DNA of 64,000 nt from Tsuneonella dongtanensis (GTDB taxonomy: Bacteria; Pseudomonadota; Alphaproteobacteria; Sphingomonadales; Sphingomonadaceae), in assembly GCF_001698205.1 (NCBI RefSeq), contig NZ_CP016591.1, positions 620,001-684,000 of the forward strand, read 5' to 3'. The notes beneath the pieces were generated by a model, which was given only the letters and a program-made list of their open reading frames with translations, was not told the origin of the DNA and searched no databases. A program made the translations under genes and the position numbers. Of the stretch, positions 1 through 64,000 are shown piece by piece; the first letter of the stretch is position 1; every line of letters begins with the position of its first letter.

Positions 1-1731
1 GTCGTCGTCGTGCGCTGCCAGGAAGACGAGATCGTCGACGGACGCTTCGCGCTCGATCGCCACAGGGGCCGAATACCCGCGGTTGATCGAAAGCACCGGC
101 TTCTCGGCGTAACCGGCGAACGACAGGGTCGCCTCGGCGCGATCGAGCACGACGAGTTCCTCGCCGCGATGCGTGCCGCTCTTGCGATCGAACAGGGCGA
201 GCCGCAGAGGAATGGGCATGGGCTTCTTGTCGGGCTGCCCCGGCGTCGGCGGAACCGACTGGCGAAGGGTGAGCGTCGCGGTCTCGCCTTCGTGCGCGAG
301 ATCGACCTCGACCTTCGGCGTGCCCGCCTGCGAATACCACAGGCGGAACTGGGTGAGGTCGAGGTCGGCCCCCTGCTCGATAGCAGTCACGAAATCCTCG
401 CAGGTCGCCGCCTCGCCATCGTGGCGCTGGAAGTAGAGGTCGGTGCCTTTCCGGAAGCGTTCGGGGCCCGCCATCGTTCGCATCATGCGGATGACTTCGG
501 CGCCCTTGTTGTAGATCGTCGAGGTGTAGAAGTTGCTGATCTCCCGGAACGAATCCGGCCGGACCGGATGCGCGAGCGGCCCGGAATCCTCGGGGAACTG
601 GACGCTGCGCAGAAGTCGCACGTCCTCGATCCGCTTGACCGCCTCGCCCTGCATGTCCTGGCTGAAGAGCTGGTCGCGCAGCACCGTGAAGCCTTCCTTC
701 AGCGATAGCTGGAACCAGTCGCGGCAGGTCACCCGGTTGCCCGACCAGTTGTGGAAGTATTCGTGGGCGATCACCCCTTCGATCCCGTCGTAGTCGCCGT
801 CGGTGGCTGTTTCGGGGTCGGCGAGGACGTACTTGGTGTTGAAGACGTTGAGACCCTTGTTCTCCATCGCCCCCATGTTGAAATCGCCGACCGCGACGAT
901 GTTGAAGACGTCGAGGTCGTATTCGCGGCCGAACACCTCCTCGTCCCATTTCATGCTCTTCTTAAGCGATTCCATCGCGTGCTCGGTGCGCGGCAGGTCC
1001 TCGGCCCGCACCCAGATCGCGAGCTCGACCTCGCGCCCGCTCATCGTGACGAAGGTGTCCTTGCGTGCCACGAGATCGCCGGCGACGAGCGCGAAGAGGT
1101 AGCTGGGCTTAGGCCACGGATCGTGCCACTCGGCCCAGTGCCATGCCTCCTTGACGCCGCCCTCGTCACCCTCGGCCACCTTGTTGCCGTTCGACAGGAG
1201 TACCGGGAAGAGGTCCTTGGGCCCCTCCATCCGCACGGTGAAGGTGCTGAGGACATCGGGCCGATCGGGGAAGAAGGCGATCCGCCGGAAGCCCTCGGCC
1301 TCGCACTGGGTGCACAGCATCCCGTTCGATGCATAGAGCCCCATCAGCTGGCTGTTCGCCGCGGGATCGATCTCGGTCGTCACGCGCACCTCGTGCGATC
1401 CGGGGGTGAGCGCGATCACGAGGTCGCCGTCATCCATCCGCCAGTCGTTCGCACCCTGTCCGTCGACCTCGACGGAAAGCGGCTCGAGTCCGTCGCCGGC
1501 AAGGCGAATCTCTTCGGCCGGGCTCGCATCGGGGTTGGGCTCGACGGCGAGTGTGCCGACCACCCGCGTCGAATCGACGCCGAGCGCGAACTCGAGCCGC
1601 GTCTGCGGCACCCGCCAGGGGAACGGCGTGTAGTCCTCGCGACGGATGACGGGCGGTTCCTTGGGCGGCGGCGGCGCATCGGCCATTTCGGGGTTGCCGT
1701 CCGGGGTCGATGGTGTGCGTGCAATATCCAT
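1..1731 (-). CDS. pepN: Aminopeptidase N (M1 family), 3' end cut by window edge
   Basis: Zinc metallopeptidase that removes N-terminal residues from peptides in the cytoplasm. The reverse-strand frame is open from an ATG at 1731 to the window edge, giving 577 codons of a family that is usually about 870 residues, so the C-terminal helical domain is missing. The exopeptidase motif GAMEN is at residues 287-291. The zinc site HEYFH is at 323-327, and the third ligand Glu346 follows at the expected 18-residue spacing. The N-terminal beta domain before it is intact. The gene is divergent from the SDR gene at 1784, with only 52 bases between the start codons. Identity is very secure from the motifs. 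Confidence 0.96.
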   Translation of the reverse strand, partial: MDIARTPSTPDGNPEMADAPPPPKEPPVIRREDYTPFPWRVPQTRLEFALGVDSTRVVGTLAVEPNPDASPAEEIRLAGDGLEPLSVEVDGQGANDWRMDDGDLVIALTPGSHEVRVTTEIDPAANSQLMGLYASNGMLCTQCEAEGFRRIAFFPDRPDVLSTFTVRMEGPKDLFPVLLSNGNKVAEGDEGGVKEAWHWAEWHDPWPKPSYLFALVAGDLVARKDTFVTMSGREVELAIWVRAEDLPRTEHAMESLKKSMKWDEEVFGREYDLDVFNIVAVGDFNMGAMENKGLNVFNTKYVLADPETATDGDYDGIEGVIAHEYFHNWSGNRVTCRDWFQLSLKEGFTVLRDQLFSQDMQGEAVKRIEDVRLLRSVQFPEDSGPLAHPVRPDSFREISNFYTSTIYNKGAEVIRMMRTMAGPERFRKGTDLYFQRHDGEAATCEDFVTAIEQGADLDLTQFRLWYSQAGTPKVEVDLAHEGETATLTLRQSVPPTPGQPDKKPMPIPLRLALFDRKSGTHRGEELVVLDRAEATLSFAGYAEKPVLSINRGYSAPVAIEREASVDDLVFLAAHDDD

Positions 1732-1783
1732 GGGTATCCGTTCGAACCTTATCGTCGGCCTGTCGAGCCGCTAAACGCACGAC

Positions 1784-2590
1784 ATGGGACTTATGTTCAT
1801 TTTCGGAATGGGGTTTTCGTCGAAAGCGATCGCCAGTCGGTTGAGCGGCTGGCGAATCGAGGCGACCGGGCGCGGCGGGACGGTCGCGTTCGACGACGAT
1901 TCCGCCGTGCGAAGGGCGCTTGCACGAGCGACCCATGTCCTGTCCTCCGTTCCGCCGGGGGAAGAAGGCGATCCCGTCCTCGATCGCTATGGCGATGCGC
2001 TTCGTCACGACTGGCTCGGCTACCTCTCGTCGACCGGTGTCTACGGCGATACCGGCGGGGCGTGGGTCGACGAATCGTCGCCGGTCGGCAGCGGTCGGCG
2101 ATCGGCGCGCGCGGAAGCCGACCTCGCCTGGCTCGCGAAAGGCGCGCGCGTTTTCAGGTTGCCGGGCATCTACGGCCCCGGCCGCTCACCTCTGGACAGG
2201 GTCCGCGAAGGGCGCGGCCACCGAATCGACATGCCGGGGCAAGTGTTCAGCCGGGTGCATGTCGATGACATCGCGAGCGGGGTGGTCGCTGCCTTGGATG
2301 CCGGGCCGGGTGCCTACAACCTCGCCGACGACCTCCCCGCCAGCGCTGCCGCGGTGACCGAGGAGGCCTGCCGCCTTCTCGGAATCGCGCCGCCACCGCT
2401 GCAGACGCTGGACGAAGCCGGCCTGTCCCCCATGGCGCGCGGGTTCTATGCGGAGAACCGGCGGGTCGCGAACGGCAAGGCGAAGCGGGTTCTCGGCTGG
2501 AGCCCGCAGTTCCCCACCTATCGGGAGGGGCTCGCCGCTATTCTGGCGACGGAGCGCTCGCTGGAGCCGGGGCCACTTGCCGCGCCCTGA
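1784..2590 (+). CDS. SDR-family NAD(P)-dependent epimerase/dehydratase-like protein
   Basis: A 268-residue extended-SDR protein of the YeeZ-like type. A Rossmann start (FGMGFSSKAIASRL) lies at about residues 7-20, and a YLSSTGVYGDTG segment at about 81-92 carries the Ser/Tyr expected near an SDR active site. A further ATG at 1793 is in frame and could be the true start. The substrate cannot be deduced. The gene is divergent from pepN. Its last 53 bases overlap the 3' end of the convergent EamA gene, so any transcription past either stop would make antisense RNA to the other. Confidence 0.85.
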   Translation: MGLMFIFGMGFSSKAIASRLSGWRIEATGRGGTVAFDDDSAVRRALARATHVLSSVPPGEEGDPVLDRYGDALRHDWLGYLSSTGVYGDTGGAWVDESSPVGSGRRSARAEADLAWLAKGARVFRLPGIYGPGRSPLDRVREGRGHRIDMPGQVFSRVHVDDIASGVVAALDAGPGAYNLADDLPASAAAVTEEACRLLGIAPPPLQTLDEAGLSPMARGFYAENRRVANGKAKRVLGWSPQFPTYREGLAAILATERSLEPGPLAAP

Positions 2591-3482
2591 GCGCCACCAC
2601 CATGCCGAGCACTGCGAGCGCCGCCCCGGCAATGGCGAGGCCCGACCAGCGATACCCTTCCAGCAAAGTGGAAATGGTCATCGCGATCACGATCACGAGC
2701 ACACCGTTGTAGGCTGCGCGGCCCGCTCCGAGCTCGCGCACGAGCTGATAGTAAAGCGGAAACGTCACCACGGTGCCGACAAGCGCAAGCCAGGCCGTCC
2801 CGGCCCAAAAAAGGGGCGCTGCAGGAACCTGCGGCGGCCCGACCATCGCCGAGGCAACGAGCACGTCGATCCCCACGCCGTAGAGGATCGACCACGAGAG
2901 CAGGCTGACCAGCGGAACGTCGCGCCCAGCCGGCCCGGCCTGCAACACGTTGGCGAGCGAAGCCGAAAGCATGCCGCCGAGGGCCAGAGCGGCGCCCCAC
3001 GCGACGTTGCCGCCGAGCGGGGCGGTGCGTGCCTCGTTGGCCAGAAGCAGGCCGATGCCCGCCAGCGCGATCGCACTGCCGATCATGAAACGACGCGTCA
3101 CCGGCTGGCCCAGCAGCAATCGCCCGAGGATTGCGTTCGTGACGAACATCATCCCGATGATGAGCGCCACGATGCCCGAGGTCAGGTGCTCCTCGCTCAG
3201 GTAGACGAAGGTGAAGTTGGCGCTGAACTGGAACAGCCCCATCGCTATCGCCAACCCATGCGCCCGGCGCGGCATGGCGAGCGACTTGCCGGTCAGCAGC
3301 GCCAGCGCGAACATCGCCGGAGCGGCGAGCGCGAAGCGATAGGCGACCGCCCATTGCGCCGGAACCTCGGCGATCTGGCCGCGGATGACGTACCAGGTCG
3401 AACCCCAGATGAGCGCGGTCAGCACGAAGGGCACCGCGATGCGCGGGCGCAGCAGCGCGTGCGGCGGTGCAGGATCGCTCAC
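2538..3482 (-). CDS. EamA/DMT-family transporter
   Basis: A 314-residue inner-membrane protein with about ten hydrophobic helices in two EamA repeats, typical of drug/metabolite exporters. The N-terminal segment FVLTALIWGSTWYVIRG is characteristic of the family. The frame is open far upstream, but the start I choose is the GTG at 3482. It overlaps the TGA of the threonine aldolase gene in a GTGA arrangement, which points to translational coupling. The substrate is unknown. Pairing with an aldolase that acts on hydroxy-amino acids makes amino-acid export a reasonable guess, but that is inference only. Confidence 0.88.
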   Translation of the reverse strand: MSDPAPPHALLRPRIAVPFVLTALIWGSTWYVIRGQIAEVPAQWAVAYRFALAAPAMFALALLTGKSLAMPRRAHGLAIAMGLFQFSANFTFVYLSEEHLTSGIVALIIGMMFVTNAILGRLLLGQPVTRRFMIGSAIALAGIGLLLANEARTAPLGGNVAWGAALALGGMLSASLANVLQAGPAGRDVPLVSLLSWSILYGVGIDVLVASAMVGPPQVPAAPLFWAGTAWLALVGTVVTFPLYYQLVRELGAGRAAYNGVLVIVIAMTISTLLEGYRWSGLAIAGAALAVLGMVVALRARQVAPAPASAPSPE

Positions 3483-4477
3483 AGGTTGGCGATCGCCGAG
3501 GCGAGGGCGCGGGCATCGCCGTCGCGCGTGTTCCACGCGGTGACGAAGCGCGCGGCGTCGGCGCCCCAGTCGTAGAAGCCGAAGCCTTGGGCGCGCAGCA
3601 CTTCGCGCTCGACGGCGGACAGGCGGACGAACAGTTCGTTGGCCTCGACAGGATGCATGAGCCGGTCGCCGCATGCGCCGGCGATCTCGGCCGCGGCGGC
3701 ATTGGCTGCGCGGGCGTTGGCCAGCCAGAGGTCGCCTTCGAGCATGGCCAGGAGCTGCGCGGCGAGGAACCGGCCCTTGGACTGCAGGTGGCCCGCCCGC
3801 TTGCGGCGATAGCGGGCCAGCGCCGCAGCGTCGGCATCCCGGAACACGATCGCCTCGGCGCTCATCGCCCCGTTCTTGACCATGCCGAAGCTGAGCGCGT
3901 CGCAGGGACCGGCGGCTTCGGCGGGCGAGCAACCGAGAAACGCGACCGCGTTGCCAAAGCGCGCACCGTCTACGTGGAAGCCGAGGCTGCGCTCCCTCGC
4001 CAGCGCGCCGAGGGCTGCCAGTTCCGCGGGCCGATAGCTCTGTCCGTATTCGCTCGCCTGCGTGACGCTGACCGCGTGCGGCTGGACCTGGTGCACGTCG
4101 TCGCGGATCGGATCGATAACGGCTCGCACCGCATCGGGTGTCAGCTTGGCGCCTTCGCCCTCCGCAAGGAGCAGCTTGGCGCCGTGGAGGTAGAATCCCG
4201 GTGCGCCTGCTTCGTCGACCTCGATGTGCGCCTCGCGGTGGCACACGACCCCGCCATGCGGCGGGCACATCGTCGCGAGGGCGAGGCAGTTGGCGGCGGT
4301 CCCCGTGGCGGCCCAGAGCACCGCGACCTCGTATCCGAAGATCGCGCCGAAAGCTTCGTCGAGCCGCTGGGAAAGGGCATCGTTGTCATAGGGCGCGTCG
4401 GCCTCGTCGGCAGCGCGCATCGCGTCCCACACGCGGGGATGAACGGCGGCGGCATTGTCCGAAAGGAACTGGCTCAT
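3479..4477 (-). CDS. Low-specificity L-threonine aldolase (beta-eliminating lyase family)
   Basis: A 332-residue PLP enzyme of fold type I, predicted to split L-threonine or L-allo-threonine into glycine and acetaldehyde. Visible landmarks are the phosphate-binding ATGTAAN segment (about 57-63), HVDGARFGNA (168-177) with the PLP-ring Asp170, and SFGMVKNG (196-203) with the Schiff-base candidate Lys201. Full family length. It is the first gene of a two-gene unit with the EamA transporter, whose GTG start overlaps this stop. The family also contains phenylserine aldolases and related lyases, so the exact substrate is not settled. Confidence 0.92.
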   Translation of the reverse strand: MSQFLSDNAAAVHPRVWDAMRAADEADAPYDNDALSQRLDEAFGAIFGYEVAVLWAATGTAANCLALATMCPPHGGVVCHREAHIEVDEAGAPGFYLHGAKLLLAEGEGAKLTPDAVRAVIDPIRDDVHQVQPHAVSVTQASEYGQSYRPAELAALGALARERSLGFHVDGARFGNAVAFLGCSPAEAAGPCDALSFGMVKNGAMSAEAIVFRDADAAALARYRRKRAGHLQSKGRFLAAQLLAMLEGDLWLANARAANAAAAEIAGACGDRLMHPVEANELFVRLSAVEREVLRAQGFGFYDWGADAARFVTAWNTRDGDARALASAIANL

Positions 4478-4527
4478 CGGAACGCCCCTAGCCGCGCTGG
4501 CGTTGAGCGCAAGAAGGAGACAACTGC

Positions 4528-4836
4528 ATGGCCATCGAAGGGCTCGAGATCACCCACACAGGCAACGAGGCGCACGGCGAATATCGCGCCACCGTTCCGG
4601 GTAGCGACAAGGTCGGCCGCCTCACCTGGCGCGCCAGGGGCGGGACACGGATCGCCGAACACACGATCGTTCCGCCCGAGATCGGCGGCCGTGGCGTCGC
4701 CGCTGCGCTGGTCGAGGAACTCGTCGCCGATGCCCGGCGCGAGGGTTTCACCGTGGTCCCGCAGTGCTCCTATGTCGAAGCCCAGTTCCGCCGGCACCCG
4801 GAATGGGCCGACCTCCTCGCCGCTACGCCGAGTTGA
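4528..4836 (+). CDS. Small GNAT-like N-acetyltransferase (YjdJ type)
   Basis: A 102-residue protein with a minimal Gcn5-related fold of the short YjdJ class. The segment EHTIVPPEIGGRGVAAALVEELVADARREG (split here: HTIVPPEIGGRGVA at about 45-58, then ALVEELVADARR) matches the acetyl-CoA pyrophosphate-binding loop and following helix. A clear AAGGAG ribosome binding site precedes the ATG. The last 14 bases overlap the convergent PH-domain gene. The acceptor is unknown. Confidence 0.82.
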   Translation: MAIEGLEITHTGNEAHGEYRATVPGSDKVGRLTWRARGGTRIAEHTIVPPEIGGRGVAAALVEELVADARREGFTVVPQCSYVEAQFRRHPEWADLLAATPS

Positions 4837-6325
4837 GGCGCGAGAAGTCGACCCCCGCGATGCTGTCGAGCACGGCATCGCGGATCTTTTTCGCGTCGGC
4901 CAATGGCACCGCTTCGAACGACATGGTGCCGCCCGCCAATCCGAGGTGCAGCGTCGCATAGCCGCCCCGGCGAGCCAGGGGCCCCTGCGCGATCTCGACG
5001 GACTGGAGTTTCACCCTGCTTGCGACGTCGAGCCGCGGCGCAAGCCAGCCATGCCTGGCGTAAACCTGCCGCACATCGAGCGCATGGCGGGCACGCCGCC
5101 AGCGAAAGTACTGGCCCGCGGCGATGACCGGCACGGCGAGCAAGGGCAGAATGGCGGCGACTGGGGCTGGCGACAACAGAAGACCGAGCGACGCGGCAAC
5201 CGGGACCGCCGCGCCGATGATCGCGCCATCGATATACGCGCGCTTGGCAGGCCGACGCCACTCGACCGACGCGTCGGGCAGCGTGAAACCCGCCGAACGG
5301 GCGATCGGTTCGAGTTCGTCCATCTGTCCGAACGGCGCGACGACGTGGCTGCCTGATCCACTGTCCTGTGCAAGGCTGACGAACTTGAGTGCGTGCCACC
5401 CGAACAGCCGACGCAACCAGCGTGTGCGCACCTCGACCGCCTGCACCCGGTGTGCGGGCATGACCACGTCGGTCTTGGTGAATAGTCCGCGCTGCCTGCG
5501 AAAGCCCTTGGCGGTGCGGGTGAGGACGAATCCCCAGTCGCGCGCGAAGGTACGAGCGAGACCGGTGACGAAACCGACGACCACAAGCGTCGAGATCGCC
5601 ATCCCCACTGCCGTAGCTTGCGCGAAGGGGCCCAGCCCTTGCAGCCAGTGACCCGGACCGTCGAGGCGCGCCTGCCAACCCTCCCAATCCCAGATGTCGA
5701 ACGGCAGGAAATCGTCGAACTGCTGTGCCGCGCCCGCTGCGATGGCGAAGGCGGCGAGGGAGAACTCGAACAGGCCGAACGTTGCAAGACGGCGCGGCGG
5801 CATCGCGAACAGCACTTCGCCGGACGGCTCCGCAGGAACGTCGCCCGCTGGTGCGGCGGCCGCCTCGTCGTCGCGACGCTCGCGGACCAGTTCCCGCAGC
5901 GCTTCACCCTCGGCGATCGGCAACCAGGTAAGCGCAAGCTCGTCTGCCCCGCCTGCCCCGGTCTCGAACTTGACCTGCGCCAGCCCGAGCGCCCGCGCGA
6001 GCAGGGGTTGTTCGAGACTGACATCCTGGATTCGCTCGTAGGGGACCGATCGCGCCGCGCGACTCAGCACTCCGGTCTCGACCCTGATATCCTCGGCCCC
6101 GACGACGTAGGTCGTGCGCCACCACTTGAGGACCGCCACGATCCCGCCGATCGCGACCGCCAGCACGGCGATACCGGCGAAGAACCCGATGCCCGACAGT
6201 TCGTCACGCAGGCCATAGGCGCCAGCGACCGCGGGCAGCAGCGACTTGCGGATATCCGACAGCGCGCTGACCAGCATGCCCAGCGGCGCGGTACGGCGCG
6301 GCCCGGCTTCGGCCGTTTCGCTCAC
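4823..6325 (-). CDS. PH-domain membrane protein, YdbT-like
   Basis: A 500-residue inner-membrane protein with repeated bacterial PH (bPH2) modules. Each pairs a hydrophobic hairpin with a beta-rich segment, for example TYVVGAEDIRVETGVLSR near residue 60, followed by the SVPYERIQDVSLEQ stretch. Two more such units follow. The open frame runs further upstream, but the GTG at 6325 is chosen because it overlaps the TGA of the YdbS-like gene (GTGA). YdbS/YdbT pairs are widespread in bacteria and their role is unknown, with membrane or envelope stress suggested. Convergent with the small acetyltransferase gene by 14 bases. Confidence 0.87.
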   Translation of the reverse strand: MSETAEAGPRRTAPLGMLVSALSDIRKSLLPAVAGAYGLRDELSGIGFFAGIAVLAVAIGGIVAVLKWWRTTYVVGAEDIRVETGVLSRAARSVPYERIQDVSLEQPLLARALGLAQVKFETGAGGADELALTWLPIAEGEALRELVRERRDDEAAAAPAGDVPAEPSGEVLFAMPPRRLATFGLFEFSLAAFAIAAGAAQQFDDFLPFDIWDWEGWQARLDGPGHWLQGLGPFAQATAVGMAISTLVVVGFVTGLARTFARDWGFVLTRTAKGFRRQRGLFTKTDVVMPAHRVQAVEVRTRWLRRLFGWHALKFVSLAQDSGSGSHVVAPFGQMDELEPIARSAGFTLPDASVEWRRPAKRAYIDGAIIGAAVPVAASLGLLLSPAPVAAILPLLAVPVIAAGQYFRWRRARHALDVRQVYARHGWLAPRLDVASRVKLQSVEIAQGPLARRGGYATLHLGLAGGTMSFEAVPLADAKKIRDAVLDSIAGVDFSRLNSA

Positions 6326-6813
6326 ACCGTCTCGCGCTTGATGTGCGTGCGGATCGTCTCGCGCATCGCAGCGGCGTCGTCTGTAGCAAGACCGGGTAGC
6401 GATACGCTGGCGTTGTGCGTGCCCGCGGTGTGGACGACCAGCGTGGACAGGCCGAACGCGCGTTCCAGGGGGCCCTGCGTCACGTCGATGTGCTGGACGC
6501 GCCCGAATGGCACCACGGTATCGGATCGGAACCATAGGCCGCGCGCCACCCGCAACCGGTCCGCGCCGAGATCGTACCCGCGCGCGGCATGGCGGCGCAG
6601 CGGCACCCGCGCGATGGCCCATGCCGCGAGGAGCAAGACCGGAGCGAGGAATGCGCCGCGTGGCAACAGGTCCGCCGATTCGAGAACCAGCGAGGCGATG
6701 ACGAAAGGCACCGTCATGATCGCCGCCTGCGTGCGCAGCAGTTTGACGTGATTCGGCGCCAGCGGCGTCAGCGCGCGATCGTTATCGGCGATGGCGATGG
6801 GGTCCCCGTCCAT
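6322..6813 (-). CDS. PH-domain membrane protein, YdbS-like
   Basis: A 163-residue protein with two transmembrane helices (about residues 34-50 and 56-70) followed by one bPH2 domain, including YDLGADRLRVARGLWFR and VVPFGRVQHIDVTQGPLER, the usual signature. It is the first gene of the YdbS/YdbT pair and ends in a 4-base overlap with the larger partner. The two are likely to form a complex in the inner membrane. That is inferred from conserved pairing, not shown by the sequence itself. Confidence 0.86.
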   Translation of the reverse strand: MDGDPIAIADNDRALTPLAPNHVKLLRTQAAIMTVPFVIASLVLESADLLPRGAFLAPVLLLAAWAIARVPLRRHAARGYDLGADRLRVARGLWFRSDTVVPFGRVQHIDVTQGPLERAFGLSTLVVHTAGTHNASVSLPGLATDDAAAMRETIRTHIKRETV

Positions 6814-6881
6814 GGTGCGTTACATGGATAATACGCCCAGACGATGCAAGGCGAAATAACCGTTGGTCCGGCTGATATCGA

Positions 6882-6956
6882 TGGTGCTGCTGGAGAGGAT
6901 TGAACTCTCGGCCTCACCCTTACCAAGGGTGTGCTCTACCACTGAGCTACAGCAGC
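6882..6956 (-). tRNA. tRNA-Thr (anticodon GGU)
   Basis: The reverse strand folds into a complete cloverleaf. The acceptor stem GCTGCTG pairs with CAGCAGC, a CACCC/GGGTG anticodon stem surrounds loop TTGGTAA (anticodon GGT), and the T arm reads GAGAGTTCAATCCTCTC. The 3' ACCA is encoded in the DNA. It decodes ACC and ACU. Confidence 0.97.
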
Positions 6957-7066
6957 TTGAACCATCGGTCGGTCCCCGGCGCACGTCGCGGCTGCGGGGA
7001 GCGGGCGCGCCTTACAGTGCGGCACTCCCTTGTCAAGCGTTGCCGGGCGTAGCAAGCGTTCGCGCC

Positions 7067-7222
7067 ATGACCGGTCCTGCCGACAAGACGACCCGCGAAG
7101 AGCGCCTGGCCGCCAAGCTGCGCGAGAACCTGCGCAAGCGAAAGGCGCAATCACGCGCGATGACCTCGCACGGGGCAGTCGAGGAGAAACCGAGCCTTTC
7201 CAAAGACGGGGAGCAAGGCTAG
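7067..7222 (+). CDS. Small charged conserved-looking protein, function unknown
   Basis: A 51-residue ORF. The N-terminal half is strongly charged and probably one helix (KTTREERLAAKLRENLRKRK at about residues 7-26); the rest is polar. No signal or membrane segment. It lies between tRNA-Thr and gpmA and ends 39 bases before the chosen gpmA start, so the two may share a message. No clear ribosome binding site is visible. I regard it as a probable real gene because basic 50-residue proteins of this style are common in sphingomonads, but no function can be assigned. Confidence 0.55.
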   Translation: MTGPADKTTREERLAAKLRENLRKRKAQSRAMTSHGAVEEKPSLSKDGEQG

Positions 7223-7261
7223 GGGCGGGTGCTCCCGACGCCTTTCGCGGAGCCGCATCGC

Positions 7262-7948
7262 TTGTCCACGCTGATCCTCATCCGCCACGGCCAGAGCCGC
7301 TGGAACCTCGAGAACCGCTTCACCGGCTGGTGGGACGTCGACCTGACCGAAAAGGGCGTCGCCGAGGCGATCGCCGCGGGCGAGCTTCTCGCCGAGAAAG
7401 GCGTGCTGCCGACGGTTGCGTTCACTTCGCTCCAGACGCGCGCGATCAAGACGCTGCATCTCGCGCTCGAGGCCTGCGGGCGGTTGTGGATCCCCGAAAC
7501 CAAGGACTGGCGCCTGAACGAGCGGCACTACGGCGGCCTCACCGGTCTCGACAAGGCGGAGACCGCTGCCCGCCACGGCGACGAACAGGTCCACATCTGG
7601 CGCCGGAGTTTCGACGTTCCGCCGCCGGACATGGAACCCGGGAGCGAGTTCGACCTCAGCGCCGACCCGCGTTACGCCGGCATAGCGGTGCCGCGCACCG
7701 AGAGCCTCAAGCTCACCATCGAGCGCGTCCTGCCGTACTGGGAAAGCGCGATCCTGCCGCAGCTTGCCGCAGGCGAGACCGTGGTCGTCGCCGCGCACGG
7801 CAATTCGCTGCGCGCGCTCGTCAAGCACCTGTCGGACATTTCCGACGAGGATATCACCGGGCTGGAAATCCCCACCGGGCAGCCGATCGTCTATCGCTTC
7901 GATGATGCCATGACGCCGGGCGAGCGGCGCTACCTCAAGGACACCTGA
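7262..7948 (+). CDS. gpmA: 2,3-bisphosphoglycerate-dependent phosphoglycerate mutase
   Basis: Glycolytic enzyme that interconverts 3- and 2-phosphoglycerate. The phospho-histidine motif [10 protein letters not shown] is at the N terminus (His9), ERHYGGL follows mid-protein, and [13 protein letters not shown] carries the second catalytic histidine. I choose a TTG start at 7262. It gives the usual 228 residues beginning [10 protein letters not shown], and GGAG lies 9 bases upstream. A GTG at 7229 would add 11 residues and is the alternative. It is followed after one base by purE, so it heads a long forward run of housekeeping genes. Confidence 0.95.
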
Positions 7949-7949
7949 G

Positions 7950-8441
7950 ATGGCCCCCAAGCGCGCAGACGTCGCAATCGTGATGGGAAGCCAGTCCGAC
8001 TGGGCGACCATGAAATGCGCCGCCGAGGTGCTGGACGAACTCGGCGTGAGCTACGAGGCGCGGATCGTCTCGGCGCATCGCACGCCCGACCGGCTGCACC
8101 AGTTCGGCAAGACCGCGCACGAGCAGGGGTTCAAGGTCGTGGTGGCGGGCGCTGGCGGTGCGGCGCACCTCCCGGGCATGATCGCCGCGCTGACCCACCT
8201 GCCGGTGCTCGGCGTGCCGGTGAAGTCGAAGGCGCTCAAGGGCCTCGATAGCCTTCTGTCGATCGTCCAGATGCCCGCCGGGGTACCGACGGGCACGCTC
8301 GCCATCGGGGAGCCGGGGGCAACCAATGCCGGGCTGCTTGCCGCGGCAATCCTCGCGCTGTCGGACGAAGGCCTGTCGCAGCGGCTTCGCGACTGGCGCG
8401 CGGCGCGCACTGCCGCCGTCGGCGAGGTACCGGAAGACTGA
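7950..8441 (+). CDS. purE: N5-carboxyaminoimidazole ribonucleotide mutase
   Basis: Class I PurE, 163 residues, which moves the carboxyl group of N5-CAIR to give CAIR in purine synthesis. The phosphate-binding [10 protein letters not shown] segment is at about residues 12-21, SAHRTPDR at about 42-49, and the [11 protein letters not shown] loop at about 67-77. Full length. The TGA shares its last base with the ATG of purK, which supplies the N5-CAIR substrate. Confidence 0.97.
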
Positions 8442-9496
8442 TGCTGCGGGTCGGGGGGACCATCGGCATTCTCGGCGGCGGCCAGCTCGGCCGGATGCTT
8501 GCGCTGGCAGCCGCGCCTCTCGGATACCGATGCCATATCTATACGCCCGAGCGCGACAGCGTGGCGGCGGAGGTTGCCGCTGAGGTCACCGTGGCGCCGT
8601 TCACCGATCCCCTCGCGCTGGCGCGCTTCGCCGATGCCTGCGACGCGATCACGTTCGAGTGGGAGAACGTACCCACCGCGCCCTTGCAGTTCCTCGGCGA
8701 CCGGATCGCACCCGGATTGCGCGCGCTCGAGACGGCGCAGGACCGGCTCAGGGAAAAGCGCTTCGTGGAGGGGCTCGGCGGACGGCCCGCACCGTTCGCC
8801 CCGGTCGATTCGCCCGAGGATCTCGCCCGCGCGATCGACCGGATCGGCACCCCCGGCGTGCTCAAGACCGCGCGCGACGGTTACGACGGCAAGGGCCAGT
8901 GGCGGATCGGTTCCGCCCGCGATGCCGAAGCGATCCGACTGCCGCAGGCGTCGTGCGTCTACGAAGGGTGGGTCGAGTATGAGGCCGAATTCTCGGTGAT
9001 CCTCGTGCGCGCCGGCGATGGCGAGGTGCGGTTCTGGGATACGACCGAGAACCGGCACGATGGCGGCATCCTCGCGCACACGCTGTGGCCGCCTTGCGCG
9101 GCGGTCTCGGCGCAAGTCGGCGCGGCACGCGAGCTTGCGGGCAAGGTCGCCGAGGCGCTCGGCTATGTCGGGGTCCTGACGCTCGAATTCTTCGCGACGA
9201 AGGATGGACCGGTGTTCAACGAGATGGCCCCGCGGGTCCACAACTCGGGCCACTGGACCATCGAGGGCGCGGCGACGAGCCAGTTCGAAAACCACATGCG
9301 CGCCGTCGCCGGGCTGCCGCTCGGGGACACTGCGACCGTGGTCAGCCGCGCGGTCATGGACAACCTGATCGGCGATGTTTCGCAAGCCCATGCCGTTCTC
9401 TCCGACCCGGCGGCGCACCTTCATCTCTACGGCAAGTCCGAAGCGCGCGAGGGGCGCAAGATGGGCCATGTGACGCGGACATGGCACGCAGCGTAA
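8441..9496 (+). CDS. purK: N5-carboxyaminoimidazole ribonucleotide synthase
   Basis: ATP-grasp enzyme of 351 residues that makes N5-CAIR from AIR, bicarbonate and ATP. It begins with the nucleotide-fold segment GTIGILGGGQLGRM (about 5-18). The ATP-grasp domain includes TARDGYDGKGQW and the metal-binding NEMAPRVHNSGHWT segment near residue 260. It starts one base into the purE stop and its end overlaps folA by 16 bases. PurE and PurK act in sequence, so the tight coupling is functionally sensible. Confidence 0.97.
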   Translation: MLRVGGTIGILGGGQLGRMLALAAAPLGYRCHIYTPERDSVAAEVAAEVTVAPFTDPLALARFADACDAITFEWENVPTAPLQFLGDRIAPGLRALETAQDRLREKRFVEGLGGRPAPFAPVDSPEDLARAIDRIGTPGVLKTARDGYDGKGQWRIGSARDAEAIRLPQASCVYEGWVEYEAEFSVILVRAGDGEVRFWDTTENRHDGGILAHTLWPPCAAVSAQVGAARELAGKVAEALGYVGVLTLEFFATKDGPVFNEMAPRVHNSGHWTIEGAATSQFENHMRAVAGLPLGDTATVVSRAVMDNLIGDVSQAHAVLSDPAAHLHLYGKSEAREGRKMGHVTRTWHAA

Positions 9497-9978
9497 CCGC
9501 GATCCTCGCGCGGGCAGCCAACGGCACCATCGGCAGGGAGGGCGCGCTGCCGTGGCGCCTCCCGGCCGACCTCAACCGGTTCAAGGCCCTTACCATGGGC
9601 ACGCCGATGATCATGGGGCGCAAGACCTTCGAAAGCCTGCCCGGGCTTCTTCCCGGCAGGCCGCACATCGTCCTTACCCGCAGCCGCGAATGGTGCGCCG
9701 AGGGTGCGCAGGTGGCGCATTCGGCGGAGGAGGCCTTGTCGCTCGCTGGCGGCGGGGACGTTTCGGTGGTCGGCGGGGCCGAGGTCTATCGCCTGATGCT
9801 GCCGCACACGACGCGGATCGAGCTGACCGAAGTCCATGCCGAAGTGGAGGGCGACACCCACATGCCGCCGTTCGGCGACGCATGGCGCGAAGTGGCGCGC
9901 GAGGATCATCCCGCAGCGGACGGGCGCCCGGCGTTTTCGTTCGTCACTCTCGCGCGCTCGGGGGAGCGCGGCCGGTGA
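9481..9978 (+). CDS. folA: Dihydrofolate reductase
   Basis: A 165-residue DHFR that reduces dihydrofolate to tetrahydrofolate with NADPH. Visible landmarks: an early ANGTIGREGALPWRLP segment holding the substrate-loop Trp and adjacent acidic Asp27-type position (PADLNRFK), the TMGTPMIMGRKTFESLP cofactor segment at about 38-54, and VVGGAEVYRLML at about 96-107. The chosen ATG lies inside the end of purK, and the stop overlaps the GTG of ribF. Tetrahydrofolate is needed for purine synthesis, which fits its place after purE-purK. Confidence 0.96.
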   Translation: MARSVTAILARAANGTIGREGALPWRLPADLNRFKALTMGTPMIMGRKTFESLPGLLPGRPHIVLTRSREWCAEGAQVAHSAEEALSLAGGGDVSVVGGAEVYRLMLPHTTRIELTEVHAEVEGDTHMPPFGDAWREVAREDHPAADGRPAFSFVTLARSGERGR

Positions 9979-10913
9979 GGTGGCTCGATCATCGCGACCG
10001 TATCCCCGAATCCCTGCGCGGCGCGGTGATCGCGCTCGGCAACTTCGACGGGTTCCACCTGGGCCATCAGGCGGTCGCGGGAGAGGCGATCCGCTGGGCG
10101 CGCGAGCAGGGGCGGCCGAGCATCGTCGCCACCTTCGATCCCCACCCGGTGCGCCATTTCAAGCCCGATGCGGCGCCGTTCCGGCTGACCACGCTCGAAC
10201 AGCGGCAGGAGCTTTACCTCGCCGCCGGGGCGACCGCGATGCTGGTGTTCCATTTCGACGGCGAGCTGGCGGGGACCACCGCAGAGGATTTCGTCCGCGT
10301 GCTGCTCCACCAGCGACTCGGCGCAGCGGGGGTGGTGACGGGCGAGGACTTCACCTTCGGCAAGGGGCGCGGCGGGAACCTGTCGGTGCTGCGCGATCTG
10401 GGCGGGGAGGTCGGGATCGAGGCGCGCACCGTTGCGCCGGTGCTGGACGGGGGCGAGCCGGTCTCGTCCAGCCGCGTGCGAACGGCGCTCCAGGCAGGCG
10501 ACTGCGCAACCGCGACGCGCCTGCTGACACGCCCCTTCGCCATTCGCGGGGTGGTACAGCATGGCGACAAGGTGGGGCGCACGATCGGGTACCCCACCGC
10601 GAACCTGCCGCTCGAAGGATATTTGCGCCCGCGTTACGGAATCTACGCCGTGACCGGGAAGGTACTCGCCACCGGGCAGGAGCTTGGGGGCGCGGCCAAC
10701 ATCGGCGTCCGGCCCACCTTCGATCCGCCGAAGGAACTGCTCGAGCCCTATTTCTTCGATTTCGACGGCGACCTCTACGGGCAGGAAATCGAGGTGGCGT
10801 TCCACCATTTCCTTCGGCCCGAGGCGAAGTTCGACAGCCTCGATGCGCTGACGGCGCAGATGGCGAAGGATTGCGACCGGGCGCGCGAGCTTCTAAGCGC
10901 CCGCCCGACATGA
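9975..10913 (+). CDS. ribF: Bifunctional riboflavin kinase / FAD synthetase
   Basis: A 312-residue enzyme that converts riboflavin to FMN and then FAD. The N-terminal adenylyltransferase domain has the nucleotide-binding GNFDGFHLGHQ motif (about 22-32) and SSSRVRTAL at about 159-167. The C-terminal riboflavin-kinase domain has GRTIGYPTANL at about 197-207. The GTG start overlaps the folA stop as GTGA, and the end overlaps the ileS ATG as ATGA. The order ribF-ileS-lspA is common in Proteobacteria. Confidence 0.97.
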   Translation: MRWLDHRDRIPESLRGAVIALGNFDGFHLGHQAVAGEAIRWAREQGRPSIVATFDPHPVRHFKPDAAPFRLTTLEQRQELYLAAGATAMLVFHFDGELAGTTAEDFVRVLLHQRLGAAGVVTGEDFTFGKGRGGNLSVLRDLGGEVGIEARTVAPVLDGGEPVSSSRVRTALQAGDCATATRLLTRPFAIRGVVQHGDKVGRTIGYPTANLPLEGYLRPRYGIYAVTGKVLATGQELGGAANIGVRPTFDPPKELLEPYFFDFDGDLYGQEIEVAFHHFLRPEAKFDSLDALTAQMAKDCDRARELLSARPT

Positions 10914-13900
10914 GCGAAGCTGACACCACGAAGCGCGACTACCGCGACACCGTCTTCCTGCCGAAGACCGACTTTCCGATGAAGGCCGGCCTGCCGCAGA
11001 AGGAGCCGGGTATTGCCGCGCGGTGGGAGGCCGAAAGGCTCTACGAACAGCTGCGCGATGCCCGCCGGGGCCGGCCGAAGTTCATGTACCATGACGGCCC
11101 GCCCTACGCGAACGGCGACATGCACATCGGCCACGCGCTGAACCACACGATCAAGGACATGGTCTGCCGCACGCAGAACCTGCTGGGCAAGGATGCGCCC
11201 TACGTCCCCGGTTGGGACTGCCACGGGCTGCCGATCGAGTGGAAGGTCGAGGAGCAGTACCGCAAGGCGAAGAAGAACAAGGACGAGGTTCCGCTTCTCG
11301 AATTTCGCGCCGAATGCCGCGCCTATGCGCAGCACTGGGTCGACGTGCAGCGCGGGCAGCTCAAGCGCCTCGGCGTGATGGCCGATTGGGACAACCCGTA
11401 CCTGACGATGCAGCCCGAGAGCGAGGCGACGATCGTTGCCGAACTGCTCAAGTTCGCGGAAAGCGGCCAGCTCTATCGCGGGGCCAAGCCGGTGATGTGG
11501 TCCCCGGTCGAAAAGACCGCGCTGGCCGAGGCGGAGGTCGAGTACGAGGACATCATCTCGACCCAGATCGACGTGGCGTTCGAGATCACCCAGAGCCCGA
11601 TCCCCGAGCTGGTCGGCGCGCACGCGGTGATCTGGACCACCACGCCGTGGACGATCCCGGTGAACCAGGCTTTGGCCTATGGGCCGGACATTGAATACGT
11701 CCTGCTTTCGGTCACGGCTGACACTGTTGGAGTTGGTGCGAAAGGTGATCGGCGGGTCAACGAGGTTCTGGCCGCGGCCGGTCTCCCGTTCCACACGAAT
11801 GCGAGCTCCAAGTTTCTCGTAGCGAAGGAGCTGGCTACCGCCTTTGCGGACCGCCTGAACAAGGCGGCGAAGGCTTTAGACTACGGTGAGGTTGGGCCGC
11901 CTTCCCTGCAAGAATATATCGATCCGTGGGTTGAACGAGATGCTTCGATCGCAGGCTCCAAGCTCGCCGGCACCATCGCCCGCCACCCGATGCACCACCT
12001 CGGCGGGTTCTTCGCCGAGCCGCGGCCGTTCCTGCCGGGCGACTTCGTCACCACCGACAGCGGCACCGGGCTCGTCCACATGGCGCCCGACCACGGCGAG
12101 GACGATTTCGACTTGTGCAAGGCGCACGGCCTCAACCCCAAGTTCGCGGTCGAGGGCGACGGCAAGTACCGCGAGGACTGGGGCTGGCTCGGCGGGCAGG
12201 GCTCGGTGATCAATCCCAAGTTCAACGCCCCCGATGGGCCGATCTGCGCGGACCTGCGCGAAGCGGGCGCGCTGCTCGCGGCGAGCGCGGACTACAAGCA
12301 CTCCTACCCGCACTCGTGGCGCTCGAAGGCCAAGGTGATCTACCGCTGCACCCCGCAGTGGTTCGTGCCGATGGACAAGCCCTTGGCGCACCTGCCTGCG
12401 ATCTCTCTCGCGGAGCAACGCTGGGAGAACGAGGGCGGCGACGACACCATCGACGAGGAAGCTACCGCCGGTTCGCCCACCCTGCGCGAAATCGCGCTCG
12501 CCGAGATCGAGCGGGTCCAGTTCACGCCCGAAAAGGGCCGCAACCGCATCGGTTCGATGGTCTCCGGCCGCCCAGACTGGGTGCTCAGCCGCCAGCGCGC
12601 GTGGGGCGTGCCGATCACGCTGTTCGTCAATCGCCAGACCGGCGACTACCTTGTCGACCCGGAGGTGAATGCCGCGATCGTCGCCGCCGTCCGCGCCGAG
12701 GGTATGGACGCCTGGACCCCCGACACCGCGCACCGCTTCCTGGCAGGCAAATACGACGCCGCCGAGTGGGAGCCGGTCAGCGACATTCTCGACGTCTGGT
12801 TCGATTCGGGCTGCAGCCACGCCTACGTGCTCGAGGACAAGGAGCGGTGGCCCGACCTGTCGTGGCCGGCGGACATCTACGTCGAAGGTTCGGACCAGCA
12901 CCGCGGCTGGTTCCAGTCCTCGCTGCTCGAATCGTGCGCCACCCGCGGCCGCGCGCCGTACGACCGCATCCTTACCCACGGCTTCACGATGGACGCCAAA
13001 GGCATGAAGATGTCGAAGTCGCTCGGCAACACCATTGACCCGATCAAGGTGATGGAGACCTTTGGCGCGGACATCATCCGGCTGTGGGCGCTGTCGGTCG
13101 ATTTCACCGAAGACCACCGCATCGGCGACGAGATCCTCAAGGGCGTGGCCGACCAGTACCGCAAGCTGCGCAACACCTTCCGCTATCTGCTCGGCGCGCT
13201 CGACGGGTTCGACTTTGACACCGAGGCGGTGGGGTATGCCGAGATGCCCGAGCTCGAACGCTACGTGCTCGCGCGGCTGGCGCAGCTCGACGCGACCGTC
13301 CGCGCATCGATCGATACCTACGACTTCAACGAGTACGTCCGCGCGCTGATCGAGTTCTGCAACGAAGACCTTTCGGCGTTCTACTTCGATATCCGCAAGG
13401 ACCGGCTCTACTGCGACGATCCGGCCGGGATCGAGCGGCGGGCCACGCGCACCGTGCTCGACGTGCTCTTCCAGGCGCTCGTCCGCTATGCCGCCCCGGT
13501 GCTGGTGTTCACTGCCGAGGAGGTCTGGGCCACCCGCTTCCCGGACCGGGGCAGCGTCCACCTGCTCGAGATGCACCCGCTGCCGGGCGAGTTCGCGAAC
13601 GAGGCGCTGGTTGCCCGGTACGCCGCGCTGCTGGCGCTGCGCGAACGCGTTACCGAGGCGGTCGAGCCGCTGCGGCGCGAAAAGGTCGTGCGCTCCAGCC
13701 TTGAGGCCGAGGTCACCGTTCCTGCCGATGCAGTGCCCGAGGGCTTTTCCGACGAGACTCTCGCCGAACTGTTCATCACCGCGACAGTGCGCCGGGGCGA
13801 TGGCGACGAAGTGACCGTCACCCGCACCCAGGACCACAAGTGCGGCCGCTGCTGGCGGCTTCTGCCGGAGGTTGCCGAGGATGGCGACCTGTGCGCACGT

Positions 13901-13933
13901 TGTGCTGACGTGATCGAGGGGGTGCTGGCATGA
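10910..13933 (+). CDS. ileS: Isoleucyl-tRNA synthetase
   Basis: Class I aminoacyl-tRNA synthetase of 1007 residues that charges tRNA-Ile. HIGH is at 72-75 in PYANGDMHIGHALNH and KMSKS at 700-704. The CP1 editing domain contains WTTTPWTIPVNQA and TGLVHMAPDHGEDDF, so proofreading should be intact. The C terminus has a CxxC...CxxC zinc module (CGRCWRLL then CARC). Between the two editing motifs, about residues 264-349, there is an unusual extra stretch with lower GC and odd codon use (see findings). The gene overlaps ribF and lspA by four bases each. Confidence 0.97.
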   Translation: MSEADTTKRDYRDTVFLPKTDFPMKAGLPQKEPGIAARWEAERLYEQLRDARRGRPKFMYHDGPPYANGDMHIGHALNHTIKDMVCRTQNLLGKDAPYVPGWDCHGLPIEWKVEEQYRKAKKNKDEVPLLEFRAECRAYAQHWVDVQRGQLKRLGVMADWDNPYLTMQPESEATIVAELLKFAESGQLYRGAKPVMWSPVEKTALAEAEVEYEDIISTQIDVAFEITQSPIPELVGAHAVIWTTTPWTIPVNQALAYGPDIEYVLLSVTADTVGVGAKGDRRVNEVLAAAGLPFHTNASSKFLVAKELATAFADRLNKAAKALDYGEVGPPSLQEYIDPWVERDASIAGSKLAGTIARHPMHHLGGFFAEPRPFLPGDFVTTDSGTGLVHMAPDHGEDDFDLCKAHGLNPKFAVEGDGKYREDWGWLGGQGSVINPKFNAPDGPICADLREAGALLAASADYKHSYPHSWRSKAKVIYRCTPQWFVPMDKPLAHLPAISLAEQRWENEGGDDTIDEEATAGSPTLREIALAEIERVQFTPEKGRNRIGSMVSGRPDWVLSRQRAWGVPITLFVNRQTGDYLVDPEVNAAIVAAVRAEGMDAWTPDTAHRFLAGKYDAAEWEPVSDILDVWFDSGCSHAYVLEDKERWPDLSWPADIYVEGSDQHRGWFQSSLLESCATRGRAPYDRILTHGFTMDAKGMKMSKSLGNTIDPIKVMETFGADIIRLWALSVDFTEDHRIGDEILKGVADQYRKLRNTFRYLLGALDGFDFDTEAVGYAEMPELERYVLARLAQLDATVRASIDTYDFNEYVRALIEFCNEDLSAFYFDIRKDRLYCDDPAGIERRATRTVLDVLFQALVRYAAPVLVFTAEEVWATRFPDRGSVHLLEMHPLPGEFANEALVARYAALLALRERVTEAVEPLRREKVVRSSLEAEVTVPADAVPEGFSDETLAELFITATVRRGDGDEVTVTRTQDHKCGRCWRLLPEVAEDGDLCARCADVIEGVLA

Positions 13934-14454
13934 ACCCTCTGACGAAGAACCGGCTGATCGGCCTTGCGCTCGCGGTGCTGCTGTTCGCGGCCGACCAGGC
14001 GACCAAGGGGTACATCCTCAACGTCCTGCAGCTCGATCTCGGCCAGTCGCACTACATCATGCCGATCTTCCAGTTCACGCTGACCCACAACTACGGCGTC
14101 TCGCTCGGCATGCTGACCGCGACCAGCCAGGAGATGCGCTGGGGACTCGTTGCGCTGACCTCGGTCATCGCGGTGGTCGTCACGGTGTGGATGGTGCGCG
14201 AGAAGCTGCTCGCCGACATCATCCCCTTGGCGATGATCCTCGGCGGGGCGCTCGGCAACATCAAGGATCGCTACGAATACGGCTACGTCGTGGACTTCCT
14301 CGACCTGCATTTCGGCGAGTTCCGCCCGTTCCTCATCTTCAACATCGCCGATGCGGCCATCACAATCGGCGTGCTGATCATCCTTGCCCGATCGCTCTTC
14401 GTGCGCGAAAAGGCCCCTGAAGAAAAACCGGCCGACACGGTCGTGGAGAATTGA
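13930..14454 (+). CDS. lspA: Lipoprotein signal peptidase (signal peptidase II)
   Basis: A 174-residue inner-membrane aspartyl protease with four helices that removes signal peptides from prolipoproteins. Conserved boxes are ADQATK (21-26), NYGVSLG (54-60), GGALGNIKDR (105-114) with catalytic Asp113, VVDFLD (120-125) and FNIADAAI (137-144) with catalytic Asp141. The ATG overlaps the ileS stop. It is followed by a lipoprotein gene (BamF-type), whose product must itself be processed by this enzyme. Confidence 0.97.
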   Translation: MNPLTKNRLIGLALAVLLFAADQATKGYILNVLQLDLGQSHYIMPIFQFTLTHNYGVSLGMLTATSQEMRWGLVALTSVIAVVVTVWMVREKLLADIIPLAMILGGALGNIKDRYEYGYVVDFLDLHFGEFRPFLIFNIADAAITIGVLIILARSLFVREKAPEEKPADTVVEN

Positions 14455-14459
14455 GACTT

Positions 14460-14861
14460 ATGCGCAAGATCGCCCTCGTCGCCCTTTCGTGCTCCTTGCT
14501 CGCCGCGTGCGGCAGCGGCGGCATCCTCAACCGCGAGCGGCCCGACGAGTTCGCCGTGCAGCGCCAGGCGCCGCTGGTGGTCCCGCCCGATTTCTCGCTG
14601 ACTCCGCCCGCCCCCGGTGCCCCGCGCCCGACCGAAGGCACCGCGTCAGAGCAGGCGCTCGATGCGCTGTTCGGTGGCCCGGCCGCGCGCAGCCAGGTCG
14701 AAACGAGCGCGCTCGACCGCGCCGGCGTCGCCGAGCCGGGCATCCGCACCGCGGTGGGCGATCCGCTGACCAACACGGTCGCCAAGGGCCGCGTGACCCG
14801 CGACATCATCGCCGCGCCGGAAGGCGACGGTCAGGGTGCTTCGGCCGTTATTCCGGGTTGA
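14460..14861 (+). CDS. bamF: DUF3035 lipoprotein, BamF-type subunit of the outer-membrane assembly machine
   Basis: A 133-residue lipoprotein with signal MRKIALVALSCSLLAACG; the lipobox cysteine is at residue 17 or 18. The mature part is proline-rich and low in hydrophobics (PLVVPPDFSLTPPAPG at about 40-55), as in the alphaproteobacterial DUF3035 family, described in Caulobacter as BamF associated with the BAM complex. A TTG at 14451 is in frame, but the ATG at 14460 gives the normal lipoprotein signal. It sits 5 bases after lspA and ends the forward run. The family call rests on composition and context and is less firm than its neighbours. Confidence 0.78.
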   Translation: MRKIALVALSCSLLAACGSGGILNRERPDEFAVQRQAPLVVPPDFSLTPPAPGAPRPTEGTASEQALDALFGGPAARSQVETSALDRAGVAEPGIRTAVGDPLTNTVAKGRVTRDIIAAPEGDGQGASAVIPG

Positions 14862-14881
14862 AGACCCGGATTAACTGATTT

Positions 14882-15137
14882 TTGGTTTTCCGAACGCGCC
14901 TCCGCGCGTCCGGTCCTCGGTGCTGATCGCTCCACTTCGTTTCGCGGCACCTGCGGGCGGCCGTTCGGCCTTGCGGCGCGCTGGTCGCGCGCCGTGCTCT
15001 AGCGACATCAATGACGCGAGAGACGGTCGGCGACCAGCCGACCGCAAGCGCGACCGCGCGTCCGCAGCGGCTCCGTAGCAAAGCGGAGGAAACAGCCGCG
15101 AGGACGAAGGCGCGGAGGCGCCTTCGAAAAACAAGAG
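14882..15137. repeat. Long imperfect palindrome of paired hairpins with covarying stems
   Basis: The region between the convergent bamF and CNNM genes is a large palindrome centred near 15009. Each arm holds three matched hairpins. In the left arm they are 14894-14909 (loop CTCC), 14959-14970 (loop GTTC) and 14975-14993 (stem GGCGCGC, loop TGGTC). In the right arm they are 15106-15125, 15048-15059 and 15025-15043 (stem GGTCGGC), read on the other strand. The loops of two hairpin pairs are identical between arms and the third differs by one base, while stem sequences differ by compensating changes. All three pairs are symmetric about the same centre to within one base. Confidence 0.85.
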
Positions 15138-15142
15138 TCAGC

Positions 15143-16435
15143 TCAAACCGACACAGCGATCAGCTTGTCGATCTTGCGTCCGTCCATGTCGACCACCTCA
15201 ATCCTCCAGCCCTGGTCGACGAAGCTTTCGCCCTCGTCGGGCAGCTTCTTGAGGTGCCACAGCACATAGCCCGCGGCGGTCGCGAATTCGTGGTCTTCGG
15301 GCAGGTCGATCGCCAGGCGGTCGGCCATCTCGTCGACGGGCAGCGCGCCCGAGATTAGCAGGCTGCCGTCGTCGCGCTCGACGATCGTGGGCGCCTCGCC
15401 GAGATCGCTGTCGGACGCGAAGTTGCCGACGATGGCGGTCAGCAGGTCGACCGGCGTCACGATGCCCTCGAGGTGGCCGTATTCGTCGTGGACCATCGCC
15501 ATCGCCACTTCGGCCTGCTGCAACGTGCGCAAGGCGTCCATCGCGTCGAGCTGGTCGGGGATGATCTCGGGCTTCTTCATCAGGCGCGTAAGATCGACGG
15601 TGCGCCCGGCAAGCAGTTCGCCGAGCACTTCGCGTACCTTGACGACCCCGAGGATGCGATCGGGCGAGCCCTCGGCCACCGGCAGGAGCGAGTGTGGGCT
15701 GGCGTCGATCCGTGCGCGCAGGTCGACCTCGGGCGCGTGGAGGTCGAGCCAGTCGAGCTCGGTGCGCGGAGTCATCAGCGCGCGGACCGGCCGCTCGGCC
15801 AGCTTGACCACGCCGGCCAGGATCTCGCTCTGCCCGCTTTCGATGATGCCGGAGTGCGTGGCCTCGGCAAAGATCATGTGCAGCTCTTCGGCGGTCACGT
15901 TGGACTGACCCGCGGGGCGCACGCCCATCAGCCGGATGAGCAGGGATGACGACACGTCGAGCAGCCACACGATCGGCGCGGCCACCTTGGCAAGGAATGC
16001 CATCGGCGGTGCGGCAGCCAGTGCGATCGGCAGCGCCGCACGCAGCGCGATCTGCTTCGGCACGAGTTCGCCGACGACGAGGCTGAGATAGGTCGTCACC
16101 GCGATCACCGCGGCGAAGCCGACCTCGGGCGCGAACTCCTCGGGCACCCCGAGTGCTGCCAGTCGCTCGCCCACCGGTCCGCCAAGGCTCGACCCGGAAT
16201 AGGCGCCCGCGATAATGCCGACGAGGGTGATGCCGATCTGGACGGTCGAGAGGAACTTCCCCGGGTCGGCGGCGAGCGAGAGTGCTATCTTCGCCGCCTT
16301 GCTGCCGCGATCGGCGGCGCCTTTCAGGCGGGCGGGACGCGCCGACACGATCGCCAGCTCGCTCATCGCGAACAGGCCGTTGAGCACGATCAGCCCGGCA
16401 ATGATGAGAAGGTCGGTCCAGGGAAAAGGGGTCAC
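15143..16435 (-). CDS. Hemolysin-family CNNM/CBS membrane protein (CorC/HlyC type)
   Basis: A 430-residue inner-membrane protein in the order CNNM (DUF21) domain with about four hydrophobic segments, two CBS domains, then the C-terminal CorC_HlyC domain. Landmarks are LNGLFAMSELAIVSAR (18-33), VVGELVPKQIA (about 119-129) and MVHDEYGHLEGIVTPVDL in the second CBS. Members are linked to magnesium and cobalt efflux, despite the hemolysin name. It starts with GTG at 16435. The 3' end abuts the long palindrome. The transported ion is not deducible here. Confidence 0.92.
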   Translation of the reverse strand: MTPFPWTDLLIIAGLIVLNGLFAMSELAIVSARPARLKGAADRGSKAAKIALSLAADPGKFLSTVQIGITLVGIIAGAYSGSSLGGPVGERLAALGVPEEFAPEVGFAAVIAVTTYLSLVVGELVPKQIALRAALPIALAAAPPMAFLAKVAAPIVWLLDVSSSLLIRLMGVRPAGQSNVTAEELHMIFAEATHSGIIESGQSEILAGVVKLAERPVRALMTPRTELDWLDLHAPEVDLRARIDASPHSLLPVAEGSPDRILGVVKVREVLGELLAGRTVDLTRLMKKPEIIPDQLDAMDALRTLQQAEVAMAMVHDEYGHLEGIVTPVDLLTAIVGNFASDSDLGEAPTIVERDDGSLLISGALPVDEMADRLAIDLPEDHEFATAAGYVLWHLKKLPDEGESFVDQGWRIEVVDMDGRKIDKLIAVSV

Positions 16436-16592
16436 CGGGCGAGCGCTAGCACATTTGCCGTCATGCGCCAGCGGGAACGGGCTTGCGCGATGTCCGTTTC
16501 ATCGCCCGAGGCGCGGGTTGGGCGCGCTCGCCTTCCGGCGTGTGCCACCAGCGGCGCACCACCGAACGAACATGAGAAAAAGGGGAATACCC

Positions 16593-17276
16593 ATGCAGAT
16601 TTCGCGCAAGATCACCGCAGGCTTTGCCGTGCTGTCGATGCTGACCGTTTCGGCCTGCGTCACCGATCCCAACACCGGAGAGAGGAAGGTTTCTCGCGCC
16701 GCGATCGGCGGCGTTGGCGGATCGGTCGCCGGTGCGCTTCTCGGCGGACTGATCGGCGGCAAGACCGCGCGTATCGCCGGTGCGGTCGCGGGCGGTGCGC
16801 TCGGCGGCTATGTCGGCTACCGGATGGACCAGCAGATCAAGGAACTGAAGGAGCAGACCGCAGGCTCGGGCATCGACGTCAGCGAGACCGACGGCGGCCA
16901 GGCCATCCTCGTCAACCTGCCCGACGGCGTGACCTTCGCCACCGGCAGCTACTCCATCAACCCGGGCTTCCAGACCCTGCTCGACCGCGTGGCCGCGAGC
17001 CTGCAGCAGTACCCGAACAGCCTCGTCGACGTATACGGCCACACCGACACGGTCGGCTCGGCCACGTCGAACCAGCGCCTGTCCGAACAGCGCGCCCAGG
17101 CCGTCTCCAACTACCTCATCGGTCGCGGCGTCAGTTCGGCGCGCATCCGCTGGATGGGCTTCGGCGAGACCCAGCTCAAGGTTGCGACCGGCGACAACGT
17201 CAACGAACCGATGAACCGCCGCGTCGAAATCAAGATCATTCCTGTCACGCAGCAGGAAGCCAACTCGGCGATGTAA
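16593..17276 (+). CDS. OmpA-family lipoprotein (YiaD-like)
   Basis: A 227-residue outer-membrane lipoprotein. The signal ends in the lipobox LTVSAC at about residues 16-21. It is followed by a glycine-zipper region (GGVGGSVAGALLGGLIGG) and an OmpA-like peptidoglycan-binding domain with YGHTDTVGS and NQRLSEQRAQAV. An in-frame ATG at 16572 would add seven residues, but AGGGGAA just before 16593 favours the start used here. It presumably ties the outer membrane to the cell wall. A hairpin terminator follows. Confidence 0.93.
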   Translation: MQISRKITAGFAVLSMLTVSACVTDPNTGERKVSRAAIGGVGGSVAGALLGGLIGGKTARIAGAVAGGALGGYVGYRMDQQIKELKEQTAGSGIDVSETDGGQAILVNLPDGVTFATGSYSINPGFQTLLDRVAASLQQYPNSLVDVYGHTDTVGSATSNQRLSEQRAQAVSNYLIGRGVSSARIRWMGFGETQLKVATGDNVNEPMNRRVEIKIIPVTQQEANSAM

Positions 17277-17303
17277 TCCAGCTTGAAGTGGTCGCACACG
17301 AAG

Positions 17304-17334
17304 GGCCGGTCTCCGCAAGGGGGCCGGCCTTTTT
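17304..17334 (+). terminator. Rho-independent terminator of the OmpA-type gene
   Basis: GGCCGG at 17304-17309 pairs with CCGGCC at 17324-17329 across a 14-base loop and is followed by five T residues. It begins 27 bases after the stop of the OmpA-type gene. Confidence 0.8.
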
Positions 17335-17343
17335 CGCGAGTGG

Positions 17344-18123
17344 TTACCCTGCGATCGCCTTCGCCCGCTCGGCCAGGCGCTCCACCGCGGCATTGTGGAT
17401 GCCCGGCGCGCTAATCAGCAGGCCGAAGGCACGCGGATCGCGCTTGTTGTAGGCGAGCGGGCGCCCGAAGGCGTCGGTCGTCGCCGCGCCTGCCTCGCGT
17501 GCAATCAGCGCGGCGGCGCCGATGTCCCATTCCCAACCCCAGCGAAGCGTAGCCAGCAGGTCCGCCTCGTTCGCGGCGACCATCGCTGCGCGCAAGGCGA
17601 TCGAGTTCGGCTTGTCGACCATGGCGAGATCGCGGTCGTCCTTCGGCAAGGCATCGGTCGGCACGCGCGCGCCGGCGAAGTCCGCGCGGCTCGAGGCGAC
17701 CAGGCGCTCGCCGTTGCGCCATGCCCCCTGGCCTGCGATCGCATGCCAGAATTCATCCCGGGCCGGTGCCGCGAGCGAGCCGATGAGCGGGCGACCGCCG
17801 CTGATGAGCGCGACCGACACCGCCCACCCGGTCCGCCCGCGGATGAAATCGCGCGTTCCGTCGACCGGATCGACCAGCCAGATCAAGTGCTTGCCGAGCC
17901 GGGTGAAATCGTCGGCGGTTTCCTCGCTCAACCACCCGGCGGCGGGCAGCAGCGCGCCCAATTCGCGCTTGAGGAAGGTGTCCACCGCGATGTCGGCCGC
18001 GCAGACCGGGTCGCCGGGTTTCTTGTCCCATGATTCGAGCGTGTGACCCGCACCCGGCCACATGCCGAGCGCGATCCGCCCGGCCTCCTGGACAATCTCG
18101 TCGAGACGCGCGGCATCGATCAT
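17344..18123 (-). CDS. Inositol-monophosphatase-family phosphatase (CysQ- or HisN-like)
   Basis: A 259-residue metal-dependent phosphatase. Motifs in order are SEE at 66-68, DPVDGTRDF at 85-93 carrying the metal-binding Asp85 and Asp88, and WDIGAAALIAREAG at about 199-212 with the third Asp. The family covers inositol monophosphatase, 3'(2'),5'-bisphosphate nucleotidase (CysQ) and histidinol-phosphatase, and the neighbours do not decide between them. The DPVDGTRDF form with Arg after GT is closest to CysQ or HisN types in my reading. It is divergent from sucC. Confidence 0.85.
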   Translation of the reverse strand: MIDAARLDEIVQEAGRIALGMWPGAGHTLESWDKKPGDPVCAADIAVDTFLKRELGALLPAAGWLSEETADDFTRLGKHLIWLVDPVDGTRDFIRGRTGWAVSVALISGGRPLIGSLAAPARDEFWHAIAGQGAWRNGERLVASSRADFAGARVPTDALPKDDRDLAMVDKPNSIALRAAMVAANEADLLATLRWGWEWDIGAAALIAREAGAATTDAFGRPLAYNKRDPRAFGLLISAPGIHNAAVERLAERAKAIAG

Positions 18124-18235
18124 CGTCGGCCATTGCAGCGTGCCCGCGCCCTTTTCAAGCGCGCCGATCCATGCTTAGGCCGCCCGAAATCGTCATGGCG
18201 ATTCCACGCCCGTTACCGGAAAGCTCCCGCTCCTC

Positions 18236-19432
18236 ATGAACATCCACGAATACCAGGCCAAGGACCTCCTGGCGAAACATGGCCTCCCGGTTCCCGCCGG
18301 TATCCCCGCGCTTTCGGTCGAAGAGGCGGTGGCAGCAGCCAAATCCCTTCCGGGGCCGCTCTGGGTGGTCAAGGCGCAAATCCACGCGGGCGGGCGCGGC
18401 AAGGGCACCTTCAAGGAGTTGTCCCACGGCGCGAAGGGCGGCGTGCGGCTGGCAAAGTCGATCGAGGAAGTCGAAACGAACGCCAGGGACATGCTCGGCA
18501 ACACGCTGGTGACCATCCAGACCGGCGATGCCGGCAAGCAGGTCAACCGCCTCTACATCACCGACGGGGTCGACATCGGCAAGGAGTACTATCTGTCGAT
18601 GGTGGTCGACCGCGCGACCGGGCGCGTCGCGATGATCGCCTCCACCGAAGGCGGGATGAGCATCGAGGACGTCGCCCATGAGACTCCCGAGAAGATCACG
18701 ACGATCGTCATCGACCCGGCACAGGGTTTCATGCCGCACCACGGCCGCTCGCTCGCATTCGGGCTCAAGCTGTCGGGCGACCTCAACAAGCAGGCGCAGA
18801 AGCTGGGCAAACAGCTCTACGATGCGTTCATGGCGCTCGACTGCTCGATGATCGAGATCAACCCGCTCGCCGAATCGGACGGCAAGCTGATGGTGCTCGA
18901 CGCGAAGATGAGCTTCGATTCCAACGCGCTCTATCGCCACAAGGACATCGAGGCGCTGCGCGACGAGACCGAAGAGGACCCGGCCGAGGTCGAGGCGAGC
19001 GAGTACGACCTTGCCTACATCAAGCTCGACGGCAACATCGGCTGCATGGTCAATGGCGCGGGCCTCGCCATGGCGACGATGGACATCATCAAGCTGAACG
19101 GCGCGTTCCCGGCCAACTTCCTCGACGTGGGCGGCGGCGCGAGCCGCGAGAAGGTGACCGCGGCTTTCAAGATCATCCTCAAGGACCCGGCGGTCGAAGG
19201 CATCCTCGTCAACATCTTTGGCGGGATCATGAAGTGCGACGTGATCGCTGACGGCATCGTCGCCGCGGCGAAAGACGTGAACCTTTCCGTGCCCCTGGTC
19301 GTTAGGCTGGAAGGCACGAACGTCGAGCAGGGCAAGGCGATCCTGAACAATTCGGGCCTGCCGATCGTCAGCGCCGACGACCTGGGCGATGCCGCGCGCA
19401 AGATCGTCGCCGAGGTCAAGAAAGCGGCCTAG
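18236..19432 (+). CDS. sucC: Succinyl-CoA ligase [ADP-forming] beta subunit
   Basis: A 398-residue ATP-grasp subunit of the citric-acid-cycle enzyme that makes ATP from succinyl-CoA. It starts [16 protein letters not shown]. It has [12 protein letters not shown] (about 45-56), EINPLAE (about 207-213) and the C-terminal [14 protein letters not shown]. The alpha subunit gene sucD does not follow: the next gene is etfB. That is a departure from the usual sucCD pair, so sucD must lie elsewhere. It is divergent from the phosphatase gene, with a 112-base gap that should hold both promoters. Confidence 0.96.
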
Positions 19433-19446
19433 TTGACGTTAACGTA
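19433..19446. promoter_or_regulatory. Palindromic operator-like site upstream of etfB (LiuR-like)
   Basis: ACGTTAACGT at 19436-19445 is a perfect 10-base palindrome inside TTGACGTTAACGTAAAG. It begins immediately after the sucC stop and lies about 50 bases before the etfB ATG. TTGACG could also act as a -35 element, with a poor -10 (CTAGAC at 19455-19460, spacing 16). The sequence resembles MerR-family LiuR boxes as I recall them; LiuR controls branched-chain amino-acid degradation and etf genes in several Proteobacteria. Confidence 0.5.
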
Positions 19447-19497
19447 AAGGTTATCTAGACGGCGCGGCGACAGCGCCGAAGTGACAAGGAAGATGCC

Positions 19498-20250
19498 ATG
19501 AAGATCCTCGTCCCCGTAAAGCGGGTGATCGATTACAACGTGAAGCCGCGGGTCAAGGCCGACGGTTCGGGTGTCGATCTCGCCAACGTCAAGATGAGCA
19601 TGAACCCGTTCGACGAGATCGCGGTCGAGGAAGCCCTGCGCCTCAAGGAAAAGGGCGCGGCGACCGAGGTCGTGGTGGTGTCGATCGGTCCCGCCAAGGC
19701 GACCGAAACGCTGCGCACGGGCCTTGCGATGGGCGCGGACCGCGCGATTCTGGTGCAGGTCGATGACGGCACCGAGGTCGAACCGCTGGCGGTAGCCAAG
19801 ATCCTCAAGGGCATCGCGGATGCGGAAAGCCCGGGCCTCGTGATCCTCGGAAAGCAGGCGATCGACGACGATTCGAACCAGACCGGCCAGATGCTCGCCG
19901 CGCTGATGGGCCGTCCGCAGGGCACTTTCGCCAACACCGTCGCGGTCGAGGGCGACCACGTGACCGTGAAGCGCGAAATCGACGGCGGCCTCGAAACGGT
20001 GAAGCTGAGCCTTCCCGCGATCGTCACCACCGACCTCCGCCTCAACGAGCCGCGCTACGCCTCGCTGCCCAACATCATGAAGGCGAAGTCGAAGCCGCTC
20101 GATACCAAGTCGCCCGCCGACTACGGCGTCGACGTGAGCCCGCGCCTGAAGACCCTCAAGGTCGCCGAGCCGCCGGTGCGCAGCGCTGGCGTCAAGGTCG
20201 CCGACGTCGACGAACTGGTCGCCAAGCTCAAAGCCCTCGGCATCGCCTGA
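19498..20250 (+). CDS. etfB: Electron transfer flavoprotein beta subunit
   Basis: A 250-residue AMP-binding subunit of the ETF heterodimer, which passes electrons from acyl-CoA dehydrogenases to ETF-ubiquinone oxidoreductase. It begins [16 protein letters not shown]. It has [18 protein letters not shown] (about 38-55) and [17 protein letters not shown] (about 120-136), both diagnostic. AAGGAAG precedes the ATG. etfA follows after 25 bases. The palindromic site upstream suggests that the pair has its own control and is not simply read through from sucC. Confidence 0.97.
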
Positions 20251-20275
20251 GCTCGAACGGGAAAGGATTGAAGCA

Positions 20276-21205
20276 ATGAAGACTCTCGTTCTGGTCGAAC
20301 ACGACAACGCCTCGGTGAAGGATGCGACTCTCGCGGTCGTCACCGCCGCCGCGAAGCTCGGCGAAGTGCACCTGCTGGTCGCCGGCAAGGGCTGTGCGGG
20401 CGTGGCCGATGCCGCCGCGAAGATCGCGGGCGTGGGCAAGGTCCACCTTGCCGACGATGCCGCGTACGAGCACCAGCTGCCCGAAAACGTCGCGCCGCTC
20501 GTCGCCGATCTCATGGGTCACCACGACGCGTTTCTCGCGCCGGCGACCACCACCGGCAAGAACATCGCGCCGCGCGTCGCCGCGTTGCTCGACGTCATGC
20601 AGATTTCCGAGATCATCGGGATCGAGGGCGACAAGACCTTCACCCGGCCGATCTATGCCGGCAACGCGATCGCCACGGTCGAAAGCTCCGACCCCAAGCT
20701 CGTCATCACCGTGCGCGGCACCGCGTTCGACAAGGCGGCGAGCGAGGGCGGGTCGGGCGCCGTCGAGGCCGTCAGCGGCCCCGCCGACGCGGGCACCAGC
20801 AGCTTCGTCGGCAGCGAACTCGCCAAGAGCGAGCGGCCCGAGCTGACCAGCGCCAAGGTGATCGTCTCGGGCGGCCGCGCGCTGAAGGACGCGGAAACCT
20901 TCCAGCAGGTCATCCTGCCGCTCGCCGACAAGCTCGGCGCGGGCGTCGGCGCGAGCCGCGCGGCGGTCGACGCGGGCTACGTGCCCAACGACTATCAGGT
21001 CGGCCAGACGGGCAAGATCGTTGCGCCGGAAGTCTACATCGCGATCGGCATCTCGGGCGCGATCCAGCACCTTGCCGGCATGAAGGATTCCAAGACGATC
21101 ATCGCCATCAACAAGGACGAGGATGCCCCGATCTTCCAGGTCGCGGACATCGGCCTGGTTGGCGACCTGTTCAAGATCGTGCCGGAGCTGACCGACAAGC
21201 TTTGA
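20276..21205 (+). CDS. etfA: Electron transfer flavoprotein alpha subunit
   Basis: A 309-residue FAD-binding subunit. It starts [18 protein letters not shown]. The C-terminal FAD domain has [12 protein letters not shown] (about 200-211), [19 protein letters not shown] (about 244-262) and [20 protein letters not shown] near the end. Full length. It forms a dimer with EtfB and serves fatty-acid and branched-chain amino-acid oxidation. The next gene starts 54 bases on, after a strong hairpin. Confidence 0.97.
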
Positions 21206-21227
21206 AAAGGCTGTTGCATTGTTCGTT

Positions 21228-21253
21228 CCCCGCCGTATTCCTACGGCGGGGAG
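21228..21253 (+). promoter_or_regulatory. Hairpin that masks the ribosome binding site of the next gene
   Basis: CCCCGCCGTA (21228-21237) pairs perfectly with TACGGCGGGG (21242-21251) around a TTCC tetraloop. The 3' arm supplies four bases of the GGGGAG ribosome binding site (21248-21253), which lies six bases before the ATG at 21260. There is no T run, so a classic terminator is unlikely. Folding would block translation. Confidence 0.6.
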
Positions 21254-21259
21254 CGCAAC

Positions 21260-22168
21260 ATGCTGAAACGATTGACGATTGCCTTGGCGACCTTGCTCGC
21301 TCCGGTGCAGGCCGCTTCGCAAGAGGCACCGGTTGTCCTCAAGCCGAGTTCGAAGTGGTACATGGATTACGGCGAGGGGCATTGCCGCCTCGCGCGCCAA
21401 TTCGGGGCCGATGCGGACAAATCGGTCTTCTACCTCGAGCAGTATGAGCCCGGCAGCCACTTCACGGTGCTCGCCGCGGGCAAGCCGTTCCGCATCGAGG
21501 CGAGGCGCAAGCCGACGCTGCGCTTCGGATCGGGCGGGGCGACCGTCGAATCTGACAAGGTCCGCGGATCGACGATGGGCCCATACGGCGAAGGCGTCCT
21601 GTCGACCGGGGTGTCGCTGCTGCCCGAACCGGACACCGGTCCGAGCAAGCCGTTCGCCCCCTTAGGCTCATCGAATTACACTCCCGATCCCTTGGAGACA
21701 TTTCTCGAGCCCGAGGCGGTCAAATCCATAAGTTCGTTCGAGCTTCTCGATAAGGGCGCACCGGTCGTGCGGCTTTCACTGGGATCTCTGGAACAGCCGA
21801 TCGCGGCGATGAACGCCTGCACGGAGGAATTGATCACGCATTGGGGGCTCGATCTGGCCGAGCATCGCGGAAGGACGCGGGCCCCTTACCCGAAGAACAA
21901 TCCGGGCGAATGGATTGGATTCAACGAATACCCGAGCGATATGCTCCGCGACAACAAACAGGGCATTGTCTGGTTTCGTCTCGATGTCGACGCGGCGGGA
22001 GAACCGACGGCCTGCACCATCCAGCAGGCGACAGATCCGCCGGAATTCGGCGGGGTCGTGTGCCGTCTGATCATGAAGCGGGCGCATTTCCATCCCGCGC
22101 TCAATGCGCAGGGTCAGCCGATGAAGTCCTATTGGCGCTCGTCGGTCAGGTTCGAACTGGCGAATTAG
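21260..22168 (+). CDS. Secreted protein with C-terminal TonB-like domain
   Basis: A 302-residue exported protein. A signal peptide of about 20 residues (MLKRLTIALATLLAPVQAAS) is followed by an N-terminal region I do not recognise. The last 90 residues resemble a TonB C-terminal domain: GIVWFRLDVDAAGEPTACTI, then a Cys and a final SVRFEL strand. Such proteins are often labelled energy transducer TonB, but this one has no retained N-terminal anchor and no proline-rich spacer, so it is probably free in the periplasm. Base composition is a little less GC-rich than its neighbours. Its end overlaps the convergent acetyltransferase by 23 bases. Confidence 0.7.
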   Translation: MLKRLTIALATLLAPVQAASQEAPVVLKPSSKWYMDYGEGHCRLARQFGADADKSVFYLEQYEPGSHFTVLAAGKPFRIEARRKPTLRFGSGGATVESDKVRGSTMGPYGEGVLSTGVSLLPEPDTGPSKPFAPLGSSNYTPDPLETFLEPEAVKSISSFELLDKGAPVVRLSLGSLEQPIAAMNACTEELITHWGLDLAEHRGRTRAPYPKNNPGEWIGFNEYPSDMLRDNKQGIVWFRLDVDAAGEPTACTIQQATDPPEFGGVVCRLIMKRAHFHPALNAQGQPMKSYWRSSVRFELAN

Positions 22169-22706
22169 CGACGCGGCTGAATACCTGCACCGGGTTATCC
22201 GGCGCCAACTCGGTCAGCCGGGTGGGTTCGAAGCCCAGTCTGCCAGCCAGCTTGTTCGACGGCGCGTTGTCGGGGTGGATGATGCACACGACCTCGCGCG
22301 GGCCGTGCGTTGCGTCGAACCACGCCAGCGCCGCGTCCATCGCCTCGCGGGCATAGCCCTTGCCGGCATGGTCGGCGGCGACGATCCACCCGGCTTCGGG
22401 CTTGTCGTCGAAATCCTCGCCGAGCCCACGCCAGGTATGGAACACGCCGCAGTTGCCCACGACCGGTTCCTCGCCCCTCGAGCGGACCATGAAACTGCCG
22501 TAGCCGTGGAGCTGCCAGCTCCCCGCGTTGCGCATGAAGCGGGTGACATGGTCGACCCGCGACGGTGTCGCGCCGAAGTAACGCCAGGTGCGCGGGTCCT
22601 GCATGATGGCGAACATCTGCGGTTCGTCGCCCGGCTGCGGCCGCCAGAGCTCGAGCCGTTCGGTGGTCAGGAGCGGCGCGTTGTCGCGCAGCAACGGCTC
22701 GCTCAC
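22146..22706 (-). CDS. GNAT-family N-acetyltransferase (RimJ/RimL type)
   Basis: A 186-residue acetyltransferase. It begins VSEPLLRDNAPLLTTERLEL, the usual start of the RimJ/RimL-like class. It has AGWIVAADHAGKGYAREAMD (about 97-116), which is the acetyl-CoA loop, and the IHPDNAPSNKLAGRLGF motif near residues 142-158. The frame is open further upstream, but the GTG at 22706 overlaps the stop of the DUF445 gene (GTGA) and is taken as the start. The target protein or small molecule is unknown. Confidence 0.88.
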   Translation of the reverse strand: MSEPLLRDNAPLLTTERLELWRPQPGDEPQMFAIMQDPRTWRYFGATPSRVDHVTRFMRNAGSWQLHGYGSFMVRSRGEEPVVGNCGVFHTWRGLGEDFDDKPEAGWIVAADHAGKGYAREAMDAALAWFDATHGPREVVCIIHPDNAPSNKLAGRLGFEPTRLTELAPDNPVQVFSRVANSPVRT

Positions 22707-23995
22707 AGTGCGGCCTCGACCGCATGGATGGTCACGCCCACCAGTCCGCCGACGAGCGTGCCGTTCATGCGGATGAACTGGAGGTCGCGGCCGACCGCGC
22801 TTTCGATCCGGTCGGTCACCGTGTGCGCGTCCCACCGCTTGACCGTCTCGGAAACCAGGCGGACGATCTGCCCGCCGTAACGGGTCGCGACACCGACCGC
22901 CGTGCGCCTGGCAAACCGGTTGATCTGGACCTGAAGGCGCGGGTCGCCCTGTAGTGCCGTACCGAGGTCGGCGATCGTATCGGCGAACGCGGCGGACAGG
23001 CCGCCGCCGGGCTCTCGCGCCGTCTTGAGCAGGCCGCCGCGGATGCGCTCCCAGACGCCGAGCCACCACCGGCCGACGACCGGATTGTCGAGCAGGTCGT
23101 TCTTCGCCTTTTCGACCCGCGCCTGCATTTCCGGATCGTGCAAAAGGTCGTGGGCCAGCTGCGCCAGCCCTTCCTCCAACTTGCCGCGCAAGGGGTGCTC
23201 GGGATCGACCAGCACTTCGGCCAGCAGCTTGTAGAGCCCGTCGAGCACCGAGTTGGCGAGCTTCTCGTCGAGGCCTGTCCAGCGGACGAGGCCGTTCGCC
23301 TTTTCGTGGATCATGGCGCGGATCATGTCCTCGTTCGCCTCGATCGTCAGGCCGGCCCAGCGGATCGCGGAATCGATGAGCGGAAGGTGCCGCTTGTCCG
23401 CGATCGCGGCGGTCAGGAGCTGGCCCGCCAGCGGTGCGATCTCGACCCGCGCGGCAATGGTCTTGAGGCCGCTGCGCATCTGCGACCCCAGCCGTTCCGG
23501 ATCGAGCGATTCGAGGAATTCGGCGATCAGTTCGCCTGCCCCCGCGCGGATGCGCTCACCGGTATCTCCCTTGGCGGGCGCGGCGAGATACTCGCCTGCA
23601 GCCTTCGCCAGGTTCATGTCCTGCATCCGCCGGGCGACGACCGCGGGTGTCAGGAAGTTGTCCTGGAGGAACTGCGCCATCGTGTCGGCGATGCGATCCT
23701 TGTTCTCGGGAATGATCGCGGTGTGCGGAATGGGCAGGCCGAGCGGGCGGCGGAACAGCGCGGTCACCGCGAACCAGTCCGCCAGCCCGCCGACCATTGC
23801 GGCTTCGGCGAAAGCACGCACGTATCCGATCGACGGATGGAGGCCGAGGTACTGGCCGGCCAGGACATAGATGCCCGCCATCGCGACCAGCAGGCCGGTC
23901 GCGGTGCGGCGCATCGTCGCGGCGCGGTCTGGCAGTGCGCGGGTGCCCCCCATGCGCTGCCAACGCGGGAAGAGCGGACGGGTTTCCCCGGTCAC
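22703..23995 (-). CDS. DUF445 family membrane protein (YjiN-like)
   Basis: A 430-residue protein of the DUF445 family. An N-terminal hydrophobic segment (GLLVAMAGIYVLAG) is followed by FAEAAMVGGLADWFAVTALF and RRPLGLPIPHTAIIPENKDR, the family hallmark. A long helical middle follows, and a final hydrophobic segment (GTLVGGLVGVTIHAVEAAL) closes the protein. The function of the family is unknown. The GTG start overlaps the RND pump stop by four bases, and its own stop overlaps the acetyltransferase, so all three are probably on one message with the efflux pump. Confidence 0.9.
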   Translation of the reverse strand: MTGETRPLFPRWQRMGGTRALPDRAATMRRTATGLLVAMAGIYVLAGQYLGLHPSIGYVRAFAEAAMVGGLADWFAVTALFRRPLGLPIPHTAIIPENKDRIADTMAQFLQDNFLTPAVVARRMQDMNLAKAAGEYLAAPAKGDTGERIRAGAGELIAEFLESLDPERLGSQMRSGLKTIAARVEIAPLAGQLLTAAIADKRHLPLIDSAIRWAGLTIEANEDMIRAMIHEKANGLVRWTGLDEKLANSVLDGLYKLLAEVLVDPEHPLRGKLEEGLAQLAHDLLHDPEMQARVEKAKNDLLDNPVVGRWWLGVWERIRGGLLKTAREPGGGLSAAFADTIADLGTALQGDPRLQVQINRFARRTAVGVATRYGGQIVRLVSETVKRWDAHTVTDRIESAVGRDLQFIRMNGTLVGGLVGVTIHAVEAAL

Positions 23996-26900
23996 TCGGC
24001 CGGAAGCGCTGCCGGCGCGGCGCTATCGCCGTGCTTGGCGGGATCGTAGGTGAGGAACTTGCGCCGCATCCACGGGCCCATGCGCTTCTCGAGGCTGTCG
24101 GCAAGGCTGAAGCCTGCCGGCACGATCAGCAGGGTGAGCACGGTCGACAGGATCAGGCCGCCGATCACCACCGTGCCCATGGGCGCGCGCCAGGCTCCGT
24201 CGCCGGACAGCGACAGCGCCGTCGGGATCATGCCCGCTGTCATCGCCACGGTCGTCATCACGATCGGCTGCGCGCGCTTGTGCCCGGCATCCATGATCGC
24301 CTCGAACTTGCGCGTCCCCGCCTCCATCGATTCGATCGCGAAGTCGATCAGCAGGATCGAGTTCTTCGACACGATCCCGAGCAGAAGCAGGATGCCGATC
24401 AGAACCGGGAAGGACAGCGGCTGGCCGAAGATGTAGACCAGGAACACGCCGCCGAGCGGTGCAAGCAGCAACGAGCACATGTTGACGATCGGGCTCATCA
24501 GCCGCTTGTAGAGCAGCACCAGCGTCGCGAAGACGAGCAGGATGCCCGCGACGAGCGCGATCTGGAAGTTGGTCAGGAGCTCGTTCTGCAGCTCGTCCTG
24601 GCCGACCTGGTCGCGGATCACGCCCTGGGGCAGGTCCGCCAGGGTCGGCAGCTTATTGATCTCCTCCATCGCGTTGCCGCGCAGCACGCCTTCGGCCAAG
24701 TCCGCGCCGATGAAGACGCGGCGGTTCTGGTTGTAGCGCTGGATGCTCGTCGGGCCGGCACCGAAGGATATCTCGGCCACGCGCCCGAGCGGAACCGACG
24801 CGCCGCTGGCCGTCGGGACCGGCAGGTTGGCGATCGTATCGATGTCCTGCCGCGAGTCCTTGGGCAGCTTGACGCGGATGGGGATCTGGCGGTCGCTCAA
24901 TGAGAACTTGGCCGCGTTCTGCTCGATCTCGCCGAGGGTCGCGATGCGGATGGCCTGGCTCAGGGCGACGGTGGTCACGCCGAGGTCGGCGGCGAGATCG
25001 GGACGCGGACGGATCAGGATTTCCGGACGCGGGATGTCGGCCGAAATGCGCGGAGCGACGATCGAGCGCACGCCCTTCATTTCCTCGACCAACTTGCCCG
25101 CGGTGCCCAGCAGCAGGTCGGGATCGGACCCCGCGAGCATGATGGTGATGTCGCGCCCGCTCCCCGGCCCGCCGGGGCCGCCATCGGCCTGAAAACGGAC
25201 CCGTGCGTCGGCGAAGCGCGCGAGGACGGGCGCGAGTTCGCGCTCGAACTCGAACGACTTGCGCTCGCGATCGGGCTTCAGCGTGATGTAGATCGTCGCC
25301 TGGCCTTCGCGGACGCGTTCGAGCGCGCGCAGGACCTCGGGCTGCTGGTAGAGCAGCGCGGCGACCTCGTCCGCGACCCGCTCGGTCGATTCGAGCGTCG
25401 TGCCGGGGACCATCTCGATCTCGACCCGGCTGTTGTCCTGGTCGGTCTCGGGCTCGAACTGGAAGGGCGTGTTGCTGATCAGCAGGACGGTGAGGATGAA
25501 CGAGAAGTAGCCGAGCGCGATCATCCAAACCCGCCGGTCGAGGAAGCGCGCCGCAAGGTAGCGCCAGTTGTCGCGCATGGCCGCGCCGAACCGGCTGATC
25601 AGGAAGCCGACGACCTTGAACACGATGAACCCGGCGACGAAGCCTGCCAGCACCGCGACAATCAGCTGGAAGAACGCGATCGGACGATTGATCACGTCCC
25701 ACAGGACCGAGTTGCGGTCGGAGGCAACCAGATCGGCGATTGTTTCCGGAACCTCGAGCGCGGACATCGCCTGGTAGCTGCCCATGACTCCGGCGCCAGC
25801 GACGACGATGAGGAGGAGGCAGAATACGATCAGAGCGGGGATGTACAGGAACCGGCGACGCGGCCCCGGCAGGCCGGCGCGTGCCGCGACCATTTCCGAC
25901 TTGTCCAGCGACCACGCAAGAACGCGCATGTAGCGGTCCATCCACGGCCCCTCTCCATGCTCGGCATGCCCCTTCGCCTCGAGGAAATAGGCTGCGAGCA
26001 TCGGCGTGATCATGCGCGCCACGGCGAGGCTCATGAGCACCGCGGCAACGACGGTCAGACCGAAGTTCTTGAAGAACTGCCCGGTTACGCCCGGCATCAG
26101 GCCGACGGGGAGGAAGACCGCGACGATGCAGAAGCTGGTCGCGACCACGGCAAGCCCGATCTCGTCGGCCGCGTCGATCGACGCCTGGTAGGCCGATTTG
26201 CCCATGCGCATGTGTCTGACGATGTTCTCGATCTCGACGATCGCGTCGTCGACCAGCACGCCCGCGACCAGACCCAGCGCAAGGAGGGACATCTGGTTCA
26301 GGTTGAACCCGAGGAGGTCCATGAACCAGAACGTCGGGATCGCTGACAGGGGGATCGCGATCGCGCTGATTACCGTGGCGCGCCAGTCGCGCAGGAAGAA
26401 GAACACCACGACGACCGCAAGGATCGCGCCTTCGATCATGGCGGCGAGCGATGTTTCGTACTGGTCCTCGGTGTACTTCACCGTGTTGAACAGCGGGATG
26501 AAGCGGACGCCGGGATTTTCCTTCTCGATCTTGGCGATGACTTCCTTGGCATCGTTGAAGACCGTCACGTCCGACGCGCCGCGCGCGCGCGACATCGCGA
26601 AGTTGACGACTTCCTTGTCGCGCACCTTGCTGATCGAGGTCCGCTCGGAATAGCCGTCACGCACAGTGGCGACGTCGGCGAGCTTGATCGTGCCGCCGCG
26701 AGCCGCCCGTATCTGCCGCTGCGACAACTCGTAGGCGGTGTTGTTGCTGCCCAGCACGCGGACCGACTGACGGGTGCCGCCGACTTCGGCCCGTCCACCT
26801 GCCGCGTCGAGGTTGTCCTGGCGCAAGAGGGCGTTGATCTGCCCCGCGGTCACGCCAAGCGCCTGCATCCGCGCCGGATCGAGGATCACCTCGATCTCGC

Positions 26901-27453
26901 GGTCGACGCCCGCGAAGCGGTTCACGCTCGCCATGCCCTCGATCGAGAGGAGTTGCTTGGCGACCGTATCGTCGATGAACCAGCTCAGCTGCTCGATCGT
27001 CATGTCGTCGGCTTCGGCGGCGAAGATGCCGAGGAAGCCGCCAGCGATTTCCGCCTTGCTGATGCGCGGCTCGAGGATGCCGTCGGGCAGGCTGCCCCGG
27101 GTCGCGTCGACCGCGTTCTTGACCTCGGACACGGCCGCGTTGACGTCGGTTCCGACCTCGAACTCGACGAAGGTGCTCGAATTGCCCTCGCTGGCGGTCG
27201 AAGAGATATTCCGCACGCCCTGGAGCGAACGGATCGACGCTTCGATCTTCTGCGTGATCTGGTTCTCGATCTCGGTCGGCGCGGCGCCGGGTTGCGAGAT
27301 GTTGACGCTGACTCCCGGGAACTCGATGTCGGGATTGTTGACCACGTCCATCCGCGCAAAGCTCAGCAGGCCCGCGAAAAGGAGGGCCGTGAACATGACC
27401 AGCGGGATCACCGGGTTGCGGATCGACCACGCGGAGATGTTGCGGAAGTTCAT
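23992..27453 (-). CDS. RND efflux pump, inner-membrane transporter subunit
   Basis: A 1153-residue AcrB-family proton-driven transporter. It starts with ISAWSIRNPVIPLVMFTALL. It has the porter domains, the TM4 proton-relay motif GLVAGVLVDDAIVEIENI and the second half ending GIVSKNSILLIDFAIESME. It is about 100 residues longer than AcrB. Between the two repeats there are two extra hydrophobic segments (IPALIVFCLLLIVVAGAGV and FFQLIVAVLAGFVAGFIVF). The adaptor gene lies directly upstream (15-base gap). No outer-membrane channel gene is in the window. The substrate range is not predictable. Confidence 0.95.
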   Translation of the reverse strand: MNFRNISAWSIRNPVIPLVMFTALLFAGLLSFARMDVVNNPDIEFPGVSVNISQPGAAPTEIENQITQKIEASIRSLQGVRNISSTASEGNSSTFVEFEVGTDVNAAVSEVKNAVDATRGSLPDGILEPRISKAEIAGGFLGIFAAEADDMTIEQLSWFIDDTVAKQLLSIEGMASVNRFAGVDREIEVILDPARMQALGVTAGQINALLRQDNLDAAGGRAEVGGTRQSVRVLGSNNTAYELSQRQIRAARGGTIKLADVATVRDGYSERTSISKVRDKEVVNFAMSRARGASDVTVFNDAKEVIAKIEKENPGVRFIPLFNTVKYTEDQYETSLAAMIEGAILAVVVVFFFLRDWRATVISAIAIPLSAIPTFWFMDLLGFNLNQMSLLALGLVAGVLVDDAIVEIENIVRHMRMGKSAYQASIDAADEIGLAVVATSFCIVAVFLPVGLMPGVTGQFFKNFGLTVVAAVLMSLAVARMITPMLAAYFLEAKGHAEHGEGPWMDRYMRVLAWSLDKSEMVAARAGLPGPRRRFLYIPALIVFCLLLIVVAGAGVMGSYQAMSALEVPETIADLVASDRNSVLWDVINRPIAFFQLIVAVLAGFVAGFIVFKVVGFLISRFGAAMRDNWRYLAARFLDRRVWMIALGYFSFILTVLLISNTPFQFEPETDQDNSRVEIEMVPGTTLESTERVADEVAALLYQQPEVLRALERVREGQATIYITLKPDRERKSFEFERELAPVLARFADARVRFQADGGPGGPGSGRDITIMLAGSDPDLLLGTAGKLVEEMKGVRSIVAPRISADIPRPEILIRPRPDLAADLGVTTVALSQAIRIATLGEIEQNAAKFSLSDRQIPIRVKLPKDSRQDIDTIANLPVPTASGASVPLGRVAEISFGAGPTSIQRYNQNRRVFIGADLAEGVLRGNAMEEINKLPTLADLPQGVIRDQVGQDELQNELLTNFQIALVAGILLVFATLVLLYKRLMSPIVNMCSLLLAPLGGVFLVYIFGQPLSFPVLIGILLLLGIVSKNSILLIDFAIESMEAGTRKFEAIMDAGHKRAQPIVMTTVAMTAGMIPTALSLSGDGAWRAPMGTVVIGGLILSTVLTLLIVPAGFSLADSLEKRMGPWMRRKFLTYDPAKHGDSAAPAALPAE

Positions 27454-27468
27454 GATCGGGCCGCCTTG

Positions 27469-28641
27469 CTATTTCTTCTGCAGGCGCGGCGACACCGTCT
27501 CGCCTTCGGTGAGGAAGCCGCCGGCGCGCAGCACGACGCGTTCCGTGCCGTTGAGGCCGCCGACGATCGCGATGCCCTGGTCGGTTACCGTGCCGGTTTC
27601 GACCGACCGGCGGACCGCCTTGTTGTCCTTGCCGATGACGTAGACGTAGCTGCCCTTGCCGTCGGCCAGCACGGCGCTTTCGGGCAGGAGCGGCGCTACG
27701 ATCGTGCCGCTGTTGATGGTCGCCGTCGCGAAGCCGCCGGGGCGCAGCGCCCTGTCGTAGGACAGCGCGATCCGCGCCGTGCCCTGCCGTGTCTGGGGGT
27801 CGACGGTGGGCGACACCTGCCAGATCTGGCCGGAAAACTTCCGGTCGCTGCCGACCGGGGTCACCTCGGCCACGTTACCCGGCGACAGCTTCGCGAGCTG
27901 CGCTTCGTTGACTTGGGCGAGCAGTTCCATCTCGCCGCCCTGCGCGATGGTGAAAAGCGGTTGTCCACCGGCGCCGACGGTCTGTCCGGGCTCCACGCTG
28001 CGCGTCAGCACGAGGCCGGAGGCGGGGGCATAGATGTTGAGCCGCGCGGTACGTGCCTGCAACTCGCCGAGCGTCGCCCGCGCCACGCCGACGCGCGCGC
28101 GCGCGGCGTCGCGGTTGGCCGTCAGCCGATCGATATCGGCTTTCGAAATGAAACCGCGCTCGACCAGCCTCGAAGCGCGATCGAGATTGGCTTGCGCCAG
28201 GTTGAGGTCGGCCTGCGCGACCCCGATCTGGGCTCGCGCGCCCTCGATCTGCTGGTTTTGCACCGAACGGTCGATCGACACGAGGACCTGGCCCTGGCGC
28301 ACCCAGTCACCCTGGTCGACAGGTACCGAAACGACCCGGCCGCCCTCGCCGACCGAACCGACCGGCAGTTCCCGCCGCGCGGCGAGCGAGCCGTTGGCGG
28401 TGATCGTCCCGGCGATCGTGGTGCGTCCGGCAGTCACCACCGTGACGACGGGCACCTGGCTGTCGTCTGCCGGCGCGGCCTCGGTCGCGGTTTTCGCATA
28501 GAGATACAGGGCAACCATCAGGCCGATCACGGCAACGATCGCCCAGATCGCCCACTTTTTGCGGCGCTTCGCGTTTTCGTCCGCGCCCTCAAGCGATTGC
28601 GCGAGGTCTTCGTGCCCCATGACCGTCGTTTCGTAGTTCAT
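27469..28641 (-). CDS. RND efflux periplasmic adaptor (membrane fusion protein)
   Basis: A 390-residue HlyD/AcrA-type adaptor. It has a charged cytoplasmic N terminus, one transmembrane helix (WAIWAIVAVIGLMVALYLY, about 30-48), a lipoyl half (GEGGRVVSVPVDQGDWVRQGQ), a coiled-coil hairpin (about 130-200), a second lipoyl half (IYAPASGLVLTRSVEPGQTV), then beta-barrel and membrane-proximal domains. It is anchored by a helix instead of by a lipid. First gene of the pump operon; 140 bases upstream separate it from the GT-C gene. Confidence 0.94.
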   Translation of the reverse strand: MNYETTVMGHEDLAQSLEGADENAKRRKKWAIWAIVAVIGLMVALYLYAKTATEAAPADDSQVPVVTVVTAGRTTIAGTITANGSLAARRELPVGSVGEGGRVVSVPVDQGDWVRQGQVLVSIDRSVQNQQIEGARAQIGVAQADLNLAQANLDRASRLVERGFISKADIDRLTANRDAARARVGVARATLGELQARTARLNIYAPASGLVLTRSVEPGQTVGAGGQPLFTIAQGGEMELLAQVNEAQLAKLSPGNVAEVTPVGSDRKFSGQIWQVSPTVDPQTRQGTARIALSYDRALRPGGFATATINSGTIVAPLLPESAVLADGKGSYVYVIGKDNKAVRRSVETGTVTDQGIAIVGGLNGTERVVLRAGGFLTEGETVSPRLQKK

Positions 28642-28781
28642 GATCCCTGCCTTGCAGACCGAGCGGGTGTGTTACACGCATAGGTCACCACGCGCAAGCA
28701 TGCGTTCGAACGGCCATAGACTTGCCGATGGGGTTGAGCAATCGCGGCCTCGACAGGCGACCCGCCTGGGCCGACGAGCGG

Positions 28782-30563
28782 TCAATCGCGAATGCGGTAG
28801 ATCTCCAGGCGTCCGCTTCCGTCGACGGACACCGGGTCGAGCCAGGCGGGCGCTCGGTGATCGAGCAGGTCTGCCATGAAACCCTCGGGAGCCGCGGCAA
28901 GGTAGCGCGCCGGTTCCGCGAGGTCCGGGCACAGAGCGATGTAACGCGTTCCGCGCTTCGCCAGTGCCGTCCGCGCCGCCTCGGGGTTGCCGAGGAATGC
29001 AGCGATCGCTGTGTGCATCCCTGCGCCACCGCGATGATGGCCGGTCGCCACTACGCTATGGTGGGTTTCCAGAAGCAGTTGCGGTCCGATATCCAGCGGC
29101 GCGAGAATCTCGCCCGGGGGAAGCGCGTTGAGCAGGTCCGCGCTGTCGCCGATCCGGCACGCGGACACGCGTGGCCCGGCAACGCTTCCGATGGAGGCTT
29201 GTGCAGGACGGGCCAGTGTGAGGAGCGTGAGCGGCATTGCCGGGAGCAGCGCGAGCGCCATTCCAGCCATCACCAGCGCGCGCTTCGCCGGCCGCCGACG
29301 ATTGCGTGCCGAGCGCAGCCATTCGCGCACCTGCCAGCCCAGCGGCACCGCCGAGAGCGCTCCGGCAACGGCTCCGGCGCGCACCACGAAGAGCGAGACG
29401 GCGAATGCGGCAAGCAGGACGAGCGCGTAGTCATGCCACCAGCCGCGCAGCCACCCTCCGCTGCGGCCGGCGAGTTTCACGCAGGCCACCAGAGCGACCA
29501 TCGGAGGAATGACAACCTGAAGCGCAACGTCGAGCGTCTGGTCCCATACCGACAGGCCCTCTCCCACGCCGGTGTACCAGAAGGCATGGGCGAGCGGGTC
29601 CAGCTGGCTGAACGCGCCGGTCGTGCAGGCCGGTGCGAATGACTGCAGCGTCACGAAACCCAGTCCCGCGATCAGCCCGAATCCGGCGAGCTGGGCGAAA
29701 CGTGGGAGCGGCTCGAGCCGGGCCATCCCGGTGGCGGCGAAAGCGCCGATCACGAAAGTCCCGATGTGCACCGGGCTGATCGCGTCGCAATGCTGGGCAA
29801 GGTCGCCGAAGCCGCGGGTCAGCGCGAACACCCCCAGCGAGCCGGCGGCCAGTCCCTGCATCGTTCCCACGAACCAGGCGCTCTCGTGGCGGTCGCGCAG
29901 CCAGCGGATCGCGGTAATCCCGCAGATCGCGGCGACGAGCGGAAGGCCCTCGATCGAGATCGCGAGCCAGATCGCCATGACCAGACCGGCTATCCATCCG
30001 CCGAAGATGGGGCGCCGCGCCATCAGTGCGTTCATCACCGCCAGCGCGCAGACGATCTGCCAGCCATGATGATCGATGCGCATCGGGCGAAGCTGCTCGA
30101 TGACCGGCACCGACAGCGCCATGGCGAGGCAGGCGAACCCGGCGGCTTCATCGCCAAGAAGGCGCCAGGCGATGCGCCCGGCGAGCAGCAGTGCGACGCC
30201 GAAGGTCAGCAGCGGGATCGCGATGAGAGCGGTCATCTCCGCCGCGTCCGGGCCCACCATGCCCTTGAGGAGGAGGATCAACGCGGCGATCGGCAGGTCG
30301 ACGAGCCGTGACCAGTGCATCGCGACCCCGCCGTTGGCGGCGTCGATGCGGTACTGGGTCACGTCGAACCAGCTCTGGCCCGCGATCAGGTCGCGCACCT
30401 GGATCAGGCGCAGGGTGTCGTCGGGGTCGGGAAAGCGATAGGCGAGAATGGCGGCAAGGTTGGTGACAAGCAGCAGCGCGGAAATCATCGCCCACGCAAG
30501 GACGACGCGCAGCAGGAGGTCCGGCGTGAACGCCGGCCGCCGCCTTTCTACGAAGATGCTCAC
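28782..30563 (-). CDS. Multi-spanning membrane protein with STT3-like GT-C features
   Basis: A 593-residue protein with about eleven hydrophobic segments and a soluble C terminus of about 140 residues. The first periplasmic loop has FPDPDDTLRL (about 44-53) and GVAMHWSRLVDLP (79-91). A second acidic motif, MRIDHHGWQ, lies at 161-169. Paired Asp motifs in those positions are the pattern of GT-C glycosyltransferases, especially STT3/PglB-type oligosaccharyltransferases. I cannot name a closer family. The GTG start overlaps the GtrA-like stop (GTGA). Probably transfers a lipid-linked sugar at the outer face of the inner membrane, by inference. Confidence 0.6.
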   Translation of the reverse strand: MSIFVERRRPAFTPDLLLRVVLAWAMISALLLVTNLAAILAYRFPDPDDTLRLIQVRDLIAGQSWFDVTQYRIDAANGGVAMHWSRLVDLPIAALILLLKGMVGPDAAEMTALIAIPLLTFGVALLLAGRIAWRLLGDEAAGFACLAMALSVPVIEQLRPMRIDHHGWQIVCALAVMNALMARRPIFGGWIAGLVMAIWLAISIEGLPLVAAICGITAIRWLRDRHESAWFVGTMQGLAAGSLGVFALTRGFGDLAQHCDAISPVHIGTFVIGAFAATGMARLEPLPRFAQLAGFGLIAGLGFVTLQSFAPACTTGAFSQLDPLAHAFWYTGVGEGLSVWDQTLDVALQVVIPPMVALVACVKLAGRSGGWLRGWWHDYALVLLAAFAVSLFVVRAGAVAGALSAVPLGWQVREWLRSARNRRRPAKRALVMAGMALALLPAMPLTLLTLARPAQASIGSVAGPRVSACRIGDSADLLNALPPGEILAPLDIGPQLLLETHHSVVATGHHRGGAGMHTAIAAFLGNPEAARTALAKRGTRYIALCPDLAEPARYLAAAPEGFMADLLDHRAPAWLDPVSVDGSGRLEIYRIRD

Positions 30564-30979
30564 GCAGCCCCTTCGGACGCGCGGAAGACGACCTTGTTGC
30601 GAAGCATCCAGGTCACCGCGAAGCTTATCACGATCGCCGCGAGCTTGGCCAAGCGGGGATCGATCCCGGCGAAGGTGGCGACGCCGACGATCATCGTCGT
30701 GAGGGCGAGGCCGACCAGCGCGGACAGCACGAACAGAGCCTTCTGCCGATTGCGGGCCTGCCCGCGTTCGGCAACGGTGTCGGCAAAGACCGCCCGGCTG
30801 GAAAGCAGCCAGTGAGCGGCGATGCCGATGGCGTAACCGAATGCGCCCGCCGCTGCGGCGGGCACCGCCAGGGCAAGCAGGGCAAGGAACGCGCCGAGAT
30901 CGACCGCCAGGGCGCCAACGCTCGCCAGGCCGTAACGCACAAGCCGGGTGTCGGCGATCCTCAGAACTCTGGTTACCAT
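30560..30979 (-). CDS. GtrA-family membrane protein
   Basis: A 139-residue protein with four transmembrane helices of the GtrA/DPMS-like type, including YGLASVGALAVDLGAFLALL and AAIVISFAVTWMLRNKVVF at the C terminus (the NK.VF ending is typical). GtrA proteins are thought to flip polyprenyl-linked sugars across the inner membrane. An in-frame ATG at 31003 would add eight residues. The ATG at 30979 has GAGGGGG nine bases before it and is preferred. It is coupled to the GT-C protein by a 4-base overlap, which suits supply of a flipped sugar donor. Confidence 0.85.
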   Translation of the reverse strand: MVTRVLRIADTRLVRYGLASVGALAVDLGAFLALLALAVPAAAAGAFGYAIGIAAHWLLSSRAVFADTVAERGQARNRQKALFVLSALVGLALTTMIVGVATFAGIDPRLAKLAAIVISFAVTWMLRNKVVFRASEGAA

Positions 30980-31083
30980 CGCGTTCGACCCCCTCGAAAG
31001 CATGTCATGTGCGCGCGCGGACCGGAGCAGTGTCGGGCAATTCGGTTAAGGATTGCCCAACGCCGCTCCGGCGCGCTGTTCGG

Positions 31084-32670
31084 TCAGGCGACCTTGCGGT
31101 CGGCGTCGGCCCTGGACCCAATGCGTTGCGGCACCTCGCGCACGGACGCGAGTGCGGCGGCCTGGTCTTCGCTCACCGGGTTGGTTTCGCGCTGCGGCAG
31201 GGCCTTCTCGGCACCCTCGTCGCCGGCCTCGTGATACTCGGCGTCCTCGTTCACGCACCAGGTGTCGTACACGCGCTCCCCGGCCAGGATGTTCTCGACC
31301 GTCAGCATGGCGGTCATCATTGCGTGGTCCTGGTTGTTGTAGCGGTGCATGCCGTTGCGGCCGACGAGGTGCAGCGTCGGATGCTTTTCCTCGAGCTCGT
31401 GGCGCATCGCGGCGACGTTGGCGGCGTAGGTCTCGTCGTAGACCGGGTAGGCCTTTTCCTGGCGCACCACCGCGCCGCCCTTGACCTTCTTCGGATCGAC
31501 CAGGCCGAGAATCTCCATCTCGTCGGTCGCGAGCTTGACGAGATCCTCGTCCGCCATGGACCACAGGCCGTCGCCTTCGAAGCAGAAGTATTCGAGGCCG
31601 ACGCACGCCATGTTCTCGTCGGGCACCATCTCCGGGCTCCACGAACGGAAGTTCTGGACCCGGCCGACCTTTACCTTGCTGTCGTGAATATAGATCCAGT
31701 TGTCGGGGAACAGGTCCTCGCCCTCGACTTTGAGCGCCACGGTCAGGAAGTCGCGATACTTGAGGTTCGAGGCGTTGAGCGTGGTGTCCGGCAGCGGATG
31801 CATGCGCGCGGCCAGCTCGCGCATCGGCGCGCTGCTGATCGCGTTGGCGGCCCTGATCACTCGCTTTTCGCCGTTCTTGTCCACCGCGGTCATGCGCCAG
31901 CCGCCGCTACCGTCCGCCGCGAGCTGTTCGAGGCCGTGACCCATGATCACGGTGCCCTTGCCGGTCGCCACGATCTTGTCGCGCGCGGCGTCCCACATCA
32001 TGCCCGGCCCCTGCCGCGGGTAGCGGAAGGTCTCGAGAAGGGTCTTTACCGCCTGCCCGTCGTTGGGCGCCTTGTTGAGGCCGAGGCTGCGCTTGAGCCC
32101 GTCGGTCACCGCGCCCCAGAGCGAAAGGCCCTTGATGCGCTGGGCGGCCCAGTCGGCGCTCATCTCGTTGCAGGGCATGCCCCAGACCTTCTCGGTATAG
32201 GTCTTGAAGAAGATGCCGTAGAGCTTCTTTCCGAACTGGTTGCTGGTCCAGTCCTCGAAACTGCGGATGTCCTTGATCGGGAAAAGCTGCGACCAGGCGA
32301 AGCTGGCCATGCACGCGGTCGAGCGCCAGATGCCGAGGTTTCCGAGCGCCTCGAACGCCCGCAGCGGATAGCTGTAGAACTTGCCCTCGTAATAGATGCG
32401 GCTCATCCGCGGGCGCTGGATGAAGTCGTCGGGCAGGATCTCGTTCCACAGATCGACGACCTGCTGGCTCTTCGAGAAGAAGCGGTGCCCGCCGATGTCG
32501 AATCGATAGCCTTCGTGTTCGACCGTGCGGCTGATCCCGCCGACGTAGGTTTGATCCTTCTCGATGATGGCGACGGTCTTGCCTGCTTTGGTGAGCAGAT
32601 ATCCCGCGGTCAGCCCGGCCGGGCCGGCGCCGATAATCGCAACGTCGACAGTGAGTTCGTTGGCAGTCAT
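31084..32670 (-). CDS. FAD/NAD(P)-dependent oxidoreductase, UDP-galactopyranose mutase / amine-oxidase-like
   Basis: A 528-residue flavoprotein. The dinucleotide motif GAGPAGLTAG begins at Gly14. It is followed by the second GG region (VGGISRTVEHEGYRFDIGGH), which is typical of UDP-galactopyranose-mutase-like and protoporphyrinogen-oxidase-like members of COG1232. The C-terminal FAD segment has GLYYF-like and RNGMHRYNNQDHAMMTAM stretches. The frame is open upstream of the ATG at 32670, but the GxGxxG position fits this start. In glycan clusters such proteins modify nucleotide or lipid-linked sugars. The exact reaction is unknown. A 104-base gap separates it from gtrA. Confidence 0.85.
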   Translation of the reverse strand: MTANELTVDVAIIGAGPAGLTAGYLLTKAGKTVAIIEKDQTYVGGISRTVEHEGYRFDIGGHRFFSKSQQVVDLWNEILPDDFIQRPRMSRIYYEGKFYSYPLRAFEALGNLGIWRSTACMASFAWSQLFPIKDIRSFEDWTSNQFGKKLYGIFFKTYTEKVWGMPCNEMSADWAAQRIKGLSLWGAVTDGLKRSLGLNKAPNDGQAVKTLLETFRYPRQGPGMMWDAARDKIVATGKGTVIMGHGLEQLAADGSGGWRMTAVDKNGEKRVIRAANAISSAPMRELAARMHPLPDTTLNASNLKYRDFLTVALKVEGEDLFPDNWIYIHDSKVKVGRVQNFRSWSPEMVPDENMACVGLEYFCFEGDGLWSMADEDLVKLATDEMEILGLVDPKKVKGGAVVRQEKAYPVYDETYAANVAAMRHELEEKHPTLHLVGRNGMHRYNNQDHAMMTAMLTVENILAGERVYDTWCVNEDAEYHEAGDEGAEKALPQRETNPVSEDQAAALASVREVPQRIGSRADADRKVA

Positions 32671-32767
32671 GTCGTTGGTAACCCCCCAGTTCGATTGAGC
32701 GGGGAGTGAAGGAAATTGGTTAGCGAACGGTAAACGAACCGGGGTCCGTTCGAAAAAAAGCGCAAAC

Positions 32768-33424
32768 TCAGCGCCTGAGCGATACTGCACACTCGGGCGC
32801 GCCGAGCAACGCCGCATCCTGCGCGGTGGCCGCGAACACGGCAAGCTGGCTTAGGCTGAACGTGTCGTCGAACGCCAGCCCGTAGCCGTCACCCTTGCGC
32901 CAGCGCACGCGGGCGCGCACTTCGGGCAGCTTGTCCGAGATGATCCGCAGCGGCTGCTGGATCGCAAGCAGATCTCCGCAGATAATTCCCGCACCCTGCT
33001 GCGAAACGTTGGTCACTTCGGCCGGAATCCGCCGACCCAGGAAAGCCAGTTCGACCTGGAACGACATGTTCAGGCGCAATTGCCGTTTGGGATACCGCCC
33101 CGCCTCCGCCACCAGGCGTACGATGTCCACTTCGTCGAGGAAGCGGTATCCCGCCTCGTTGCCGCGACCCCAGACCGGCGCGAGGCGATGGCGTTCACCG
33201 GTTTGCAGTTCGAGCACCAGCGGCTCGCCGGCTGGAAGCTGGTGAAAGCCCCGCAGCGAAATACCGCTTTCCGAAACGTCGCGAATGACGGCGATGAATT
33301 CGCCGGTCGGGGCGATCAGCTTGGCTGCGCGGATCAGCAGCGTGAAACGGGGCGACGAACGATCTTCGCACGATCCGGCCACCGCGCCGGGCGGCACCTC
33401 GATACGATTGTGCTCCATTTGCAA
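32768..33424 (-). CDS. Tandem PilZ-domain protein (probable c-di-GMP receptor)
   Basis: A 218-residue soluble protein with two PilZ-like repeats. The first has RSSPRFTLLIRAAKLI (about 22-37) and IRDVSESGISLRG (about 47-59), the RxxxR and (D/N)xSxxG motifs. The second has KRQLRLNMSFQVEL (about 113-126) and VTNVSQQGAGIIC (about 137-149). Binding of cyclic di-GMP is plausible for the first copy. The second has a weaker arginine motif and may be structural. It lies 97 bases upstream of the glycan-cassette flavoprotein on the same strand, so it may regulate or be co-expressed with that cassette. ATG at 33418 is an alternative start. Confidence 0.8.
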   Translation of the reverse strand: MQMEHNRIEVPPGAVAGSCEDRSSPRFTLLIRAAKLIAPTGEFIAVIRDVSESGISLRGFHQLPAGEPLVLELQTGERHRLAPVWGRGNEAGYRFLDEVDIVRLVAEAGRYPKRQLRLNMSFQVELAFLGRRIPAEVTNVSQQGAGIICGDLLAIQQPLRIISDKLPEVRARVRWRKGDGYGLAFDDTFSLSQLAVFAATAQDAALLGAPECAVSLRR

Positions 33425-33568
33425 ACCCCGACTGCAACGGCTTCCCGGCCGCGAAGCATGTTCTGCATCAAAACGGTCTCGATGCCGGAACTACGGGAGT
33501 AGGGGTAATTACGGTGTTAGGAGGGAGGGTTAATGCGCCGGCACAGCGCTTCCTGCCGGAATGGTTGG

Positions 33569-33653
33569 TGGTGCGGGTGGTGGGAATCGAACCCACACGT
33601 CCAGGGGACAGGGGATTTTAAGTCCCCGGCGTCTACCGTTCCGCCACACCCGC
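33569..33653 (-). tRNA. tRNA-Leu (anticodon UAA)
   Basis: The reverse strand folds as a class II tRNA. The acceptor GCGGGTG pairs with CACCCGC, the anticodon stem GGGGA/TCCCC holds loop CTTAAAA (anticodon TAA), there is a long variable arm, and the T arm is GTGGGTTCGATTCCCAC. The 3' ACCA is encoded. It decodes UUA, a rare codon in this genome, and UUG by wobble. Confidence 0.96.
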
Positions 33654-33726
33654 GCCAGGGCACGGCCCTAGCGCGGTGTAACTCCGACGGCAATTTGCTT
33701 GGGGCGAGGCCTCAGGCGTCGTTGCC

Positions 33727-34008
33727 TCACGCGTCGTTGAGAGTGCGCCGCATTTCCTTGCCGGGCTTGAAATAGGGCACTTTCTTGGCCGGCACGTCGA
33801 CCGCCTCGCCGGTGCGCGGGTTGCGGCCCTTGCGCGCCCCGCGGTCCCGCGTCGAAAACGCGCCGAATCCGCGCAACTCGACCCGGCCGCCTTCCGCGAG
33901 CCGCTTTCCGATCTCGTCGAAGAAGATGTCCACGACCTGCTCCACCTCCTCGGCGCGCAAGTCGGGATTTTCCTTGGCGATGGCCTGAAGGAGTTCCGAT
34001 CTTATCAC
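33727..34008 (-). CDS. ihfB: Integration host factor beta subunit
   Basis: A 93-residue HU/IHF-family DNA-bending protein. It begins [20 protein letters not shown] and carries the intercalating arm region [20 protein letters not shown] (about 62-81), where the proline at the arm tip is conserved. MIRSEL and the ELRGFGAF core mark it as the beta subunit, not HU. The start is GTG at 34008, with GGAGG nine bases upstream. It pairs with IhfA, which is encoded elsewhere. Confidence 0.95.
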
Positions 34009-34140
34009 GTGTCATGCCCTCCGATCGCGACCCGTCCCACCGAGCGCGACCAGCCCGAGGTGTCGAAGGCAGAGTGCCAGAGTGAGGGGGCGAGTGCAAT
34101 CTCCGTTATGGAGCAATGGCTTCGCCGGCGCACAGGGCGC

Positions 34141-34482
34141 TCAGACGCCCTCGAGCAGGTGGGCCGGATCGATTCCCAGGCGTTCCATGCGTGCGACGAT
34201 CTCGGGCCACTCGTGCTCGACGAACCGGGTACGCTCGGCGCTGCGAAGGCGGTCCGCGGCCCCGTGCGCGACATACATGCCGACGCCGCGCTGTACCTCG
34301 ACCAGGCCTTCGCTCTGGAACAGCTGGTAGGCCTTGGCGACGGTAAGAGGGTTCGCCCCCTGATCCGCGGCAAAGGCACGGACGGAGGGAAGCATTTCTC
34401 CCTCCCGATAACGCCCTTCGATGATTGCGGCCGCGATCATGTCGCGCAGGCGCAAGTACACGGGCTGGCTCGGCTGGTTCAT
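34141..34482 (-). CDS. GntR-family transcriptional regulator, YtrA subfamily
   Basis: A 113-residue repressor-type protein with a winged HTH. It has QPVYLRLRDMIAAAIIEGRY (about 5-24), LPSVRAFAADQGANPLTVAKAY (recognition region, about 29-50) and GLVEVQRGVGMYV (wing). The short C-terminal tail without an effector domain places it in the YtrA subfamily, which usually controls ABC exporters. No ABC transporter is adjacent. It is divergent from the peptide transporter at 34676, a possible target. ATG at 34482 is chosen because GAGGA lies seven bases before it. The frame extends to 34515. Confidence 0.88.
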   Translation of the reverse strand: MNQPSQPVYLRLRDMIAAAIIEGRYREGEMLPSVRAFAADQGANPLTVAKAYQLFQSEGLVEVQRGVGMYVAHGAADRLRSAERTRFVEHEWPEIVARMERLGIDPAHLLEGV

Positions 34483-34675
34483 GCGATCGTCCTCTGAAGG
34501 GTGCTTCAGTGCCATAATACAGCGCGTCGCGTCAAGTTGGGTTCCGGCGGAAAGGCGGCCGCGGTCATGCGGTTGCGGGTGAAACTAGCGCTTCACATCG
34601 AGATTGCGGACGCTAGGGTGCGCCGATTCACGGCCCTGGGGAGGGCCGATTCCAAGAATATGAGGGAAGCACGCA

Positions 34676-36301
34676 ATGAAGGACATGGCCTTGTGGAACG
34701 AAGGCGACTGGGTCGCGGCGATCTGCGCCGTAGTGCTCGCCGCGTTTCTGGTCGGAGGCTTGCTGATCGCGGCGAGCAAGAAGGATGAGGCGCTCGGCCA
34801 TCCCAAGGGCCTGTATATGCTGTTCTTCGCCGAGATGTGGGAGCGGTTCAGCTTCTACGGCATGCGCGGCATCCTCGTATTCTACCTCGTTCAGCACTGG
34901 ATGTTTTCCGAAGGTGAGGGGACCCTCATTCTCGGTGCTTACGGCTCGCTCGTCTACATCACCCCGCTGTTCGGCGGCTGGCTGGCGGATCGCTATCTGG
35001 GCCAGCGCAAGGCGGTCCTGTTCGGCGGGGCGCTGCTCGCGCTCGGCCACCTCTTCATGGTGTTCGAAGGCGATGGAGGACAATCGGATCCCACGATTAG
35101 CGTCTTCTGGCTCGCGCTCGCCCTCATCATCATCGGCTCAGGGTTTCTGAAAGCCAACATTTCGGTCCTTGTCGGCCAGCTGTACAAGCGGACGGACAGT
35201 CGGCGCGACGCGGCCTACACGATCTTCTACATGGGCATTAACCTGGGTGCGGCCGCCGGCGGCATTCTCGTTGGGTATCTCGGCCAGACGATCGGCTGGT
35301 CGTATGGCTTCGGTCTCTCGGGCATCGGCATGGTGATCGGCCTGATCGTGTTCGTGCTGGGCAAGGGTGCCCTGCGCGGTGCCGGTGAAGCGCCGGGTCC
35401 GCTTGCGCGGAACAAGGAACTGCTGATCTACGCAGCGGGCGCGGTCTCGGTCGCCGTGATGTGGGCCTTGATCCAGTACCGCGACGTGATCCAGGTTCTG
35501 CTGATCGTGTGCGGCATCGGGCTGCTGGCCTACGTCCTGTACGAGGCATTCAAGCTGCCGAAGCACCCGCGCGAGCGTATCTTCGCGATACTTTTCCTCA
35601 TTGCCCTCAATCCGCTGTTCTGGGGGCTGTTCGACCAGGCACCGGGCAGCCTCAACCTCTACACCGACAAGTATGTCGAGATCGGTAACATACCGGCGTC
35701 GGTGTTCCAGTCGATCAACCCGATCTACATCATCCTGTTTGCTCCGCTCTTTGCGTTTCTCTGGCAATGGCTGGGCAACCGCGGTCTCGAGCCATCGGCG
35801 CCTGCGAAGTTCGCGCTGGCGCTGTTCCAGGTCGGCGCGGGGTTCCTGGTCTTCGTTTGGGGCGCGAACAGCGTTGGCGCCGCCGCGATGACTCCGGTCA
35901 TCTTCGTTTTCCTGCTCTACCTGCTGCACACGACCGGCGAACTGTGTCTGAGCCCCGTCGGCCTGTCGGCCATGAACCGACTGGCGCCGACCTTCATGGC
36001 CAGTCTCATCATGGGGGCATGGTTCTACATGACCGCCGTGGGCAGCTTCGTGGCGGGCAAGATCGGCGAGGCGACCGGCGGGGAGAGCGGCGAGATGAGC
36101 AAAGCCGCCACACTCGATATCTACTGGACCATCGGCCTTGTCGCGATCGGCGTATCCGTCGTCGTCCTTGCGCTCAGCCCGATCGTGAAGCGCTGGATGC
36201 ACCTCGACACGCTCGAGGACCGCACCGACGACGACCTCGCCGGGCGTGACGAGCTGGGCGAGCCGCATGCGGCGGGTATCCATCCGGCCACCAAGAACTG
36301 A
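34676..36301 (+). CDS. Proton-dependent oligopeptide transporter (POT/PTR family)
   Basis: A 541-residue major-facilitator protein with about 14 hydrophobic segments. The ExxERFxYY-like proton motif is EMWERFSFYGMR (about 53-64). Further markers are GSGFLKANIS (about 155-164), YTIFYMGINLGAAAGG (about 181-196) and FWGLFDQAPGSLNL. It imports di- and tripeptides with protons. It is followed 60 bases later by two amidohydrolase-family genes, of which at least one may act on peptides, so uptake and breakdown may be linked. The 193-base leader is shared with the divergent GntR gene. Confidence 0.93.
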   Translation: MKDMALWNEGDWVAAICAVVLAAFLVGGLLIAASKKDEALGHPKGLYMLFFAEMWERFSFYGMRGILVFYLVQHWMFSEGEGTLILGAYGSLVYITPLFGGWLADRYLGQRKAVLFGGALLALGHLFMVFEGDGGQSDPTISVFWLALALIIIGSGFLKANISVLVGQLYKRTDSRRDAAYTIFYMGINLGAAAGGILVGYLGQTIGWSYGFGLSGIGMVIGLIVFVLGKGALRGAGEAPGPLARNKELLIYAAGAVSVAVMWALIQYRDVIQVLLIVCGIGLLAYVLYEAFKLPKHPRERIFAILFLIALNPLFWGLFDQAPGSLNLYTDKYVEIGNIPASVFQSINPIYIILFAPLFAFLWQWLGNRGLEPSAPAKFALALFQVGAGFLVFVWGANSVGAAAMTPVIFVFLLYLLHTTGELCLSPVGLSAMNRLAPTFMASLIMGAWFYMTAVGSFVAGKIGEATGGESGEMSKAATLDIYWTIGLVAIGVSVVVLALSPIVKRWMHLDTLEDRTDDDLAGRDELGEPHAAGIHPATKN

Positions 36302-36361
36302 AAATCACTATCGGGGCGCGAACCGAACGGGGTTCGCGTCCCTGAACTTATCGGGACGCAC

Positions 36362-37735
36362 ATGATCAGCAACAGAACCCTCGCAGCCGCCTGCGCCATG
36401 CTTGCGCTGTCCGCCTGCGCGACGACCGACGATGGTGCCGCGACCAGGAGCGCCAGCTCCAGCCCCGCCGCGTTCGACAAGAACCCCTATCCGTCGACCT
36501 ACGAACGGTACCCGGGGCAGCCGACGGTCATCACCAACGTCACGATCTTCGATGGCGCGGGCGGACGGATCGACAACGGCGCGATCTATTTCGCCAACGG
36601 AAAGATCCAGGGCATCTATGCGAACGACGCCGCCGCACCGGCCAACGTGCCGGTGATCGACGGCACCGGGAAATACGTCACCCCCGGAATCATCGACATC
36701 CACTCGCACCTCGGCGACTATCCCACCCCCTCGGTCGCGGCGCATTCGGACGGAAACGAGGCGACCAGCCCGACCACCCCCGAAGTCTGGGCCGAGCATT
36801 CGGTCTGGCCGCAGGACCCCGGCTTCAGCCGCGCGCTGGCCAACGGCGGGATCACCGCGCTCCAGATCCTGCCCGGATCGGCCAACCTCATGGGAGGACG
36901 CTCGGTCACGTTGAAGAATGTACCCGCGCGCACGATGCAGGGGATGAAGTTCCCCGGCGCCCCCTACAGCATGAAGATGGCCTGCGGCGAGAACCCCAAG
37001 CGGGTCTACGGCGCGAAGGGCCGGATGCCGTCGACCCGCATGGGCAACCTAGCGGTCAACCGGCAGACCTGGCTCGCGGCCAAGGAGTTCGACGGCAAGA
37101 AGCGCGATCTTGCCAAGGAAACGCTGAAGGGCGTGCTCGACGGCGAGATCCTGATCCAGAACCACTGTTACCGGGCGGACGAGATGGCCCTCGTGCTCGA
37201 TATGGCGAAAGAGATGGGCTACAAGGTCGCCGCGTTCCACCACGCGGTCGAAAGCTACAAAATCGCCGACCTGCTGAAGGAAAACGGCGTGTGCAGCGCG
37301 ATCTGGGCCGACTGGTACGGCTTCAAGATGGAAAGCTACGACGGCATTCCCGAGAACGCCGCGTTTCTCCAAAAGGCGGGCGCCTGCGTGGTCATCCATT
37401 CGGACGACGCCAACGGAATCCAGCGGCTGAACCAGGAAGCCGCCAAGGCGCAGGCCGCTGGCCGGCGTGCCGGGATCGCCATCGACGACGCGACGGTGAT
37501 CCGCTGGCTCACGCTGAACCCGGCGACCGCGATGGGAATCGCCGACAAGACCGGCAGCCTCGAGGCGGGAAAGATGGCCGACGTGGTGCTGTGGAATGGC
37601 GATCCGCTGTCGGTCTATTCGCGGCCCGAAAAGGTCTGGATCGACGGGGCGCTGATGTTCGATGCTATGGACCGCAAGCGGCGTCCGGTGAGCGATTTTG
37701 AGCTCGGCCAGCCCGGCGAAGGAGACGTGAAGTGA
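36362..37735 (+). CDS. Lipoprotein amidohydrolase (imidazolonepropionase/prolidase-like)
   Basis: A 457-residue exported amidohydrolase. The signal ends in a lipobox, LALSAC at about 14-19. The fold starts with NVTIFDGAGG, then TPGIIDIHSHLGDY, whose HxH pair binds metal. Further conserved His residues are in IQNHCY and AAFHHAVES, and HSDDANG supplies the catalytic Asp. All usual metal ligands appear present. Substrate unknown; family members include Xaa-Pro and other dipeptidases. The TGA overlaps the GTG of the next gene. The preceding peptide transporter supports a role with peptides, by inference. Confidence 0.88.
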   Translation: MISNRTLAAACAMLALSACATTDDGAATRSASSSPAAFDKNPYPSTYERYPGQPTVITNVTIFDGAGGRIDNGAIYFANGKIQGIYANDAAAPANVPVIDGTGKYVTPGIIDIHSHLGDYPTPSVAAHSDGNEATSPTTPEVWAEHSVWPQDPGFSRALANGGITALQILPGSANLMGGRSVTLKNVPARTMQGMKFPGAPYSMKMACGENPKRVYGAKGRMPSTRMGNLAVNRQTWLAAKEFDGKKRDLAKETLKGVLDGEILIQNHCYRADEMALVLDMAKEMGYKVAAFHHAVESYKIADLLKENGVCSAIWADWYGFKMESYDGIPENAAFLQKAGACVVIHSDDANGIQRLNQEAAKAQAAGRRAGIAIDDATVIRWLTLNPATAMGIADKTGSLEAGKMADVVLWNGDPLSVYSRPEKVWIDGALMFDAMDRKRRPVSDFELGQPGEGDVK

Positions 37736-39108
37736 GCGCCCGTCTGCTGATCGGCGCCGCGCTCGTCGCGCTGGCTGCCCCCGTCTCGGCGCAGGATTTC
37801 GCCATCGCCAATGCCACGGTCGCGATCGGCGACGGCAGCGCCCCGATCGAGCGCGCCACGGTGATCGTGCGAGGCGGCAAGGTCGTTGCGGCAGGCGCCG
37901 AGGTTGCCGTGCCACAAGGGATCGAGACGATCGACGGGACCGGCAAGTGGGTTACGCCCGGTGTGTTCGCGGCGATGACCGACCTTGGACTCGTCGATTC
38001 GTCGGGTGTATCCGAATCGAACGACGCCGCTGCCCGCCAGTCGCCGTTCGGAGCCGCGCTGGATGTCACCCCGGCGCTCAACCCCTCAGCTCAGGACGTG
38101 GCGGTGTCGCGTGAAAGCGGCGTGACCCGCGCGTCGGTATTCCCGGCGCCGTCGGCCTCGATCTTCGGTGGGCAGGGCGCGCTGGTCGACCTGGCGGCCG
38201 ATCCCGACATGGTCACGCGCCCGCGCGCATTCCAGGTCGTCACGCTGGGAGAGGATGGCGCGCGGATCGCGGGCGGCAGCCGAACGAGCGCGCACGCGGT
38301 CCTCCGCAATGCCCTGCGCGAAGCGCGCCAGTTCGGGACCGACGGAGCCCTGATCCGGGGCGGCGGCGACCGGCGGACCGTGTCGACCGGCGACGATGTG
38401 CCGATCGACACGCGGCTGATCGACAGCCGCGCCGAGCGCGATGACGTGCTTCTCACCCGGTTCGACGCGGCTGCTCTCGTTCCGGTGGTGAGTGGCACCC
38501 AGCCGCTCTACGTGATCGTCGAGCGGGCGTCCGACATCCGCGCCGTGCTGGCGCTGCGCGACGAGTTCCCCCGCCTGAGGCTGGTGCTCGTAGGGGCGAG
38601 CGAAGGCTGGCGCGTCGCGGGCGAGATCGCCGCCGCCGGCGTACCCGTGATCGCCGACCCGCTCGACGACCTGCCCACCCGCTTCGAGCAACTTGCGGCG
38701 ACCCAGAGCAACGTCGGCCGGATGGTGCGCGCCGGGGTCAAGGTCGCGCTGGGCCGGATGACCGACACCGGCGGCGCGCAGCCGCGCAACCTGATGCAGT
38801 TCGCCGGCAACCTCGTCGCGTTGACGCGGGTGCCCGGGGCCACCGGATTGAGCTGGGGAGAGGCATTCGCCGCGATCTCCTCGGTCCCGGCCGAGATCGC
38901 CGGCTTCGGCGGGCGGATGGGTATCCTGCGATCGGGGGCAGCGGGCGACGTGGTGATCTGGGACGGCGATCCGCTCGAGGTTTCGAGCGCTGCCGAACGT
39001 ATCTTCATCGACGGGGTAGAGCAGCCGCATGGCAGCCACCAGAAGCGGCTGCGCGACCGCTACCGCGACCTCGACGAGAGCGATCTACCGAAGGCATACA
39101 ACTGGTGA
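37732..39108 (+). CDS. Exported amidohydrolase-fold protein lacking the metal-binding HxH
   Basis: A 458-residue protein with a signal peptide (about residues 1-20, ending VSAQ). It has the amidohydrolase outer beta domain (IANATVAIGDGSAPIERATV) and the C-terminal segment GAAGDVVIWDGDPLEVSS. Where active members have TPGxxDxHxH, this one reads TPGVFAAMTDLGL, so both histidines are gone, and no later HSDD-type motif is seen. It looks like a non-catalytic partner of the intact paralogue upstream, to which it is coupled by GTGA. It may form a heterodimer with that protein. Confidence 0.83.
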   Translation: MSARLLIGAALVALAAPVSAQDFAIANATVAIGDGSAPIERATVIVRGGKVVAAGAEVAVPQGIETIDGTGKWVTPGVFAAMTDLGLVDSSGVSESNDAAARQSPFGAALDVTPALNPSAQDVAVSRESGVTRASVFPAPSASIFGGQGALVDLAADPDMVTRPRAFQVVTLGEDGARIAGGSRTSAHAVLRNALREARQFGTDGALIRGGGDRRTVSTGDDVPIDTRLIDSRAERDDVLLTRFDAAALVPVVSGTQPLYVIVERASDIRAVLALRDEFPRLRLVLVGASEGWRVAGEIAAAGVPVIADPLDDLPTRFEQLAATQSNVGRMVRAGVKVALGRMTDTGGAQPRNLMQFAGNLVALTRVPGATGLSWGEAFAAISSVPAEIAGFGGRMGILRSGAAGDVVIWDGDPLEVSSAAERIFIDGVEQPHGSHQKRLRDRYRDLDESDLPKAYNW

Positions 39109-39623
39109 GGATGTTCATGGCAGGAGAAAGCGGGGCGACGCTGGCCCTCGGGGCGGCTCTCATCGCGGGCGCCGCGGCATTGGCGCAGGGTCCGGCGGAC
39201 GGCCCGCCAGATCGCAGCCAGGACATGGCCTGGGTCAGCGCGCAGCAAACCGCGCTGGCGGCCCGCGCGTCGCAACCGGGCTGGCGCCAGCTCGACGGCG
39301 GGGTCCTGATCCGGCGCACGGCGGGCGACGGCAGCGGCGCGCGGCCGAGGGTCGAGGATGTGGTGACGGTCCACTACACCGGCAGTTTCGTCGATGGCGG
39401 CGTCTTCGACAGTTCCGAAGGGGGCGAGCCCGCGACCTTCCCGCTCGCCCGGCTGATCCCGGCCTGGAAGACGGCCATTCCGCAGATGGGCGTGGGCGAC
39501 ACGATCGAGATCGCAACGCCCGCCACGGCCGCCTACGGGATGAAGGGCAAAGGCCCGATACCCGGCGGAGCGACGCTGCTGTTCACCGTACGGCTGATCG
39601 ACATCGGCGAACGTCCCGACTGA
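39105..39623 (+). CDS. Exported FKBP-type peptidyl-prolyl cis-trans isomerase
   Basis: A 172-residue protein. An N-terminal hydrophobic segment (ATLALGAALIAGAAALAQG) acts as a signal or anchor. The FKBP domain follows at about 75-168, with VTVHYTGSFVDGGVFDSS, an IPQMGVGDTIEIATPATAAYG segment (first part IPQMGVGDTIEIA) and a final FTVRLIDI strand. It should catalyse proline isomerisation in the periplasm. The GTG start overlaps the stop of the degenerate amidohydrolase. Third gene of the operon, possibly a folding helper for the exported amidohydrolases. Confidence 0.9.
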   Translation: MRMFMAGESGATLALGAALIAGAAALAQGPADGPPDRSQDMAWVSAQQTALAARASQPGWRQLDGGVLIRRTAGDGSGARPRVEDVVTVHYTGSFVDGGVFDSSEGGEPATFPLARLIPAWKTAIPQMGVGDTIEIATPATAAYGMKGKGPIPGGATLLFTVRLIDIGERPD

Positions 39624-39684
39624 AAAACGCGGCGAAGCGAAAGGCTTAGACCGACGGGCCGTGCCCGTTAACGACGCTCGTCGA

Positions 39685-39713
39685 TTGACAGGCAACCCTC
39701 GCTGGCGAACACT
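39685..39713 (+). promoter_or_regulatory. Probable promoter of the MlaA-like gene
   Basis: A perfect -35 TTGACA at 39685-39690 is followed after 17 bases by AACACT at 39708-39713 as a weak -10. Transcription would begin near 39720, about 26 bases before the CTG start proposed for the next gene. Confidence 0.4.
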
Positions 39714-39745
39714 CCGCGCTTCGTCATGCCGCCGGGAGACCTGGC

Positions 39746-40636
39746 CTGAGCCTTACTGCCGCCCTGGCCGCATCGCTGGCCCTCGCCGCGCCCATGCAGG
39801 ATGCACCGGCAGCCGTACCGGCCGTCGAGGCTGTGTGCGACGCGCGTGTGCTCGTCCTCCCGGGCGAGGCGCCGCTCGGTGCGCCCTGCGCGAGCACGGT
39901 TGGCGCTTCAGGGACAAACGCGATCGAGGGCGAAACGGAGCCGCTCGCCGATGAAGGGATCGTGGTCAGCGGACGGGTGCCGATCGAGGCGGATCCTCTC
40001 GTCCAGCTCAACGCCCAGACCTACGAAGCCATCGCCGCGGTCGACGAGGCGGTCATCGAACCGATCGCCAAGGCCTATGGCGAGGGACTGCCCAAGCCGG
40101 CCCGCAAGGGCCTCAGCAATTTCTTCGCCAATCTGCGCGAGCCGGTGGTCTTCCTCAACGACGTGCTGCAATTGCGGCCGAAGCGTGCGATGCGGACCCT
40201 CGGCCGTTTCGCGATCAATTCCACCATTGGCATCGGCGGCCTGATCGACGTCGCGAAGAAGAAACCGTTCAAGCTGCCGCGGCGCAACAACGGGTTCGCC
40301 AACACCCTGGGTTACTACGGGGTCGGCTCCGGCCCGTTTCTCGTCCTGCCGCTGGTCGGTGCGACGACCTTGCGCGACGTGCTCGGCGGCGCAGCGGACA
40401 ACTTCGTAGTACCAATGGCGGTGGGCAAGCCGTTCACCACGCTCGAATACCGGGTGAGCTCGTACACCATCACTTCGCTCGACAGCCGGCTCGAAAACGA
40501 CGCCGAATACCAGCGGGTCCGCGCGTCGAAGGACCCCTACGCGACGGCGCGCGACACCTACCTTGCGCGCCGCGCGGCGGAGATCGCGGCGCTCAAGGCG
40601 CCGGGCGACGGGATCGTTAAAAAGGTCGCCAACTAG
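39746..40636 (+). CDS. mlaA: MlaA (VacJ)-family protein, probable CTG start
   Basis: MlaA-type component of the phospholipid-trafficking system that keeps outer-membrane lipid asymmetry. Core motifs are DPLVQLNAQTYEAI, LSNFFANLREPVVFLNDVLQ, RFAINSTIGIGGLIDVA and FANTLGYYGVGSGPFLVLPL. The first ATG (39794) would leave no signal peptide. The in-frame codons before it encode LSLTAALAASLALAAP, a good export signal, back to a CTG at 39746 with GGGAGA six bases upstream. No ATG, GTG or TTG lies between that point and the in-frame stop at 39686. The mature end has no lipobox Cys. Confidence 0.85.
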   Translation: MSLTAALAASLALAAPMQDAPAAVPAVEAVCDARVLVLPGEAPLGAPCASTVGASGTNAIEGETEPLADEGIVVSGRVPIEADPLVQLNAQTYEAIAAVDEAVIEPIAKAYGEGLPKPARKGLSNFFANLREPVVFLNDVLQLRPKRAMRTLGRFAINSTIGIGGLIDVAKKKPFKLPRRNNGFANTLGYYGVGSGPFLVLPLVGATTLRDVLGGAADNFVVPMAVGKPFTTLEYRVSSYTITSLDSRLENDAEYQRVRASKDPYATARDTYLARRAAEIAALKAPGDGIVKKVAN

Positions 40637-40700
40637 CCCGCTTGCAATCCGGTTGCGATCTGATACCTATGTTGACACTGTTCACATGGGAGGTTCGACC

Positions 40701-41378
40701 GTGGATCCCGCTCTCCAGACCCTGATCGCCGCGAGCGTCGCCTTTGTCGGCACGCACTTCGCGTTGTCGCACCCGCTACGCGCCCTGCTCGTCCGCATGT
40801 TCGGCGAAGGCGGGTTCCTCGGGTTCTATTCGCTGGTCGCCTTCGCCACGTTCGGCTGGATGATCGTCGCGTTCCGCGCGGCGCCTCCGGCAGACCTCGG
40901 CGGTTCGGGCGAGATCGGGTGGATCGCCGCGACGCTGCTCACGATCCCTGCGCTGGTGCTCTTCCTCGGATCGTTCTGGAAGAACCCGGCGATGCCCAAT
41001 CCGGCGGCGAAGGGACCGATCGACCGCCAGCCCACCGGGGTCTTCGCGGTCACGCGCCATCCGATGATGTGGGGCTTCGCGCTCTGGGCGCTGAGCCACC
41101 TCGTCCTGTGGTGGAGCCTGCGCACCCTGATCGTGGCGGGCGCGGTGCTCGCCCTCGCGCTCGTTGGCGCGCACCTGCAGGACCGCAAGAAGGAAGCGCT
41201 CCTCGGCAAGGCGTGGTCGGACTGGGAGGCGCGGACGAGCTACTGGCCGCGCTGGGGCGCGCTCTTCGGCGCGGGCGCGGTGCTGTGGCTCATCGCGATC
41301 GCGCTGTGGCTCGGCGTGACCTGGGCGCACATTCACGCCGCCGGCGTCCCGGCGGGCGTCTGGCGATGGGTGGGCTGA
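40701..41378 (+). CDS. NnrU family membrane protein
   Basis: A 225-residue inner-membrane protein with about six helices. Typical segments are FVGTHFALSHPLRALLVRM (about 14-32), FLGFYSLVAFATFGWMIVAF and TGVFAVTRHPMMWGFALWAL (about 112-131), the family signature. NnrU is linked to nitrite and nitric-oxide metabolism in some bacteria, and the relative MddA methylates thiols; neither role is shown here. An ATG at 40686 is in frame, but GGGAGG seven bases before the GTG at 40701 favours the GTG. It ends two bases from the convergent dxs. Confidence 0.87.
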   Translation: MDPALQTLIAASVAFVGTHFALSHPLRALLVRMFGEGGFLGFYSLVAFATFGWMIVAFRAAPPADLGGSGEIGWIAATLLTIPALVLFLGSFWKNPAMPNPAAKGPIDRQPTGVFAVTRHPMMWGFALWALSHLVLWWSLRTLIVAGAVLALALVGAHLQDRKKEALLGKAWSDWEARTSYWPRWGALFGAGAVLWLIAIALWLGVTWAHIHAAGVPAGVWRWVG

Positions 41379-41380
41379 CC

Positions 41381-43315
41381 CTAGGCCCGCGCCTCTTCCA
41401 CGCCCGCCGAGTTGTGGCGTAGCGCCTTGAGCACGGTATCCACGATGTGCGGGGCGTTGAGGCCGGCTTCGTCGTACTGCTTGGCGGGGTCGTCGTGGTC
41501 CTGGAACACGTCGGGCAGGCGCATCGTGCGGATCTTGAGGCCGTTGTCGGTAAGGCCCTGGTCGCTCGCATGCGTGAGGACATGCGCGCCGAGGCCGCCG
41601 ATGGCGGCTTCCTCTACCGTGACGACGACCTCGTGGGTGCGCATCAGGCGGTCGATCAGGTCGGTGTCGAGCGGCTTGGCGAACCGCAGGTCCGCGACGG
41701 TGGTGGAAAGCCCCTTCGCTTCGAGCGCGTCGGCAGCCTTGAGCGCTTCGGCGAGACGGGTACCGAGCGAGAGGATAGCAACCTTGGTGCCTTCGCGCAC
41801 GACGCGGCCCTTGCCGATCTCGAGCAGTAGCGGCGTTGCGGGCAGTTCGACCCCGACGCCCCCGCCGCGCGGGTAGCGGAAGGCGATCGGCCCGCTGTCG
41901 TGCATCGCGGCGGTGTAGGTCATGTGGACCAGTTCAGCCTCGTCGGCCGCGGCCATCACCACCATGTTGGGCAGGGTGGCGAGGTAGGTCACATCGAACG
42001 ATCCCGCGTGGGTGCAGCCGTCCGCGCCGACCAGGCCCGCACGGTCGATCGCGAAGCGTACGGCCAAGTTCTGGATCGCGACGTCGTGGACCACCTGGTC
42101 GAACGCGCGCTGGAGGAAAGTCGAATAGATCGCGCAGAACGGGCGCATGCCTTCGGCGGCGAGGCCCGCGGCGAAGGTCACTGCGTGCTGTTCGGCGATG
42201 CCGACGTCGAACGCCTTGTCGGGGTGCGCCTTGGCGAAGCGATCGACGCCGGTTCCGCTCGGCATCGCGGCGGTGATCGCGCAGATTGTCGGATCGGTTT
42301 CGGCCAGCTTGGCGAGCGTGTCGCCGAACACGTTCTGGTAGGCCGGCGGACCCCCGGCGCTCCTCTTTTGCTCACCGGTGATGACATCGAACTTCTGCAC
42401 GCCGTGGTACTTGTCGGCGGAGTTCTCGGCCGGGGCATAGCCCTTGCCCTTCTTGGTCACGACATGGACCAGGATCGGCCCCTGCTCGCTGTCGCGCACG
42501 TTCTCGAGAACCGGGATCAGGTGGTCGAGATTGTGCCCGTCGATCGGACCTACGTAGTAGAAGCCGAGCTCCTCGAACATGGTCCCGCCGGTGACCATCC
42601 CGCGCGCGTATTCCTCCGCCTTTTCGAGCCCGTGGTGGACCCGGCGCGACAACTTGCGGGCGACCTTGGAGGCAAGGCTGCGCAGTCCGAGGTATTCGCT
42701 CGAGGATACCATCCGTGCGAGATAGGCGCTGAGACCACCCACCGGCGGCGCGATCGACATGTCGTTGTCGTTGAGGATCACGACCAGCCGGTTGCCCGCC
42801 TGTTCGGCGTTGTTCATCGCTTCGTAGGCCATGCCAGCGCTCATCGCGCCGTCGCCGATCACCGCGATGCCCTTGCCGGGGCGGCCCTGAAGCTTGTTCG
42901 CCACCGCGAAGCCGAGCGCGGCGGAGATCGAGGTGCTCGAATGCGCTGCGCCGAATGGGTCGTATTCGCTCTCGCTGCGCTTGGTGAAGCCTGAGAGCCC
43001 GCCGCCCTGCCGCAGCGTGCGGATGCGATCCCGCCTGCCGGTGATGATCTTGTGCGGATAGGCCTGGTGGCCGACGTCCCACACCAGCTTGTCGGTCGGC
43101 GTGTCGAAGACGTAGTGGATCGCCACGGTCAGCTCGACCACGCCGAGCCCCGAACCGAGGTGCCCGCCGGTCATGCCGACGGCGCTGATCATCTCGGCGC
43201 GCAGTTCGTCGGCAAGCTGGCGGAGCTGGTCCGGCTTCAGCTTGCGGAGATCGGTTGGAGTGTCGACCGTGTCGAGAAGGGGGGTATGCGGACCCTGGCC
43301 CGGATTGGAACTCAT
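41381..43315 (-). CDS. dxs: 1-Deoxy-D-xylulose-5-phosphate synthase
   Basis: A 644-residue thiamine-diphosphate enzyme that starts the MEP isoprenoid pathway from pyruvate and glyceraldehyde 3-phosphate. Markers are [19 protein letters not shown] (about 46-64), the cofactor motif [18 protein letters not shown] (about 150-167), the pyrimidine-domain [14 protein letters not shown] and [17 protein letters not shown]. Upstream in-frame codons exist, but the ATG at 43315 gives the normal length. It supplies precursors for ubiquinone, polyprenyl carriers and carotenoids. Confidence 0.97.
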
Positions 43316-43435
43316 GGTTTCCGCTGTAACGACAACTTGCGCGCCTGTCGATGAAACGAACGTGAGGACGCGCTGAGCATTTCGTGAGAAACGGCCGCTT
43401 GCGCAGGAAGGCCGGACAAGGGCAGTTTCGCGGCG

Positions 43436-43972
43436 ATGGCGAGCCCGGCGATTCGCACCGCGACGATGGACGACCTGCCGGCGATTTCGGCGGTGATGGA
43501 GCGCGCGATCGCCGAGCTCCAGAAGCCTTTCCTCGATGCCGAACAGATCGCGGCGAGCCGCCGCAGCATGGGCCTTGATACCCAGCTCGTCGCCGACGGC
43601 ACATACTTCTGCGTCGAGGTCGACGGCGCGCTCGCGGGGTGCGGGGGCTGGAGCAGGCGGGCAACGCTCTACGGCGGCAACCACAGCACCGAGACGCGCG
43701 ACGATCGGCTGCTCGATCCGGCGACCGAGCCCGCGCGCATCCGGGCGATGTACACCGATCCCGCCTTCACCCGTCGCGGGATCGGCCGGCTGATCCTCGA
43801 TTCGTGCGAGGAAGCGGCGCGCGCCGCGGGATTCCGGCGCCTGGAGATGATGGCGACTGCCGCGGGCGAACCGCTATATTCCGCCTGCGGCTACCACGTC
43901 GTCCAGCGGGTCGATCGCATGGCGTCGGACGGAGTAGCGGTGCCCGGCGCGGTGATGGCCAAGGATCTCTAA
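43436..43972 (+). CDS. GNAT-family N-acetyltransferase
   Basis: A 178-residue acetyltransferase. After [20 protein letters not shown], it has [20 protein letters not shown] (about 105-124), the acetyl-CoA RxxGxG/A loop, and [20 protein letters not shown] (about 138-157). Substrate unknown. It is divergent from dxs and convergent with the Fur-type gene, 19 bases from its stop. Confidence 0.86.
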
Positions 43973-43991
43973 GTCAGCGGCAGCGCGCGCC

Positions 43992-44453
43992 CTAGCGACA
44001 CTCAGCGCACAATCCGCGGATCTCGATCACCGGCCGCTCGGGCTTGAAGTCGGCCGCTTCGGCAAGGCTGCGGACGGTCTTCGAGACGGCGTCGTTGTCG
44101 ATATGCGTCGCCTCGCCGCACTCGTCGCAGACGAGGAAGATGCAGTCGTGCAGGCACCCGGGATGGCTGTTGGCGAGATAGGCGTTCGACGATTCGACCC
44201 GCATCGCGAGATTGTTGGTCACGAACAGGTCGAGAATCCGGTAGATCGAGTTGGGCGCGATACGCTTGCCGCGCTTGGCGGAAACCTCGTCGGCGATGTC
44301 GTAGGCGCTGGCCGGGCTGGCGTGGCCCGCAAGCGCGCCGAACACGTCCGCGCGCAACTCGGTCCACTGCTCGCCCGCCTGCGTCAGCGCGGATTCGGCG
44401 GCGTGGACGAGGTCGTGCCCCGAGTGTTCGTGATGATGGTGCTGGGCGGCCAT
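43992..44453 (-). CDS. zur: Fur-family regulator, probably Zur
   Basis: A 153-residue metal-sensing repressor. It has a winged-HTH core with ASAYDIADEVSAKRGKRIAP and NSIYRILDLFVTNNLAMRVE, then the dimer domain with HPGCLHDCIFLVCDECGEAT and a final CAEC pair. The two CxxC motifs form the structural zinc site of the family. The His-rich N terminus (AQHHHHEHSGHD) is a probable extra metal-binding tail and points to zinc. A TTG at 44462 is in frame; ATG at 44453 is preferred. The specific metal is inferred. Confidence 0.82.
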   Translation of the reverse strand: MAAQHHHHEHSGHDLVHAAESALTQAGEQWTELRADVFGALAGHASPASAYDIADEVSAKRGKRIAPNSIYRILDLFVTNNLAMRVESSNAYLANSHPGCLHDCIFLVCDECGEATHIDNDAVSKTVRSLAEAADFKPERPVIEIRGLCAECR

Positions 44454-44496
44454 GGGTCGCAATGTAATGCGTGCGCACGCTTCGCGCCAGATGGCC

Positions 44497-45174
44497 TCAA
44501 TCCGGCGTGAAGCTCGCCTTGTAGAGCGACGGATACATCGCCTTCAGCGCGCGGACCTTGGGGGCGTCCCAGCGCACGATGTAGGGATGCCGCGGGTTCT
44601 TCTGGGCGAAATCCTGGTGATAGGTCTCGGCCGGGTAGAAAGCCTGCGCGCGCTCGATCCCGGTCACGATCGGCTTCTTCCACGTGCCCGACGCGGCCAT
44701 CTGCTTGAGATAGGCCGCGGCGACCGCGCGCTGTTCCTCGCTCATGGGGACGAGCGCCGCGCGATAGTGCGCGCCCACGTCGGGCCCCTGCCGGTTCTTG
44801 AGCGTCGGGTCCGCGACGACCGAGAAGAACACTTGCAGCAGCTGGTCGTAGCGCACGACCCTGGGATCGTACGTCACCTTCACCGCTTCGGCGTGGTCGG
44901 TCACGCCCGACGACACGATGTCGTATTTCGCCGATCGCTCGGTGCCTCCGTGGTAGCCGCTGACTGCGCTGGTCACGCCCTTCATGTGACTGAAGACCGC
45001 TTCGACTCCCCAGAAGCATCCGCCGGCAAATACCGCGGTCTTCAGACCGGGCTTCTCGGCGGCGACGCGCTTGGGGGCGGGTGCAGAGACGGCCGCCTCG
45101 CCCGCGACGGCAGGCTGCTGGCACGCGGCCAGTGCAAGGCATGCTGCCGCGAGACCGAGAGCGGCTCTCCTCAC
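44497..45174 (-). CDS. msrA: Peptide-methionine (S)-S-oxide reductase, lipoprotein form
   Basis: Repairs oxidised methionine. It has FAGGCFWGVEAVF with the catalytic Cys, then the GYHGGTERSAKYDIVSSGV segment, plus HYRAALVPMSEEQ and YHQDFAQKNPR. The N terminus from the GTG at 45174 is a lipoprotein signal, LAAACLALAAC, so the enzyme should be membrane-anchored in the periplasm, 225 residues in all. The frame is open upstream. The GTG is chosen because it overlaps the stop of a small membrane-protein gene (GTGA). Confidence 0.93.
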   Translation of the reverse strand: MRRAALGLAAACLALAACQQPAVAGEAAVSAPAPKRVAAEKPGLKTAVFAGGCFWGVEAVFSHMKGVTSAVSGYHGGTERSAKYDIVSSGVTDHAEAVKVTYDPRVVRYDQLLQVFFSVVADPTLKNRQGPDVGAHYRAALVPMSEEQRAVAAAYLKQMAASGTWKKPIVTGIERAQAFYPAETYHQDFAQKNPRHPYIVRWDAPKVRALKAMYPSLYKASFTPD

Positions 45175-45320
45175 TTGGCGGGAGCGCTCACGGTGGCGGC
45201 CTGCGCCTGGGGGACGATGCTGTCGGTCATATTCGGTGCAACCTGCCATACCACCAAACCCGCACCCAGCGCGAATCCGATGGCGAAGTTGCGATAGAGA
45301 TCGGGTTTGAACAGTCCCAT
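45171..45320 (-). CDS. Small single-span membrane protein upstream of msrA
   Basis: A 49-residue ORF that begins MGLFKPDLYRNFAIGFALG. It has one hydrophobic helix (FAIGFALGAGLVVWQVAP, about 12-29) followed by a polar tail. Its TGA overlaps the GTG of msrA, so the two are almost certainly translated together. Not a recognised family. It could anchor or assist the periplasmic reductase, but that is a guess from position. Confidence 0.72.
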   Translation of the reverse strand: MGLFKPDLYRNFAIGFALGAGLVVWQVAPNMTDSIVPQAQAATVSAPAK

Positions 45321-45431
45321 GACATCCACTGTTTCGTTGCTTTAGGCGATTTGGTTACAGGGCGGGGTATTGCAACGTGCTTAATGCGCCGGTTGCGCGG
45401 CGTTCAGGCTTGGCCGGAGAGGCGACAACCC

Positions 45432-47003
45432 ATGCTCGACGCGGTCATCATCGGGGCAGGGCACAACGGGCTGGTATGCGCTTTCTACCTGGCCCGTGCC
45501 GGTTTGAAGGTGCGGCTCTACGAAGCGCGCGGCGTGGTCGGCGGCGCGGCGGTGACCGAAGAATTCGCACCGGGCTTCCGCAACTCCACCGCAAGCTACA
45601 CCGTCAGCCTGCTCCAGCCCAAGGTGATCGCCGAAATGGGGCTGGAGCGGCGCGGATACCGCGTGATCGAGCGTCCGGTGTCCAATTTCCTGCCGCTGGG
45701 AGATGGCCATCTCGTGCTCGGCGGCGGGCTCGAGCGGACGCAGGCCGAATTCGCGCGATTCTCCACGAAGGACGCGGCGGCGCTGCCGGGGTATTACGAG
45801 ATGCTCGAAGGCGTGGCCGAAGTGCTCCGCGATCTTGCGCTCCGGATACCGCCCGACGCCGGGGGCGGACCGCGGGCGCTGCTGGACGCAGTGATGCAAT
45901 CGCGCAAGGTCGCGCGGCTGCCGCTGGCGGCAAAGCGTGATGTGCTCGCGCTGTTCACTCGTTCGGCGCGCGAAGTGCTCGACGCCTGGTTCGAAAGCGA
46001 TCCGGTGAAGGCCGCGTTCGGGTTCGATGCCTGCGTCGGCAACTATGCCAGCCCCGACGCGCCGGGCAGCGCCTATGTCCTGCTCCATCACGTCTTCGGT
46101 GAGGTGAACGGCAAGAAGGGGGCATGGGGTCACGTGCCCGGCGGGATGGGCACGATCACCAGGCTGATGGCCGAAGCGGTGCGCGAGGCAGGCGGCGAGA
46201 TCGTCACCGATGCGCCGGTGGGGCAGGTGCTGGTCGAGCGGGGCAGGGCCGTGGGGCTCTCGCTGGCTTCGGGCGAGGAAGTCCGTGCGGCGCGGGTGAT
46301 CGCCAACCTCGGTCCCAAGCCGCTGTTCGACCGGCTCGTCCCGCGCGACGTGGTGCCACGGGATTTCGCGCGGGCGATGGACATGTATGCCGGGGGTTCG
46401 GGCTCGCTCCGGATGAACCTTGCGCTCTCGGGCCTGCCGAAGTTCCGCCACGCGCCTACGGGGGATGAGCATCTCAAAGCCGGGATCGTGATCGCGCCGA
46501 GCCTCGACTACATGGACCGCGCATGGCGCGATGCGCGGGACGACGGCTTCAGCAAGGCGCCGATCGTGGAAATGCTGATCCCCAGTCTCGTCGACGACAG
46601 CCTCGCGCCTCCCGGCCAGCACGTGGCGAGCCTGTTCTGCCAGCATGTCGATCCCGACCTGCCCGAGGATCGCGAGAAGGAGGCGGTCGAGGCGGTGCTC
46701 GCGACCATCGAGCACCATGCGCCGGGGTTCCGTGCACAGGTTCTCCACACGCAGGTCCACAGCCCGCGGGCGCTCGAGGCAAAGTTCGGGCTGTGGCGCG
46801 GCGATATCTTCCATGGCCGCATGAGCCTCGACCAGCTCTGGTCCGCGCGCCCCGCGCTGGGGGCGGGCAGCTATCGCACGCCGGTCCCCGGCCTGTGGCT
46901 CTGCGGCTCGGGAACGCACCCGGGGGGCGGCGTCACCGGCGCGCCGGGGCACAATTGCGCGCACGCGGTGTTGAAGGAGCGATGGAACTTCTTGAGACGA
47001 TAG
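45432..47003 (+). CDS. FAD-dependent oxidoreductase, phytoene-desaturase/PYROXD2-like
   Basis: A 523-residue flavoprotein. The N-terminal FAD motif is VIIGAGHNGLVCAFYLARAG, followed by the VVGGAAVTEEFAPGFRNSTA segment. The C-terminal FAD contact is LWLCGSGTHPGGGVTGAPGH. This pattern matches the PYROXD2 branch of the carotenoid-desaturase superfamily, not true CrtI. No other carotenoid gene is near, so carotenoid work is unlikely. The ATG at 45432 is used; the frame is open upstream. The last 22 bases overlap the META-domain gene. Confidence 0.88.
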   Translation: MLDAVIIGAGHNGLVCAFYLARAGLKVRLYEARGVVGGAAVTEEFAPGFRNSTASYTVSLLQPKVIAEMGLERRGYRVIERPVSNFLPLGDGHLVLGGGLERTQAEFARFSTKDAAALPGYYEMLEGVAEVLRDLALRIPPDAGGGPRALLDAVMQSRKVARLPLAAKRDVLALFTRSAREVLDAWFESDPVKAAFGFDACVGNYASPDAPGSAYVLLHHVFGEVNGKKGAWGHVPGGMGTITRLMAEAVREAGGEIVTDAPVGQVLVERGRAVGLSLASGEEVRAARVIANLGPKPLFDRLVPRDVVPRDFARAMDMYAGGSGSLRMNLALSGLPKFRHAPTGDEHLKAGIVIAPSLDYMDRAWRDARDDGFSKAPIVEMLIPSLVDDSLAPPGQHVASLFCQHVDPDLPEDREKEAVEAVLATIEHHAPGFRAQVLHTQVHSPRALEAKFGLWRGDIFHGRMSLDQLWSARPALGAGSYRTPVPGLWLCGSGTHPGGGVTGAPGHNCAHAVLKERWNFLRR

Positions 47004-47809
47004 GCCGCGCGGCGGCGCTACTTGCATTGCCGCTGCTCACGGGCTGCATGGCCGCGCCATCCGAGCCCGCGCCCACTTCCGGTCCCGACACGCCGGTCGC
47101 CTCGACCGACGCGCCCGCCCGACCGGCGCAGGGTCCGCTCTTCGGCAAGTGGATTGTCGAGCGCGTCGGCACCACGGACTATCCGGGCGACGAGGCCTTC
47201 GTGCATTTCCAGTCGGCCGACTTCATCAATCACAGTGGCGGATGCGGCGGCAGCCAGCCCGCGTTCTACGCGCTCGACGGGGACCGGATCACGCTTACGC
47301 GGCGCGAGAAGCCCGTGGTCGGAAAGTGTCCCAACGCCGCCTACGCTGCTCGCGAACGCGCGCTCAATGGCTTTCTCGACACGCTCGTCCGCTGGCGCAA
47401 GCCGCTCCCCGGGGTGCTCGTATTGACCGCAGCCGACGGGACCGAGGCGCGACTGGCGATCGAGGCCTATCCGATCCCGGCCATCGCTGGCGAATGGACG
47501 GTGGAGACGATTGGCGGCAAGCCTTTCGGCCCTGCCAGCGTCCTGTTCGCCGCCAAGGGCGTGTCGGCCCGGGCGGAGTGCAACACGCTCTATACCGAGT
47601 ATGCCCTGGGCCCGGGGGGAGTGCGGATCGAGCCGGGCGGCGCGGTGACCGAAATCGGCTGCCCGCCGGCCCTGCAAGCGCAGGACGAAACGCTGTTCGG
47701 GGCTCTCGGGCAGGTGACCGGGCACCGCATCGAATCCGGTGGCAGGCTCGTGCTGACCGGCGGGCCAGGACTCGTCCTGCGCCGCGCAATCCCGCCCGCG
47801 CCGCTCTGA
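46982..47809 (+). CDS. Lipoprotein with two META/HslJ-like domains
   Basis: A 275-residue lipoprotein with lipobox LLTGC at about 18-22. Two similar modules follow a Pro/Thr-rich linker. The first starts GPLFGKWIVERVGTTDYPG and has a conserved Cys; the second starts AIAGEWTVETIGGKPFGPAS. Each resembles a META domain of the HslJ type, found in heat-shock and envelope proteins. GAAGGAG precedes the ATG. Function unknown. It overlaps the previous oxidoreductase by 22 bases, so they are likely co-transcribed. Confidence 0.8.
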   Translation: MELLETIGRAAALLALPLLTGCMAAPSEPAPTSGPDTPVASTDAPARPAQGPLFGKWIVERVGTTDYPGDEAFVHFQSADFINHSGGCGGSQPAFYALDGDRITLTRREKPVVGKCPNAAYAARERALNGFLDTLVRWRKPLPGVLVLTAADGTEARLAIEAYPIPAIAGEWTVETIGGKPFGPASVLFAAKGVSARAECNTLYTEYALGPGGVRIEPGGAVTEIGCPPALQAQDETLFGALGQVTGHRIESGGRLVLTGGPGLVLRRAIPPAPL

Positions 47810-47824
47810 TCGACAAGCGATCAG
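47806..47824. other. Short hairpin spanning both convergent stop codons
   Basis: CTGATCG at 47806-47812 pairs with CGATCAG at 47818-47824 around ACAAG. It contains the stop of the META gene and of purH. There is no T run, so any terminator function is weak. Confidence 0.4.
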
Positions 47825-49410
47825 TGCCGGAAGTGGCGCATGCCCGTAAAGACCATCGCGAGGCCCGCTTCGTCGGCCGCCTTGATCACCTCATCGTCAC
47901 GGATCGAACCGCCCGGCTGGATCACCGCGGTCGCACCTGCCTCGGCGGCGGCCAGCAGGCCGTCGGCGAACGGGAAGAAGGCGTCGGAGGCGACTGCGCT
48001 GCCCACGGTGCGGGGCGCGTCCCAACCGAATTTCTGCGCCGCTTCTGCTGATTTCATCGCTGCGATACGTGACGAATCTCTACGGTTCATCTGTCCCGCA
48101 CCGATGCCCGCTGTTACGCCGTCCTTCGCATAGACGATGGCGTTCGACTTGACGTGGCGCGCCACAGTCCAGGCGAACAGGCAGTCCTTGAGCTCCTGCG
48201 CGGTCGGCGCGCGCCTGGTCACGACCTTGAGGTCGGCTTCGGTGATCGCGCCGTTGTCGCGGTCCTGCACGAGGATGCCGCCGGCGATGATCGCCAGCGT
48301 CTGCCCCGGACGGCGCGGATCGGGCAGGTCGTCGACCAGCAGCAGGCGAAGGTTCTTCTTCTTCGCGAAGGCTTCGCGCGCCGCGTCGTCGGCACCCGGT
48401 GCCACCACGACTTCGGTGAAGATCTGGCAGATCGCCTCTGCGGTCGGGCCGTCGAGCGGAACGTTGGTCGCGACGATCCCGCCGAACGCCGATACGTCGT
48501 CGCACGCCAGCGCACCCTGCCACGCCTCGAGCAGCGTTGCGGCTTGCGCCACGCCGCACGGGTTGGCGTGCTTGACGATCACCACCGCCGGGTCCTGCCC
48601 GCGAAACTCTGCGGCGAGTTCGAGCGCGGCGTTGGCATCGTTGTAGTTGTTGTAGGACAGCTCCTTGCCCTGCACCTGTTTCGCCTGGGGAAGCCCGCGG
48701 GTGTGCGGCCCGCCGGGAAGGTAGAGCGCAGCCTCCTGATGCGGGTTCTCGCCGTAGCGCAGCGGCCCGGCAAGCTTGCGTGTCATGCTGACCATCGGCG
48801 GGAATTTCTGCCCCTGGTCGGCAAAGGCGAACCACTTGCTGATCATGCCGTCGTAGGCTGCGGTCGCCGCGAACGCCTTGGCGGCCATCTTCTTGCGGAA
48901 TGCGAGCGAGGTCGCGCCGTCGTGTTCGTTCAATTCGGCGAGCAGGTCGTCGTAATCGGCCGGGTCGGTGACGATCGTCACGTACTGGTGGTTCTTCGCC
49001 GCCGAGCGGACCATGCTGGGGCCGCCGATGTCGATGTTCTCGATGATCTCGTCGCGTTCCGCGCCGCGCATCACGGTCGCCTCGAACGGGTAGAGGTTGA
49101 CCACGACGAGATCGATGCCGCCGATCTCGTGCGCTTCCATCGCTGCGGCGTGCTCGGGATTGTCGCGTACCGCGAGCAGGCCCCCGTGGACCATCGGGTG
49201 GAGCGTCTTCACCCGCCCGTCCATCATCTCGGGGAAGCCCGTGAGATCGGAAACGTCGCGCACTTCGAGCCCGCAGTCGCGCAGCGCCTTGGCGGTGCCC
49301 CCGGTCGAAACCAGTTCAACCCCGGCGTCCGCCAGTGTGGCGCCGAGCGCCGCAAGTCCGTCCTTGTCGGACACCGAGAGCAGCGCCCGCTTGATGGTCA
49401 CGTCGGTCAC
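47821..49410 (-). CDS. purH: Bifunctional AICAR formyltransferase / IMP cyclohydrolase
   Basis: A 529-residue enzyme for the last two steps of IMP synthesis. The N-terminal cyclohydrolase domain has [21 protein letters not shown] and [16 protein letters not shown]. The formyltransferase half has [26 protein letters not shown] and [12 protein letters not shown] use the GTG at 49410, which gives the normal length and [15 protein letters not shown] start; the frame continues upstream. Third gene of the reverse operon after rpe and the heparinase-like gene, 8 bases from the latter. purE and purK lie 40 kb away. Confidence 0.96.
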
Positions 49411-49418
49411 GATGAATT

Positions 49419-51257
49419 CTATCCCATCTTCTTGAGGAGCCAGGCGAAGCTGCCGCCGCTCCTCGGGGTCATCCCCTGGATCACGAGTTGCTCGATCGGC
49501 TGCGGGCGGCCCTGGCCGTCGACCCACAGGCTTTCCTCGATCGAGAGCGTCACGCCCTCGCCGGTCTGGCCGAGGCGGAACTGCCAGTAACTGCCGTCGG
49601 GCAAGGCGAGGCCGGCGCCGCGCTTGTCCTCTGAAAGCCCGAGTTCGATGCCCGGTCCGACGTGGAAGCGCAAGGCGAAGGCGATCTTGCCGCGCTTGGC
49701 GCTCTTGCCCGCGGGCACCAGCAGGTCTTCGCCCCGCAGCTCGTTACCATCGTCGCGGAGGATCAGGATGCGGCGATGCGTGAGGCCGTGGCGGCTCGCG
49801 TAGCCGTCGTGGCTGGCCTCGAGGCGCGTCGCCTTGCCGCCGGCCAGTTCGAGCACGCGGCGGTCGACCTCGACCTCGCCCACGCCCGCACCAAGCTTGC
49901 CGTGGAGCAGCACCGCGGTCGAATTGGCATCGTCGAGCACGAGCGTCGAATGCGCCGCGGTCGCCCGCAGCCCCTGCTCGATCCGCACCGGCACCTGCCC
50001 GCCCGCGAACGCCGCGCCGCCGCAGTTGACGATCAGGCGCTGCGGGCCATGGCTGAACTCGAAAGCGAGGGTCGATGCGCAGCCCGAGCGTGCATGCTTC
50101 GCGAGCGGCGGCGGGGCCGCATCGAACTGCAGCACCGCCTTGCCCCCGGTCGCGCGCTGGAAGCCCCACTGGCGTGCTTCCTTGAGCGGCCGCGTGCGCA
50201 CCCCGCTCGCGGCAACCAGCGCCGAGATGCGCTCGGCCGGGACGGCACCCGCGCCCTGCCACGATCCGAGCCCGCCGTCGCCGTGGGTCAGGCCAAGCAG
50301 CGGCGGCACGAGCATCGCCAGCATCGCCTCTATCGCCGGCGGCGGTTCGCGGCGGACCGCGCGATAGCAGGCCTTGAGTTCGATCAGCAGCCCGATCGCA
50401 TCGATCTGCGCGAGCGGGCTGCGCGAGAGTACGCCGCCGTCGTCGGCGACGAGTTCGCCGAGCGCGCGCACGAGACCAGCTTCGCCGAATAACCGCCGCG
50501 GCTTACCGTCGGGGAGCAGCAATCCGGCGGCCACGATCGCGGTCCAGCCGGCCACTTCGCCCAACCGGTCGGGCGCCTTGGTGACGTTGCGGTCGAGCCA
50601 GCGGGCCGTCGCTTCCATCGCCGCGAGCGTTCGCGCGCGCAGCTTGCCGTCGCCCGACAGGATCAGTGGCGCGTGTACCAGCCAGTTGAGCAGACGGTTG
50701 CCCGCGTTCTCCACGTGCCATGCGGCACCCTTGCCGGGGGTGCGGTTGACCTCGAGCCATGCGGACAGGACCCGCTCGGCAGTGGCCGTGCATTGCTCCC
50801 GGGGGGCGCAGGCCGCCAGGTCGCGCAGCCACGTGAAACCGTGGACCGTCCGCTCGAAGGGCGGGGTCAGCTTGGCGACCGGTTTGAAGTCCATCTGCGC
50901 GATCGGGGCCTTGACCCCGTGGACGAAGAAATGGCCCGCGCGCAGCGCCACGCCGGCGGTGCGTTCGCCCGCAAGCGGGCTGTCGACGGTGCCCAGCAGG
51001 CGCGGCTTGGCAGGTTTCCCGAACGGGCGCGCGAGGGTGCTGGCGGAAAAGCCCATGCGATAGGCCAGGCGAATAAGCGCCTCGCCCGCGCCGACCGACG
51101 GTGCCGCGAAGTCGGCGATGACGAGCGCGCGGCCCGGCTCGATCACTTCGCCGGGCGCTTCGTAGAGAGCGTGCGGATCCACGCCGGGGCCGAGCGGAAG
51201 CGCGCGTGTATCGGCGGACGGGGCGCGCTCGCGGACCTGTTCGAGCGCGTCGGCCAT
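49419..51257 (-). CDS. Heparinase II/III-family protein
   Basis: A 612-residue protein with an N-terminal alpha-helical (alpha/alpha toroid) region, including [12 protein letters not shown] and [14 protein letters not shown], and a C-terminal beta domain with [17 protein letters not shown]-like text and [14 protein letters not shown]. The family has polysaccharide lyases for heparin and alginate-type sugars. No signal peptide is visible. It is conserved between rpe and purH in sphingomonads, as I recall, and its substrate is unknown. It starts one base before the end of rpe. Confidence 0.85.
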
Positions 51258-51931
51258 CAGGCGCTCACCCCTTCGGGGCCCTTAAGCGCCGCGATATTGG
51301 CGGCGTAGCATCCGGGGCCGCCCTTGAACGTCGCTGATCCCGCGACCAGCACGTCCGCTCCCGCGTCGACGCACTGGCGGGCGGTGGTCGGATCGACCCC
51401 GCCGTCGACTTCGAGGTGGATGGCCCGGCCCGTCTTGTCGATCATCTTGCGCACCGCTTCGATCTTGCGCAGCTGGCTGGAGATGAAGCTCTGCCCGCCG
51501 AAACCGGGGTTGACGCTCATCACGAGGACGAGGTCGATATCGTCGATGAGGTAGTCGAGCATCTTGGCCGGCGTCGCCGGATTGAGGCTGATCCCGGCCT
51601 TCTTGCCGAGGCCCTTGATCGCCTGCACCGTGCGGTGGACGTGCGGTCCGGCCTCGGGATGGACAGTAATGATGTCCGCGCCCGCCTCGGCGAATGCCTC
51701 GAGCCAGTTGTCGACCGGGCTCACCATCAGGTGCACGTCGAACGGCTTGGCGGTGTGCGGGCGCAGCGCCTTCACGACTCCGGGCCCGATCGTGAGGTTG
51801 GGGACGTAATGCCCGTCCATCACGTCGACATGGATCCAGTCGCAACCGGCTTCGTCGATCGCGCGCACTTCCTCGCCCAGCCGTGCGAAGTCGGCCGACA
51901 GGATGGAAGGGCTGATCAGCGGGGCGGCCAT
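51257..51931 (-). CDS. rpe: Ribulose-phosphate 3-epimerase
   Basis: A 224-residue TIM-barrel enzyme that interconverts ribulose 5-phosphate and xylulose 5-phosphate. It has [16 protein letters not shown] (about 6-21), [17 protein letters not shown] (about 34-50), [11 protein letters not shown] and [12 protein letters not shown] (about 142-153), with [10 protein letters not shown] near the phosphate site. Metal ligands His and Asp are in place. ATG at 51931 gives the standard length. First gene of the operon; the 209 bases upstream hold nothing I can identify except the promoter that must be there. Confidence 0.96.
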
Positions 51932-52140
51932 TGCGCTCGGGCTCCAGATGCCTGCAGCGGGCTTAACCATCGCCCTCGCGCGCGCACAAGCAAGGGGGCG
52001 CCCTTTTCCACACGCCTCTCCCAGATACTGTGGCGCGAGTGTCAATTCAGCACAAATTCAGGCCCGCTCGGCCATTTTCGCGGTTGAACAGAGGGGCATT
52101 CCGGCGCGCAAAGGCTTGAGCCGCGCGCATTCCCCGCCAT

Positions 52141-52653
52141 ATGGATATTCCGATGACCGCCATGAAGCTTCGCCTGCCCGCCACCCTGCTCGCTGCCGGT
52201 GTGCTTGCCATCGGTGCAGCGGCGACATCCGCCGCGCCCTACCGCTCCACGATATCGAACGACATGGGCAAGTGCCGTAGCGGTGCGGGCCCCGCGGTGC
52301 TGGTCACGGTGGACGGAGTAAAGGCGGCGCAAGGCAAAGTGCGCGTCCAGAGCTACAACGCGACCGCTGCCGACTGGCTCAAGAAGGGCCGCTGGCTCAA
52401 CCGCATCGAGGCGCCCGCGCGCGCCGGGACGATGACGTTCTGCGTCCCCGTGCCCTCAGCCGGATCATACGGCATCGCGGTGCGCCACGACCTCGATGGC
52501 GATGGCAAGACCGACATTTCGAGCGACGGCGGCGGTATGTCGAACAATCCGTCGATCAACATCTTCAATCTCGGCAAGCCGAGCTACACGAAGACCGCGT
52601 TCGAGGTCGGCAGCGGGGTCAAGTCGATCCGCATCCAGATGCGCTACATGTAA
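52141..52653 (+). CDS. DUF2141 family secreted protein
   Basis: A 170-residue exported protein. The signal is LPATLLAAGVLAIGAAATSA. The DUF2141 body has VRVQSYNATAADWLKKGR and GIAVRHDLDGDGKTDISSDG, a characteristic Asp-rich DxDGDGKxD segment that may bind calcium. It ends with KSIRIQMRYM. Function of the family is unknown. The start is uncertain: ATG at 52141, 52153 or 52162, none with a good ribosome binding site. Confidence 0.85.
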   Translation: MDIPMTAMKLRLPATLLAAGVLAIGAAATSAAPYRSTISNDMGKCRSGAGPAVLVTVDGVKAAQGKVRVQSYNATAADWLKKGRWLNRIEAPARAGTMTFCVPVPSAGSYGIAVRHDLDGDGKTDISSDGGGMSNNPSINIFNLGKPSYTKTAFEVGSGVKSIRIQMRYM

Positions 52654-52654
52654 T

Positions 52655-53542
52655 TCAGCGCCGTGCGCGCATGACCTTCCACAGCACGCCCGGCGCGGCG
52701 AGCAGAGGATGCTTTTCACGAAACGGGGTGACCGGGATCGCGACCCCGGTGTGCCGCTCTATCTTCCAGGCGGCGTAGGCAGCGGCACCGTCGAAGGTGG
52801 TGCTGGCCTTCGTCAGTCGAAGCAGGTTGAGCGGTTTGCCCAGGCGTTCGCGAGTCCGCCACCAGGCCAGGATGCGGCGCCGTTCGGCATGTGACAATCG
52901 CGGCACCAATTCATCGCCATGGCGGTCGAAAGCGATCCCGTCGGCTTCCCATGCCGTCGGCAGCAATCCCTCGAAGTGCGCCGCGTTCACCGACAGGATG
53001 TCGTTCTCGCGGCCCGATTTCTCCACCCGGAATTCGGCGCGATAGGTCGCGCGGAAAAGGGCGCGCCAGTATTCCGAAGCGGTACCGCGTGCCGGTCCCA
53101 GCGCCGCGGCGAGCCGGGCGGCTGTCCTTGCAGCAGCCGCGATCGCCGCGATTACAGGCGCGCGTGCACTTTCGTCCGCGGTCCACACGAGCGCCGAGGG
53201 CTGGACGAAGCGCGCCCAGATCGTGGTGTCGCGCGAAGCCCCGCTCGCCGCCCGCGCGAACGTCTCGAGCGTCAGGGTGGCGATCTTTGCGCGCAGCACG
53301 GCACCTTCGGCCGGCCATTCGCGGTAGGAAACGCGCGGCCATATCCGTTCGTGCTGTGCACCCGGAAGCAGGACATAGAAGTCGAGCACGCCGTCCAGCG
53401 ATCCGGTCCTGAGATTCGAGCCGTAGAAAAGCACCGCGCGCGCGCCGGCTTCGCGCCCAAGCTGCCCGGCAATCTCGCGCACTTCGGGTGCGACCGCGGC
53501 TTCGAGCGAAGCGGCAATCCGATCTTCGAGTCCGCCGCTCAC
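52655..53542 (-). CDS. Nucleotidyltransferase-like protein, possibly Tam41-type CDP-diacylglycerol synthase
   Basis: A 295-residue soluble protein. The N terminus has VLFYGSNLRTGSLDG and LDFYVLLPGAQHE (about 38-63). The GS followed by Asp50 and Asp54 resembles a polymerase-beta-type nucleotidyltransferase active site, and the YGS...LDF pattern is like mitochondrial Tam41. The rest is alpha-helical and unfamiliar to me. The GTG start overlaps the lipid-kinase stop (GTGA). Conversion of phosphatidic acid made by the kinase to CDP-diacylglycerol would fit the pairing, but that is inference. Confidence 0.62.
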   Translation of the reverse strand: MSGGLEDRIAASLEAAVAPEVREIAGQLGREAGARAVLFYGSNLRTGSLDGVLDFYVLLPGAQHERIWPRVSYREWPAEGAVLRAKIATLTLETFARAASGASRDTTIWARFVQPSALVWTADESARAPVIAAIAAAARTAARLAAALGPARGTASEYWRALFRATYRAEFRVEKSGRENDILSVNAAHFEGLLPTAWEADGIAFDRHGDELVPRLSHAERRRILAWWRTRERLGKPLNLLRLTKASTTFDGAAAYAAWKIERHTGVAIPVTPFREKHPLLAAPGVLWKVMRARR

Positions 53543-54519
53543 GGCACGACGAACGACAGCGCCGGTCCGGGCACGATCTCGTAATGCCCTGCCGGAAAAG
53601 CCTCTCCATCGAGAATGAAGCGATCGGCGAGGTTGATCTCGATGCGGTCGGTCGCACAGCGGTGCACCCCGTTCGATGCCAGCCATTCGCTGTCCCATCC
53701 TGCCGCGATCCCCGGGATGGTCGCAAGGACCCGGCGTCGCGGATGGTCGAGGACGACCAGCTTGAGTCCTTCGAGCGCGGCGAACGGCTTCGCACCGGCA
53801 GGAAAGCGTTCGAGAGTGGCGGCGAGCACGAACATCCGTCGTGCCGGATCGCCCCACCGGGTGCGGGGGAGATCCGTCCGGGCGCCACCCGTGCGGATCG
53901 CCATCTCGACGCCGCGACGCCAGACGTTCCGGTCGGTTCCGAACAGCGCCTGGATCACGCCCCAACCTGCCGTGGCGGCGACCGCGAGACTGTCGAACGC
54001 ACCCAGCCGGTGCGCGTCCTGGCCCGCGGCGATGGCAGTGGTGAAAACGCCTGCCCCGAAAACGAACCCAGCCAGCTCGCCGCTTCCCTCGAGATCGCGG
54101 ACAACCAGCGGGCGGCGGATCACGCGGCGGCCTGAGGAAAGCGCGTCGATCACCCCGGAGACGGTCCAGTGCTTGGGTGCGCCGAGATCGACGTTGAGAG
54201 CGTTCGTCTTGCCCGCCGGCAGTACGGCAAGCGCCGGCCATTCGTCGCCGAACAGCGGCAACCCGGCGGTCAGGACGTCGCGCACGGTCCCGTCCCCGCC
54301 GCTGATCGCGATGCATTGAACGCCCTTGGCGCGAAACTCCTCGAGCGCGGGGCGAAGGTCGGCGCGCTTTTCCGGAGTTGCGACATGCACTCCGGGCAGT
54401 GCGGCAAGCCGCTCGTGCAGCTTCGCGTTGCGATGGCTGCGCGGGTTGAACACCACGCCGACCACCGCTTGGCCCTCGGCCGCGGGAGCAAGATGGATCG
54501 AGGCGTTTGGCAGGCCCAT
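53539..54519 (-). CDS. Diacylglycerol/lipid kinase family protein
   Basis: A 326-residue soluble kinase of the DAGK_cat fold. It has VVFNPRSHRN (about 22-31), ISGGDGTVRDVLTAGLP (72-88) with the nucleotide-binding GGDGT at 74-78, and LPAGKTNALNVDLG (about 100-113). The expected GNDxAR position is GKTNAL here. The C-terminal domain has FILDGEAFPAGHYEI. Substrates in this family include diacylglycerol, undecaprenol and sphingoid bases; sphingomonads make sphingolipids, so a sphingoid substrate is possible. It is coupled to a nucleotidyltransferase-like gene. Confidence 0.88.
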   Translation of the reverse strand: MGLPNASIHLAPAAEGQAVVGVVFNPRSHRNAKLHERLAALPGVHVATPEKRADLRPALEEFRAKGVQCIAISGGDGTVRDVLTAGLPLFGDEWPALAVLPAGKTNALNVDLGAPKHWTVSGVIDALSSGRRVIRRPLVVRDLEGSGELAGFVFGAGVFTTAIAAGQDAHRLGAFDSLAVAATAGWGVIQALFGTDRNVWRRGVEMAIRTGGARTDLPRTRWGDPARRMFVLAATLERFPAGAKPFAALEGLKLVVLDHPRRRVLATIPGIAAGWDSEWLASNGVHRCATDRIEINLADRFILDGEAFPAGHYEIVPGPALSFVVP

Positions 54520-54606
54520 GGTCGTCGAGCGGCCTTTAGAGGTTCGCTGCGCCGCCCTGCCACAAGTTTTTGCCCCAAGGTGCGAAACGAGTCTATTCTC
54601 GCTCCC

Positions 54607-55803
54607 ATGCTGCACCCCGACCTGCTCGATTCGGCGCGCGCGATCTCGGATCGGATCGTGACCCTGCGCCGCGCCATCCACGCCGAACCCGAACTCGGCC
54701 TCCAGACCCCCAAGACCATGGCGAAGGTCCGCGCGGCCCTTGCGCACCTTCCGCTCGAGTGGCGCGAAGGCGGGGCGACGACCGGCGCGGTCGCGACGCT
54801 GAAAGGCAGCAAGCCCGGGCTGAGAGTGCTGCTCCGCGGCGACATGGATGCGCTGCCGATGCCCGAGGAGACGGGGCTGGATTTCGCCTCGACAATCCCC
54901 GGTCGGATGCATGCCTGCGGGCACGACACCCACACCGCGATGCTCGCGGGCGCTGCAGAGGTTCTGTGCGCGCGGCGCGACGAAATCGCCGGCGAGGTCC
55001 AGTTCATGTTCCAGCCTGGTGAGGAAGGATACCACGGTGCGCGGCACATGCTCGACGACGGGCTGATCGATCCCTTGCCCGATGCTGCCTTCGCACTGCA
55101 CATCATGCCCAATGCGCGTCACGGCGCGGTAGCGGGGCGGGCCGGCCCGCTGATGGCGGCGGCCGACCAGTTCGATATCGTGGTCGAGGGGCGCGGAGGT
55201 CATGCGTCGATGCCGCACGACACGCTCGACCCCGTTCCCGCTGCCTGCGCGGTCGTTTCGGCGATCCAGGCCATGGTCACCCGCCGTTTCAACGCCGCGG
55301 ACGCGGTGGTGGTCACCGTGACGATGATCGAGGCGGGGACAGCGCACAACGTTATCCCGGACCGCGTGTCTTTGCGCGGCACGATCCGAACGCTGTCGGC
55401 GCGCGATCGCGAAACGGTGCATGCGCTGGTCGAGGAAACCGCAAAGGGCGTTGCTTCCGGTTACGGCCTGTCGGCACGCGTCTCGATCGAGCGGGGATTC
55501 CCCGTCACCGTATGCGATGAGCGTGCAGTCGCGCTGGGTAGCGCGGTGACCGGCGAGCTTTTCGGCGAGGCGGCGTGGACCCCGATGCCGAACCCCATCA
55601 TGGGTGCGGAAGACTTTTCCTACCTGCTCGAAAAGGTCCCGGGGGCGATGTTCTTCCTCGGCGTGGCGCACGAAGGCGACGACTGGCGGTCGTGCTGCTC
55701 GATCCATTCGACCCGCATGGTGGTCGACGAAAGCGTGATGCCGCGCGGGACCGCCCTCCTCGCCGGGTGCGCGATGCGCTTCCTCGAGCGCGGGTTCGAC
55801 TGA
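54607..55803 (+). CDS. M20-family amidohydrolase (hippurate hydrolase-like)
   Basis: A 398-residue metalloenzyme. It has RRAIHAEPELGLQTPKT, RGDMDALPMPEETGL, MHACGHDTHTAMLAGAAEVL and FQPGEEGYHGA, which supply the bimetal ligands and the catalytic Glu. The lid domain has GRGGHASMPH, and GAEDFSYLL gives the last ligand. It likely removes N-acyl groups from amino acids (hippurate, N-acyl amino acids or IAA conjugates). Full length, cytoplasmic. It is followed 83 bases later by an acyl-CoA ligase gene, a possible functional partner for released acids. Confidence 0.93.
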   Translation: MLHPDLLDSARAISDRIVTLRRAIHAEPELGLQTPKTMAKVRAALAHLPLEWREGGATTGAVATLKGSKPGLRVLLRGDMDALPMPEETGLDFASTIPGRMHACGHDTHTAMLAGAAEVLCARRDEIAGEVQFMFQPGEEGYHGARHMLDDGLIDPLPDAAFALHIMPNARHGAVAGRAGPLMAAADQFDIVVEGRGGHASMPHDTLDPVPAACAVVSAIQAMVTRRFNAADAVVVTVTMIEAGTAHNVIPDRVSLRGTIRTLSARDRETVHALVEETAKGVASGYGLSARVSIERGFPVTVCDERAVALGSAVTGELFGEAAWTPMPNPIMGAEDFSYLLEKVPGAMFFLGVAHEGDDWRSCCSIHSTRMVVDESVMPRGTALLAGCAMRFLERGFD

Positions 55804-55886
55804 CACCGCTTGCGATAACCCGTTCCTTACAGCAACCTGTTCTCCAGAAGAATCCCTGCCAGGGGTCACATCGTCGGGAGAGCCGA

Positions 55887-57425
55887 ATGGAGTTCGAAGA
55901 CAAGTCGCGCGTTCTGGGCGAAGCGCTTGCGCAATGGGCCGCCACGATGCCCCACGAGATCGCGCTTCGCCACGGGGACGCAACGATCGACTGGGAAACC
56001 TACGACCGGCATGTAACCCAGATCGCCAATGGTCTTGCGGCCATGGGCCTCAAGAAAGGCGACCGCGTCGCCTACCTCGGCAAGAACGGCGCGCGCGCCT
56101 GCGAACTGGCGATGGCTTGCGCGCGGGCGGGAATGATCATCGTGCCGGTCATCTGGCGGCTCGCGCCCGCCGAGATCGAGTACATCCTCAAGGATTGCGA
56201 CGCGTCGGCGCTCTTCGTGGAGCCCCAGTTCGAGGCGCAGCCCTTCGATGGACCGCGCACGATAATGGACGATCGCTTCGATCAGTGGCGCGATTCTCAA
56301 GCTGACACGGCTGTGACCACCCCGGTCGACCGGGGCGACGTCTTCCTGATGCTCTACACTTCGGGAACGACGGGCATGCCGAAGGGCGTCATGCTGACCC
56401 ATCGCAATGCCACAGTGCTGCGACCGATCGTGCAGGAAACCGGCCTTGGCTGGTTCACCTCCGAACCCGGCGACGCACTGATCCATGCGATGCCCTTCGG
56501 CCACATCGCGGGAATCGGATCGGTGACGGGCGCGCTCAATGCGGGCCAGCACCTCATCATACACACCGAGTTCGATCCCGCACTGATCATCCGCGACATC
56601 CAGCGTTACAACGCCAAGCAGGCGTTTCTCGTGCCGGCCGCGCTCGCGATGATGCTCGACCATCCCGATGCCAAGGACGCCGATTTTTCCAACCTCCAAG
56701 GGATGGGCTACGGCGCCAGCCCGATCCCGCTCGATTTGCTTAAGCGCGGGGTCGAGCGGCTCCAGTGCGATTTCGCGCAGATGTACGGGATGACCGAAAC
56801 ATACGGCACCGTCGTGTGTCTGGGGCCGGAAGACCATGGCCCGGGCAAGGAACGTGTGATGCGCGCCGCGGGCAAGGCCCTGCCTTCGGTCGGCCTGCGT
56901 ATCCTCGACGAAGAAGGCAACGCGCTGCCGCCCGGCGCGATTGGCGAGGTGGCAATCAACAGTCCGACCAACATGGCAGGATACTGGAACAAGCCCGACG
57001 AGACCGCGCGCGTACTGTCGGCCGACAACTGGCTGCGCACCGGCGATGCGGGGATCCTCGACGAGGACGGCTATCTGTTCATCCAGGACCGGATCAAGGA
57101 CATGATCATTTCCGGCGGTGAGAACGTCTACCCCGCCGAGGTCGAGAGTGCGCTCTACGGGCATCCGGACATTGCCGACGTCGCGGTGATCGGCGTGCCA
57201 GACGAACGCTGGGGAGAGGCGGTGAAGGCGGTCGTCGTGCGGCGCCCCGGTGCAACGCTCGACGCGGACGGCGTCGTATCCTGGGCGCGCGAGAAGATCG
57301 CCGGCTTCAAGTGCCCCAAGACGGTCGACTTCGTCGACTTCCTGCCGCGCAATCCGTCGGGCAAGATCCTTCGCCGCGAACTGCGCGCGCCGTACTGGGA
57401 AGGGCGCGAGCGGCAGGTGAATTGA
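55887..57425 (+). CDS. AMP-forming acyl-CoA synthetase
   Basis: A 512-residue ANL-superfamily enzyme that activates a carboxylic acid to its CoA thioester. The P-loop is LYTSGTTGMPKGVMLTHRN (about 156-174), the A5 motif is YGMTETYGTV (about 299-308), and the A8/A10 region has RTGDAGILDEDGY, DMIISGGENVYPAEVES and PSGKILRREL with the catalytic Lys. It resembles long- or medium-chain fatty-acid ligases, but the chain length cannot be told from sequence alone. It lies between the M20 hydrolase and putA on the same strand. Confidence 0.93.
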   Translation: MEFEDKSRVLGEALAQWAATMPHEIALRHGDATIDWETYDRHVTQIANGLAAMGLKKGDRVAYLGKNGARACELAMACARAGMIIVPVIWRLAPAEIEYILKDCDASALFVEPQFEAQPFDGPRTIMDDRFDQWRDSQADTAVTTPVDRGDVFLMLYTSGTTGMPKGVMLTHRNATVLRPIVQETGLGWFTSEPGDALIHAMPFGHIAGIGSVTGALNAGQHLIIHTEFDPALIIRDIQRYNAKQAFLVPAALAMMLDHPDAKDADFSNLQGMGYGASPIPLDLLKRGVERLQCDFAQMYGMTETYGTVVCLGPEDHGPGKERVMRAAGKALPSVGLRILDEEGNALPPGAIGEVAINSPTNMAGYWNKPDETARVLSADNWLRTGDAGILDEDGYLFIQDRIKDMIISGGENVYPAEVESALYGHPDIADVAVIGVPDERWGEAVKAVVVRRPGATLDADGVVSWAREKIAGFKCPKTVDFVDFLPRNPSGKILRRELRAPYWEGRERQVN

Positions 57426-57467
57426 CTCCGCTTGATTGCAACTGAAACCGGGTGCAGGGGCGGCGCC

Positions 57468-60400
57468 ATGCCGATCCCCACCGCGCTCGACCGCCACGCC
57501 CTTCGCCTCGCCTACCGCATGGAGGAGGAAGCCTGCGCTGCCGAGCGCGTGCGCATGGCGGCGCCGGCGCAGTCGGTGCACGGCGAGGCCGCGCGCATTG
57601 CTGCCAGGCTTATCGAGGGAGCCCGGGCGCGCAAGGCCAGCGGGCTCGACGCTTTCCTCCAGACTTATGGGCTCGACACCGAGGAGGGCATTGCCCTTAT
57701 GTGCCTCGCCGAGGCGCTCCTGCGCGTGCCCGACGCGGCGACCGCCGACGCGCTGATCAAGGACAAGATCGGCCACATCGACTGGGGTGAGCACCTGGGC
57801 GAATCGAGTTCGACTTTCGTCAACGCGGCTACGTTCTCGCTGATGCTCACCGGCGAGGTGCTCGATCCGCCCGAGGCACACCAGCGCGGGGCGGGGGCCG
57901 CTCTCAAGCGCGCGATCGGGCGCATGGGCGAGCCGGTCATCCGCAAGGCGACGCTTCAGGCCATGCGCATTCTCGGCGGCCAGTTCGTATTCGGGCGCAC
58001 CATCGAGGAGGCGCTCAAGCGCGCCGCCCCCGAACGCGCCCGGGGCCTCCAGCACAGCTTCGACATGCTCGGCGAGGCGGCGATGACCTTCGCGGATGCC
58101 GAACGCTACCGCGCCAGCTACGAAGCAGCGATTGCGCGCCTTGCGCGGGAGACAGGGCGCGGATGGGAGCAATCGCCGGGCATTTCGGTCAAGCTCTCGG
58201 CGCTCTACCCGCGCTACGATTTCCTCCATGCCAATGCGGCAAAGGCGGCGCTGGTGCCGATGCTCAAGGACCTCGCCGGCAAGGCCCGCGACGGGGGCAT
58301 GCACTTCACGATCGACGCCGAAGAGGCCGAGCGGCTGGAGCTCTCGATGGACATCATCGAAGCCCTCGTCGCCGACGACGAGCTCTTCACGGGTGGCTGG
58401 AGCGGTTTCGGGCTTGCGGTGCAGGCCTATCAGAAGCGCGCCGTGCACATGTGCGACTGGGTCGCGAAACTTGGCCGGCGGCACAATCGCCGTTTGTTCG
58501 TGCGGCTCGTCAAGGGAGCCTACTGGGACAGCGAGATCAAGCTGAGCCAGGTGGGCGGCTATTCTGACTATCCCGTTTTCACGCGCAAGGTGGCGACCGA
58601 CGTGAGCTACCTTGCTTGCGCGGCGAAACTGTTCGAGGCGGCGGACGTAATCCACCCGGCATTCGCCACCCACAACGCCTATACCATCGGCGCGATCAAG
58701 GCGCTGTCCGGTGGAAGGGCCTTCGAATTCCAGCGCCTCCACGGAATGGGTGAGGACGTCTACGAGGAACTGGCGCGGCAGGAAGGCAATGCGCAGACCC
58801 CGGTGCGGATCTACGCACCGGTTGGGGGACACAAGGACCTGCTCGCCTACCTCGTCCGCCGCCTGCTGGAGAACGGGGCCAATTCGAGTTTCGTGAACCG
58901 CATGGCGGATGCCGACGTGCCGGTGGAAGAGTTGTCCACCGACCCGGTGGCCGAGCTCGCCGCGATCGAACCGAAGCGCAACCCGGCAATCCCGCTACCG
59001 GGCGCGATATTCGGCAACCGCGCGAACAGCGCCGGGGTCGATCTTGCCGATCCGCTAGTGCGCGAGCCACTACTGGCAGAGCTCGCGGGACTGGAGGCTC
59101 GCAAGTGGGAGGCCGCGCCGACCTTCCCGGGCGCGCAAGCGGGCGAAATCGCACCAATCACGTCGCCGCAGGACCTCTCGCACGAGGTCGGTACGCGGCG
59201 CGACGCCACCGCTGCCGAGGTGGCCGATGCCATCGCGCGGGCCGAGGCGATCCAGCCCGGCTGGAACGCGCTCGGTGGCGCAAAACGCGCGTTGCTTCTC
59301 GAGGCGGCGGCGGATGCGTTCGAAGCGCACACGGCCAAATTCATCAGTCTCTGCCAGCGCGAAGCTGGCAAGACACTGGTAGACGGCGTCCTCGAGGTCC
59401 GCGAGGCAGTCGATTTCCTGCGGTTCTATGCGGGCGAGGCGCGGCGGCTGTTCGCGGCCCCGATTCCGCTGCCCGGCCCCACGGGCGAGGAGAACCGCCT
59501 GAGCCTTGCCGGGCGCGGGGTCTTCGCGACGATCAGTCCGTGGAATTTCCCGCTCGCCATTTTCATCGGTCCCGCCGCCGCCGCGCTCGCCGCGGGCAAT
59601 ACGGTGGTTGCCAAGCCCGCCGAACAGACCCCGCTGATCGCTGCGCTGGCGGTGAAGCTGTGTCATGAGGCCGGTATCCCGCCCGAGGTGCTGCAACTGC
59701 TCCCCGGCGCCGGCGAGGTCGGCCAGCTGATCACATCCGATCCGCGCATCGCCGGGGTCGCCTTCACCGGCTCGACCGCGACTGCGCAGGCGATCAATCG
59801 CAGCCTCGCCGCACGCGAAGGCCCGATCGCTACCCTCGTTGCCGAAACCGGCGGCCAGAATGCGATGATCGTCGATAGTTCGGCCCTGCCCGAACAGGTC
59901 ACGCGGGACGTGGTTGCGAGCGCCTTCCAGAGCGCCGGCCAGCGATGCAGCGCGCTGCGCGTGCTGTACCTGCAGGACGACGTCGCGGATGACATGCTGC
60001 GGATGATCAAGGGCGCATTCGAAGCGCTCGGGATCGGCGACCCGGCGCGGCTTGCCACCGATGTCGGCCCGGTGATCGACGAAGACGCGCGCCAGGCGCT
60101 CGAGCGGCATGTCGCGCGGCGCAAGAAGGAAGGGATGCCGGTCTGGCGGCGCGCGCTGCCCAAGGGCGCTGGCGCCGGGTGCTTCGTTGCGCCGACGATC
60201 ATCGAGATCGGCTCTATCGCCGACCTGAAACGCGAGAGCTTCGGTCCGGTACTGCATGTCGCACGGTTCCGAGCGGATGAGCTCGAGCGGGTCATCGCGG
60301 ACATCAACGCCACCGGATACGGCCTGACGCTGGGACTTCACAGTCGCATCGCCGAGACGCGGCGCACGGTCGAGCGGCTGGCCAGGGTCGGCAACCTCTA

Positions 60401-60578
60401 CGTCAACCGCAACCAAATCGGCGCGGTCGTCGAAAGCCAGCCGTTCGGCGGAGAGGGCATGTCGGGTACCGGCCCCAAGGCCGGTGGCCCGCACTACGTC
60501 CTGCGTTTCGCAACCGAGCGCGTGGTGTGCATCGATACGACCGCGGCGGGCGGAAACGCGAGCCTGCTGGCGAGTTAG
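57468..60578 (+). CDS. putA: Bifunctional proline dehydrogenase / glutamate-semialdehyde dehydrogenase
   Basis: A 1036-residue enzyme that oxidises proline to glutamate. An alpha-domain precedes the FAD-binding PRODH barrel, with SVKLSALYPRYDF, RLVKGAYWDSEIKLSQ and FATHNAYTIGAI. The ALDH domain has ISPWNFPLAIFIGPAAAALA, AFTGSTATAQAI, the general-base ETGGQNAMIVD and the catalytic Cys in FQSAGQRCSALRV. There is no N-terminal ribbon-helix-helix domain, so it should not repress its own gene as the E. coli protein does. A TTG at 57432 is in frame; ATG at 57468 is preferred. The 3' end overlaps tetR by four bases. Confidence 0.95.
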   Translation: MPIPTALDRHALRLAYRMEEEACAAERVRMAAPAQSVHGEAARIAARLIEGARARKASGLDAFLQTYGLDTEEGIALMCLAEALLRVPDAATADALIKDKIGHIDWGEHLGESSSTFVNAATFSLMLTGEVLDPPEAHQRGAGAALKRAIGRMGEPVIRKATLQAMRILGGQFVFGRTIEEALKRAAPERARGLQHSFDMLGEAAMTFADAERYRASYEAAIARLARETGRGWEQSPGISVKLSALYPRYDFLHANAAKAALVPMLKDLAGKARDGGMHFTIDAEEAERLELSMDIIEALVADDELFTGGWSGFGLAVQAYQKRAVHMCDWVAKLGRRHNRRLFVRLVKGAYWDSEIKLSQVGGYSDYPVFTRKVATDVSYLACAAKLFEAADVIHPAFATHNAYTIGAIKALSGGRAFEFQRLHGMGEDVYEELARQEGNAQTPVRIYAPVGGHKDLLAYLVRRLLENGANSSFVNRMADADVPVEELSTDPVAELAAIEPKRNPAIPLPGAIFGNRANSAGVDLADPLVREPLLAELAGLEARKWEAAPTFPGAQAGEIAPITSPQDLSHEVGTRRDATAAEVADAIARAEAIQPGWNALGGAKRALLLEAAADAFEAHTAKFISLCQREAGKTLVDGVLEVREAVDFLRFYAGEARRLFAAPIPLPGPTGEENRLSLAGRGVFATISPWNFPLAIFIGPAAAALAAGNTVVAKPAEQTPLIAALAVKLCHEAGIPPEVLQLLPGAGEVGQLITSDPRIAGVAFTGSTATAQAINRSLAAREGPIATLVAETGGQNAMIVDSSALPEQVTRDVVASAFQSAGQRCSALRVLYLQDDVADDMLRMIKGAFEALGIGDPARLATDVGPVIDEDARQALERHVARRKKEGMPVWRRALPKGAGAGCFVAPTIIEIGSIADLKRESFGPVLHVARFRADELERVIADINATGYGLTLGLHSRIAETRRTVERLARVGNLYVNRNQIGAVVESQPFGGEGMSGTGPKAGGPHYVLRFATERVVCIDTTAAGGNASLLAS

Positions 60579-61213
60579 CGGGGCGCGATACCCTCGCGCA
60601 GGATAGCGGCCACCACGTCGGCGATATCGGCCACCGGGCGGCTGTCGTCCCATACGCCGAAGCGCAAGCCGAGGAAGACGTTCGCCCCCATGATCGCCCA
60701 GGCGCGAACCTCGTTGTCGCCGCGGGCGATCTGGCCGGTCTCGACCCCTGCGTCCAAGCGGGCCGCTATGCGGCGCGCGGTACCTTCGTAGTGGGCGCGA
60801 TAGCTTACGGGATCGGCGAATTCCGCTTCGTCGATGATCCGGTAGATTTCCTTGTGATCGCGGGCGAACCGGAGAAAGGCCGAAAGCGCTTCCCGCTCGC
60901 GGTCGACGCCGGTCGAATCGGCACCCATGGCCGCCGCGGCGGCTTCCGCGACCGACCGGCTCATGTCGGTCACCAGCGCCGAGAAGATCGCTTCCTTGCT
61001 GTTGAAGTAGGTATAGAAGCTGCCGAGCGCGGTCCCGGCGCGGCGGGTGATCCCGCTGATCGAAGCCGCATGGAAACCCAGCTCTCCGAACTCATGGGCT
61101 GCTGCATCCAGCAGGCGCCGCATCGTGGCCTTGCCCCGAGCAGTACGCGGCTCCTTGCCCGGACTGGCAGGGCTTGGCTGAGAGGCGGGAACTGTTGCCA
61201 CGCGGCCACGCAT
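60575..61213 (-). CDS. TetR-family transcriptional regulator
   Basis: A 212-residue repressor. The HTH is at about 30-75: RRLLDAAAHEFGELGFHAAS, ISGITRRAGTALGSFYTYF, the usual TetR signature. The C-terminal ligand domain has FLRFARDHKEIYRIIDEAEF. It is divergent from the TonB receptor at 61329 with a palindromic operator between. The ligand is unknown, but is likely the compound imported by the receptor. A TTG at 61237 is in frame; ATG at 61213 is preferred. Confidence 0.9.
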   Translation of the reverse strand: MRGRVATVPASQPSPASPGKEPRTARGKATMRRLLDAAAHEFGELGFHAASISGITRRAGTALGSFYTYFNSKEAIFSALVTDMSRSVAEAAAAAMGADSTGVDREREALSAFLRFARDHKEIYRIIDEAEFADPVSYRAHYEGTARRIAARLDAGVETGQIARGDNEVRAWAIMGANVFLGLRFGVWDDSRPVADIADVVAAILREGIAPR

Positions 61214-61239
61214 AGACCCAAGGCATCCCCCCGGCAACG

Positions 61240-61269
61240 ATTAAAGTTGAAAGGTGGTTCAACTTTCAA
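61240..61269 (-). promoter_or_regulatory. Promoter of tetR
   Basis: On the reverse strand TTGAAA (61269-61264) and TTTAAT (61245-61240) are 18 bases apart. The operator palindrome fills most of the spacer, so bound repressor would block RNA polymerase. The start of transcription would be near 61233. Confidence 0.6.
61243..61266. promoter_or_regulatory. Palindromic operator between tetR and the TonB receptor
   Basis: AAAGTTGAA (61243-61251) and TTCAACTTT (61258-61266) form a perfect 9-base inverted repeat with a 6-base spacer (AGGTGG). It lies 30 bases from the tetR start and 62 bases from the receptor start, as expected for a TetR-family operator that controls both directions. Confidence 0.75.
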
Positions 61270-61328
61270 TAAGACGATTTCCAGCGAGCTTCCGGCCCAC
61301 GGGAGCTGATCCGGGAGAGTCCTGCATC

Positions 61329-63668
61329 ATGAGCCGCATGTCCGTCAGTGCCGTCGCCCTTGGCTTTGCCAGTACCCTTGCGATCGGAGCATATGCCGCT
61401 CCCGTCTCGGCGCAGGACCAGGCAGCCGATCCGGCTGCGGAAGAGGCGAACGACGGCGAGATCATCGTCACTGCTCGCCGGCGCGAGGAGCGGCTGCAGG
61501 ACGTGCCGATCGCGGTTACGGCCATTTCGGGCGCTGCGCTCGAAGCGGTCGGCGCGATCGACATTACCGACGTGCAGAACCAGGCGCCCAACGTGACGCT
61601 AGAGAACTCCCGCGGCACCAATTCCACGCTGACCGCGTTCATCCGCGGCGTGGGCCAGCAAGACCCGGTCTCGGGCTTCGAGGCCGGGGTCGGCATTTAT
61701 CTCGACGACGTCTATCTCAACCGCCCGCAGGCGGGTGTGCTCGACATCTACGACGTCGAGCGGGTCGAGGTGCTTCGCGGCCCGCAGGGCACGCTTTACG
61801 GCCGCAACACGATCGGCGGCGCCGTCAAGTACGTCACCAAGCGGCTGCCGCAGGATTTCGCCCTCAAGGTGCGCGCTTCCTACGGGACATACGACCAGGC
61901 CGACCTCGTGGTCACCGCCAGCACTCCGCTGAACGACCTGATCCGCGTCGGTGTCTCGGGGGCCCGGCTTTCGCGCGGGGGGTTCGGCGACAACCTCACC
62001 CTTGCCGGGGTGGAGAACTACAACAAGGACGTCTGGGCCGGACGCGCGAGCCTGGAAATCGGCGGCTATGGCGAACCGGTCCTGATCCGTATCTCGGGCG
62101 ACTATACCCGCGACCAGTCGGACCCGCGCAACGGCCACCGGCTGATCCCCGGCCTGCTCTCGGGCGCTCCGGTGCTCGACGACGTCTTTGACACGCGCGC
62201 CGGCCTTGCGAGCCCGGAGCAGGACGTCGAAGCCTATGGCGTGGCAATGAATGTCTCGGTGGACCTGGGCGATGCCTTCACGCTTCGCTCAATCAGCGCG
62301 TGGCGCCGGGACACCAGTTCGACACCCATCGATTTCGATAGTCTGCCCGCCGTCGACGTGGACGTGCCCGCGCTCTACCGAAACGAGCAAACGAGCCAGG
62401 AATTCCAGGTTCTTTACGATAGCGGACCGCTCAGCGGCCTCGTCGGGTTCTATTACCTCGGCGCCAAGTCGCGGACCGATTTCGACGTGATCCTGGCCAC
62501 GACCGGAACGCTGCTCAGCCTGCCGGGCCTCAATGCGTTCACGTCGGGCGACGTGCGCACCAGCACCTGGTCGGTCTTCGGTGACTTCACCTTCGACCTG
62601 AGCGACCAGCTTAGCCTGTCGGCGGGCGGTCGCTACACCAGCGACATCCGCCGCTCCAGGATCCTGCGCCAGACGAAGATCGGCGGAGCCTCGCCGCTGT
62701 TCGGTGGCACTGCGGTTCCAATCGCCACGGTCACCGACTTCCGCGGCCGTGCCAAGTTCACCGATTTCAATCCGCGCGCCTCGGTCAGCTTCAAGCCGAC
62801 GCCCGATCACATGGTCTATGCGTCCTACGCGCAAGGGTTCAAGGGCGGCAGCTTCGACCCGCGGGGCGATGCGCGCATCGCTCCGGACACTGACCGCAAC
62901 GGCGTGCGCAGCTACCAGGAAATCTACGACTTCTTCCTGTTCGACCCCGAAACGGTCGACAGTTACGAAATCGGCTACAAGGGCACCTTCATGGGCGGGA
63001 ACGGCCGTGTCGCCCTGACCGGCTTCTACGGCGATTACACCGACGTGCAGATACCCGGTTCGGTCGGTGTCGATGCCAACGGCGACGGCGTGTTCGAGAG
63101 CTTCGCAGGCGTCACCACCAACGCGGGCAAGGCGCGCTTCAAGGGGGTCGAACTGGAAACCTACCTGCGTTTCGCGCAAGGGTTCGCCGGGTCCGGTTCC
63201 TCGCTCAACTTCACCGGCTCGCTCGGCTACATCGACGGCGAGTACCTCGAGTTTATTCTCAACGGGGTGGACGTAAGCGACCTGCGCCGCATCCAGAACA
63301 CGCCGAAATGGACCGCCGCAGGAACTCTCGGTGCAAGCGTCCCGGTGGCGAGCGGCGATCTGTCGCTGTCCTCGACGGTCAGTTACCGCAGCGCGACCAA
63401 CCAGTTCGAGACGCCGAGCCCGTTCCTCGACCAGCCGGGCTATGCTCTGCTCGATGCCTCGATCGTGTGGACGGCTCCCGACGACAGGTTCAGCCTGGGC
63501 GTGCACGGCAAGAACCTCACCGATAAGCAGTACATCACCTCGGGCTACCAGTTCGGGACCGTAGCGGCGAACGGCACCTTCACGCCGACGCTCGGCCGCG
63601 AAGGCATCGCCACCGCGTTCTACGGCAACCCCCGCCAGGTCTTCGTGACGGGCACGGTCAAGTTCTAG
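61329..63668 (+). CDS. TonB-dependent outer-membrane receptor
   Basis: A 779-residue outer-membrane receptor. The signal peptide ends near APVSAQ (about residue 30). The TonB-box region [20 protein letters not shown] follows, then the plug domain with [21 protein letters not shown] (YGRNT at about 157-161). The beta barrel ends in VFVTGTVKF with terminal Phe. GGGAGAG is nine bases before the ATG. This class imports large or scarce organic substrates such as steroids, polyphenols or plant compounds, but the substrate here is unknown. Control by the divergent TetR protein points to a substrate-induced uptake gene. Confidence 0.95.
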
Positions 63669-63681
63669 AGTCTCGTCGGCG

Positions 63682-63749
63682 GCGCGCGCCCGGGCTCCCG
63701 CAGAGTATCCCTCTGCGGGCAGCCGCTCCGGATAAGTCCGGGCGCGCGC
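63682..63749. other. Nested hairpins between TonB-receptor gene and dcd
   Basis: GCGCGCGCCCGG (63682-63693) is the perfect complement of the arm at 63738-63749, a 12-base outer stem. Inside it, CCCGCAGAG (63697-63705) pairs with CTCTGCGGG (63711-63719) around a 5-base loop. A further hairpin, CCGGA/TCCGG at 63728-63741, shares bases with the outer stem and so competes with it. No T run. Possibly a terminator without a tract or a structured dcd leader. Confidence 0.6.
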
Positions 63750-63784
63750 TTGCTCCCCGACGCGCAGTGGGGAATCGTCGCACC

Positions 63785-64000
63785 ATGGCGATTCTCTCCG
63801 ACAAATGGATCCGTAACGAGGCCCGGCACGCCGGGATGATCGAGCCCTTCGTCGAGCACCAGAAGCGCGAGGGCTGCATATCGTACGGGCTGTCGAGCTA
63901 TGGCTACGACGCGCGCGTGGCGGACGAGTTCAAGATATTCACCAACGTGCACTCGGCAGTCGTCGACCCGAAGAATTTCTCCGAGCAGAGCTTCGTCGAC
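63785..64000 (+). CDS. dcd: dCTP deaminase, 3' end cut by window edge
   Basis: First 72 residues of dCTP deaminase, which makes dUTP from dCTP for thymidylate synthesis. [20 protein letters not shown] and [20 protein letters not shown] are typical of the family, the latter being close to the trimer and substrate site. The remaining roughly 110 residues lie outside the window. Confidence 0.94.

Follow-up and report, generated by a model that had tools for sequence, protein, structure and literature searches.

A palindromic element of Tsuneonella dongtanensis is one copy of a dispersed family of four-hairpin repeats

A 256-base palindrome situated between two genes of Tsuneonella dongtanensis is one member of a repeat family whose copies are scattered through the genomes of Tsuneonella and related bacteria. 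The family is best read as a new non-autonomous repeat, similar to REP elements and MITEs, that spreads by copying and recombination. Here, we describe the architecture of the element, the distribution of its copies, and the evidence that bears on whether it is maintained as DNA or as RNA.

Results

An inverted pair of units, each with four hairpins

The window analyzed here, a stretch of 64,000 nt, belongs to a 3.0-Mb genome assembled as a single contig. A preliminary description made from its letters had drawn attention to a palindrome with three symmetric hairpin pairs. The palindrome is real: aligned with its own reverse complement, 14875-15141 shows identity at 196 of 270 positions, and a repeat search returned outer arms of 28 nt (14885-14912 and 15105-15132) with 86% complementarity. 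Folding of both strands, the check the preliminary description proposed, gave energies far below those of shuffled sequences (z = −9.0 for one strand and −8.3 for the other; none of 100 shuffles was as good). The hairpin pairs number four rather than three, the additional one being 14919-14951 with 15067-15099.

The palindrome consists of an inverted pair of a unit of about 115 nt and, with its T-rich leads, spans 14877-15139. Conserved linkers join the four hairpins of each unit, which reads in order T-rich lead, hairpin 1 (loop CTCC), TCCTC linker, bulged hairpin 2, TGCGGGC linker, hairpin 3, TTG linker, and hairpin 4 (loop TGGTC). In the left unit (+ strand), the lead (14877-14890), which is the conserved start of the family, lies directly 3' of the stop codon (14859-14861) of a DUF3035 lipoprotein-like gene (14460-14861, + strand; PF11233, E = 7.7e-18). 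It is followed by hairpin 1 (14891-14912), which contains a single A.C mismatch; hairpin 2 (14919-14951), GGTGC...GCACC with a degraded inner part; hairpin 3 (14959-14970), GGCC GTTC GGCC; and hairpin 4 (14974-14994), with stem GGCGCGC. The center between the units (14995-15023) is itself an imperfect inverted repeat (CTCTAGCG...CGCGAGAG). Beyond it, the right unit (− strand) comprises hairpin 4 (15024-15044), with stem GGTCGGC; hairpin 3 (15048-15059), GCGC GGTC GCGC; hairpin 2 (15067-15099), GCGGC...GCCGC with inner part TCCG/CGGA; hairpin 1 (15105-15126), GAAGGCGC CTCC GCGCCTTC; and a T-rich lead (15127-15139) directly 3' of the stop codon (15143-15145) of a CNNM/CBS/CorC_HlyC transporter-like gene (15143-16435, − strand; PF01595, E = 9e-47).

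These features bear out most particulars of the preliminary description, including the different hairpin 4 stems around a common TGGTC loop, the CTCC loop in both arms, the third loop that differs by one base (GTTC versus GGTC), and the location between two convergent gene ends, DUF3035 (+) at 14861 and CNNM (−) at 15143. Its statement that the stems always keep pairing is mostly correct, the exceptions being the A.C mismatch of the left outer hairpin and the degraded inner part of left hairpin 2.

Dispersal of the unit family

The covariance model R1 is based on set A1, an alignment of the 32 units that remained of 34 prepared unit references after one duplicate and one divergent copy were dropped. 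R1 matches the T. dongtanensis genome 14 times at E ≤ 0.1, 11 of these below 1e-5, and finds matches at E ≤ 0.01 in 11 of 11 genomes of the genus (1-13 per genome). Searches of 98 relatives and of 289 genomes drawn from the class used stricter filters and scored 37 and 12 candidates per genome, respectively, so their counts are lower bounds. At E ≤ 1e-6 under these filters, at least 27 of the 98 relatives are positive. These 27 all belong to the 59 genomes from the family of T. dongtanensis, and the 39 genomes that represent other families of the order gave no match; one further relative (G006) joins the positives under laxer filters. The class sample contains at least four positive genomes, three from the same family and one (G292, 320 contigs) from another. 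The two G292 units examined (L238 and L240, each around 1501-1595) represent a variant whose first hairpin is longer; wider spread, transfer, and contamination are all possible explanations of their presence there. Copy number at E ≤ 1e-5 reaches 49 in G024 and 36 in G026.

BLAST at E ≤ 0.001 returned matches in 34 of the 98 relatives. Two genomes of other families (G067 and G088) were rejected as carriers; their BLAST matches are just 29-34 nt long, and R1 gives no confirmation. A blastn search of plasmid and phage records with one unit as query found no match. Two further sets of units were compiled: A2, a non-exhaustive selection of 118 matches at 78 loci from the BLAST and model matches, and A3, the 90 matches listed for G024 and G026.

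Some loci show additional arrangements. A variant unit occurs in four tandem copies, spaced by about 155 bases, at L019 1566-2135 (G014). In four Tsuneonella genomes, inverted pairs (L060, L048, L079, and L089) adjoin what is apparently one and the same ARAGORN-called tRNA-Ala; the corresponding spot in T. dongtanensis (L038) gives a weak tmRNA score in Rfam, below the gathering score.

Matching sites in related species

The CNNM gene is present in 37 of 60 genomes, and 20 of the 30 loci listed were examined at this site. Six carry an inverted pair (G000, G008, G010, G012, G005, and G019, the last two damaged), a seventh (G026) has, by eye, an inverted pair whose second unit is a variant, and remnants are found in G009 and, by eye, in G025. 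No unit is evident in six genomes in which the CNNM-DUF3035 neighborhood is conserved (G001, G002, G003, G004, G006, and G014); in the remaining five (G007, G028, G016, G018, and G024), the gene next to CNNM differs. With pairs in several species and none in six relatives, the element is neither universal at this site nor restricted to the species of the window. At the CNNM-DUF3035 site, the hairpin 1 types have changed places between arms and between species (G000, G008, G010, and G005; by eye).

Judged by their flanks, three other sites are apparently orthologous as well: S1 in four species, in all of which it lies downstream of one gene, and S2 and S3 in three species each. At all three, as in the CNNM-DUF3035 gap, stems differ between species yet are mostly paired. 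The element is retained from species to species at these conserved sites, with turnover of its stems. Sites held in common by different species imply that the element is stable at least there, and they could also mean that it has a function for the host.

Placement of units beside genes

Gene context was assigned with a simple codon-usage gene caller and ARAGORN rather than from curated annotation; on this basis, both neighbors are known for 172 of 180 distinct units, which occupy 66 tandem, 53 convergent, and 6 divergent gaps (125 in total). The gaps of at least 30 nt in the window are 17 tandem, 2 convergent, and 11 divergent, a base rate taken from these 64 kb alone. Units whose lead-side gene runs toward them begin close behind its stop codon, at a median distance of 7 nt, with 87 of 124 no more than 25 nt away; where the lead-side gene runs in the opposite direction, the median rises to 59 nt, and 11 of 48 units are this close. 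A preference for the same gene-end placement has been published for REPs (PMC3733652).

Neighboring units are mostly inverted with respect to each other: among 48 pairs, 40 are +-, 6 are --, 2 are ++, and none is -+. Hairpin 4 faces inward on both sides of the inverted pairs, whose median length of 255 bases (range 172-349) is near the 256 bases first reported for the window's palindrome; such pairs occupy 16 of the 53 convergent gaps. In tandem gaps, both orientations of single units are represented (27 sense and 16 antisense, p = 0.13), the lean toward sense being a weak hint of a role in transcripts.

The 5' border of 35 of 182 units contains GANTC, which in G026 is mostly GAGTC directly before the T-rich lead (for example, at L152, L160, and L184). 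GANTC is the CcrM methylation motif. Since 23 of the 35 fall in G026 (23 of its 38 units, compared with 12 of 144 in other genomes), the GANTC border is mainly a feature of that lineage.

Location between convergent gene ends had suggested a two-way intrinsic terminator common to both genes; at the CNNM stop, a weak hairpin stands before the right unit's lead. The layout speaks against this option: the T tracts precede, rather than follow, the outer hairpins on each strand, and a terminator scan of the region found one site where shuffled sequences give 0.7. For these two reasons, the terminator is disfavored, and we regard it as very improbable. We also considered whether units target existing terminators, and rejected the idea; hairpins of at least five pairs before the lead occur at chance level (20 of 91 units versus 17.5 ± 3.7), which likewise offers the terminator reading no enrichment. 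Hairpins of at least six pairs before the leads of the same 91 units, all close after a co-oriented gene, are somewhat enriched (16 versus a mean of 10.1 and a maximum of 15 in 30 rounds of shuffling), a point in favor of termination.

Stems change on both sides

The preliminary description had staked its reading on the existence of other copies and on covariation in excess of chance. Both are clearly present. Besides the many copies described above, the 32 aligned units form standard pairs in 92.3% of 950 cells, and 20 of 30 base pairs have changed on both sides. Their covariation score is 0.443, as against 0.132 ± 0.010 in shuffles that ignore relatedness (0 of 500) and at most 0.077 in slid-partner frames, which keep relatedness but favor a structure derived from the same sequences. 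Loops and linkers are conserved across genera.

The same pattern is seen within a single genome. Among 17 standard-class copies hand-picked from the 36 matches in G026, pairwise comparisons of stem pairs (comparisons, not events) gave 474 two-sided and 52 one-sided differences when the inner stem of hairpin 2 and the outermost pair were left out; the inner stem of hairpin 2 gave 14 two-sided and 74 one-sided differences. Difference rates in the G026 copies are 0.123 at unpaired positions outside the lead and 0.076-0.184 in stems. Hairpin types occur in mixed combinations, with four-gamete patterns for hairpins 1-2, 1-3, 1-4, and 2-4 and none for 2-3 and 3-4. These patterns are most simply read as an exchange of entire hairpins among copies, in preference to recurrent identical change. 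Stems would then change on both sides at once because recombination between copies swaps entire hairpins. The earlier proposal that compensating changes reflect selection acting on the fold of a nucleic acid is plausible. That nucleic acid appears to be DNA, and an exchange of entire hairpins could also have produced such changes.

G.T and A.C in the stems

Under selection on one RNA strand, G.U pairs would be expected to outlast A.C mismatches, and DNA hairpins show little such difference. Departures of the two kinds are equally frequent, with 74 G.T and 74 A.C in 3,938 stem cells from 180 distinct units (G.T share 0.50, bootstrap 0.42-0.57); hairpin 1 entered this count without its two outermost pairs and hairpin 2 without its inner stem. 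By unit, G.T is in excess in 32 and A.C in 40 (sign p = 0.41). Inclusion of the outer hairpin 1 pairs changes the count to 122 G.T versus 93 A.C (182 units). Counted by itself, the inner hairpin 2 stem contains 98 G.T and 17 A.C, 79 of the 98 G.T falling at one pair. Helices with exactly one departure show 29 G.T versus 62 A.C, the latter swollen by one terminal pair (18) and by one position common to similar stems (14). As a control, 19 tRNAs in the examined loci gave 13 G.T versus 1 A.C in 228 cells, counted by position in replacement of an ARAGORN-bracket count of 22:0. The parity in the units speaks against RNA folding as the main constraint on the stems.

Rfam at gathering score has no match at the element of the window or at the units of 15 loci. 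A Twister-sister match below threshold (26.4 bits versus a gathering score of 34, E = 0.16) overlaps a unit at L032 on the opposite strand; the other sub-threshold matches (E ≤ 1) lie beside or away from units. The structured RNA suggested in the preliminary description is thus disfavored, because G.T is no commoner than A.C and because Rfam gives no match at gathering score. One form of it deserves separate mention, in which the unit is co-transcribed with the preceding gene and its hairpins either stabilize the end of the transcript or serve as a binding site for a protein or small RNA. The short distance of sense units past the stop codon, the pairs in convergent gaps, the strong fold and covariation, and the retention of the element at matching sites in several species are all consistent with such a 3' UTR RNA. 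Against it stand the equal G.T and A.C counts, so different from the 13:1 of tRNAs, the occurrence of single tandem-gap units in both orientations, the Rfam result, and the six relatives that have both of the same neighbors and no unit between them. On balance, we consider it unlikely.

The pairing seems either to be under constraint in DNA hairpins or to be rewritten one hairpin at a time; the G.T and A.C count fits both. In the second case, the palindromes would be selfish or neutral, and hairpin-templated repair (quasi-palindrome correction) together with gene conversion would restore one arm using the other as template, with no selection on the fold. Parity of G.T and A.C, the dominance of two-sided differences even within one genome (474 versus 52), and the exchange between species of the hairpin 1 types of the two arms at the CNNM-DUF3035 site, seen by eye, are what such rewriting would produce. 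However, correction alone leaves the cross-genus conservation of loops and linkers unexplained, and the hairpins have kept their identity rather than fusing into a single long perfect palindrome. We give this explanation a low probability, equal to that of the 3' UTR RNA.

Evidence concerning mobility

Movement was not observed directly, and dispersal and genome-specific expansions are the basis on which we infer it. Many of the G026 copies, among the matches listed, share the border GAGTCC and a common center. No target duplication is visible in 40 inverted pairs, whose shared border words average 3.42 versus 3.84 in re-paired controls, but the copies may be old, and their borders are uncertain. 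The compared relatives offered no clean empty site. A comparison of G003 with G004 was set aside, G003 having no units at the G004 site and being too diverged for exact borders to be placed. G001 and G004 were rejected as an insertion pair; their flanks are 96% identical, but the length difference lies inside the element, where G001 has only the lead, hairpin 1, linker, and a stub and G004 has two tandem units. Single units or fragments may be decay products, the short G001 form being a possible example.

Mobilization by a RAYT was likewise rejected. PF01797 exceeds its cut-off in 10 of 60 genomes and in none of the 21 with model matches, and the best PF01797 score in T. dongtanensis is sub-threshold (17 bits versus a cut-off of 23). 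One genome (G015) has a RAYT together with a single weak BLAST match to the element (E = 7.6e-4). Our search yielded no candidate transposase for the unit family. Of the three options raised initially, a mobile palindromic repeat is the best fit given the many dispersed copies, although movement itself was not seen.

Relation to known repeat families

CGTC-tagged REPs, as described by Di Nocera et al. (2013, PMC3733652), are single stem-loops of 20-40 bp with 8-9 bp stems that start with A-T, an unpaired CGTC, and mostly a CCA tail; they are common in alphaproteobacteria, including sphingomonads, and have no dedicated transposase according to that account. The unit family resembles them in comprising dispersed palindromes that form inverted dimers (in CGTC REPs, sometimes of unlike partners) and lie near 3' ends, within 20 bp in convergent gaps in the case of CGTC REPs (PMC3733652). 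Unlike CGTC REPs, the unit measures about 115 nt and has four hairpins, and C-G and G-C pairs open its outer stem: in hairpin 1, the two terminal pairs are predominantly CG (107 of 176) and GC (143 of 171). The lead beside hairpin 1 is T-rich and lacks CCA. CGTCC follows hairpin 1 in many units, its C being paired in the stem, and ATCC also occurs.

Separately, a second dispersed repeat (GTCATTGCGAGGAGCGNAGCGACGCGGCAATCCA) is found beside units or at their site and resembles published CGTC REPs in its AT stem start and CCA tail. Its loci are L122 and L123 (the gap after the CNNM gene in G001 and G004) and L145, L157, L195, L200, and L209 (G024).

REPINs are described by Bertels and Rainey (2011, PMC3116915) as inverted doublets in extragenic DNA with compensatory changes on both sides of the hairpin. 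Compensatory change is thus already in print for REPINs in that source, and this part of our observations is not new. The unit family shares the inverted doublet arrangement (40 of 48 neighboring pairs +-, none -+) but differs in having no RAYT (PF01797) in 21 element-bearing genomes and a much larger unit, with four hairpins per side. Unlike the GTAG REP, a palindrome of 20-40 bp ended by an unpaired GTAG, the unit is bounded by its T-rich lead and hairpin 4.

BOX elements of Streptococcus pneumoniae, which combine boxA, a variable number of boxB, and boxC, with target duplications reported and some copies expressed, are like the unit family modular small interspersed repeats with a strong fold, as far as they are characterized in PMC3049150. 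The unit family differs from them in having four hairpins per unit, in being G+C-rich, and in that target duplication was not seen. Terminal inverted repeats (the 28-nt, 86% complementary arms of the window's copy) make it MITE-like; no target duplication is visible, in copies that may be old. ERIC and RIME, intergenic imperfect palindromes of about 100-130 bp that occur in other bacterial groups and have no known transposase, are similar by description only.

The passages of the RepRanger report that concern Erythrobacter cryptus (PMC12306157) count REP-like hairpins and name no family. We found no description of the unit family in the open-licence PMC literature; among repeat databases, the comparison covered Rfam. 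On the features tested, the family does not fit the definitions of REPINs and CGTC REPs, nor, by its layout, that of a terminator.

Discussion

Taken together, our observations lead us to conclude that the element probably consists of two inverted copies of a dispersed palindromic DNA repeat of the non-autonomous kind. The hairpins would form in single-stranded DNA or in extruded, cruciform DNA, and copies would spread by copying through this hairpin-forming state, presumably with an enzyme supplied in trans. Loops and linkers would be kept, stems would be free to vary so long as they remain paired, and recombination between copies would trade whole hairpins. Copies may survive mainly past stop codons, where they are least harmful; if so, the position between convergent genes is tolerated rather than designed. 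We tentatively put forward a more specific possibility, which we hold with considerably less confidence: that these repeats constitute a class recognized by DNA hairpin geometry instead of stem sequence. In such a class, the four hairpins would be fixed, their loops and linkers conserved, and their stems almost free to vary; whole hairpins would be traded as modules among dispersed copies, and a putative non-RAYT enzyme that works on DNA in single-stranded or cruciform form would move or maintain them.

It is often assumed that palindromic intergenic repeats act as RNA. The count of G.T versus A.C provides a cheap test of whether a fold is maintained at the level of RNA or DNA, and in the unit family it points to DNA. 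In addition, dozens of copies allow the evolution of stems, loops, and linkers to be tracked both within one genome and at one site across species, which bears on how REP-like elements spread without a transposase.
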